NCBI GenBank assembly: GCA_949130485.1
Contig: OX422200.1
Span: 3,394,274 to 3,458,273 of the forward strand
Direction of reading: 5' to 3'
From: Agelas oroides
Lineage: Eukaryota; Porifera; Demospongiae; Agelasida; Agelasidae
Length of the DNA stretch: 64,000 nucleotides
Shown here: positions 1 to 64,000 of the stretch, one piece after another
Layout: each line of letters begins with the position of its first letter
Position numbering within the stretch: position 1 is the stretch's first letter
Made by a program: the position numbers and the translations under genes
The notes under the pieces: model-generated
Databases searched by the model: none
What the model was told of the DNA's origin: nothing
Seen by the model: only the letters and a program-made list of their open reading frames with translations

Positions 1-137
1 TTAGTACTGGCGGTAAATTCTGACCAGCTTTAATTTTACAGAGTTACACGCTCTTATTCAAGCTGCTCGTTCTTATGCGTTCTTGTTGCCATATAATCAT
101 CATAATGAGTATCTGAACTATGTATGTAGGGGACTGT

Positions 138-3100
138 ACCTGAATTCAAATTCAGCCCAAAGGCCATCAAAATGTTGCATCAAATCCACGAGCTGTTGGA
201 ACAGAAGAAACGTATAATGGTAGTTAAGGTGTACCTTGTGCTGCATGTGCCTACTCTCCCCACAAACATGCAATATAAATGAAGTCCCCCCCCCCCAAGT
301 AAACTAGGGGTTCTGCCCTGAATATACTCACATCAAGATCCTGCAAATACACGCCCCCACATGTACTATGTACCAACATGTATAGCACATCAATGAAGGA
401 TGTGGGTATACCAATTACACTCTATGAATAGTATACAGTGGACTGTGTGGGCAGTATGCATCTAGTACTACAAGAATGCCCAGACATTGTGTGGGTGAGT
501 GTGGTGAGTGCAGACCATATACTCCCCCTATTCATCCTCCTATGTTTATGGGCATGTGAAGTGTTTGTTGCTTGGCCAAGCTTCACAGAGTCAAGTCACA
601 TGATGACTGTAACTAGTCAGAAAGCTTCGTATCATCCAATGAACTTGCCAGCCATGCATTGTCTTGGCACTTTAACATAATAATGCACACAGGGAGCAGA
701 GATGTCAAAAGGGCAAATCAACAGTGGAGACAGTTTCACCCATTATGAGTTACATATGTAATAATTAGTGCTGCAGCATGGCAGTTGCCCCTTTTTCATT
801 ACCATGCATTCTCTCACACACAATCAGCAGCCAATGCAGCTATCTAGCTATACACTAGAGTCTTCCGGTGTAGCACGTGAGAATTGAAATTTACCATTTT
901 TAAGATGAGAACAATTTTTGGTCACACAAAAAGCAAGAATACATCATGCACGTCTAATGCAACCTTGCACACTCATACCCGCTTCAGTAATCTGTTTCGT
1001 TATATAGCAGCTGTCATACACATCCAGTATAGTCATCACCATGGTAACAGGTTTTTCCTCCCTCATTATTGAGACTCATGGAGGGTCTAGGAGCTCATTA
1101 GTCAGTTAGGACAGGGACAGTGGCTACTAAGTATGTGAGATCTCTTTTGATTGTTTGTTTGTTTTTTTCCTTTTTGTTATTTGCACACTACTCCCGCTTT
1201 GCCCGCCAATCCACTGAAATTAGTGGGTATGTGGGCACAGGAGCTTATGAACTGCTACGCCCGATGAGGTTACTGATAGTGTGGGTAGGGTAATTAGGTT
1301 TTGCACAAGCACTTCTTGTGAATGGCTAAATAGGAAGTGACTTGCCTCTACTAGTAATAGTGTAAACACTTCATCCTGCCCACCAGGAGCTTATGAGCCC
1401 GCTTAGTGGCTGAAATTAGTAGGGTATGTGGGCACAGCGCTCATAAGCTCCTGGTGGGCAGGATGACGTGTTTACACTATAAGAGGCAAGTCACTTCCTA
1501 AAGTTCCTATTTAGCCATTCACAAGAAGGGAATAACCGCTTATTACCCTACCCACACTATCAGTATAACCTCATCTTTGTCTCTTGGCAACCTGTAAACC
1601 ATCCCACAGCCAAAGAACAGAAGCATAAAAGCAGGCGTGTCACCAGTTTAATTTAGCCACCAAATTTTTAATTTTTTTTTACCGGGTATGTGGTTGAGTC
1701 ATACGTGACTGGTTGAATACTTGCATGTCGCGCCAATTAAGTTTATCCCACAGACATGATTATCCTTGTACTGATCCACTCACAAACTTCATTTACCAGT
1801 ATGACTGGAATTTGCTGTTTAACAACAACAAAAGAAGTGGTCGTAAGGTATTTGCTTAGAAATTCTTACCTCAGTTGGAAATAAAAAGATTTTGATGTTA
1901 TGAGGGAAAAGTAGCCAGGAGCCCTGGGTTTGATTCCCAGCGTTGGCTCAGCTTTTCACTTTCCCCTATTTTCACCTTATAACTTCAAGATCTCTTTGAT
2001 GGCCTAGTTACCTCTGAAAAGCTTTTTACACTACACAGATGTACAGGTATGCAAACATGGTGAGAACGGCAAAGAGACAACCAACCTTTTTGGCTAGCAC
2101 AATGTCGTGGCCATGTAAATAATGGAAACTAAGTGAGATACAACAATGGCTCTACTGTCTGCAAATGCTCAATAGCTAATGACATTTCAGCACAATATCA
2201 CTAGCAGTTGCCTAGTTACCAGAAGTACGGTATTACAACAGCCCAATATAATGAAGGACAGGTGTGTGAATCAGTAGCCAGGGTGAACCCAGCCAACTGC
2301 TTTTTGTTTGAAAATGGCTCTGTTCCATGCTGTACTGGACTGAAGTCAATATGTACTCACATGTTGCGGGAATGTGACTGTGTTAACGAAGCACTGCTCT
2401 CTGAGGGCGTGTCTCACTTTGGCGATGCACTTGGACAGCTCAACAGCATAGGGTCGAAGTTCAGATGACTCCAGTTCATGGTTAGCGATATGGGAACCAG
2501 CTGCAATACACTGTGGGATGTGTGTAGTGCAGGGGAGGATGATAGCACTGATAACTTATTGTCCCTTCGCTGTGGTTTTCCAGTTGCTACTCATAACTGC
2601 TGAACTGTTAACCTCCAAAGGTTTCATTTCCTGCAACAGGGGGATTGAGGGGAACCCCAACACTCCCTCTTACAGGAGAATTACTACCAGTAATCAGGAA
2701 AGCTGATCAAGTCCCAAGGTTTTACTGTAATTGTGGCACATTCAGCTTCTTCACATCTTCCCCAAACTGCATTCATGCAGTGTTTCTGAGTACAGTTATC
2801 AAAAACTGGATGGTGGGAAGAGTCTGGGGGAACAAGGGCGCAGTGTTTCTGAGTACAGTTATCAAAAACTGGATGGTGGGAAGAGTCTGGGGGAACAAGG
2901 GCGCAGTGTTTCTGAGTACAGTTATCAAAAACTGGATGGTGGGAAGAGTCTGGGGGAACAAGGGTGCCCATCTCCCAAACTAGCACTGGATATTGCTATT
3001 GTGGACTCTTCCTGCAACCAGCTTTGCTGATCACAATTGAAGGTGGGAAGTACACTTGAAGGTGCAACTCCATTGACCACATCTGAAGAAATCAAGTTCC

Positions 3101-5789
3101 TATTTTGTGATCACATTCAACCAGTGCTGCTTTTATTAGTGTCACACATATCAGCAAGTATTCACACATATTAGATTATTCATAACAAGTCTATACAAGT
3201 ATACAATGACCTATGCACTTCCTGTTATATCACATCCTATCTTGACTGTTGCATTCCTGAGCTGCTAGTCAACCTGTCACCTAGATATCAAGGTCTGATA
3301 TTTTCTTGTAATTAGAAATTAGGTGACAGTATGGATACAACAGGAGTCAGTGTTGACATCATAGGCCAAGATCAAAGTTTGTTTTTTAGTCTTTGAGCTA
3401 GCAAAGTGTCCAAAATGATAAAGTACACATAATCTTACACTTTTGCTGAAAGGAAAGTGAGTAGGTGGGACAGATTTCACTATGAAATCAAAAGTTAGGA
3501 TACTTTTATCTTTGCTATAGGGACATGTGGGACATCTAAAATATCAAGATTGATGACTGTGTACACACTTTCAGTCAAAGGTCAAAGTGTTATGACCAGT
3601 GGGAGGATTTTGAAACAAAAAAGGCTACTTGGTGCTACTGTTGATAGCTGATGCCTCCACCTGCAGGCAGGAGGGTGGCTTATAGGGTTGGGTTAGTCAA
3701 CCACATATCAATTAGCCAAAGTGTGTTTGCAGCCTTAGAACACAGCACAGAGGCTCCTCTTGACAAGCTTGTCAGCTAACACTCCCTAGTGTGGCTGACT
3801 GACAGAGACAAAGAAGGTTGGCTGCCCTGTTCACTGACATCAAAGGACAGGAGACTTTGAATGTACACAAAAAAGTCAATGGCCATAAAATGTAACTTGT
3901 TATTTTGTGAATGCCTTTGAGGATGAGTGATCAGGACAAGATTACAGACTAAAGATTCTTGACCAGCTGGCTGGCCTTAGGCATGCTGTTAATATCTCTC
4001 ACCTCTGCTCCAAACCAAATGGGACCTGCAGGTGTGGGAAAGAGGAAGAGGAGAGGGGAAGAGGTCAAGTGTTACACACTTCACAAGGAAGCTCTATAAG
4101 TCAGGATGTCAGTGCCATATGCAGGATGTTGTCAAACACTGGAACCCTGTATTGTTACAAAACAGCTTAGCTAATGAATACTTATTTATACCAAATCTCA
4201 AGGGAGTAATGTTGATTCTCAACTAAAAATACAATTGAGAATACAAACATGGTGAACTATACCACACAAGCATCATGTCTAAAATGTACACATCAGAGAG
4301 GTTTATTTTCTGGTGCAAGAACACCTACAGTGCAGACTAAATCTGATGTGCAATGATTACTAGTTCAATAGCTGTCTATGTAAACACCTCAAACCATCAT
4401 GCATGCTCTCACACGTTGCAATTCTCAGAAGCTAATCTAAGAATGTCTGATGGTGGTACACATAGCTGAATTTGATAGTTCTGTGAAAACATAACTCAAT
4501 ATTTGCCATGGGATTGTGATGAGAGACTTACTTAGTTAACACTACCATGCACAGCGAATCAGCCTCAGCATAGGTATGACGATTGGCTTGGGACAGTTGG
4601 ACAACAGTTTGTGTACACACACACTAGATAACTCAGCATCGGATAGCCTACATACATACAGTTATGATACCCAATAGTTTTTACAACAAAACAGAGGTAT
4701 TATCTCCAAGCCCCTTCAGCCCAAAGACTAGTCTTCTTTAGGACAAGTGAAATTGAACATGGAATTTTATAACCATTTGGCCACACGTTACACAATGTAT
4801 GTTTATAAATACAATACCAGTAGTTACTATATACAACTCAAACCTACCGTTGATTTGATCTAGCAGAATGTCATCTGGGTATTTGGCCCTGAAGTGGCAG
4901 GGTGTACGACCACCAGGGATGGCTTGCTGCATGAGGGTCATAATTATGCTCATCAAGTTGTGCTGGGACTCCTTGAGCTGGTGGATCAATGTAGCCCGCC
5001 TGAGGAGCAGAGATAGCAAGTATTACCTTCAAGGAAACAAGTTGGGGCACTTCAAATTGATATTGCGTTTCGCATGGCCTGACTGACCCTTGAAGCACTT
5101 GCAAAAATATATTATGTTCTTAGAGTTGCAGCATTGTTACGATTCGAGAAAGTGATGCTGTATTCGAAAAATCACGTTACGAAACAGAAAATTACTTGTA
5201 ACTAATTTTTTATGGACCTACTGGTTCTGTTGAGGAAGTGAAGTGGCCCATGAAACGTTATATCAAGGTGACGTGGCCTTAATGCATGCTGCTGTATACC
5301 TTAACTGTATGCATGTTGTGGTATTTGATGACACTTAAACTCCATGCACAAGATAGTTGAATACATGCGCTGTATCACCCATAACTGCACTCTGCAATCA
5401 GCCCCACCTCACGATGAAGAAGACACCTCACTCACTACTTTAATAACTACTGTAACCGAACCTGTCGAGGTTGTCGGGATTGTTGTTCATGAGGTGGTTG
5501 AGTTTCTCCATCTGGTGGGTGACGGCCTGGTCACAGTAGTAGAACACTACCATAGGGTCGCCATCACTCAGCTGCGGAAATAAACAATCAAGCTAGGTAA
5601 CTGATGTACGTTGACCTATCGATAAAGTCTTGCCAAGCTAAACTCTAGTATTTGTCACACGCACGTCGTGGTGTGTCTGTGAGAGTCTGGCCCGCAAGAC
5701 TATTGTAAATGTCGTCGAAATCAGGCTCTGAGTTTATATTGAGTCAGACGTACCTTCGGTCGTTTGAAAAATTTTCGTAAAGCTAGCAT
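138..5789 (-). CDS. ZFYVE28: Lateral signaling target protein 2 (ZFYVE28) homolog, 5' part, runs off left end
   Basis: LST2 proteins are FYVE-domain endosomal regulators that dampen EGF-receptor signalling. Exons on the minus strand: 5789-5754 (start Met, then LALRKFFKRPK), 5571-5462, 4999-4848, a 23-nt microexon 4025-4003, 2510-2361 and 191-138. Phases join correctly through the first five. The translation follows the conserved LST2 N-terminal domain: VVFYYCDQAV, then IIMTLMQQAIPGG, then a junction reading PIWFGAECIAAGSHIANHE across the microexon, ELRPYAVELSKC, and MQHFDGLWAEFEF. The start is placed at the Met aligning with the family start; an in-frame Met at 5849 is also open. Exon 2510-2361 ends in phase 0 but 191-138 needs phase 2, so a small exon between them is probably missing from my model. 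The FYVE domain would lie beyond position 1. Family assignment is from remembered similarity. Confidence 0.85.
1263..1576. mobile_element. Foldback/MITE-like element with about 140-bp inverted arms
   Basis: The arm at about 1263-1402 is repeated in inverted orientation at about 1433-1576, with a spacer near 30 bp. Shared landmarks are GGAAGTGACTTGCCTCT and its complement, and CCCACCAGGAGCTTATGAG and its complement. No coding capacity is visible. It lies in an LST2 intron. Confidence 0.85.
1890..1975 (+). repeat. Possible tRNA-derived fragment (T-arm-like)
   Basis: Around 1923-1952 the sequence CCTGGGTTTGATTCCCAG resembles a tRNA T-arm with a box-B-like core, followed by GTTGGCT. I could not fold a full cloverleaf upstream. 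A tRNA-derived SINE remnant is the likeliest reading. Confidence 0.3.
2777..2965. repeat. 63-bp tandem repeat, three copies
   Basis: Three near-identical 63-bp units begin with GCAGTGTTTCTGAG at 2777, 2840 and 2903. Because 63 is a multiple of three, every frame that is open in one unit stays open through all three, which makes misleading ORFs on both strands. The array lies in the LST2 intron between the microexon and exon 2510-2361. Confidence 0.95.
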
Positions 5790-6109
5790 CTTTTTTGCTA
5801 CTGCACGATCTTGGTAGGACTGAAAACAGAACTGACAAATGCTCTTCATGCTGCCAGATGGTGTCTTTAATACTACACTTTACCAGGACGTCACATACAC
5901 GACATGCGGATGTAAAGTACGTAATCAGTGCACCCTGAACCCTGCACTTGCAGTGTTCATTGCAGCCCCGCCCACTCTCAGTTATGTTTGCGCATGCGTA
6001 GTATATACAAGAAGCTTGAAGCTGTGGAACCCCGAGAACTATACTATAGTTCATGTTCTGGGCGTTTATCCAGCACCTATCATTGGTACGACCGCCTTTT
6101 CGTCAGTAG
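5790..6109. promoter_or_regulatory. Shared divergent promoter region of LST2 and adducin
   Basis: About 320 bp separate the proposed LST2 start (minus strand) from the first adducin Met (plus strand). The stretch has several CpGs, an ACGTCA half-site resembling a CRE near 5888, and GCGCATGCG near 5990. The arrangement suggests a bidirectional promoter. No TATA box is evident. This rests on geometry only. Confidence 0.45.
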
Positions 6110-9100
6110 ATGCAAAGACAACCGGTTGGCTCTATGCAGAGCGCACCCGCCAACATGGAACGGGTCACGCCCCCTTCTTCTAAGAAAGGGAGACGATCCT
6201 ATGTCTTGCAGCGAGATTTCAGGGTGCTGGAGCGAGAGCAGAGGGTAACCAGGATCCTGAACAGCGGAGCTTTCCGCAGCGAGTTGGAAGGCATCATGAA
6301 AAGTCAGATTGATGGATCGAGGCGACCTCCCAAGCTTAGCAAGGCGATACAGAGACTGCAAGAGAATGTGGTTGAAGCAACGGCAAACAGACACGGGCAA
6401 GGTACGGCTTCTTTGCAAGCCACTGTACCCGCACGGCCTGTCTTACCCATCGATGATCTAAGGGGAGTGAATGCATCCAAATACACTCTGGCAGAACGGC
6501 ACCTGAGATGTAAACTGGCTGCAGTGTACAGGTTGGTGGACATGTTTGGCTGGAGTCAACTCATCCACAATCACATCACGGTTAGTATACGTCCATGAGA
6601 ACATGTCAGTGTACCAATGCTGGAATTGAGGGATCATCTACAAACTATTTTGTTTCAAAACAACATCATGCATGACACTCCAGGCTGATCGAGGGGGGTT
6701 GTTTTGGGATAAAGACACCACCTAAGGCATACCATTCACCAACCTGTAGCTATGTATGTCAGGCCTATTATTGGCAGAAAATATGAGTGTATGTATTCTT
6801 AATCAAGCGGCAGATATTTTTTCCAAAGGGTAAAACAAATCAATTTGACATTTAGACATTCCAAAAAGGAATGGCCATATTCTAGCACCTTCGATGCAAA
6901 CCAGCTCTGTATTGATATTGCCAACATCAGGCTATACAAACTCCAGCTGCTGAAAAGTTTGTTCCCATAAGAAAACAAAAACACCATAGCTACTGCAGCT
7001 GGTCAAGAACTGTATAGAAGTGGCAGAAACCTACTTGGTATATACAAAGTTAAACTAGAACTATTACATGTTGATGTTATTGATGCAGGCTCGAGCAACA
7101 GGGGAGAAAGATCAGTTCCTAGTGAACCCATTTGGCCTGCTGTACGAGGAGATCACAGCCTCCAGTCTAGTACGTGTGGATCTGCAGGGTCAGGTTGTCA
7201 GCCCAGGTGGCACCCAGTTGGGTGTTAACCAGGCTGGGTTTGCCCTCCATGCTGCCATCCATGCTGCCAGGCGTGATGTAAACTGTATCATCCATGTGCA
7301 CACCACTGCTGGAACTGCAGTAAGTTGGAACTGCACAGGAAGCTAATGGGGAAGTCTTGTAGGTGCACACCCATATTTTTAATGCAAGTCCCATGAGAAC
7401 CAAGAAATTGTGTCTGAATACTATAAGCCATGCATGCTATGTCTGATTGTGCAATGGAAGTGGAGGGGTTCGTATGATAACACTACAGTACAAAGTGATA
7501 CCCCTCAAAAAAGCGTTGTTGCTCACGGTCTGTCTTCTTTCAAGTGTCAAATAGCTTTCATTGTACAAGTGATCAAAACTTTCTCTTCAAAGTTCTGACA
7601 CCCATATCAAGGGTTCTGCCAGAACACATTTATTGCACTGTGATTGTGAAAAGGTCAAATTACAATGTTCATACAAGAGTTACACACTGTGTTGATTATT
7701 GATTTCTTGTGAAATGTACTAATGGCTACAAGTAGACATGTCTACAACATACCACATGTTACTTTATCACAATTCCCAGGTATCTTCCATGAACTGTGGG
7801 CTTTTACCAATTTCACAAGAAGCAACATCTGTAAGTCAGATACAGTAGAAAATCACTTATCCAAACTTCAGTTATCCAAAATTAATCTTCACCAATCAAA
7901 AATACCATAAATATGTTGCTGTGCATTAATATTCTGCTTTGCAGTCAAATAGTATTGTTTTACTTATCTGAACATTTCAGTTATCCAAACACCCTCCAGT
8001 CCCAACTTGTTTGGATAAGTGACTTTCTATACTGTATTACAATACTGTAATGTTGTAGCACCATTTGGCATTCTGGAGCTTAACTTACAGGCACCAACAC
8101 TGTCTTGAACCCAGACCCCTCTCCAAAGAGGAAAGGGGGGTCCGGTGAATATAGTACAACATTTTTGTACCTCCGCAGAATTTTCAGTGGCACAATCTGA
8201 TTGGCTAACTTGGCAATTATTCCTTACTGCAAGCTAACTCATCACACTTTACAGACCCACTTAGCACACCTCCAATTTACCGAAGCCCAGCAAGATACTT
8301 CAAAGGCTTAGCTTTCAGCAGAATCCATAGCAACAGCTAGCCCATAGTGTGAGAATGTACTATATTCGCCAGACCCCCCTTTCCTCTTTGGAAGGGGATC
8401 TGGGTTCAAGACTAGCACCAACATTGTCATATGGTTTAAGTTAAATGGTATGAATTGTGGCGGGACCATTACTGCTTTGTAGACACAGCATAATACCTAG
8501 TGCGCACAGGAATCAACACAGCAATCCACAGGGAATGAATATGATTAGCAGCAATCATAATACCATAATACACTAGGTTGTGATTAGCTGAATGTGGTTT
8601 TATACATAGCTGTGGTCAGTTTCAGGAATTTAGAAGCACAAGGTCTACAGGTGTGTCCATATTTTTGGGGCTTCTGGTATAGGCGTAGCACTGTTACTCA
8701 GCTGCAAGGTGCTGGTGAGAAAGGCTAATGAGAGGCTATTTTTAGAATTGATAATGCTAAATACAGTTTCAGTCATTAGATCCAGCAACAGTGGTGGAGA
8801 ATTTTGTGTAAGAGATAGATGAGTGTCCGCTCAACAGAGCTTATTAATTATTGTTTGCATACAATTGGAACAGCTTTTAGTGTCCATTATACTGAATCTG
8901 AAGGTGCCCACATTTTGGAGAGCTATAAAGTGGAGATTCAATCTGAATCATACTTTGTCCAGTTCTCTACTACGGAGAATGTCTGTCTACTGTCTGTTAA
9001 ATGAGGTTCACTTGTACCGCATAGATCCTATTGGATGAGAGTATAGTAACTGTTAACATAGCTGTATGAAAGATGTACTGTTGAATAAGCAGGGGTGACT

Positions 9101-11715
9101 CTTCTTATGTCCATGGAGAATGGTTGTACACTGTTATGTAAACCGCATGTATATGTTAGATCTCTTTTTTGCATATACTACGAAGCGGTGAAGCTGAGCA
9201 TGGTAATGTGCGAAAATAGCTTATAACATACTTAGTAGCCACTGTCCCTGTCCTCATTAACTGACTAATGAGCTCCTAGATCCTCCATAAGTCTCAATAT
9301 TTCAGGGAAGAAAAAACTGTTACCATGGTGATGGCTACTAAATATCAATGTATGTAATTTAGTCACCATGCTCTAACCAAAAAACGTACTTCTGTTATAA
9401 TAGTCTAGTAGAGGCAAAGTTAAAACTTTAACCATAGATAAAGGATACCTGTTGATTTAGATAGACTGCAGAACAGTAGTTTAACCAGAATTTATTTTTT
9501 ATCTCATCTTGACAGTTGAGAGGCATCTCCTACCATGACAGTAGAGGGGTATGTGAGGATGACAGGAAGAAGCTTGCAAAGGACCTTGGCCCCCAAAACA
9601 AGGTGATACTATGGTAACCTTTATTGCTTGGGCCAGCAGCAGGCCATGTTGATGTCTTGAATGGGATGCAGCATGATGAGTCATGCATACTCGAGGGATC
9701 TTTCCATACACATTGTAGTCACAATTACAACCATGGTCAAAGTAAGTCAACAGTCATGATGATTTAAGTAGCTAGCTAGTCAACAGTTGGTACTCAGACC
9801 CCACTCAGACCCCACTCAGCTTTCTATTGTTTGCACACCTCCAACACCTCCATGTCTGGTACCATAGCTGGCACACTGTGTCTGGTACCGTAGCAGGCTG
9901 GTTTACAAACCCGCCACATGGGTAGCCTTCGCTTCCCAGGCTCCGCCCAGTCTTTCCGTCATGTAAAAACTTCATAGCTACATGGAGAGAGCTTCTTTCA
10001 TTGAGCCAAACTCACTTCTGCTACTGCATGTGGCACCAGTTGCATCTAAGACGCATTGAAAGGGTCAAAGGTCAATGGTCAAGATTCTAAAATTTACATG
10101 CTAGCTGAACCATCAAATTTGATGGTCAAGATCTTGACCCTGGTCGCAGTTGTGACATAGTATTCAGTGTGTATATGAGTGACCCCCTGTGATACTGCTC
10201 ACTGTTGGTTGAGAGGGCTGCGAGAATCCCACAAGGGTTTGATTATTGCATCCACGTAATGTAAGTGTCCCTGGCTAACTAGCAGTCATCATTCTCATAG
10301 TTAGCAATGTTTCTCTCCTCCTGCTTCACCCAGGTGTTGATTCTACGTAACCATGGTGTGGTTGCCATGGGAAGTAGTGTTGAGGAGGCTTTCCACCACA
10401 CTTTCCACCTTGTCAGGGCCTGTGAGATCCAGGTGACACACGCTTATATACATACTTCACTAATTGGGACATTTTTTCCTGTTCCAAGCGTGTCTACTTT
10501 ATAAATTCTGCGTTAGCATGTTTGTAATGATCACTTGTAAATACTAGCCTTATCTTTGCCAAGACAGACAGGTAAGTGTTGACAATTAAGCCCTGCATGG
10601 ATACCCTTTCAACATTCTGGCTATGCCTAGTCTCGCAAGCCATACCCTTCGCAGAGAGAGGAAGGGTCTGGTCACGCTGCAACTACCGAGTTGTCGCCGA
10701 GGAACGCAATTATCAAACATTGCGGTTAGGTAATAAGATGCTGACATCCGCTAAACACGTTGTGACGTAATTGTACTCCATGACAACGGATGCGATCTAC
10801 GAAGAGCGCGGATCTGATTGGTCATGACAAGTTTCTGTCGTGGCGACAACTCGATGGTTGCAGCGTGACCAGACGCTTCCTCTCTCCTGCGAAGGGTGTG
10901 GCTTGCGAGACTAGGCTATGCTCTAGCCTGGTAACCGACACAGAGAAATAGCATCTGGTACACACTGATGTGTTTCCAGTTAATTTCAATGTTGTGGTCA
11001 CCTTTGTGATGTTAATTTTGGAGGGCGTGTACCATGACAAAGTTCTATAGTACTGGTCTCAGTAATCTGCCTTAGTGATCCTCTGTGGCTTATAGCCACC
11101 TAGTCTAACAAGCCAGACCCAACCAACCCCATCGTGGAATGTTGGGTCTGACTTGGAGACTGGATAGCTACCACAGAGTATAGCTGGTAAGACTATAACA
11201 GCCTACCAAACCTAGTACATTCAACTTTAGAGACGTCGACTGTAGCCCCTTACACAGTTCTTTATTATCTATAATGAGTCCAAAGTCTGATGTCACACAA
11301 CATAAAAGTATCCTCCACAGCCCCCACATCTTGAGTACATGTGAAAACCGTGTGTACTAGGTGCTTTTCCATTCCTGCACACCAGGTATGAGGCTAGTTA
11401 TGGCCCTGGATTTTGATGGTTCTGCTGTGTCTCCTTTAGGTTGCAGCCATGTCTGCTGGGTTGGCCAATCTGAGCCAGTCACCTGGAGGGGTGTGGGGGT
11501 GTACCAGGGGTGTGGCAGGGAGAGGAGGGGCTGGGATGGGAGCCGTGAGGACATGGCGTGTAGGAGAGCTGGAGTTTGAGGCACTCATGAGGATGCTTGA
11601 CAACAAGGTGGGTGTATGTTTGTGTGCTGTGTGTGCTGTTGTGTTATGAGCTGCTTGTGTGCTTTACATTTGCATGCATGTATGTACATCATATACACAC
11701 ACACGCACACGCACG

Positions 11716-11813
<98 letters not shown>

Positions 11814-14800
11814 CACACAACAACACACACACATGCACACACAACAACACATGCAATCACCACAAGTATGCATTCAGTGATACACATCCATGCACATGCA
11901 CCACAACATGCACACTCCCCACAACACATACACACAGCATACAGCAGACAATGTCATACTAGTATGCACAACTGATGCATGCACACAAAGGACCAAACCT
12001 CTGCACTGCCATTCATGCGTGCACATTGAATTTCCCCTCTGCATGCATGTGTGCAATCTACTCATACAGGGTTACAACACAGGGTACAGGTACAAGGGTC
12101 TGAGTCTGCTGGAACCCCCACTAGGGTCTCCAAAGTACAAGAGAGAGAAGGAGGACTCTCATTTGGCTGACAGGAGGCCTAGCAGCCCAGAGAGTGAGAG
12201 TCAACTATAAGTAGCTGATTGTTTTCACAAAATGGCCTTCAATTCACTGTTTGTGCTGGTACTATGCTAAATGCACACCCCGGCTTTTCAAATTAAAATT
12301 ACAAGAGTAGTAGGCTAGCTATAATTAGAGTACATGGATTTGTGGTTAAGAGCACATGATACCCCATCGGAGGTCTGGTGTCTTATAGCTACACACTTTT
12401 CTTTCTGAATGACCAACCCACTTGGTAGTATAACATTAGAGGAACACTGTGCAGCCCAGACCAAGACCAAAGATCTATAGATAATACTTTCAGTATGTTA
12501 TAGGGGCGTCAGAAGAGCAGCAGTTGCCACAGCTGTCTCACTGTAAACATCTGAGTGATCTTAAGACTTGCATGCAAGATTGAAAATGGTTTAGGCTCAT
12601 TTCGCCTACTCTCATTTCGCCTACTAAGGACCAATTTGTGTCATTTCACCTACTCAAAACATAAGTACACAATAACAATTGGTTAGCTATTTAGGTACGG
12701 TAAATATATACCCAGGGATTGGAATGTGCAGATCGATATTTTTTGATGGTCATAAATTTATGATTTGACCGAAGCTACCGACCTTTCAGTCTGCTAGATC
12801 ATCGCTGTACCCAGCAAGGCGAAAGCGGCTGCATTGTAGCGACAATCATGCACTGAGGAGAATGAATGGGCCCAAAGTACAGATGGTAAGCGTTTCCTAT
12901 TAGTGGAAGATGGAGATTATAATAAAATCATCATCATTTGCGACAGATGACAACTTGAAGCTTCTTGCAGAGGCAGAGACTTGTAGATAGAACTTTCCAC
13001 ACATGCCCAGAGATTTTTTGTCAGATTTTCACTGTTCATGCCTTCAAGAATGGCCAGCAGTTTTTGCTCGCGTACTGCCTTCTACCTGACAAGACTCGCA
13101 GTTCTTACCAGCAGACCTTTACTAAAGGAGAAGGCAGAAGAACTATCAGGTGTGTCTGCACATACCAATCTGTAATCATGTAAGATTACCTAAACTGACT
13201 TCTCTGTAATTTGTAAGTATTTTCTGTAGTTATATGCTGAGTAGGAAAATGACACGAATTGGTCCTTAGTAGGCGAAATGAGAGTAGGCGAAATGAGACG
13301 ACCCCCTGAAAACTCACACTTGCATGCAAGACTGAAAACTCACACTTGCATGCAAGACTGTTTTCCCAAGGTGCAAGTACATACCACTGGAGTCAGGCAG
13401 CCCTATAAAAGGGGACCAACTATGAGATTTCACAGCTTTCCCAAATGTAATTTTGACTGCGCTCACATGTATTTACACACAGCAGCAACTTCAGTGGAAA
13501 TCCACAGTCAACTCACAGAGCAGTCCCAAATCAGCCAGAATTTGCAGGTATAAGGTTAAATATCCAATCACAAACTTGTCATTTATTAATGGATTGTTCA
13601 CACTCTATTGGCAGAGACTACCAGACAAGGAGAAAAGCATCTGGAACTTTTTGGAAGAGGGAGAAGATGATCAAGATTTTCCTATATTCAAGCAAAGGCA
13701 AAAGAATGTAAGTGTGCCATGAGGCAGCCTTGTTCCCGGGCTCTCTCTTGAACAAGGCCAGGGAGGAGGTCCAGCTAGTACTGAGAAATTACTTGAAAAC
13801 CAAAACAATTGTGGGCACATTTTGTTGAAAATTTGCCAATGTAGTGACTAGACGTTCTATTCATGCATTGTCAGGGCAAAAAACCACCATACTCATGTAA
13901 GCATAGCCAGTTACGCAACTAGGGAGGTTGCATCTGACATGCATCAACAACCTCACCACCCAACTTTTGGCAGTAGCAATGCAACATTTTTTTTTGTGTG
14001 TGACTGTTGCACAGGGCTGTGATGGTCAACTAGCTACAAATCATACCATGGGTTATAAACAACCAGCTCACACATGCTCAATTAACTTTTGATTACCATG
14101 ACAACCATTTTCAGGCACAAGCAGAACTGCAAGCCACTGCAAGTGATCAAAAGTGTCTATGGGGGTTCTTGGATTCACCAAAGGTATAAATACCTTATAT
14201 AGCCATAAGTCTGTCAGGTTCTAGCAGAAGCAACATCAGTATAATATGTTTTTGTTTTGAGATGATATTGGCGAATAAACACATCAGTTTTCTTTGTTGC
14301 TTTGTGTGTCTAACTGCTGGATACAGCAACAAAGGGTAAACTGTGTATACACTAGTGGGACAAAGTTGTGACTAGCATGTAGCTGCACCTCGACACGTTG
14401 ACTATGTGGCGAAGCGCATGGAAATTCCCTGCTCCACTCTTGCATGCTAAATTGCCAGTTGAACATTTTGCATTCTCCATCAATGCAGGGTGAAGAGGTT
14501 CTCCAGCCTGACTTGAGGCACCAGGCTGTGCCTTTGAATGGCACCGTCACACAAGCTCTGGTGGATGACAGAGAAGATAGCAGTCTTAAAGTTGAGATGG
14601 ACCAGTTACCTAGCTATAGAGGCTCAAAGCAACAGCAAGAGCACCCAGAAACAGTTCATTATCGTGTCCACAAAGATCGTGAAGCCTACCCTCCTTCACC
14701 CCATAACCTCACACCACTGGAACTAGCACAGTATACTGCGGAACAAGTTGCACACTTTACTGGCCAGGCTGTTAAGACATTACTATCACATAAGTTGCAG

Positions 14801-15256
14801 CATACTAATCCCAGTGCAATGAGTCCTAGCACTCAAACAATGGATAGCTCTGAAGGGATGCTGCCGTCCTCTGAACAACAACCTACAGTTACCGCACATT
14901 CACATCCCATAGCACATTGTGCCAGTAGGAGCTCATCAGCTGATGATGAAGCCACTTATAGCAGTCCTATTTCCAACCACTTTTCTGCCTTTGCTCCTGC
15001 ACAAACTCCAAAAGGTTCAGATCAGAAACATTCCACTGCTAAATCTACGACAGTTTTCAAAAAGTCCTCTTCTTTACATGATCAATTCCACAAGCCAGCA
15101 GTCATAGAGTATCATGAAGGTTGCAGTCCAGCAGAGAAAGCTGCCATCACTGCACAGGTTGTGGCTAGTTCAACCAGTGTTGCTGTGCAGAAACTCTCTA
15201 ACTCCTTTACAGACAAAACCAACTGTTCTAGCGATACACTACCTGATAGTCCATAG
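6110..15256 (+). CDS. ADD: Adducin (class II aldolase-like head, spectrin-actin binding)
   Basis: Adducin links spectrin to actin and caps actin barbed ends at the membrane skeleton. Exons: 6110-6580, 7089-7319, 9516-9602, 10334-10432, 11440-11607, 12070-12193, 13483-13547, 13615-13707, 14115-14183 and 14489-15256. All listed joins keep frame. Diagnostic stretches: [20 protein letters not shown], then [30 protein letters not shown] and HVHTTAG (the aldolase-type head), [13 protein letters not shown], and [14 protein letters not shown] in the neck. By comparison with vertebrate adducin, about 16-18 residues are missing between 7319 and 9516, where a short phase 0-0 exon is expected but I could not find it. 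Starts at 6128 or 6155 are also possible. The tail in the last exon is Ser/Thr/Gln-rich and ends SDTLPDSP. It lacks the Lys-rich MARCKS-like end of vertebrate adducins. Confidence 0.92.
7841..8036. mobile_element. pogo/Tigger-like MITE
   Basis: A 196-bp unit is bounded by TA, with inverted ends reading CAGTAGAAAATCACTTATCC on the left and the complement of CAGTATAGAAAGTCACTT on the right, plus internal TTATCCAAA repeats. TA target duplication and CAGT ends fit the pogo/Tigger group. Non-coding, in adducin intron 2. Confidence 0.85.
8102..8414. mobile_element. MITE with about 65-bp inverted ends and a 10-11 bp target duplication
   Basis: The left end starts GTCTTGAACCCAGACCCC and the right end is its inverse (GGATCTGGGTTCAAGAC). 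GCACCAACA occurs immediately outside both ends (about 8091 and 8415). A 10-11 bp duplication suggests a Mutator-like transposase, though other families are possible. Non-coding. Confidence 0.8.
10627..10913. mobile_element. hAT-like MITE, TAGTCTCGCAAGCC family
   Basis: Inverted ends read CTAGTCTCGCAAGCCA and GGCTTGCGAGACTA, and the inner arms also pair (about 70 bp). The 8-bp sequence GGCTATGC flanks both sides (10619-10626 and 10914-10921). The homologous site in the duplicated adducin piece (24504-24511) has a single GGCTATGC and no element. An 8-bp duplication fits hAT. Confidence 0.88.
11695..11840. repeat. (CA)n microsatellite
   Basis: A nearly pure CA tract, with interrupted ACACGC and ACAACA units at both edges, lies in the adducin intron after 11607. 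It creates long Thr-His or Val-Cys reading frames with no coding meaning. Confidence 0.98.
12594..13305. mobile_element. Inverted-repeat DNA element in adducin intron 6
   Basis: The left end GGCTCATTTCGCCTACTCTC continues CATTTCGCCTACTAAGGACC. It is mirrored at 13245-13305 as GGTCCTTAGTAGGCGAAATG. Arms are about 55-60 bp and the body about 600 bp. The right edge abuts a duplicated short motif (CTTGCATGCAAGACTGAAAA, twice). No transposase-like frame is visible. Confidence 0.8.
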
Positions 15257-15479
15257 ATGTACTCATATGTATTGCAGAAACAATGGCATTAATTTTTGGA
15301 ATAATACTTGGGCAATCTTGGTCAACAGTTAAATGATCATGATGTTTTGTGATCACGGTACTTGTTTGGAGGTGGTATAATTTGCACGTTTATTCTAGTG
15401 AATGACCAACTATGTATAAGCTACTGGTGTAGTTTTGACTATACAAGCTGTGTCCAAGGATAGCTATCTGCATGAAAAA

Positions 15480-15578
15480 GGCTTCCTTGTATAATTATAA
15501 AGGATGGTCAAAGAGCTATAGCACAATAGAATGTTTATTTAGTACATGGTGTGCTTCAGGAGCATATGTCACAAGATC
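15480..15578 (+). promoter_or_regulatory. Candidate core promoter of collagen gene A
   Basis: The adducin stop and the collagen start are only 322 bp apart. An AT-rich motif, TATAATTATAAAGG near 15491, lies about 85 bp upstream of the collagen Met. It is kept at the matching place in gene B (near 25446). This could be a TATA-like element, but the two copies are so similar overall that conservation proves little. Confidence 0.35.
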
Positions 15579-18500
15579 ATGGAGAAGACAACTTTCATCT
15601 GTTTCCTACTTATCAGTGCATTGATCTACAGGATTGCACACTGTGGAGAGGATACAGGTGAAGGTAGGTACATATTATGTTACTGTGGCAGTAAAATTAG
15701 CAGCCAAATGCATATTGATAGATAAAGCCAAGACTTTGAATAAATCTTTACTGCTGCATGCAATAGCAGCTAGTATGATCTCATTCAGGACCACCCGGAT
15801 GTGAGAGAGCATGTTCAGGTACTGCGGGCCCTCCAGGCATACCTGGTCTTTCTGGTCTTCCTGGAGCTACTGGACCCACTGGTACATAATATTATGCTAG
15901 CTATATAGTGCAGGAGGAAAAGGATGCTTGTAGCTAGTGTATGCCAATATTATCAAGATATGCTAGTTATTGGAAATGGTTTGCATTTTGACTGTTTAAA
16001 CCACCTGATCTGTAGGGAGAAGGGGAGACAGAGGCAAGAGGGGGTTTCCTGGGCCAAAGGGTGAGAAGGGAGGCACAGGTTTACCTGGAAGAGAGGGAGA
16101 GAGGGGGATCTTAGGTCCACCAGGCCAGCCAGGACCATCTGGACTCCCTGGAGCTGATGGAAGAAGAGGATTCTCTGGTGAGCAGCTGCATGGTGAAACT
16201 ACAGTACAATAAAACCATAGAGTACTGTTAGCTACATAATATCAACAGAGTGAATATAATAAGACAAAACCTCTTGTAGTTCAGACTACACTGACTCGCA
16301 AGCAAGTTTATACGTTTACCTGACTGAGAATGTATGGGGTATCCATGCAGCTAAGATTGAACCAAATTCGTGTACCACAGCAGAGAAGCAGAAAAGTGCA
16401 GTTGGTTTTTTTGTAATCACCTTCTGCTCAGTTACCCTTGGTTGGTAGCTAATCCCCATGCATGCATGTACTTTGGCTATGTACTGTGTTGGCACTTCTC
16501 CTCTTCATTGCCTATGGAACATTGAGATAGCAGTGGAATAGGAACCAATTTTGGATTGGGGGGGCCAAGGTGTATTGGGAGCTGGCATGTGCGTTAATTA
16601 GAACCTAAAGCATACAGTACTAGTGTATGTGTACATGTAATATTTATATAGTGCAACACACTGTGGGCTCAAATTGGAACTGCTTCCAACCTAAGGTATG
16701 ATCACCATTAGCATGATATAGTATAATATATACTATAACATGGAGCCTGATTATTGGGGGGGCAGGCCCCCCCTGTTGGATTATTGGGGGGACCAGTGCC
16801 CCCCACCCCCCCAGTTCCTACTCCACTGGATAGCTACCATGTAAGTATAGATGGTGACAACTATGTGCTTTTGTTCACATTATAGGTCCTCCAGGTCAAG
16901 TGGGAAACAGAGGAGATCGAGGGCCACCTGGACGAGGTAATGGTCACAGTATTTACACGAGAAGATGAGGGTAGTTTCTGTGTTCCACTTGGTTAAACAC
17001 CACTAAGTAACAAACACCATGAACCAGCAGATCCTATGCTGTCTGTAGATGTAACTGATGCATGACACTGATCAGAGTCCTTTAACTACACTATAGTGGT
17101 TGCTCAATTCAAAGTGGGAAATTTATGCATTATAAAGAATCAATGCACTACTGAACTAATTTGGTTACATAATATAATCCTGCATTCATTTTATACTTGG
17201 CACACTTTGCAAATACTTACAGTGTTGCAGAGAAATATCTTACAGTGTTGTATTCTGAACCAGAAAAGCAGAGGAAAGAGCAACTATACTTGCAAGGATA
17301 CATCACAAAGCCTCAAATCAGCCTAAAGATGGCAAATCACAAAGGATACATGTATTTACTCACACACAACATGCTGCTAGCATTATTGTATTTCCTTCCA
17401 TAAATGTTAGCCATTAAGGGTGACAAAGGAGAGAAAGGATCACATGGTGAAAGAGGCCCTCCTGGTGAACTTGGAGCACCAGGTGTACCGGGTGCACAAG
17501 GCAGAACTGGACAAACTGGACTGCCAGGACCTATGGGACCCATCGGACCAAAAGGACTAAGAGGTCTCATATAATTGAGTGTGACTGTTTTGTGCCTGGG
17601 CTCAGTAAGTGCATGCCAAGTGTATCAGTGGATGAGTTCTCTTAACGTCATTAGCTGGCTTAAATTATTAGCTAATGCTGAGTATGTCTGCGGCACAGAA
17701 GACCAGTGTAAAGTTTCTACATGTGAGCACCGAGTTAGGTAGTTAGCATATCTACAACAGTTGTATCCTTTTCATACCAAGCATGCAAGTAACTTACAAT
17801 GAGGACAGGTAAAAGCAGTTGCTATACTATCAGAACAAAATAAGTATACACTTGTCTGGCCATTTAACTCTCTATAGGATTGAAAGGATCAAAGGGAGAC
17901 TGTGGTCCATGTGGTCCCCCTGGGGGAGAGACTGGACTACAAGGACCACAAGGTCCTCCGGGACCTCCGGGATCAACAACAATTATCAGTAATAAAAGCA
18001 ATGTCACATTTTCTGATGCATGCACAGTTCTCTAACATTTAAAAAGTAGTGTGACACCAGATTAACTATAGACAAACACCTAATTTTCCTAAGGGTAGAC
18101 TAGGTTTGAGCTATGTATCTCTGTACAATTCCAGATTTAAGGGGAATGAAAGGTGAACCAGGAGAACCTGGGCCACCAGGGCCTAAAGGTGATGTTGGAC
18201 CACAGGGCATGAAAGGGGAAAAAGGTGCAACGGGAGCCACAGGTAAGGTGTTGGAGTGAACTCCTATGCAAATGGCTGAGGCTAAATTCATCCTCAGTAT
18301 TTCCTTGTCATTTAATGACATTAACAAGTTGCCATGGTATGCCAAGTTGTAGTCATTCCTGTTTTCTTGATTGGTTGCATTCATAATAATTTTATAGTAT
18401 GTAAACACTCACAAACTGGCATTATTGCTGCCAGTGTTTTCACTTTCTAATACTGGGTGGGCTAAGAGCTTATTTCACTTCATAAAGTGCTCAAGCCAAC

Positions 18501-20997
18501 CCCGACTTGCTTTGGTGACTGGCAGTTCCCTAGTCTAGGTCTTGCAAGCCAGACCCTTTCCATTCTGCAGCACCGATCGCTTCAAGTACCGGAAGCGATC
18601 GGTGCTGCAGAACAGAAAGGGTCTGCCTTGTGTGACTATTCCTAAGCCTGCACTCGTAGCACCTTACAAGACATTTCAACTACGCATAGACATAAACACA
18701 TGGCAAGGTGCCATGGCATATATTTGAGGGAGGCTTCTATTCAAGGAAATATGGTAAGAGCAGGTACAACTTTGAATGCAATTGCTTCTTACTGAGAGAT
18801 GCTTTGAAGATTGATGTAATGACATACTTATACATTACAATGTCAACGTATATTCTTTGTTATGACTATGTAAGTCTCACCACAAGACATAGACAGTACC
18901 ATTGAAGTGGAAAGCCAAGGAAATACTGTAACCATAGGAGAAAGTATTAATATAACCTGGAATCCACTGTCAATTGTGGACAGCGACCTCCTTGAAATTG
19001 ATACCCCGAAAGTTGACATCTCTTTGTTGAGATAAGAAGTATGGGAGGAGAGGTATGGGAGTAGACAGCAATGTTAGCAACTGATCTTCACAACAATGGA
19101 CTTGCTTCAGTTAGGCTGCCAGATATTGAACCATGCACTTGATGAGTCACGGTCACTGGACCTAACTCTCATTAAGTGACACTGAATGCATCTACAAGTA
19201 TCACTCAATCCCCACATATGAAGAGAAGTATACATCACGTGTCTTGAGAGATGCTGAGCATCAGTGCAAGCAGCTGTTCAGACAAAAAAACACTTGATAG
19301 CGATAACATCGGTAAACAGTACAAGTAGACAGGCTTATTTAGCCTTCATTTTATGCCTACCCAGAGTAACACTCCTGTTGTGAGTTAGCTACTATGGACC
19401 CTCTCTTCACCAGCAGCAAAGCAAGTAACTGCAGCCAACCAGACAACAGGAATGGATTACCCACCACCCATTCCGTTCCTGTTGCACTAGTGACTCTTTG
19501 TAGCTAGACTTTCACAGTAACCACATGCAGCTCATAGGCGTAGGAAGCAAATTTGAAGTGTAGAGGCCATGTTGTACCGCGCGAAGCGCGGCGGGAAAAT
19601 GTAAAATAATTTCGCCGCGCGTAGCGCGGCGGCGAATTTTTCAAAGTGTGCACCTTTAGACTGCAAAATAAAGCCTTTTTTCAAGGGTATGAGCTTTCAG
19701 ACCTTCCCAACCGTCCAGTAAAATATTTGAAAAACAGTAAGATTATACGTACTGACTTCGTCGTTGTTCCAAGGAGACCGCCCAGCTTTCGTCGCTTGTA
19801 GTAGGTGTGCACTAGCCTCGTACCAAGCCATCTCTCACTGTCAAGATTTTGATTGCTTTGTAGTGTACTTTAAGCGGAAATGTACGCATGTAACTGCATA
19901 TGAGACTGGTGCAACGAAGAGGCTGCTTGAGCTTAGGCTCGTTCCCAGGGAACGAGGCTAGCTTTAACTATTTATATAGTAACTTTAGCAGGTTATGAAT
20001 ATTAATTTGTGGCCTAAAAAGTGTAGCGGCCAAAGCCGCTACGGCCGCTACGGTTCCTACGCCACTGGCTCAGCTGACTGGCTATGCTTAAGTATCATGT
20101 TCTGGTAAAACAAGCTGGGCTGTCAACCTGCATTCATTACTGATTTCGATTTATTTCCGCTTGGGGTGTAATTACAATTGTAAAAAAAGGCTATACATAG
20201 CTTATTGCGCAGGTCTCTGACAATGCAATTGAGCCACGAGTCATACACTAGGTAATCATTACAAATGGCATGTTTTTTTTTTCTCTCCACATCTTTCTTA
20301 TAGAAAGGATTTGAGCTATTAGCTAAAAATGTCAACAACATGCAAGACATACTTATGGTTTCATACATTTTCCATTGCAGGACCACAGGGAAGTATGGGA
20401 AGGCCTGGACAAAGTGGTAAGTGAACAAACCTGCATAGCCTGTGTGTCTTTACGTAATGCACTGATTCTTGGCATATTTGTATAGGTGTGACTTACATTC
20501 ACTGGGGACTGAGCACCTGTCCATCCAATGCAGAAGTACTGTTCAGTGGGTTTGCAGCGGTAGGGAGGGAGAGGAGAGGAAGTCTTCTCTGTATTCCTTC
20601 TGCACCCAACCTACCATCACAACTGGGCTCCATTCCTGAGGAGCATGTGACCCTCATTGCACCAGTCCAGTTCACAGACATAGACAATGATGAGATGATA
20701 CTGCCTTGTACCCTGTGTTTTATAGCAAGCAGAGGTACTGACATTGTGCTTCCTGGCATCACATGCCCTAATGGCTTCAGTGCACAATACCGTGGGGAAC
20801 TTATAACTGACCTGAACAATGGATCTAAGTATATCTGTGTTGACAGCAGCCTAACACGAAGAATTCAGTGGCAACCAATTAACACAAACCCACTCAGTAC
20901 CATTGAGGTGGACTGTCCCAGTGGTGTTGAAGCTTGTAATGCCTACACTCCTGGACGGCAACTGTCATGTGTTGTGTGCACTGACGATACGGAATAA
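15579..20997 (+). CDS. Short-chain collagen C4-like protein, copy A
   Basis: A secreted matrix collagen of the spongin/short-chain type. Exons: 15579-15657, 15789-15881, 16016-16177, 16886-16936, 17411-17563, 17878-17988, 18135-18242, 20381-20416 and 20486-20997, giving 434 residues. Every intron is phase 1; at most junctions this splits the first base of a Gly codon. Residues 1-22 form a signal peptide ([20 protein letters not shown]). About 28-263 is Gly-X-Y with a few interruptions. Residues 265-434 form the C-terminal domain: [40 protein letters not shown], and ending [16 protein letters not shown], ten cysteines in all. This pattern matches sponge, cnidarian and mollusc short-chain collagen C4 domains as I know them, distantly related to collagen IV NC1. 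The start follows a duplicated 5' region and fits a signal peptide. Confidence 0.9.
18536..18635. repeat. Near-perfect hairpin in collagen A intron 7
   Basis: AGACCCTTTCCATTCTGCAG and the following GCACCGATCGCTTC pair with a reversed copy across a 7-bp loop (AAGTACC). The outer sequence CTTGCAAGCCAGACC relates it to the TAGTCTCGCAAGCC MITE family. Confidence 0.8.
18888..19320 (+). pseudogene. Fragment of an unrelated extracellular protein gene
   Basis: From about 18890 to 19035 one frame reads [20 protein letters not shown], then [14 protein letters not shown], and stops. The frames that follow still carry family-like pieces ([19 protein letters not shown]), but the frame is broken several times. 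The pattern recalls the AMOP/NIDO-type extracellular proteins common in sponges; this is a weak recollection. It sits inside collagen A intron 7 and does not join the collagen frame, so it looks like a decayed insertion. Confidence 0.4.
19538..20066. mobile_element. Non-autonomous element with GGCGTAGGAA ends
   Basis: The left end GGCGTAGGAAGC and the right end GGTTCCTACGCC are inverted, about 530 bp apart, with palindromic GCGCGAAGCGCGG motifs inside. A smaller unit nested near 19818-19962 has TAGCCTCGTACC and GGAACGAGGCTA ends. It lies in collagen A intron 7 and is absent from copy B. Confidence 0.65.
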
Positions 20998-21299
20998 TAC
21001 TGTCAGTTTTTGTTTTTGTTGTTGCTGTTTTTATAGTTGTATGCTGTGAATTTATAAAACATTCTGAGTCTATGCAATACAGTGTTGGAATTTTAGAAGA
21101 AAGTAGGGACAGGAATTGAACGTATGATGCAAAACAATATGGGGAATATTTTACAGGTCGTGAAGTTGTTGAAATTAGTAATCTGGCAAGTGCATGAATA
21201 TTCTTTGCGCAATTTAAAGATTGGTGGGCAGAGGTTAGTGCTGTTATCATAGCTGCATGAAAGATGCACTGTTGAATAAGCAGGGTGACTATTTATTGA

Positions 21300-22170
21300 A
21301 AGATGTATTTTATTTGCAGAGTTGAATGATGGCGAAAAAAGACATTGAGATCCAGCCAGGATTCGAACCTGGGTCCTCTGAATTTCAGTCAGATGCTCTT
21401 ACCAACTGAGCCACTGGAGCTCTGGCATTGGAGCAGAGGATAGATGGCATTTATCCATAGACACTGTTCGATTCTCAGGCTGGATCTTTCTTAGGCTAAC
21501 TCCTAACTCTGCATGATTAGTACCGAGGTACTTTTGCTGCCACCAGTGAACTGGGTAATAGCAGCAGCCACTTTATATGTGCCGTCAGAACCTCCATTCA
21601 TGGGAGCCAACCGGAAACATTTCTCCTTCCGAAGAAAAGAAAGATCCAGCCTGAGAATCGAACAGTGTCTATGGATAAATGCCATCTATCCTCTGCTCCA
21701 ATGCCAGAGTTCCAGTGGCTCAGTTGGTAAGAGCATCTGACCGGAATTCAGAGGACCCAGGTTTGAATCCTGGCTGGATCTCAATGTCTTTTTTCGCCAT
21801 CATTCAACTCTGCAAATAAAATACTCTTTCAATATTTGAGCCTAAGGCTGGCATAAACACTTTGTATGGCTTTTCTTCGGAAGGAGAAATGTTTCCGGTT
21901 GGCTCCCATGAATGGAGGTTCTGACGGCACATATAAAGTGGCTGCTGCTATTACCCAGTTCACTGGTGGCAGCAAAAGTACCTCGGTACTAATCATGCAG
22001 AGTTAGGAGTTAGCCTAAGAAAGATCCAGCCTGAGAATCGAACAGTGTCTATGGATAAATGCCATCTATCCTCTGCTCCAATGCCAGAGCTCCAGTGGCT
22101 CAGTTGGTAAGAGCATCTGACCGGAATTCAGAGGACCCAGGTTTGAATCCTGACTGGATCTCAATGTCTT
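21300..22170. mobile_element. Composite foldback carrying three tRNA-like arms
   Basis: Arm 1 (about 21305-21495) is the reverse complement of arm 2 (about 21645-21830). The spacer between them (about 21493-21645) reappears inverted at about 21863-22018, followed by arm 3 (about 22018-22170) in the orientation of arm 2. The order is A', M, A, M', A. Each arm contains a 72-nt tRNA-like sequence (21349-21420 minus, 21709-21780 plus, 22089-22160 plus). No protein is encoded. Confidence 0.8.
21349..21420 (-). tRNA. tRNA-like sequence, anticodon loop reads GAA (Phe), probably a repeat
   Basis: The reverse strand folds into a cloverleaf: D stem GCTC/GAGC, anticodon stem TCTGA/TCAGA around loop CTGAAAT (anticodon GAA), T arm CCAGG-TTCGAAT-CCTGG, and acceptor GCTCCAG against CTGGATC with one mismatch. 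Box A (TGGCTCAGTTGG) and box B (GGTTCGAATCC) are intact. The two sister copies have loop CCGGAAT without U33. Being part of an inverted-repeat composite, it is more likely a tRNA-derived repeat than a working gene. Confidence 0.45.
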
Positions 22171-22235
22171 GACTATTTTATGTCCGGGTCTACACTGCTA
22201 TGCAAACTGAGCATATTGGCTAAATAGTCAGCAGT

Positions 22236-22385
22236 GTTTTTCTCCTCCTACTGAGCCCAGGTGCTGATTCTGTGTAGCTAACCATGGTGTGGTTGCCATG
22301 GTAAGTAGTGTTGAGGAGGCTTTCCACCACACTTTCCACCTTGTCAGGGCCTGTGAGATCCAGGTGACACACGCTTATACTTACA
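22236..22385 (+). pseudogene. Duplicated, broken adducin exon 4
   Basis: This matches adducin exon 10334-10432 and its flanks. The frame carries a short insertion with a stop near 22275 (GTGTAGCTAACC where the functional copy has CGTAACC), but GTTGAGGAGGCTTTCCACCA onward is intact to the splice donor. It is the left edge of the duplicated adducin segment before collagen B. Confidence 0.9.
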
Positions 22386-23368
22386 CATGCATGTGAAGGA
22401 CACTCAATAATATTTACAGTGAAGAAATATCAGAGAGTCGGTAGACTCTCTATGTAGGGATGGCGCCGACGCGCAATATATGCACTGAATACTTAAGCAA
22501 AAGCCGTAGAACTTCACCACAAACACGCTAAAAGCTTATTTAAGCGCCCAGGCTTCCTCTTTGAGTGCCTTTGTGATCAGCAAGACTCATACAAGTGACC
22601 AAAAGGCACGCGGAAGACAGCTAAACACAAAAGTATGCGATAGCAAAAGTGCCATTTTTCGTCTTCTTTCTTCGTTACGACTTTTGTTCAAACAACGATA
22701 ACTTAAAAACGGTTCAAGCACTCACCTTGATTTTAGCACGAAACGGATGCTCATCACAGCGCGCAGCTTCCCAACCACTCAGCGTCTTCATAGCTTCAAA
22801 TTCACCCTGGTCAACAAAAGCCATTCACAACACTCTGAGGCTGCTGTCCGTTGCTTAGAACGCCATTTTATAATTTTGTACGCATGCGCACACGAAGTCT
22901 CGTTCCCAGACCAAAGACCACAGTCATTGGTCTGGAAGCGAGACTAGTACACAGGCGAAATGGCCAGCGGGCAGTACGCATGGCTGGCACGGTCTTTTCC
23001 CCACGCGGCTTTGGGCAAGGCTTATGAACACCACGTAGGTAAGGCGCTACCTACTTGTAGCTACACTAAAAAATTATAGCCTACTCACAGCTTTAGTGAA
23101 CTGTAAAGCTAGGATGGTCAGTTGTCAGTATGATAGTTTTCTGTGCTGACAACTGAACATGAAATTGGTTTCACACAGTTTGGTAGGGAGAGCGGTTGAC
23201 CCTTCATCAGGTTCTAGCTGGCTACATTACACATTATTATTACATGCCTGGAACTACTACTAAACTGTCAACGCCTTTTCAAGTTGTGGTGTTGTGGTTA
23301 CACTTGAAATATTCTTCTTAGGCTTAGGTCTAACTGTAACTGAGATTAACCTCAAAAAAAGTACAGAA

Positions 23369-24142
23369 ACAAGACTTAAAAAACATTAAAAATGTGAAAA
23401 GATGTAGGGATGGCATGCCAAAAAGTATGCAAACAAGGTAGGGATAATGCATGAAAGCAAAGGTCAACATATTGGCAAAGCCCCATCCCTACATCTTTTT
23501 CACACTGCAGTTAGACAGTGTGCTTGAGAGCTGAATCTGTACCCATCCATGCAGTTAGCATGAGTACTTGAGTTTACACACTGATTACTATGACTAGTCT
23601 GCAGCCCACTCAAGCTCAGTGTCTAGGTTGTATCAGAAAGGGTGCCACTGTCACTACAAGTAGTATGATGGCAGTAAAGCTACTTAGTAGCTATCTGATA
23701 GGTACCTACGACGGCTACAAGACATAATGCTGGATCATACTAGCCTCGTTCCCAGGCCATGTGGGAGGAGGTAGAAGTGGCCTGAGAACGAGGCTACAGC
23801 AGAAAGGTTGGTGAACTTGTAGCCTCGTTCCCAGTCCATGTGGGAGGAGCTAGGAAGTGGTCTGAGAACGAGAAAACTTGTAGCCTCGTTCCGAGGCCAT
23901 GTGGGAGGAGGTAGGAAGTGGCCTGAAAACGAGGCTACAGCCATGAAAGGTTGGGGTGTACTTGTGGTACGTTTTAGGAAGATCCCCATGCACTGTCTAA
24001 CTGCAGTGTGAAAAAGATGTAGGGATGGGGCTTTGCCAATATGTTGACCTTTGCTTTCATGCATTATCCCTACCTTGTTTGCATACTTTTTGGCATGCCA
24101 TCCCTACATCTTTTCACATTTTTAATGTTTTTTAAGTCTTGT
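23369..24142. mobile_element. Foldback element with 152-bp terminal inverted repeats
   Basis: Positions 23369-23520 and 23991-24142 are reverse complements, almost perfectly. Outer ends are ACAAGACTT and AAGTCTTGT. The 470-bp middle holds three tandem 60-70 bp units with TAGCCTCGTTCCCAG / GAACGAGGCTAC ends (about 23741-23955). No protein is encoded. It interrupts the duplicated adducin segment. Confidence 0.92.
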
Positions 24143-24293
24143 GTATACACCCAGTGCTAATGTCACTTTGGGACATTTGAACATTACTATCCTGAACAGG
24201 GCAGCAGAGCAAGTGATAGTCTGGGTGGATAACCTGGGCAAGGAGGGTGTACAAAGCATGCTCTGCTATGGAGGTCAGTGTTTCTCTCCTGCT

Positions 24294-25213
24294 GAAGTAA
24301 TTACACTTCACTAATTGGGACATCTTTATCTGTTCCCAGGGTGTCTATGTTATAAATTCCACTTCGTATCTCATGATCATTTGTAAATACTAGTCAGGCA
24401 ATATGCTATCTTTGGTAGTGATCCAAATATCATCTCCTAATTCATGACAGATACATGTAAGTGTTGACATTTAAGCCCTGCATGGATACCCTTTCAACAT
24501 TCTGGCTATGCTAGCCTGGTAACTGGCACAGAGAAATAGCGTCTGGTACACACTAATGTGCTTTTGGTTAATTTCAATTTAAAGTCATTTTTATGACGCT
24601 TTAATTTTGGAGGGGTAGTGAGTATGTGCCATGACAAAGTTCAAGTACTGGCTTCAGGATGCTGCCCTAGTGGATCCTCTGCAAATATGTAGCCACCTAG
24701 TCTCGCAAGCCAAATCCAATTAACCCGGCCAGCTTTCCAAACTACAAGAAAAATGCCTTTTTAAAACCTAATATGTTTTTGTTTTGGAGTGATATTGGCG
24801 AATAAACACATCAGTTTTCTTTGTTGCTTTGTGTGTCTAACTGCTGGATACAGCAACAAAGGGTAAACTGTGTATACACTAGTGGGACAAAGTTGTGACT
24901 AGCATGTAGCTGTACCTTGACATGTTGACTATGTAGCGAAGCGCATGGAAATTCCCTGCTCCACTCTTGTATGCGCTAAATTGCCAGTTGAACATTTTGC
25001 ATTCTCCATAAATGCAGGGTGAAGAGGTTCTCCAGCCTCACTTGAGGCACCATATAGAGTATCATGAAGGTTGCAGTCCAGCAGAGAAAGCTGCCATCAC
25101 TGCACAGGTTGTGGCTAGTTCAACCAGTGTTGCTTGCAGAAACTCTCTAACTACTTTACAGACAGAACCAACTGTTCTAGCGATACACCACCAAAAATTC
25201 TGATAGTCCCTAG
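24294..25213 (+). pseudogene. Duplicated, truncated adducin 3' end
   Basis: 24294-24740 matches the intron after adducin exon 4 (about 10448-11110), without the MITE at 10627. 24753-25213 matches 14247-15256. The last exon begins normally (GGTGAAGAGGTTCTCCAGCC at 25017), loses about 580 bp internally in frame, then shifts frame near 25130. Exons 5-9 are missing. It is non-functional as adducin, though a 63-codon open stretch remains. Confidence 0.9.
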
Positions 25214-25534
25214 ATGTACTCATATGTATTGCAGAAACAATGGCATTTGTTTTGTCGGAATAATACTTGGGCCTAAATCTTGGTCAACAGATCACATATT
25301 TAGTGATCACGGTACTTGTTTGGAGGTGGTATAATTTGGATGTTTATTCTAGTAAATGACCAACTATGTATACGTTGCTGGTGTAGTTTTGACTATTCAA
25401 GCTGTCACGCCAAGGATAGCTATCTGCATGGAAAAGGTTTCCTTGTATAATTATAAAGGATGGTCAAAGAGCTATAACACAATAGAATGTTTATTTAGTA
25501 CATAGTGTGTTTCAGGAGCATATGTCACAAGATC

Positions 25535-35275
<9,741 letters not shown>

Positions 35276-36435
35276 TACTGTCAGTTTTTGTTGTTGCTGG
35301 TAGGAATGTTGAAAGAAGCAACACTCTTGTTTGTACATTATGGTTGTGGTCTCTGAAGGTTGCACATATGGGGTAGGTAGCTAACACTCTTGTTTGTACA
35401 TTATGGTTGTTGTCTCTGAAGCTTGCACATATGGGGTAGGTATCATGATAATTATCATTCTTCAAGCTCAGCTAACAGAAATTGAATGTATGATGCAAAG
35501 AAAATGGGTCATGAAGTTATTGAAATAACTACACAAGAACCTAGCAAGTGCATAAATGTTCTTCATGCAATTCAAATGCAATTTAGTAATCTGGGGTGCC
35601 ACTTAACATCTAAAGTGATTATCTAAAACGAGCAAAGTAACCGCACCCCAAGATGCTCATAAGAGGTTAGTGCTGAATGGCTCACTGCTGGGTTCAAGGG
35701 AGGAGCCAGACATGAGTTGACTACATAACCTTTAGTACAGGCTTTAAAAAATAAATTAAAGCACTGCCATGTATTTACTATTGTCTGCAAGGGATGGGAG
35801 CCCATAAGCAGTAATACATGTACAGGGATTGAAAAAAAAAAAAGAGAAAAAAGAAGTGCTACCCAATGTTGAGGATCGAACCCTAACCGTTAGACCACTG
35901 CGTACTGCTAACATAGCACCGTAAGCGCTTCATAGGCTATTTTATGAATGAATGAATGAATGAATGAATTTTAATTTTCAACAGGATAGTCCCATTGGCC
36001 ATTGGCCAGTCTACCTGGGAGTCCTGCGTAGGACATTTAACAAAATCCTGTGTATACAGAGAAGCAAGAGTATACATATAAGACATTGTGAACCAATGTG
36101 AACAAAAACAATGAAATTCACAAACGTAAGAGAAAACATGAACTAAAGGAGGATAAAATTAAATTAGGCACACCTGTATTAATAAATGGAAAATGCGCAA
36201 GCAAACACGGAGACTGTTTATTGTTTTCTTATTTAGTACCACTTTCCCACGCTTGTTGGTGAACCAAAGTTTCACTCCTGGGGTAGGTGCACCATGGCAC
36301 TAACCAATATGCACTCAGATTTGAGATTCAATCCTTCCTCTGGCCTGGCATTTTTCATGTACTTGTATGGCTGTTATTCCCTATTCCCACTATTTATTTC
36401 GCATCTTGGGGTGTAATCTTTGTTCAGAGGTGACA
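35276..36435. other. Intergenic: repeats, no gene seen
   Basis: Contains a short tandem duplication near 35300-35440 (ACACTCTTGTTTGTACATTATGG twice), a dispersed repeat piece at 35620-35680 (CCCCAAGATGCTCATAAGAGG, also near 47205 and inverted near 51600), a tRNA-like remnant on the minus strand near 35870-35925 (CGTTAGACCACTGC; box-B-like GGTTCGATCC), a (GAAT)n tract at 35940-35970, and a repeat at 36240-36345 found inverted at 50270-50370. Confidence 0.6.
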
Positions 36436-36454
36436 CATCATACTGACAGTCAAA

Positions 36455-37722
36455 CAGTGCTCTGAGCTGGAGGAACTCCCTGTTCACACATCACACACGG
36501 ATCACAACACACTCTGAGCTGAAGGAACCTGTTCACACATCACACACGGATCACAACACGCTCTGAGCTGGAGGAACCTGTTCACACATCACACATGGAT
36601 CATAACGCTCTGAGCTGGAGGAACCTGTTCACACATCACACACGGATCACAACACGCTCTGAGCTGGAGGAACCTGTTCACACATCATACACGGATCACA
36701 ACACACTCTGAGCTGGAGGAACTCCCTGTTCACACATCACACACAGATCACAACACGCTCTGAGCTGGAGGAACTCCCTGTTCACACATCACACACAGAT
36801 CACAACACGCTCTGAGCTGGAGGAACCTGTTCACACACCACACACAGATCACAACACGCTCTGAGCTGGAGGAACTCCCTGTTCACACATCACACACGGA
36901 TCACAACACACTCTGAGCTGGAGGAACCTGTTCACACATCACACACGGATCACAACACGCTCTGAGCTGGAGGAACCTGTTCACACATCACACATGGATC
37001 ATAACACGCTCTGAGCTGGAGGAACCTGTTCACACATCACACACGGATCACAACACGCTCTGAGCTGGAGGAACCTGTTCACACATCATACACGGATCAC
37101 AACACACTCTGAGCTGGAGGAACTCCCTGTTCACACATCACACACAGATCACAACACGCTCTGAGCTGGAGGAACTCCCTGTTCACACACCACACACAGA
37201 TCACAACACGCTCTGAGCTGGAGGAACTCCCTGTTCACACATCACACACGGATCACAACACACTCTGAGCTGGAGGAACCTGTTCACACATCACACATGG
37301 ATCACAACACGCTCTGAGCTGGAGGAACCTGTTCACACATCATACACGGATCACAACACGCTCTGAGCTGGAGGAACTCCCTGTTCACACATCACACATG
37401 GATCATAACACGCTCTGAGCTGGAGGAACCTGTTCACACATCACACACAGATCACAACACACTCTGAGCTGGAGGAACTCCCTGTTCACACATCACACAC
37501 GGATCACAACACGCTCTGAGCTGGAGGAACCTGTTCACACATCACACACGGATCACAACACACTCTGAGCTGGAGGAACTCCCTGTTCACACATCACACA
37601 CAGATCACAACACGCTCTGAGCTGGAGGAACTCCCTGTTCACACATCACACACAGATCACAACACGCTCTGAGCTGGAGGAACTCCCTGTTCACACATCA
37701 CACACAGATCACAACACGCTAC
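36455..37722. repeat. Satellite array of 50-57 bp units, about two dozen copies
   Basis: The unit contains CTCTGAGCTGGAGGAAC, TGTTCACACATCACACAC and GGATCACAACACG. Two length classes alternate, with or without an extra TCCC-type insert after GGAAC. Higher-order blocks recur (36500-36760 resembles 36900-37140). No coding frame runs through it. It lies between collagen B and YIPF6. Confidence 0.95.
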
Positions 37723-38103
37723 TATGTAGCTAGGTTGAAGCAGTTGGAAACCTTGAACTCAATCATGCACTCATCTAAATAATTATACAGCCTTGTCAAG
37801 CAGAGCAGTTGGATGCAAGTGTTGTACTACCGCTAGATATGTACTCTCCTCAAGCTCTTCCTATCACCGGAGTCCTTTGTAAATCTCTTCTTATATATCA
37901 GCATTTCGCTGGCTGCATTTCCTTGTGCCAGGTCTCTGTTGCTGACAAAATTATGTGCTAGCAGGGCTGCATTCATGTACTGTATGTAGCTATCTGATAG
38001 AGCAGCAAGTATGTAAACAGTGATAATTATAATACTACTCAGGCAACATTAATGTATTCATGCAACACTCAGCAACTTCTGTGAACAAATATGGCAGTGG
38101 CTG

Positions 38104-41100
38104 CTATACAAATGGTGTGTTCTGAGTTAGAATGAGGCAGCTAATTCCAAAGTAGAAGAGTACAATTGGATAAATGGCCAGGGCTTTCCGGTCTTCAGGG
38201 AGATAGTCGGACAAGAATCCGAGGGAGGCTGAGGGAGGGAGAAGGAATGACATATTACTCTCGTAGTATGTTACAAAGGTGGTCTACACTCCAAAACATG
38301 GTCACAGAGTGGTCACACTTGTTGCAGACTAACTAAAAAGGCAGTTTTTATTACTAATTGCACAATTCCAACTCGTTAATACTCTTCTACCATAGATCGG
38401 GAAATTTTCGTGGTAAAAATAATTTGCGTTTTAAATTTTTGCGTTAAAAATATTTCGTCACTCGACGGTTCCGCAATGTAGCACGTACATGTATATTTTA
38501 TTTTCGCGCGTTTAATTTTCGGCGCTCCCGCGCACTGCCAAAAATATTTTAACGGCGAAAATTTCCCAATCTACGGTATTCATTTATTATGCAAACTGAA
38601 GAATACAAAACAAATGGGGAAATAAGGCGGTTGGCCTGCCCTATGTTTTCTGGGTTGCCAGCTATTGGCTTCGTTCAGCACTCAACTCCTCCAAACCCAG
38701 CACTTAAGCTGTGAAGCATCCTCAGCACAGTTTTCCAGACTTTTATTGTCGAAAAAACACATTTCTCACCCCACATGGACCCCCAACGTTATCCAATTTC
38801 TCATCCCACATGGACCCCCATCGTTATCCTTCCTCACCCCACATGGACCCCTATCATCATCCTTCCTCACCCCACATGGACCCCCATCATCATCCTTCCT
38901 CACCCCACATGGACCCCTATCATCATCCTTCCTCACCCCACATGGACCCCTATCATTATCCTTCCTCACCCCACATGGACCCCTATCGTTATCGTTTAAT
39001 TTTCGGCGCTCCCGCGCACTGCCAAAAATATTTTAACGGCGAAAATTTCCCAATCTACGGTATTCATTTATTATGCAAACTGAAGAATACAAAACAAATG
39101 GGGAAATAAGGCGGTTGGCCTGCCCTATGTTTTCTGGGTTGCCAGCTATTGGCTTCGTTCAGCACTCAACTCCTCCAAACCCAGCACTTAAGCTGTGAAG
39201 CATCCTCAGCACAGTTTTCCAGACTTTTATTGTCGAAAAAACACATTTCTCACCCCACATGGACCCCCAACGTTATCCAATTTCTCATCCCACATGGACC
39301 CCCATCGTTATCCTTCCTCACCCCACATGGACCCCTATCATCATCCTTCCTCACCCCACATGGACCCCCATCATCATCCTTCCTCACCCCACATGGACCC
39401 CTATCATCATCCTTCCTCACCCCACATGGACCCCTATCATTATCCTTCCTCACCCCACATGGACCCCTATCGTTATCCTTCCTCACCCCACATGGACCCC
39501 TATCGTTATCCTTCCTCACCCCACATGGACCCTATCATCATCCTTCCTCACCCCACATGGACCCTATCATCAACATTCCTTACCCCACATGGACCCCTAT
39601 CATTATCCTTCCTCACCCAACATGGACCCCTATCATCATCCTTCCTCGCCCCACATGGACCCCCATCATCATCCTTCCTCACCCCACACGGATCCCTATC
39701 ATCATCCTTCCTCACCCAACATGGACCCCTATCATCATCCTTCCTCGCCCCACATGGACCCCTATCATTATCCTTCCTCACCCAACATGGACCCCTATCG
39801 TCATCCTTCCTCACCCCACATGGACCCCTATAATTATCCTTCCTCACCCCACATGGACCCCTATCATCATCCTTCCTCACCACACATGGACCCCTATCGT
39901 TATCCTTCCTCACCCTACACGGACCCCTATCGTTATCCTTCCTCACCCTACATGGACCCCTATCATCATCCTTCCTCACCCAACATGGACCCCCATCGTC
40001 ATCCTTCCTCACCCCACATGGACCCCTATCGTTATCCTTCCTCACCCCACATGGACTCCTATCATCATTCTTCCTCACCCCACATGGACCCTATCATCAT
40101 CCTTCCTCACCCAACATGGACCCCCATAATTATCCTTCCTCACCCCACATGGACTCCTATCATCATTCTTCCTCACCCCACATGGACCCCTATCATTATC
40201 CTTCCTCACCCCACATGGACCATAGGAAGGCAAGGGCAATGATGCTCAGTCTCAGTGAGAAGACAAGATTTGAGTGGGAGGGGAGGAAGGTGAGGAGAAT
40301 CCGGGAGATGAGAAGAGAGGTTGCCAGGGGTAGGAGACAGTAGCCAAGGGTACACACACTCTGGAAGAAAGATCTGTGTGAGGAAAGGAAGAGGTGGGGG
40401 GAGGGTTTAAAAAGGAGGAAGAAGAAAAGGGAGGGGGAAGAGGGAGTAGAGAGTGGAGAAATGATCACAGTAGACATAGCCAGAGATAGAGTCCTACACT
40501 GCACTGATAGCTAAGGACCAGAGGAGGGAGGACATCACATCATGTTCTAATAACATTCCATGGCAAGAATCGTGGATACAAGCTACAAGGATTGCTCTAT
40601 GGAGTAAGTCACAATGAGCACACATAGGGTTTTCGACTTAGCTGAAGCCCAAAGTGGTTGTTATGGCTCACCTCGCAGGCTGGTTCAATGCTAGGTACAT
40701 GTATGTAAGTCACAAAGAGCCATTTTGACTGCCAGACATCTTCAGCTTTGTCTTGTGCACCCATCGTGACTTGTTCATAGAGCCATTCTTGTAGCTAAAT
40801 ATCCATGCTTCCGGACCTTAAAACCTTGAAATGTCAGTTAATTGTCGCAATCACGTGACTGTGTCCTCCCTCCTCTAGCTAAGGAATAAAAGGTGAAATG
40901 GCTGAGACAGTTAGAACCTCCACTACGTACACTTTGCCTTTGAGTAGCTGTGCATTCACAGTCACCACAGCTGCTCCACCCCACACAATCAGAAACACGT
41001 CAATGAAGTGGATCGTGTGATCACTGAGGTCCTTGGAATGCCCATGCAACAAGCTGGGAGTGAGAGAGAGGTTACTCTTTCAATCCTGGAATTAACCCAT

Positions 41101-43741
41101 ATCTCCACACTATTTATCTTCAAACATCTGTCAAGGAGTCCTACAACTGCATTTCAAAGCTGCAGCAAATTCTTTTCGTGCCTTTGATGGCAGTGTGTAA
41201 CTCCCTCAATGCCATTTTGCTGATTACTGTCAGTGGTGTAACCAGAATGTGAGTACACCAAATTTGCAAGAGCTTGAAGCACGGAAGAACACAGGGTATG
41301 CTCCCCCTTGATTTTAGAGCCTCTTGGTTCACTTTTAGAGCAGTTTTAGGCCATTGATATTTATCAAGAGCACTTCTTCTCACTATGTCTTACATGTACT
41401 TGTGCATGCCGTAGATCTCCACCAGAAACCATATTTTGATTTTGGTCCACGCGTGGAATAACGCGGTCTGAGCACAGATGCCTTGGTCTGAGTGATCTAA
41501 TGATATAATTGCATCTGTATAGCATCATAAAGCTTGAAAAAATAGTTTGACAAACAAAATAAGTTACTGGGATTTGCCAACTTGTGCAAATAGAGGGTGT
41601 TGTGCTTTAATTAGAATGATACCATAGCCAAATCGGCAAGCCAGTGCGACATACTACCTAGTTATGTTTAAAGAATTTCAAATGTTTTGTTCTTATGCTT
41701 TGGAGGACTGTAAATGGTTTTTTGCCGCTCTTCTGTGTATTATACATGTACTGAATGCCAACCAATGAACCGTTGAAAAACGGGGGAAGCCTGGGAACGA
41801 GGCTAACACATATACATAGTGTGTGTATTTTACTGGTTAAAAATTTCCAGGTATGTCTCCTGAACGTGTTGTCAGAGAAATCAGGTGTGCTACATCATGC
41901 ATACCATACTGACTCACAGTGCCATTGAGATGCAGAGAAGGAGCGGCCCCCAGAGATCCCCTGGAAATGGAAGAGGGGAGAGGAGGGAAGAGGAGAGAAA
42001 ATTACTATTATACAGTGGCACTCTGCTTAACGGACACCCCTCAACAGCGGACATCCACAATATAACGGACAATTGCGAAAGTCCCGATTGCCCTTCCATT
42101 CACTTCAATACTTAAGCAACCCCTGAATAGCAGACACCCCGCTACTCCGTACAACGGACAGTTTTTGCGGTCCCAATTGTATGCAAACAATAATTAACGA
42201 CTCCGATTTAGTGGACACTCGTCAACCTTTTCAGCAGGATTGTCCACCATCACTGCTGGAGTTAACAACATGACATTAGATTAGTGCTGTTACTCATAGT
42301 ACTAGCCTCTGCTTATGCTTCCCCACCAGTGTACAGCAAGGGAAAGCAAAACGCAGCCATGTTGTGCTCAACAGCCCGATTATGCAGTACCATGCCTACC
42401 GGAAATATATTGGAAGCCCCTGAGTTAGGGACACCTCGCTATAAGGGACAAAATGTTGGTTCCCAATGGTGTCTGCTATAGAGGGGTTCCACTGAAACAC
42501 CCTAAGCCTCGTATCAGAAAAAGAGCCTGGTATCCACTGTTTGCAGATGTGCTTAATTTCCCATAATCTTGGGAAATCGGGAACAATTATGTTATATCCA
42601 TAAAACTGTGACATCATTAATGCATACTTACTGTCACACCTAGCCTCGTTCCCAGGCCTTCCCCGGCTCCAGTTTTTGATCGCTTACAGTATGCAAAAAC
42701 TATTCTGACCAACAATGGGGTTCCTTTGATTGTTCATTTTCCTGCGCCCTTCAATGGCTAGGTACTTCTGATATGAGTCTCAAGACAGCACAAGTAGCCT
42801 CTGTTTCAGATGTTGGTTTGGGGACAAATGTGTTTATATGGCTGTCATATAAAGTGTTACCGTTTATCATAGACTGTAAGCTGATAGCGAAGCAGGGTGG
42901 TGTAGCGCTAGTAGTAGTAGTGTAGTTGTTTCACTCTTTGCTGCACGGTACTATACTAGTATACCATACTAAAATGCTATGTCACACTATCAATCACATG
43001 GATGCATGTACATGTTCCCCTCCCACTATTGTTTGAACACGTTCAGCAGTGAAAAATTACGCACATGTGCGAACAGTAGATACAAGGCTCTATTTTCACC
43101 CCATCCACTGAGAGCCTGGGTACAAGGCTAAATATATTGATGAAGATTATAGTGTGGTTGGCTTATGGATTATTACTGTAGCAAAGTTGGACTTCCATTA
43201 ACTTTCCTAGCAGGAAATATTTCATGGCAATATGACAGGATACACACAAGCAGGGTCTCACAGTCGTGCAGCAGTGCCTTGTTGGACCGCACCGGTACCA
43301 CCACATGAAGACACTTTCTTAGGATAGCCCTCAGGTCACGTTTCTGGAGAGAAAGGAATACAAGTTGTTGTGTAAAAATTGTACATCATTCCATTAACTT
43401 AGGATATGCTTATGACATAGCTATCCTTTGGTTTGGGACAGTCTTCTACACCACGGGACATAGTGTACAGAAATTTGCACATAGGCCAACAGAGATATCT
43501 GGGCGTTCTGTGGCAATAAGTCAATAGAGGGTGAAGTTAGTTCGGATCCTAGACCCATTCTCTCCCCGTCTAAAGGCAGCACAACTTAGTCTTGTTCACA
43601 GACCACATTTTTCGCGCCCGCCTCTCTACTCACCAGCGTGGCCGACACGGGCTCGTCCAGGGTTCCCTCCTCCTCCTCCTCCTCCAGTGGAGGAGAGACA
43701 TAGATCTCCCCACTCACCTCTTCGCTTGCCATCAACGCCAT
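38104..43741 (-). CDS. YIPF6: YIPF6, Yip1-domain Golgi/ER membrane protein
   Basis: YIPF6 is a five-pass membrane protein of the Yip1 family acting in ER-Golgi and Golgi trafficking. Exons: 43741-43634, 43343-43262, 41960-41918, 41053-40931, 40373-40210 and 38228-38104. Phases 0, 1, 2, 2 and 1 join without a break, giving 214 residues (human about 236). Matches to the family: an acidic N-terminus (PPLEEEEEEGTLDE), KALLHDWDLWGPLLLCISMA, FLIVWGGAAVVTVNAQLL, SFFQSVCTLGYCLLPLATS, and KALAIYPIVLFYFGISCLIL just before the stop. Donor GTACGT after AAAGT gives the correct GKVSFFQS junction. The last intron (about 2 kb) contains a MITE and a 33-bp satellite that includes the exon-5 donor itself. A second Met four codons in is an alternative start. 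Confidence 0.93.
38388..38578. mobile_element. MITE, GGGAAATTTTCG family
   Basis: Ends TACCATAGATCGGGAAATTT and (inverse) AAATTTCCCAATCTACGGTA, 191 bp. Its right half is repeated near 38994-39062 as part of a 484-bp tandem duplication. It lies in YIPF6 intron 5. Confidence 0.85.
38511..39478. repeat. 484-bp tandem duplication
   Basis: 38511-38994 and 38995-39478 are nearly identical. Each copy holds half of a MITE, about 190 bp of intron sequence and the first seven units of the 33-bp satellite. The duplication accounts for two identical N-terminal frames starting at 38665 and 39149. Confidence 0.9.
38766..40222 (-). repeat. 33-bp satellite (about 36 units) that includes the YIPF6 exon-5 donor
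   Basis: Seven units at 38766-38999 and about 29 at 39250-40222, with consensus core CCTCACCCCACATGGACCCC. Read on the gene strand, the core is GGTCCATGTGGGGTGAGG. This equals the last 12 bases of YIPF6 exon 5 plus its donor GTGAGG. The 33-bp period keeps all frames open for hundreds of codons (units of 11 residues such as SSPHMDPYHHP); these are artefacts. Confidence 0.9.
40618..40765. mobile_element. MITE with GGGTTTTCnACTtAGCTGAAG end
   Basis: CATAGGGTTTTCGACTTAGC on the left and a weaker inverse near 40745 on the right. The same family appears more cleanly at 53499-53655. It lies in YIPF6 intron 4. Confidence 0.5.
42013..42494. mobile_element. pogo/Tigger-like MITE in YIPF6 intron 2
   Basis: Left end CAGTGGCACTCTGCTTAACG after a TA; right end (inverse) CAGTGGAACCCCTCTATAGC. 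Internal ACGGACA motifs recur. A related end occurs near 63600-63620 (GAGGGGTTCCACTG). Non-coding. Confidence 0.8.
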
Positions 43742-44135
43742 GGTGGTGCCAGTCTGGAAACCAGAAAGCGGTATGGGAACGAAGGGTATGCATATTGTAG
43801 CCACACCCTTCGACGGGGTCATCCCCAGGCCCCGCCCGAAAAATTGGCAAGTCAGCTTATTATGTAAACAATCTGCTGAACATGAAACACAAAAGCCTGA
43901 TGGGAATTTGACCAGACTCTCTCCTCCCACGTGAGAGTCTGGCCTGCGAGACTAACATCATTCATCAGCTGAATGGAATTTTCAAGAGAGAAACAGCTGG
44001 TGAAATAGTACGCTGAGAATACATGGAATCGCCAGCTTACGTATTTCCGCGATTTCGTCTGCAGATGACGTAATTTAAAATCGGGTAGCGGAAGTAATGC
44101 AAACATAGCCGACACGGAGAACTTAAGCCAGTTTT

Positions 44136-45046
44136 GTCATGGTAAAAATGGCCCCCCCAGAATTGGTTCCCCCCGGAACTGATAAATAAGGACCCCCCCG
44201 GCACTTATTTTACTGCAAAATATGGACTCCCTCTGAAAAATTTGGACCACCTCCCAGAAATGAAATAATGTTGACCCTGGAACATATTTCACTTGCAAAA
44301 TTTGGACCAGTGGCGTATGTATTTTTTTTATTTTTATTTTTGAGGTTTCTGGAAATTTCTCAGGCCAGTCAGTTCAGCTAGCCTCGTTCCCAGGCTCCTC
44401 CGCTCCGGAACGAGAAATTGAACTTGTGCATGCGGAGAGAGCCTGGTATTTATTCTCACGTGAGAACCCTCAAAGATAGAACGGAGGTAGGTAGAACGAC
44501 CTTAATTGCGCGTGGGCGTACCCGAGACTCAGAACAGGAAAAAGAGCGAAGGTAGCGGCCAACTTACTACATGTAGCTATCTAGTTATCGGGGAGCGAAT
44601 ATCATACACACCGAGCATTGAACGCATAGTTGGTTGAATAACGTGCAAAACGTTGCCTTTCTGTTTTAGTCCTATTTCGATTACGTCATGCCTACGTAGA
44701 AAAGATACCAGGCTCTCCACGCGTGTACAATTCGCGTTCCGGAGAGCCTGGGAACGAGGCTAAGTTCAGCAGCACACAATGTACTGTAGTCTCATTCCCA
44801 GCCGCACGCAACACTCTACGCGTACATTGTGTTTCGAACACTGGGTGGGGCCGCTGAGGCATACTCATGAAAAGCAGTGATTCATTTTCTAGATATGCAA
44901 CTGTAAACTAATGTCCTTAGTCACTGATTTTCTTTCGTGTGGCTGGCCAATAGTGGGAACAAATTTTTCAGAGTGGGTCCAAATATTTCACCAAAATTCG
45001 TTCCGGGGGGGAACCAATTTTAGGGGGGTCCAAATTAAACGTGACA
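44136..45046. mobile_element. Element with long diverged inverted ends, GTCAyGGTAAAAATGG family
   Basis: Left: GTCATGGTAAAAATGGCCCC then GAATTGGTTCCCCCCGGAAC. Right: TTCCGGGGGGGAACCAATTT then GGGGGGTCCAAATTAAACGT. The interior near 44379-44762 is a nested unit with TAGCCTCGTTCCCAGGC / GCCTGGGAACGAGGCTA ends. A second member lies at about 62515-63436. Non-coding. Confidence 0.7.
44379..44762. mobile_element. Nested MITE, TAGCCTCGTTCCCAGG family
   Basis: Inverted ends TAGCCTCGTTCCCAGGCTCC and GGAGAGCCTGGGAACGAGGC(TA), 384 bp, inserted inside the larger element at 44136-45046. Other members of the family: 29779-29825, 48628-48728 and 22893-22948, with single ends near 41790, 42645, 48765 and 61533. 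Confidence 0.8.
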
Positions 45047-46951
45047 CGTATGGTGCATGGATGTAATAAAGTGATGCTAGGCTTCGCAAAGCACCGTTTG
45101 GGTGATAAATCAGGGGCGGATCGAGGGGGCCCATGCCCCCCCCCCCCCCCCCCCCCTTCGGGACTGAGCGAGCGCGAAACGCGGAGGTTTACCGCGCGCT
45201 TGGCGCACGTAGCTACTCCAATGCAGCGCATATCTCTATATGAATCACTGCTTCATGTCCTGCAAACAGAAAGTACTCAAATTTGCAGCTCCCAAGAGGC
45301 TGATTCCGAAGGGAAACGATCAATAGATGAATCGATGAATCGCCTTAGTAACACTGTACTTTGCGTTGTTATGGTGGTCTCCGACGGCCTCAGAAGCACT
45401 CTCATATGGTCTAAATTTCAAACTTTTCCTGGGGGAGCATGCCCCCAGACCCCCCTACAACACTGCGCACTCTACGTCCACACACAACTGCGCGCTGCGC
45501 GCGCCGCACTGACTCCCAGTTTATGTATGCCCCCCCTTCTTCAATCTCTGGATCCGCCCCTGGGAATTACCCCGTTTTACCTTACACCTAGTGCATTCCC
45601 TGGCCCCAGCCTGATTAGCCCTAACCCTTAACCGTTTAGCCAACAAGCCACAACAGACAACCAGCGCACTTCAATCTCTGGATCCGCCCCTGTAAAGGGG
45701 GTGTTTGTTGTCATGGCCTATTTTGCTGGGGTTTGTGCTCGATGCAGCTATTTTGAGTTACCCTGGGCTGTGTAAGTGCGGGACACGGTAACTCTGCCCA
45801 TTGTCATATAGACCAATGAGTGTAAAGCCGTGTAGCTACCAATTTTTACTGTGATATAGATATGGGTTACAGCAAATGGCACTAAGGTTTATACAAGTTG
45901 GTTGATGTGATCAATTACTGCAAGTGGAGATACATTGACACAAAGTGTCCCATACCTTGCTATGATGAACAGCATTGCTGTTAGAAGTGCAGATGAGAAG
46001 ATCTAGAATCTAGATCTTTTCATCTGCACTTCTAACAGCAGCACATCTGATGTGAATTAGTATACTAGCTTACTGTAGGTAGCTATCTAGTTGATAGGCT
46101 ACTATAAAAGTTGTGTCGTATGTCGTTGTGTCATGACTCACCCTTCTCAAAAACAAAATGTGTTATCCGGTTCTTTATTTTACCCTTTTCAGCATTACTG
46201 TCTTCAACTAGTGTACTGGTACTCATTAAAACATTCTCTTATGGGGTCTATGAGCGCTGCAAGGGCTTTGACCTTTTATTAACCAATGAACAGATTTGTA
46301 ACTAGCACCTGCAACCCAGTTTAAATTGGTCTTCTTTGTGTGCTGTACTTTGCACTTAGAAATAGCTTCATAGAAATATACTTCAAGCACATTGTATGCG
46401 ACAGGTCACATCACCAGTTTCATAGCTTCATACCAGTTGTCTGAAAATACTGAAATTAGGCCTATCTATTTGCCAAGTTGGGATACAGAAAATGCAGCCC
46501 TACTCTGCAAGAGAAGGTCCTAATCTACTACCAGATATCTTCAAATACCACCTGGAGACTGGTTACAGCAAATGGCACCAAAAAAACAGCTCTATTAATC
46601 CATCGTGACAGATTTTAGGCATTCATAAATCAACTTTGCATTGACCGTTTTACACCAGACTTTTTGCGTGAAGAAAGCGATGCTACCAGTGGTTGTGAAA
46701 GTACGTCTATCCGCGCGTCAAATTCTGAGCGCATCACCCAATGGTGAAAAACTTTGCTCCGCAAATCTCCGTAAACGTCCGCAACACGTATATGCAAAGA
46801 CTAGACGTGCCCTTACGGACTTCCGGTACGCTAGCGATTCCGCTGCTACGCTCCTGCTAATTAGCATTTGTTCGGCTGTTCCGGGTTTTCCATACGGGCC
46901 CTTTCTACCAGTCAGTCGGTGAGAGTCTACTGTCTACGAGCTACCGTACCA
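45047..46951. other. Intergenic: repeats and dispanin 5' flank
   Basis: 45107-45700 holds homopolymer C runs and three GGATCCGCCCCTG-type ends of hAT-like repeats; the 196-codon frame there is repeat-derived. 45977-46040 is a hairpin (separate entry). Nothing else was recognised before the dispanin start. Confidence 0.55.
45977..46040. repeat. Near-perfect 64-bp hairpin
   Basis: GCTGTTAGAAGTGCAGATGA pairs with TCATCTGCACTTCTAACAGC around an inner palindrome GATCTAGAATCTAGATC. Isolated and non-coding. Confidence 0.9.
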
Positions 46952-49900
46952 ATGTCCCGGAGTTCTCGTAAGTTTCTGGTTTGTACACCGTGATAGGCCT
47001 AAGCAACACGGTTACAAGATCGACATGTCATGATATAAAAGTAGCAATCTAATCACTAGCACTCGACAAGAGTGTACTGTGTCTAGGCACGAACCAGAAG
47101 GGGTATAAGGTGTGCTCTCCAGATTGGCAGCACACAGATGCATCGTGGAACTGTGTCTTCGTTTTTTTTATAATAGGCCTATTACGAGCATATTAACCAC
47201 ACCCCAAGATGCCTCATAAGAGGTTAGTGCTGCAGGTTTACCTTGGCTTGAACACTTTAGAGTTCAGTGCTATACGTAGGTAAAATGTTTGTTAGTAGGC
47301 TTTAGGAAAACAAAGTTCACTGCTACTTATTACAAGACCTGAAGTAGAAGGCTTTAGAGATCAGGATTTGTGCTGCAAATTTACCTTGGTCAAAATGTCC
47401 GTTGAGTCTTCTGATGAGTCATGATACGTTAGAGTTATTAGATGTTAGAGGCCAACAAGTGTTGTATTATTTGGAGTTTGATGCACTCATGATCTCTTGG
47501 TATCTGTATCCTGTACAGCTGCCTACACTCGTCTTCGTCAGGAAGGTGATGACGATGAACTAGTGTCTCCAGTTGCTGGTGAGGATGTGAAGCCACTGGA
47601 ACCACCAGCATCACAACAGACACCTCTGGTAGCTGAAACAAGGGAGGAAGCTCCTGAGACAGCACTGCCAATTCAGTCTGGCCATGAGCCAGCTATGTCC
47701 ACAGCTATGCCACCCCCTGAGTACCAGCCAGCTGCAGTGCCGGTGGGACTACCACCTGGACAGCAACCAGCTGGAGTGCCGGTGGGACTACCACCTGGAC
47801 AGCAACCAGCTGGAGTGCCGGTGGGACTACCACCTGGACAGCAACCAGCTGGAGTGCCGGTGGGACTACCACCTGGACAGCAACCAGCTGGAGTGCCGGT
47901 GGGACTACCACCTGGACAGCAACCAGCTGGAGTGCCACTGACTGGATTCACACCAGTAGCAGCTGCTACTGCAATGAACACAACCACAGTGAGTTGATGA
48001 TGGGTAATGGCCTGCCCTGACATAGTTGAGTATCTTTCGCTTGTGTATAGAGGAATTGCATTAACATTATAACATTGTCATACAAGTCATGTGCGCCACT
48101 TGGAAGGCAAAATGGCACTTTTCAGTGGGGTTTTTGTACTAGTGCATCAAGCTTCCTTCTCTAGCAATCCTATAAGTACCATTTCTTTCAAGTACAGGTA
48201 TGTTGAAAGTCCATACTAACCCTCTGCATAGTCTAAAATTGAAGCTAAACACATGCTCCTACCTCGAAACAAGCCCGTAGAATAGACTCACCATATAATT
48301 TTTTGTATACACTTCAATCACTTGCCTTCCAACATGGTGGGATGTATATGGAAAGTATCGTAGTGATGAAGTTTGTAGTACAGCCTCCAAAAAGTGAGGT
48401 GAGGCGTGGGAACAAGGCCACACCCAATCTTGCATGTCCATGTAGACAATTACTGAAGCATGCATGATATTTTCTAAGTGGTTACTAACTTATTACACCA
48501 TGGTGGAACAACAACAGTGAAGGTAGCTCTGTATGTTTATTTGTGCAATTTGCAGAAGCTACACAGTGTACATTCTGCCTAGGCTTGATCATTGACGACT
48601 GTGGAGACTCACTTTTTACATGACATACTAGCCTCGTACCCAGGCTCCTCCCCATGCCGAAAAGCGGGAGACGCTGCATCATAATTATTCAAGGAACAAA
48701 AAAGCATGGTTACTGGGTACGAGGCTATGACATACTGCAAGCGATCAAAAAGTGGACAGTGGGAAGGCCTGGGAACGAGGCTAATGGAGACTCACTTTGT
48801 GCATGAATGAAAGCAGGTGGTTATGGCATCACATGCTAGTTTACATAGCACCCACATGTGATAACATTGCATGCTGTGATACCTCCATTATGTCGAACAT
48901 TGTTCAAATTGATAACAATTGTGTGCTTTTGTGACAGCCATGTGTCTATTGGCAGTTGTCACTATTGTCATGGGACCCTATATTTGCATTGAACATTATG
49001 GCTAAAGCAAGTATCTTCCCATTCTGATAAATGGTCATGTACATGAGTAGCTACAATGCAGCTCATGTACACATGCTAATGGCAGTATACAATACACTTC
49101 CCCTAGCATGCAAGCTCTTTTTTCAGCTGTGTTTTTTTACACTAGGTTGGACTTATTATCTGGAATCGTTGTGCCTGTTCCAAGTTCTTTCAGCCCCGTT
49201 GTACTCATCTCTGCGACACAGCTTGATTATTGTATGCTTCATGTAACAAGTTCATGATGAATTCTTCATGTGGGCAAAGGGTCTTAAGTATTGTTTGTCG
49301 ACACCATCCCAGCTTAGTCTACTGACTCTTTGATATCTTAATATTAAATTTATAACAAGAGATTCATAAAGTTGCCCCAAAGCATCTCGGAAAACAGCTA
49401 AGTGCAAACGTTCCTGCTAGGTACAGGATTATGTCATACTTTCATTCATATTGGACATGCATAAGATGACTATAGCATATGTACGACGTTAGCGCAGTAC
49501 ACATTAGATGGTGAAGTGCATGTAGTCGTCTGCAGTGGCTTGTGGCCAATTGGTTAGGGCTTAGTGCTACAGTTATTAGGTTTAGGGTAGGGCTTGGGCC
49601 AGGGGATGGTCTTCTTTTTTGTCTGTCTTGAAATGTGACAAACACCTTTGTCTTGTTCTCCTGACCTGGTTTGTCTGTGTCAGACATCAATAGCCGTTTG
49701 CGTTAGCACTTGTAGCAATGCTGACATAAGTATGATGTAATGCGATATAAACTGTGGTATGGCAGTGAGACTAGGTAGAAACTGACAGCAACCACTGATA
49801 CGCTTATACTTAATGGAAAAGGACGTTTCTGACTCAAAGCAGGTCTTCTTCCCATGCCTCACATAGCAGTGTGTAGCAGAATGCATACATCTCATGGAAA

Positions 49901-52735
49901 CCACAGAAACTCTATCTGTAACATTGCGCACAGTTCTTGAGCTTTTCACACATGTGGAGGTAGCATTCTGCATTACATTATTGAAACCACATGGAAACAA
50001 GGCTTGGGTTGCCAGAGTTGGACAGAATGAGCACTTAGGAATACAGCAGCAAGTTGCTTGACTAGCATAGGCTTTGTTGTTAAAAAATACCAAAGCCATA
50101 TCTTTGTGGATTCCATCACACCATATAAGGCTGTATAATAACAAAATTCAAAGTTTCTAATCACTGTCCCATTAACCTCATTAAAGTTAACTTTACAATC
50201 TGATTACACCCCAAGATGCAACTTAAAGGACCCGCGTATATAAATAAATAACTAAATAAATAATTCACAGGCCAGAGGAGGCGTTGGACATCCAATCTGA
50301 GTTGATATTCGTTAATGGCATGGTGCACTTACCCCAGGAATGAAACTTTGGTACACCAACAACTCTCCCTTCACCAGCTACACCACTGTCACCTCTCACA
50401 AACGACTCCCGAGGCGCTTACGTGACGTCACACGTTCAATATACTACGTATAAAATCATTGCGTGTATTGAGCGTGCTACCATGCTTTGGGTTAATATTA
50501 TGCGCGTAACGCACGAGCGTAAAGCAGGTGAAGGCGTGCTTTGCTATTCACGATTGATAAACTGATGTCTGGCTCCTCCCTTTAGGGTAAAGCTTTCACA
50601 AAACTCTGAACTCTAAGGCTTTCTACTTCAAGTAAATTTGCAGCACAAAATCCTGATCTCTAAAGCCTTCTTTTTTTAAATTTTTATTTTTATTTATACG
50701 AGTTTTGTACAACACCAGGAGTGTATACAAGGGTGAAGCCACCTAGCCATGCGGCTAATATAAAGGCTGCCCAAAACAAAGAGTGAGAATACAGAAACAA
50801 TTGACAAACGAAGAATAATGTGCAAGCACCAACAGAGATACCAATTGAACAGTTACAGAAAATTGAAATTTAGCCTCTTCTTGAAAGAGCACAAACTAGG
50901 GGCACAAACAATGTCCATAGGTAGACGATTCCACAATGGTACAACACTAACTGAAAAAGAGGATAGGTGAGCAGTCGAACGGCAAGTTGGGTGGTACAGG
51001 GGAAGACAGTGATTATGTCTGAGGTGTGGAAATGGATGGGGGGTGAAAAAGGATCGATGGTGGAAGTATCGAGTAGCCTTTCAAAATGCGGTTACACAAC
51101 AACAGTTTCTGCTTCTTTCTTGTAGTGCTGAGCTCCGGCCAATTAAGATGGCTTAACAGGGAGTCATAATTGTCATGCCATCTCCCGGTGACAAACCTAG
51201 CTGCAAATTTTTGAAGTGATTCCAGCTTGTTGACATGAATAGCATAGTTGGGGTCCCAAAGGGAAGAGCAATAGTCAAGAGTGGGTAAAACTAATGACTT
51301 GTAGAGTTGAGCTTTGCAGGATGGACTTCCAGCATGAAAGTGCCTATGCAGCAGTCCAATCTGCCATTTGGCTTTGCAACATACGGTGTCAATGTGGGCT
51401 GCCCAGGAGAGGTCACTGGAAATAGAAACTCCCAAGTAGGTCACTGAGGGGACTCTGGAGATGATGGTCTTGTGGCTAAGTAGCAGTGAACTTTTTTTCC
51501 CTAAAGCCTACTAACAAAGATTTAACTTACGTATAGCACTGAACTCTAAAGTGTTTGAGCAATGCAAGGTAAACCTGCAGCACTACCTTCCGTGAGCATC
51601 TTGGGGTGCGGTTACTTTGCTCGATATAAAGCAAAGAAAATGGCAGTGCGTTACAGTTTTTCAGCATTCATTTATGCTATGTATCCTAGGTGGTACAGAC
51701 ACAGCCAGGAGTGGGAATGGCAGTTCTATATCCGCAGACCAAGCCAGACAATTACCTTGCTCTCTCTATATTCTCCATGCTGTGCTGCTGCTTCATCTTT
51801 GGACTGATTGGACTCATCTACAGCATGCAAGTGAGCTAATTATGATGTAGCTGTTTGTGTGATGTTTTGTCGTATGTGCTGTTGTGCATTTCTAGTTGTT
51901 CACACACGATGTAGAACAGATGTAATGTTAGCATTGGTATCAGAGGACACTTCAGACTTGATGGGGGGACAACTGATGAGTGTGTGCATAAGCACACAGC
52001 AGATAGAGAGGTCTGGGGGCATGCTCCCCCAAGAACGTTTTTGAAATTAGATGCTCTAAGATTGCTTCTGAGGCTATTTTGGATGAACTAGTCCCACAGT
52101 ATGTTTGCAGCACTGGATAGTGGCATAGTCATTACTGTGTTCAGGCAATACACATCATGATGATGTTCAGGCAATACACATCATGATGATGATCAGTCAC
52201 TGGCTCTGTCTCTGGTAGCTGGCTGGCCTTGTACACATCAAGAGTGATGGTGTGGTTTATAGCAACCTCCTAAAGAGCTGGAAACATGTACTAGATCAGA
52301 TTCAGAACTGAATTGAAAGAATGCTGATTGCTAAACAGTTATTAGGCATACCACCTGAAAAACCAGAGAGCCAACTGATGTCCTGAACAGTGTAACTCTT
52401 TGTAGACTCTGCATTAGTCTGGGTGGACAGTTGACATGTTCTGAGAAGATATCGATGGCAATGGTTTGGCAAGAATCCATTCCAAGTGGCTGTTTAATTT
52501 GACAGTGCTCATGTATCCGTTTACGATAATTCTTTGCTAATTTTTTTCCAGCCATATGTTTTGTATCCTTTTTTTGTAGGTTGACTCCTCCTGGAATATT
52601 GGAGACTATGAGGGTGCCCAGCATGCTGCACGGAATGCCAAACGTTGGAACACGGCTGCCATTATTACTGGAGTGGTGCTTGCTGTCCTAGGGGGACTCT
52701 CTTCCCTCGTACAGATCATTGTACACATTAGATAA
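46952..52735 (+). CDS. Proline-rich CD225/dispanin (IFITM-like) membrane protein
   Basis: Dispanins are two-helix membrane proteins that include IFITM and PRRT/SynDIG proteins. Exons: 46952-46967 (only MSRSS plus one base), 47519-47988, 51690-51830 and 52580-52735, all in phase, giving 260 residues. The N-terminal half is cytosolic-type and Pro-rich, with a PPEY motif at 71-74 (possible WW-domain ligand). Five tandem copies of VPVGLPPGQQPAG cover about 79-143. The CD225 domain runs from about 180: PDNYLALSIFSMLCCCFIFG (helix 1, with Cys 194-196 resembling palmitoylated cysteines of IFITMs), the loop DYEGAQHAARNAKRWNTAAI typical of CD225, then helix 2 (about 234-257) and a short HIR tail. Intron 2 (3.7 kb) carries a LINE and other repeats. 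Confidence 0.93.
47196..47400. repeat. Dispersed repeat, inverted copy at 50570-51615
   Basis: CCCCAAGATGC, CAGTGCTATACGTAGGTAAA and AGAAGGCTTTAGAGATCAGG here are found reverse-complemented at 51610-51500 and 50665-50570, where the repeat is split by a LINE. The pair lies in introns 1 and 2 and so flanks dispanin exon 2. Confidence 0.8.
47739..47934 (+). repeat. Coding 39-bp minisatellite in dispanin exon 2
   Basis: Five units encode VPVGLPPGQQPAG. They are almost identical at the nucleotide level, including third positions; the first differs by GCA for GGA before GTGCCGG. It is probably variable in number between individuals. Confidence 0.95.
48628..48728. mobile_element. Small TAGCCTCGTaCCCAGG-family MITE
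   Basis: TAGCCTCGTACCCAGGCTCC and the inverse GGTTACTGGGTACGAGGCTA, about 100 bp apart, in dispanin intron 2. Another single inverted end follows near 48760-48783. Confidence 0.7.
49680..50144 (-). other. Open frame of 154 codons, cysteine-rich, unassigned
   Basis: The minus-strand frame includes CCCIPKCSFCP and several further Cys. It has no signal peptide or recognised domain and sits in dispanin intron 2 among repeats. It may be chance or a gene remnant. I do not claim a gene. Confidence 0.15.
50669..51500 (-). mobile_element. 5'-truncated LINE (non-LTR retrotransposon), reverse transcriptase C-terminus
   Basis: The minus-strand frame at 51444-51013 reads VTYLGVSISSDLSWAAHID, LYKSLVLPTLDYCSSLWDP and LESLQKFAARFVTGRW, the usual end of LINE reverse transcriptases of the CR1/L2/Jockey kind. 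One frameshift near 51025 precedes the terminal PLWNRLPMDIV stretch. The 3' end is an A/T-rich tail (TAAAAA units, 50669-50705). The 9-bp CTAAAGCCT flanks both sides (50660-50668 and 51501-51509) as target duplication. Dead on arrival by 5' truncation. Confidence 0.9.
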
Positions 52736-53498
52736 AATACTGGGATTTGTTACTGTCAGTACGCCCTGGATCTTCTTTAGCTATGTTTAGCTAACTATGT
52801 TTGTCCCAAGCACGTTTTGGTGGTGTTCAGTTTTTTGTTGTTGTTACATTTTGACTGCCAAACTTATTGACGTTCATACATATATTGCTAGCTAACTGTA
52901 TTACTGCCCACACAATGAGTATCCATACTCTGAGCCAAACTTCATACTGGTAAAATTGACCCATATATATAACCCTTCATGCCATGGTTTATTTTTATGC
53001 GTCCCACAGTAAATTGGCTAGGCCTTTCCTGAACAAACTCGCATTCAAGTATGTTGGTGCCGTGTGAGATTAGTGAAATAGTTGTCTGTTTACTGGGTAG
53101 CATTGTCATGGGAGCACATGACCTGCCCTATCAGATGTCCACACATTTTCATACATATACGCCACCACACTATTGTACTACATGATATTGAAGCACATTA
53201 CTCTAGATGCTGCAGGGTATACGTACGTGTGCAAAGATGCAATCCAATGCCAGGACGAGAGACAGTGACTTCATGCATGCTTCCATAAATTATGTACAAA
53301 GTATCCATTGTGCTTCAAGTGTTTTTCGCCTAACAATTCTAATGGGTTAAGTACAGGTATGTAGTATAGTTTCTCCATACACTTTGTCTATTACTTGAGC
53401 ACTGTAATCCATCCCTTTCCTTTTGACCAGGTACTTGATGAGGGCGAATGTAGTCACACGATAGCAACAATGAGTGCTCTACAGGACAAGATAGGTGC

Positions 53499-53655
53499 AT
53501 AGAATTTTTTATAGAACTGAAGCCATCTGGCTATAGTCAACATTGCCTCATGACTCACCTGTTGAACTGGCAACTTACAAGTTTAGCAGTCATAAGAACC
53601 AACTGTGACTAGCCAGATGGCTTCAGCTTAGTTGAAAACCCTATGTGCCCCTCAT
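53499..53655. mobile_element. MITE, GAAGCCATCTGGCTA family
   Basis: The left part GAACTGAAGCCATCTGGCTA and the right part TAGCCAGATGGCTTCAGCTT are inverted, with outer ends GTGCATAG and CTATGTGC. It is related to the unit at 40618-40765. Confidence 0.75.
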
Positions 53656-53999
53656 GACATAGTATCATTTCCTTGCTCTTGAAATGTCATCAGAGCCGAC
53701 CAATTTTCGCTAACGTCATGTCCTGTCTCCTCTGAAGCTTCTAGGTAACTTGTTATAGGGTGAAAAACAAGTTGCATCACTATGGCAACTTTGATGACAT
53801 CATTGGCAAATTGAATTTCAAATTGACTGTCTATAGGTGCTCTCTTGCATTCAGTGAAAGATGCATGTCTAGCTAGTGGTGTGTAGCATGCAAGAACACA
53901 AGATGAAGAACACAAGATGCAACATGTCCATACAAAATGGCATGCAGCTTTACAAGTCCATACACAAGTCACACACAATAGAAATTCAAGTGGATCTAC

Positions 54000-54284
54000 C
54001 TCACACATGGACATAATCCCAGGAAATACATCAGGACTTTTGCATCCCTTATGGAGGAGAATTTCATCGCCCATCCTCATGGTTTCTGTCCCTGTACCAA
54101 CATCCACAACCCAGTGACCATCCCCATTCCACCTTTTGTGGGAAATGACTACTTCTGAGACACTGCCAGTGAAACCAACTTCCAGAACAGGATGATCTCC
54201 TCTGGGATGGGCAGGGCTGTGGTCAACTGAAACACCTGCTGTTCCTTCAGCAACCCTCCATGGTTTATGAAAGGGCTGCCCTCC
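54000..54284 (-). other. Possible isolated exon or gene fragment
   Basis: An open minus-strand frame of 95 codons reads KPWRVAEGTAGVSVDHSPAH, GDHPVLEVGFTGSVSEVVIS, WNGDGHWVVDVGTGTETMRM and CKSPDVFPGIMSMCE, then meets a plausible donor (GAG|GTAGAT at 53999). Composition is protein-like, but no family is recognised and no partner exons were found. The upstream limit is a stop at 54287. Confidence 0.3.
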
Positions 54285-54519
54285 TCAACTGATGACATTG
54301 AGACAAGGCTGTGTGGCAATAGTTCATGTAGCTAGTGATGAAGATACACCTGTTGAGATCATTGAACTTTATGTTATAGTATTCTGGTATAGCTTCTGTC
54401 AATAGAATGTAAGCCATATATTAGGGTTTCTGTACAAGGTACTTAAACAATGAACAATCAAAGCTGCTAACAACTATGCTGGCACTAGCTAGGACTTTGG
54501 GAAAAGGATGAAAAACGAT

Positions 54520-55330
54520 GTTGATTTGTTTTTATTCAAGCAAGAAAATGCAATGTAAATGTGTCATGGCAGTAGTCCAGGGGTAAGTTCCAATGCAGAT
54601 GATTGAAAGCCAAAATGGCCATTGACACTTTACCCTTCTGGAGCTACTTTGTTGATCTATTTTTGTGTTATATAGCTAATCCACCTCAGCTAGGGCAAAC
54701 AGAGTTCAAGTCAGTGTATCCATTCACATTACAAGGAAGGTTGCATGCATCTGATGTGTGTCATTGAGTGAGAGTTTCCTCACCCAACTCCCAACTTTCT
54801 GACAGTAGCTAGTATTCATTCATCCTGGTTGATGTGTAAAGTAGTTGTAGCCTCAGTGCAGGTAGTTAACTATATATAAGTTTCATGCAATTATATAAGT
54901 CCAACAGGTGACAGAAGCAGCACCATTATGTTTTGGGTCCTACAGTGAAAAAGTAATTACAGCAATGTCTTTGTTGCTTTGTGTCCAACATGTATACGTC
55001 ACAAAGTTGTGACTATAATGTATGCCACACCTCGATGTGTTGCTATTGCATTGTGTTGTGTGAGCAAATTCGCCAGCCAGTATCCATCCTTGTTTGCTAC
55101 TTGCACACAGTTATACACAGAAGCTTAAAGGTCAGATACATGTAGAAAGTTTTGAGGCACTCAGGGCTGTGTTAACAAATGGCTTCATCATGCAAGCTCC
55201 AGTGGATGACTGTAGCTACAGAAGATAGCAATTTATAGCTAGCTAGCTAGCTGTATGCATTTGAGATTGCAATTAGCAACAACCCCACACCCTCCTGAAT
55301 GCTTCTCACGACTCAGACCAGGAGGATTCC
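54520..55330 (+). pseudogene. Strongly decayed adducin 3' end upstream of collagen C
   Basis: Patches align in order with adducin. TTTATTCAAGCAAGAAAATG (54530) matches exon 13615-13707. CTTTGTTGCTTTGTGT and CACAAAGTTGTGACTA (54970-55020) match the last intron (14295-14375). AAGCTCCAGTGGATGAC (55194) matches AAGCTCTGGTGGATGAC in the last exon. No long frame remains. Confidence 0.65.
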
Positions 55331-55616
55331 CTGTTCTGACACTCTAGCTAACTAAATTAACTGACCACAACAGTTGCCTAATTGTTGTGTTTGAAGATTG
55401 AGTATGTGTATCCATGTTTGCTATTGACCAACTACGTAGCTATGAGATACAGTTGTGCTATGACAATTGTGAGTTGTGTCCAAGAATGTTTAAGGCTTCC
55501 ATTGAGACATAAAGTACATGTCCAAACAGCTATGCAGTACAACAATAGATAGAAGCAGCCAGCTACAATAGCTACATCTATGCATAAGTTTTTAGTAGCA
55601 CAAACGGCACAAGATC

Positions 55617-58600
55617 ATGGAAAAGATCACCTCTTTCTGTTTCCTGCTTATCACCACATTGATCTATGGGATTGCACACTGTGGATTGGAGTCAGGTGAA
55701 ACAAATGAACACAAATTTGGCAATGATATATGATAAATGATTGGTGATGTTTGTAAGGTCAGTGAATGCATAGTATTGTCAACTTTTGTTGTTACTGCAT
55801 TCATGGATTCATGCATGCATGCATGTGTTTGTTCAGAGCCGCCCAGATGTGAAAAAGTGTGTTCAGGTACTGCAGGCCCTCCAGGCATACCTGGTCTTCC
55901 TGGTCTTCCTGGACTTCCTGGACCCATTGGTACATTATTACAACTGTGTAATGCAAAGGAGAGTGGGGAACTTATAGTATGAAGGGATTACTTTTGTTAA
56001 GAAGTGCATGACATTGAAATAACTGCTTTCTGTTAGAACTGCATTGTGTTGCACTGCCTGAATCTGCAGGGAGAAGAGGAGACAGAGGTGAAAAAGGGTT
56101 TCCTGGACCAAAGGGTGAGAAGGGAGCCACAGGTTTACCTGGAAGAGAGGGGGAGAGGGGGATCTTAGGTCCACCAGGTCGATCAGGCCAGCCAGGACAA
56201 CCTGGACTCCCTGGAGCTGATGGAAGAAGAGGGCTCTCTGGTGAGTAGCTGCATGTATATGCCAGTCAATTTTTACTACCAGCATACAGTCAATATTAGG
56301 ACTGCGTGTGAATAACCTTGTGGATTTTAGACTAGACAATATATACAGTACATATGGCTGTATGTGTGCAAGAGTAGCCATTGGCATAACTATTGATCGA
56401 TTGCCATGGCTTACTGTTAGCAGATTGTTGTCAATAGCTACAGTGAATCCAGAAGCACCAAGAAAGTGAGATTAAATCCATAGAATTGAGATCCAGGCTC
56501 AATTGTGCATTCAAGACTTCAGTCAATTGTAATAACCATAATGTGTCCCTCACATATCTGTGTATACAGGTCCTCAGGGTCCAATGGGAAACAAAGGGGA
56601 TCAAGGTCCACCTGGACAAGGTAACTCTATGTTAGCTACTTTACAGAAAGTAGGAATTCCTGTGATGTAGTAAGCAGTAAAGGGACATTGCCTCCATAAC
56701 TACCCGTACTTTACAGAAGGTAGATAACGAGGAAGATGGCTGCTGTATTTCACCACCATTACATGACTATTGTTTATGGATCGCCCATCAACAGACCAGC
56801 TCCTCCAGAATTTCTTTCCTCAGAATTATTTTGAACCTGCCACAAATTGGTTTGCCACTTGAACAATATCTCAGATATAGCTCTTGTGATGTAACAAGAG
56901 ACATTGCCCCCATAGCTACCCATACATCATGGAATGCTTCCAAACACCATGCACATTGCCCCCATAGCTACCCATACATCATGGAATGCTTCCAAACACC
57001 ATGCACATTGCCCCCATAGCTACCCATACATCATGGAATGCTTCCAAACACCATTGCCCCCATAGCTACCCATACATCATGGAATGCTTCCAAACACCAT
57101 TGCCCCCATAGCTACCCATACATCATGGAATGCTTCCAAACACCATGCATATATGAGCTTTATGGCCAAGAGGAACTGATTCTGTTCAAACCCATTCTGA
57201 GCAACAAAGTAACTTCTGGTGGTTGTTGGTGTCATGTTATTGTAGTACAGCTAGCTACATGTAAACCAGTGTAGAATTTAGTTTGTCTACTGTGACATCA
57301 GATGTACTGTATCTAGACTACTGTATCTCATATACAGTGCCTCTGACGTACGAGGTATGCAATTGCTCAGTATGGTTACTAAGTGTGGCATGTAGCATCC
57401 ACCCATGCAACATGCAACATGCTACAAACTAAATCAATCAAGTTTTAATAAGTTACATGTCCATATCAGTCATTAAGGGTGACAAAGGAGAGAAAGGATC
57501 ACATGGAGAAAGAGGCCCTCCTGGTGAACTTGGAGCATCAGGTGAACCGGGTGCACCAGGCAGAACTGGACAAACTGGACTGCCAGGACCAATGGGACCC
57601 ATCGGACCAAAAGGATGCCAAGGTCATAATTGAATGTTTTAAACTGCATCACATTTGTCAATGATTGGGCTCAACTACAAGTACTGAGATCCTGCAATCT
57701 CGAATGAACCCAATTTTTGCTGGTTTTTACATTTGTCTTATTCGCCTCACAGTGGTCAATGTGCCCTTGATACTATAGCTTTTTCAAAATTAGTATATTC
57801 TACAGTCATGTAAATAAAATCTCCACAACTTTGGACAAGTATTGACAGCATAAGGACAGGAATGGACAGCATTACGACAAAAGAGGAGAACAGAATGACT
57901 AGATTGGACATAAGTAGGACAAGAGTGACAGCTTTAGGAGTAGACTTTAAAGATTTGCTACAGTCAAGCAAACTTTATACTCCTTCAGGACGGACAGGAC
58001 CAAAGGGAGATCTTGGACCACCTGGTCCCCCTGGGCGAGACACTGGACTACCAGGACTACCGGGACCACGAAGACTTCCAGGCCCACCTGTTATTCGCAG
58101 TAATGGAAACTAAATTTACATTGCTTTTGTTCTGTAGCATGTATGTGCAGATTAGTTTGACATCAGGTGACCTTGTAAACTCTGGCTGCTACCACAATGC
58201 CCAGCCAGTCCTAGATTTGTGTTGTTCAAATAGCACACTGCATTATACACAACTCCAGGTCAAAGGGGACCAAAGGGGTTTAAGGGAGAACCTGGGCCAC
58301 CAGGACCCAAAGGTGATGTTGGTTCACAGGGCATGAAAGGAGAAAAAGGTGCAATGGGAGCCACAGGTGAGGTGTTGGAGTGAACTCCTATGCAAATGAC
58401 TGAGTGAAATGGACTGAGGCTAAATTCATTTCAGTCCATAGTTCTCTGTTTTTGCATGATGATGGCCACCTTGCTTAGCACCAACAGTAACTGTACTGAA
58501 TATAGTCTCCACTACACCCTTGTTTCTATAGTAATAGGTGGGTATATTGCTTTCTATAAACTCACGTAGATTCTGTTTCATAAACCAAAGAAAGTTTTAA

Positions 58601-59527
58601 AGTAAACGGCTGTGTTTACAGTGAATATAAATTACCTTGTATGTATACTAACGACATGTGATTATAACACAATGCATGGTATATACGTAGCTACAGGAAT
58701 TATCATTTACAATAACCACCCTTGTCCTCGGGTTCCACCCTTGGAGTCGAGTGCATGGTTATTGACCATGGCTACCATGGATTATCTATTATTGATGATT
58801 TCCTGTTTTTTATTAGATACAAGTTTCTCTTACAATATAAGATGTAGCTGTAATTAACATGTTTGTTTATACTCTACTATTTGCAACCTTTGCAGGACCC
58901 AAGGGGCGCATTGGCATGAGAGGAAGATCTGGGCAAACTGGTTAGTAGACCTATACCCATTATACTATAGTTTGTGGATTAAATGTCTTGATGAAGTTTT
59001 GGCCTATTTGTATAGGTGTGACTTACATTCACTGGGGACTGAGCACCTGTCCATCCAATGCAGAAGTACTGTTCAGTGGGTTTGCAGCGGTAGGGAGGGA
59101 GAGGAGAGGAAGTCTCCTCTGTATTCCTTCCAAACCAGACGTCTCCACGTCAGAAGAACTGGGTTTTGTTCCTGAGGACCATGTGACCCAAGTTGCACCA
59201 GTCCAGTTCATAGATGTAGACAACGATGAGATAACACTGCCTTGTACGCTGTGTTTTATGAGAACTAGGGTTACTGTGTTTGTGCTTCCTGGCATCATGT
59301 GCCCTAGTCGGTCGAGAGAACAATACCGTGGGGATCTTATAACTGACCTGAACAATGGATCTACGTATATCTGTGTTGACAGCAGCCTGACACAAAGTGT
59401 TCAGTGGCAAGCGAACACAAACCCACTCAGTACCATTGAGGTGGACTGTCCCAGTGGTGTTGAAGCTTGTAATGACCACACTCCCGGACAACAACTGCCA
59501 TGTGTTGTGTGCACTGTTGCAGTGTAA
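55617..59527 (+). CDS. Short-chain collagen C4-like protein, copy C
   Basis: Exons: 55617-55695, 55837-55929, 56070-56240, 56570-56620, 57470-57622, 57989-58099, 58259-58366, 58896-58940 and 59016-59527, giving 440 residues with the phase-1 architecture of A and B. Exon 8 is 9 bp longer than in A and B. Signal peptide: [20 protein letters not shown]. The collagen stretch has an interruption ([10 protein letters not shown]) at the end of exon 6. The C-terminal domain (271-440) keeps all ten cysteines but is clearly more diverged than A is from B ([20 protein letters not shown]; ends [12 protein letters not shown]). Introns are shorter and mostly unalignable with A and B by eye, so C is the older duplicate. 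It should be secreted and could co-assemble with A and B. Confidence 0.9.
56900..57146. repeat. 47-52 bp tandem repeat, five copies
   Basis: The unit contains CCCCCATAGCTACCCATACA and CATGGAATGCTTCCAAACAC, with or without a GCACA insert. It lies in collagen C intron 4 and is absent from A and B. Confidence 0.95.
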
Positions 59528-60129
59528 AACTGCCAGTTTACTTTCATAATACCCGGTAGTTGCTTGCTGTGAGTTTGTAAACAAGCTTTTGGGCCTCTGT
59601 ATTACAGTGAGCATCACTTTATGATTTTCTTTTTGGTTCCACCCCATTAGTGATAATTTTTGCATGAACATGGCACTAATGGAGGTGTACTCAGATAGGA
59701 TGCCTGTCCATTGCTTCCTCAGGGTATGCGTTCTTGGTGTGACTTGTGTGGGTTTGGGGATCAAATCCACTACTGACAATGCTGTAATTCCCATAATACA
59801 TAGCGTTCTCTATACACTCGACATGTTGTATTTTATACTCCAAGTATTAGTAGTATAATATCAATTATTGAGACAGTCAACTAAAACTGAGATCTAAACT
59901 ATTATGTGTATCATGCAAAGCTTGTGTGAACTACATTTTATAAATGGGTATAGGACCAGTCAAAAGTGCATGATGATGTCATTTTCATAAAGATGATGTC
60001 ATTTTCATGTCATCACGAGCTCTTGGACCAGTGTATTCATCCAATGACTACTCTAAGTGATGTAATGTGGTATAAATATAATAACAAAAACACTTGCTAT
60101 ACATCACTGAAATTTCTGACTTGTCATTG
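59528..60129. other. Convergent intergenic region, nothing recognised
   Basis: 3' flanks of collagen C (plus) and the membrane protein (minus). A short direct repeat GATGATGTCATTTTCAT occurs near 59970-60010. No gene or RNA signal is visible. Confidence 0.5.
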
Positions 60130-61731
60130 CTATGCAAACTCCGGCTCAAACCAGTCCAATTCAAGCTCAGGAGCCTGGTCAATCTGGTGGTCTGTCCAGT
60201 AGTCGGTCTGGTAATCAAAACTTGATTTTGTAGAAAGATTTGGGTTATCACTGTCATCATCATGCTTGCACAGTCTAATGACACTGGTGTCAGAGTGCCT
60301 CCGAAAGAAGCTGGAATTAGAGACTGCCACTGGGCGATGAAGAAGCACTGGTGCACTTGTTGTGGTGTGTTTCAAGTCCTGCAGGAAAATTGGAGTATGT
60401 GTGACTGTATATATTGCACATAGGAGCAAGGAGGTGGAGCTATGATGATCATGTAACTGGCCAGGAGTGCTACCAAAATAAGAGTATAGTACTGGTGTGT
60501 GTGTGGAAGGGGGAGAGACAGACCTATTGTGAGTTACTCGGACTCACTATAGGTCTGAAAACTGATATAGGAGAAACATACATGAAAGCTGTGAGACTGC
60601 CTGGTGTCAATAGCATCAGAAATGTCCTTCTGGGGGCTGCATGCATCAGTAGGAGTGACCGATAGCGATGGCTTTTTGGGATGTATTTTGATCCTTTACA
60701 AGAGAGAAAATACCATATTATGCAACATAGTACCTGTTTTGCATGGTACAGAATGTTACATCTACCAGTATAATGTCTTACCTTATAGTAGGGTGTCTGT
60801 GTTGAAACCTTCTCCATACACTCAAAGCACCCAGAGTTGTAATACAAGCTCCCAGTGGCAGTACAATGAGTGTGAATGGTAGACTGTTACTCTGACAGTG
60901 GGATATGCAGCCCTCTGCAACAGCAATCAACAATATTATAATTAACTTAGCTACAGCATGCGCATTCAGTGTAATGTAGTCACTTACTGGCTTTAAAGAA
61001 TTGTGATGGTTTACTTGTAGAATACAGGAGGTTTTTGGCCCGAGTGATCTCTGTAACAGAGTATACTGCTGCACTTTCTTCAAGGGTACCACCCAACAGT
61101 TCATCTCCACTCTCTGGAAGGGGTGTGATGAAGAAACACTCGACGGGCTGGTCAGATGTCTTCTTGGACTTTTCCAGGGAAGCTAGAGGTCCACTGAGAA
61201 ATTCTGGTAAGATCCTGGGAGGCCCACTTGTGTAGGGAGTTCTCTCATCCACAATGTGAAGTTGCACTTGGTAACCACTGCAATCCATTGAACAGAAGCT
61301 GATCTGAAGTACCGTACTGTTATTTATGCTCTAATAAAAACTAACATTGATGGCTCTGATTATTGAGGTAGCTAGCTAGCTATATATTTGAAAAGTGCAT
61401 ACACATACTTGGATGATTCTAGAAGGAGGAACTGGCGAGTTGTAGGAGTTTCAGGCTCTATACAGAAAGAGAGGGACAGTTAAAAAGCATACTATCTACA
61501 TCTATAACTTCACAAACATTAGATAGGTATAGCCTCGTCCCCAGGCCCGTTCGAAAAATTTCCTTAAAAGGCAAGACCAGCCAAAGGCTGAAGGGACTAG
61601 CATCTTATCAAATGTTATTCGGCTATAGATAACTATCAAACTATATATCCCAGCTGAAGTTTTTTTTTATTTTTACCTTTGCTCAGGAACCCGAAGAACA
61701 GCAGAACTGCATACATATGTATCGTACACAT
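60130..61731 (-). CDS. Unrecognised single-pass type I membrane protein
   Basis: Six minus-strand exons join in phase: 61731-61677, 61457-61409, 61277-60988, 60914-60782, 60693-60582 and 60378-60130, giving 295 residues and a stop. Residues 1-18 look like a signal peptide (MYAVLLFFGFLSK). The ectodomain (about 19-142) includes GYQVQLHIVDERTPYTSGPP, VECFFITPLPESGDE and EITRAKNLLYSTSK, and ends with a small Cys pair (KGCISHCQ). One hydrophobic helix at about 143-166 (FTLIVLPLGACITTLGALSV) is followed by basic WRRFQHRH. The cytosolic tail is Ser/Thr-rich, then acidic and aromatic near the end (DYQTDYWTDH, LELDWFEPEFA). I recognise no domain family. The consistent splice phases and membrane topology argue that it is a real gene. 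Confidence 0.75.
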
Positions 61732-63847
61732 AGTGAATCCACTAGTTCGTAGCGTGTAGTTCGATCCGACTATCACTGTAAGGAGTGCAAGGTATATGTG
61801 TCGTGTGCTGACGCGCGCGGCGACGCACGCGACGCGCGCGTATGTACGCTACGCTGTGTACTGTGCATATAGCGCATTTCAGCGCAAATGCGGCGTAGCG
61901 TTAGCGTTAACATACACACAGAGAGTACTACATATATTCGAGCTAAATTTGACTTCATTTCACCTTCAGACTAACGCTATGCCGCATTTACGCTATTCGA
62001 AGGACAGTAGAAACCACAGTGCGCCAAAGTTCAAAGTTCATGATATCGCCCCATATAAGCAATCAGGTTGCAACAGTATAGGCAGGGATGTTCACACACA
62101 AACCATACACATATGACATAGCTATACTGTTATGTCAAACACACAACCACAATAATAAAGTTGGGGTGTCAACAAATAGAAACAGTGGTATGGTCACCAG
62201 GTTACACAGACAAAGGCATCTCCACCTATGCTATATACCTTGTCTTGGTGTGTTTGAACTGCATGTCCGTGTTGACTGGAGGTGTGACAGCCAATGGATT
62301 CAAATGAAGGATCAAGGGTAATGGTGATTGGTGAAGCTAATGTGCATGCTGTCTGTCAGTGGAGATGCCCAAGTTGAAGTTTTATTTAAAGTTCTCAGCA
62401 TTCAACAAAGACTGCTATTGTCAAAAGTCTCAACCGGAGACCAGGGGACAGACTACACAAAGAACTCCTCTCGAAGTACCTATATAGGGACAGGCTACAC
62501 AAATACATAAAGGTCTGTCACGAAAAAATGGACCCCCCTGAAATAGTTCCCCCGGTCCAACTATATACTTCGAAGTATTTGGACCCCCCAGTCCAATTAC
62601 TTCAGACCAGTGCTGAAGTATTTGGACCCCCTCTGAAATAAGTGGACCCCCATGGGGTCCAACTACTTCCCGGTCCAAATACTTCAAAGTAGTACTGCGG
62701 TATTTAGACCCCCAGTGCTCTAAGCAGTAATTCCAGAAATCTGTTGGTATATGAGGACCTGCTGGCTGTTATTATGAAGCATAAACGAAACTACAATGAT
62801 ACAATTTAATTTGGCACTACAATGTAATCATCAACACACACGGAAAAAAAAAAACACAAAAAATCTTAACAATCTAACAAACCAAGAGTCAAGTGCAGTT
62901 GAACACATGCATTCACACATGCGACATCGTACTACTGCTAGAGGTAGTACATGCACTCTCGATCAGCCTCCCAGTGTTCGTCTTCACCACAATCTCTCGC
63001 TGTTTACCGTTTCTTTCCTCGTCTCAATCTTGTCTCGCAAGCCAGATCCACTTTCGCGAAAAAGAGAAGGGTTTGGTGAACTGTGTATACAAGCCGTGTC
63101 CAATTCACCATACCCTTCCCTTTTTTTGCGGAAGTGTGTCTGGCCATGGTCTGGCTTGCGAGACTACTCACGATCCTGGGTAGTCTGGTAGCCGTCTCTC
63201 TCCTTCTGTTGTTTTCGGTCTTCCATTTTGCATTTTGTGACTCTTCCTCTGCGAGACTCATTTGTATTCTCACCTTAGATTGACAGACTCGCACTGTCGT
63301 CCCAGAAAGACAGCGAACTGACCAACCAACGCGTTGCGCGGGTGCTTGTTAGGGGGGTCCAAATACTTCAAAGGGGGTCCAAATACTGAACCGGGGGTCC
63401 GATTACTACGGGGGTCCAAATACAGAATCATGAGACAGACTCCACAGACAAACGATACTGGAAGCCTCCGAAATTCGGATGCCTCTTTTTTCCGGACACG
63501 CAGCGTGGTCCTAGTCTCGTGCCCAGACACGCGGAGGGGAAAAATAGTCTGGGCACGAGACTAGCGTGGTCCCAACATAGATAGTGGACTATGGTCCCAA
63601 TCATTAGAGGGGTTCCACTGTGGGCTAAACTTTGAACGTACTTTGCAATTTGGACTACGCCACTAGTCTCGTGCACAGACCCAACCCTCTGCTCTCACGA
63701 GGAAAGGAAATTCTCCTCGCGTGAGCTGGGTGGGGTCCCGGTCTGGGCACGAGACTACGTATTCACTGCTTCCTGTTTACTAGCTAGCTACCTACCATTG
63801 TCGTATATAGATTGTGTTGGCTGTTCCACTGTAGTGTTTTAGCCACA
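61732..63847. other. Intergenic region between two divergent genes, filled with repeats
   Basis: 61800-61990 is a CpG-rich promoter-like stretch with GCGCAAATGCGGCGTAGCG and an inverse-like CTATGCCGCATTTACGCTA, plausibly the 5' region of the membrane-protein gene. From 62515 to about 63436 lies an element with tGGACCCCC ends (relative of 44136-45046), with a MITE nested at 63032-63164. 63509-63565 and 63665-63758 are small TAGTCTCGTGCCCAGAC-ended repeats. Confidence 0.55.
63032..63164. mobile_element. MITE, GTCTCGCAAGCCAGA family
   Basis: GTCTCGCAAGCCAGATCCAC on the left and GGTCTGGCTTGCGAGAC on the right, with inner arms also pairing. Same end family as the hAT-like MITE at 10627-10913. Confidence 0.75.
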
Positions 63848-63863
63848 ATGTCCCGGAGTTCTC
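63848..63863 (+). CDS. First exon of a second dispanin paralog, cut by window end
   Basis: ATGTCCCGGAGTTCTC followed by donor GTAAGT is identical to the 16-nt first exon of the dispanin gene at 46952-46967 (MSRSS plus one base, phase 1). Upstream sequence is largely different, so this looks like an independent gene copy in tandem rather than a repeat. The rest would lie beyond 64000. Confidence 0.6.
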
Positions 63864-64000
63864 GTAAGTACTAGTCTGGCGAAGCCAGACCCAAGCATAC
63901 TACGTAAGTACTACATGTAGATTTGCGCAGGTTGGTTGAGGGAGTGAGTGTTGAAGATCAGAGTAGAATTAATACTCAAACGTGACACACAGTAGGCACT

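Follow-up and report, generated by a model that had tools for sequence, protein, structure and literature searches.

The YIPF6 gene of the sponge Agelas oroides carries, from the very end of its exon 5 into the following intron, a tandem array of 33-bp units, the first of which comprises the edge of the exon together with its splice donor. We consider it likely that this array is a locus-specific minisatellite that was born across the exon-intron border and is carried as a tolerated passenger, with most splicing going through the first donor. This reading draws on the anatomy of the array, its source in coding sequence, its absence elsewhere in the assembly, the greater age of the intron that holds it, and the predicted pairing of its donors with U1.

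The YIPF6 gene and its repeat array

YIPF6 is encoded on the minus strand of the window, i.e. of the whole analysed stretch of 64,000 nucleotides, and its model was derived from homology and reading frame (Table 1). The joined product of exons 3-6 is 68% identical to YIPF6 of Halichondria panicea and Ephydatia muelleri and matches the Pfam Yip1 domain with E = 1e-10; the best named matches come from sponges (Halichondria, Ephydatia, Dysidea and Geodia). Homology to YIPF6 stops at the predicted donor of exon 5, and the joining of exon 5 (40373-40210) to exon 6 (from 38228) yields YIPF6 sequence, with ...WSMWASLGFLSDYLPEDRK... across the junction. Both acceptors, those of exons 5 and 6, are preceded by about 90% pyrimidine over 20 nt (for exon 5 the stretch is offset by one base). 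The window contains other tandem repeats as well: a second large array with a 49-bp unit in about 25 copies (36459-37720) lies approximately 380 bp past the YIPF6 stop codon, and a 39-bp repeat of 5.4 copies with 99% matches (47728-47936) lies inside minus-strand open stretches.

Table 1. Positions in the window of the YIPF6 exons, of the repeat units and of other features of intron 5.
Feature	Position	Strand	Remarks
YIPF6 exon 1, coding region	43634-43741	minus	extent of tblastn match, from Met; edges approximate
YIPF6 exon 2, region	43239-43343	minus	extent of tblastn match, overruns likely donor; edges approximate
YIPF6 exon 3	41918-41960	minus	edges inferred from frame and GT/AG
YIPF6 exon 4	40931-41053	minus	edges inferred from frame and GT/AG
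YIPF6 exon 5, 164 nt	40210-40373	minus	ends in ...TTCCTATGGTCCATGTGGG; last 12 nt belong to the first repeat unit
First 33-bp unit	40189-40221	minus	12 exonic and 21 intronic nt; donor GTGAGG from 40209
YIPF6 intron 5, 1981 nt	38229-40209	minus	
Intronic units 2-30, most 33 bp	39248-40188	minus	last two (39300, 39265) degenerate
Units 31-37	38764-38981	minus	duplicates of units 24-30
Perfect 484-bp tandem duplication, two copies	38509-39476		carries seven units, other intron sequence and right part of MITE-like element
MITE-like element in intron 5	38388-38578		38-nt imperfect inverted ends, 84% complementary
YIPF6 exon 6, coding part without stop codon	38107-38228	minus	acceptor TCAG directly before 38228

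The 33-bp unit is present in 37 copies, 36 of which lie within intron 5. A search with the 18-nt core GGTCCATGTGGGGTGAGG and up to four mismatches located all 37 between 40221 and 38781 of the minus strand, in agreement with the initial annotation, which had described the 12 bases at the end of exon 5, together with its donor, as the core of the repeat and had placed about 36 units in the downstream intron. TRF describes the array in two rows, 38765-38993 and 39249-40221. The spacing between successive core copies is 33 nt in 30 of 36 cases, 32 nt in three and 35 nt in two; the single remaining spacing of 284 nt exists because a 484-bp tandem duplication, missing from the initial annotation, splits the array. 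Its two copies, 38509-38992 and 38993-39476, are identical at 484/484 positions. This duplication copied seven units, and therefore only 30 of the 37 units are independent.

The first unit, which spans the exon border, is identical over 33 bp to one of the 27 other full independent units and 88-97% identical (ungapped) to the other 26, a likeness that is far beyond chance. Mean pairwise identity among the 28 full units is 92% and shows no decay with distance over lags 1-12, and the most degenerate are the two independent units that lie farthest from exon 5. It could be suspected that the array itself is real but that the assembly gives its length wrongly, by error or by merging haplotypes, particularly at the 484-bp duplication, as the perfect 484/484 identity inside a tandem array might suggest. 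However, the independent units differ among themselves, at the mean identity given above, and the array is therefore not one unit multiplied by error. We regard such an effect as unlikely; it would be compatible with our main reading, and both the copy number and the 484-bp duplication are known from a single assembly.

Origin of the repeat unit and age of the intron

When the core was searched with at most one mismatch in the 259-Mb assembly, all 33 matches fell on the YIPF6 array and none was found at any other locus, while the reversed-pattern control gave one match. The satellite was thus not found at unrelated loci, the occurrence that the initial annotation had considered as evidence against its reading, and with 33/33 core matches at the YIPF6 locus we reject a dispersed satellite or a transposon-derived repeat. 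A survey of genome matches to the locus, in which simple repeats were skipped and 40 of 172 candidates were scored, placed the other matches within the right end of the MITE-like element, over about 70 bp, and not on the 33-bp unit. This right end has dozens of matches genome-wide. The genome matches, the alignment of YIPF6 and the identities among the units all stand against an unrelated satellite that resembles the exon edge by coincidence, which we likewise reject.

Strong donors in minisatellites were counted in a sample made up of the window and 20 sampled 10-kb stretches, from two contigs, with a period of at least 12. They occur in 3 of 29 arrays of at least three copies, versus 2.2 expected from shuffles, and in 3 of 15 arrays of at least five copies, versus 1.1 expected, both being small samples. 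Two of the three donor-bearing arrays are the two TRF rows of the YIPF6 array. The third, an 81-bp repeat at L036 5985-6441, reads like a coding repeat, and its donor-like site is probably due to chance.

For the origin of the unit we turn to exon 5 in other sources. A survey with exon 5 and its read-through as the query gave 328 matches, the best 120 of which were listed with at least 77 new ids (P0121-P0197); the 41 frames examined are P0121-P0161, with 36 new ids left out, and their division into 21 "sponge-like" and 20 "other" frames follows a short signature in their own sequence, not taxonomy. The 12 exonic nucleotides of the unit encode W-S-M-W, the first W of which is invariant in 16/16 aligned YIPF6 proteins (that of the window included), and W-S-x-W is present in 13 of the 21 sponge-like frames. 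The end of exon 5 is constrained coding sequence, and therefore the exon is the source and the array its copy.

The frames also bear on the age of the intron. All 41 leave YIPF6 sequence at the same position, and the next residues are G-E in 20, G-K in 15, G-N in five and G-M in one, as expected if they were read from a phase-1 intron starting with G/GT; G-E, the pair found in the YIPF6 of the window, follows in 17 of the 21 sponge-like frames. Since the frames run on after the same place in 41/41 cases, intron 5 predates the array. Several of them are near-duplicates, so that they do not represent 41 independent species, and because they were found through being unspliced here, they indicate a widespread, not a universal, intron. 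Six sponge-like frames cross a short in-frame intron (39, 57, 60, 69, 123 and 147 nt) into exon 6; read-through frames reveal only short open introns, and intron 5 in the window is 1981 nt long. In two sponge-like YIPF6 frames, P0138 and P0143, exon 5 follows directly upon exon 4 and is itself followed by intron 5, and in P0138 exons earlier than exon 4 are joined too; both look as if they were transcripts that retain intron 5.

It is tempting to relate the array to the AGGT-duplication model of intron gain, according to which a tandem duplication of coding sequence would itself have made intron 5. The unit is indeed partly coding sequence, and PMC4974935 describes the model together with cases of tandem duplication of segments carrying splice signals, including one in potato that crosses an exon-intron border. 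This type of duplication is common to those cases and to YIPF6. However, all 41 other exon-5 frames leave YIPF6 at one position, as expected of a shared intron, and in contrast to intron gain the YIPF6 intron is older than the array, with no sign of a new intron. With the orthologous intron shared by 41/41 frames we reject this origin, to which we give practically no credence. On the other hand, the exon-edge amplification proposed in the initial annotation is borne out by the derivation of the unit from coding sequence, the lack of matches elsewhere in the assembly and the fact that the intron predates the array.

Predicted donors and the consequences of their use

A GT donor with a predicted U1 duplex of -8.6 kcal/mol or better is kept in 33 of 37 units; in the other four, which the initial annotation did not mention, GT is replaced by GC (two units) or AT (two units). 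The donor of exon 5, GGG/GTGAGG, has a predicted pairing energy of -9.8 kcal/mol, which is tied by 26 array copies, while the best GT outside the array, of the 166 that exon 5 and intron 5 contain, reaches -5.1 kcal/mol. Besides the exon 5 donor, the repeats thus contain 32 strong predicted U1 sites. These scores are energies of pairing with U1, not the output of a trained donor model, and the U1 end used was of the human type, which we assume for this gene.

Variation among the 28 full units can be counted in two ways. The variable sites are 2/6 in the donor hexamer, 5/12 in the exonic part and 7/15 in the rest, which gives no clear sign of selection on the donor copies. Counted as minority letters, however, the donor hexamer (3/168, 1.8%) is the least variable part compared to the exonic part (13/336, 3.9%) and the rest (31/420, 7.4%), a result that lends no support to neutrality. 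Because of the common descent of the units, these figures are no test, and weak selection is still allowed.

RNA structure does not single the first donor out, since in local folds it is no more accessible (0.034) than the other 36 are at the median (0.065), and we reject on the same grounds the idea that the copies are hidden by folding. We also considered the repeats as tiny exons and rejected this: the AG in the one unit that was inspected has no pyrimidine tract before it (15% pyrimidine over 20 nt, versus 90% before exons 5 and 6).

Reading on in frame past exon 5 gives GGT GAG GAA GGA and then a stop, the first stop lying 11 nt past the end of the exon, so that the initial annotation was right in stating that stops are met at once. 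An in-frame stop was counted in 33 of 37 units, and the retention of any unit would give ...WSMWGEEG-stop. Since the same early stop is met whichever unit is kept, all later donors give one identical truncated protein, a predicted YIPF6 without the hydrophobic stretch of exon 6. Only the first donor is thus predicted to yield the protein, as had been proposed, and the stop-containing RNA would probably be destroyed by nonsense-mediated decay. With the last donor in use, exon 5 would reach about 1.6 kb, and exon length may favour the first one.

We therefore propose the following scenario for the array as a tolerated minisatellite. In this lineage, 33 bp across the border of exon 5 and intron 5 (12 nt of exon and 21 nt of intron) would have been duplicated in tandem, and the array would have expanded to about 30 units through slippage or unequal exchange, the complete donor travelling with each copy; the 484-bp duplication would later have raised the number from about 30 to 37. 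Splicing would mostly join the first copy to exon 6, because only the first copy makes protein, and the occasional use of a later copy would leave units in an RNA that meets an immediate stop and is probably lost to decay. The array would then most likely be a nearly neutral passenger.

The preference for the first donor is not without difficulty. According to the Discussion of PMC5933811, which cites other work on this point, when U1 occupies two donors separated by more than 40 nt, the downstream one is preferred, and if this rule held by analogy, the first copy should lose. The same paper also describes the opposite pull, where U1 bound downstream helps the exon, e.g. in PAH, where U1 downstream of exon 11 promotes its inclusion. 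It is conceivable that U1 on the repeats helps to define exon 5 and strengthens the use of the first donor, i.e. that the array is a splicing enhancer, in keeping with the 32 strong predicted sites beyond the real donor. However, the exon 5 donor is already strong by prediction and the acceptor is preceded by the pyrimidine-rich stretch mentioned above, while the six sponge-like frames with a very short intron have no room for such an array; an enhancer function thus appears very improbable to us.

Comparison with known systems

The closest precedent for a tolerated array at an exon edge is the VNTR in intron 18 of human ABCA7, where, according to PMC5954066, the unit is 25 bp long, the array opens with the two donor bases of exon 18, and alleles range from about 12 to 427 units. 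As in YIPF6, the array abuts an exon, the first unit holds the authentic donor (inferred for YIPF6 from homology and frame), a later unit offers a usable donor (a predicted one in YIPF6, where 33 of 37 units have donors of similar predicted strength), and a kept unit leads to a premature stop. The two differ in that the ABCA7 unit starts from GT and copies no exon codons, whereas the 33-bp unit of YIPF6 includes them. The isoform that retains one ABCA7 unit amounts to 2 +/- 1% (assigned from the order in which PMC5954066 lists the two frameshift isoforms). This is the steady-state level of an RNA that is exposed to decay, and it does not change with VNTR length. By analogy, this retention of about 2% agrees with the statement in the initial annotation that splicing has to tolerate the YIPF6 array.

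Longer ABCA7 arrays, on the other hand, go along with more skipping of exon 19 and with lower expression (PMC5954066). Although its later donors see little use, the ABCA7 array is thus not neutral, which by analogy speaks against a neutral passenger in YIPF6. However, the next exon of YIPF6 is the last coding one, and therefore skipping of the ABCA7 type would not apply in the same way.

ABCA7 also bears on the alternative that the YIPF6 array is a copy-number switch, which would compete for U1 and for the acceptor, so that more copies give more stop-containing RNA and less YIPF6, and expansions and contractions tune its expression. This would be in keeping with the 26 copies that tie the exon 5 donor at -9.8 kcal/mol (compared to -5.1 for the best GT outside the array), with the same truncated end WSMWGEEG-stop from every retained unit, with the perfect 484-bp duplication, which suggests a recent change in copy number, with the donor hexamer being least variable by single bases, and with the drop of ABCA7 expression with array length (PMC5954066). 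However, counted by sites the donor is roughly as variable as the rest of the unit, the unit-retention isoform of ABCA7 is unchanged with length, and in the available part of PMC5954066 the authors do not attribute the fall in expression to decay. Such a switch therefore seems to us rather unlikely. Still less probable, in our estimation, is its strong form, a heritable rheostat in which some 32 U1-binding donor decoys would channel YIPF6 pre-mRNA into RNA with stops, in a share that depends on copy number; if it were true, array length would set the dose of this membrane protein in the sponge population.

A minisatellite in human IFI6 (6-16/G1P3) was reportedly described by Turri et al. 1995. 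Two of its downstream repeat units act as donors, according to PMC4526556, and in this respect it resembles YIPF6, in which a minisatellite is predicted to supply several donors for one exon. However, the downstream units of IFI6 yield different protein isoforms, whereas YIPF6 meets a stop at once: its in-frame stop precedes the second donor, and longer isoforms from later donors, as in IFI6, are not predicted. A minisatellite near alternative exons is also mentioned for a worm in PMC4039745. We found no publication that describes an array of this kind in YIPF6 or in sponges, which is weak evidence of absence, from a search that covered little of the subscription literature. The basic arrangement is already known; what distinguishes YIPF6 is that exon codons are copied together with the donor and that the host is a sponge.

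Implications

The YIPF6 array constitutes a natural experiment on the choice of splice donors, with dozens of near-identical donors that have the same flanks and are mostly 33 nt apart. As only the donor proximal to the exon is predicted to be productive, the array bears on how strictly splicing prefers the first donor. It also suggests that ABCA7-like minisatellites at the edges of exons exist well beyond vertebrates.
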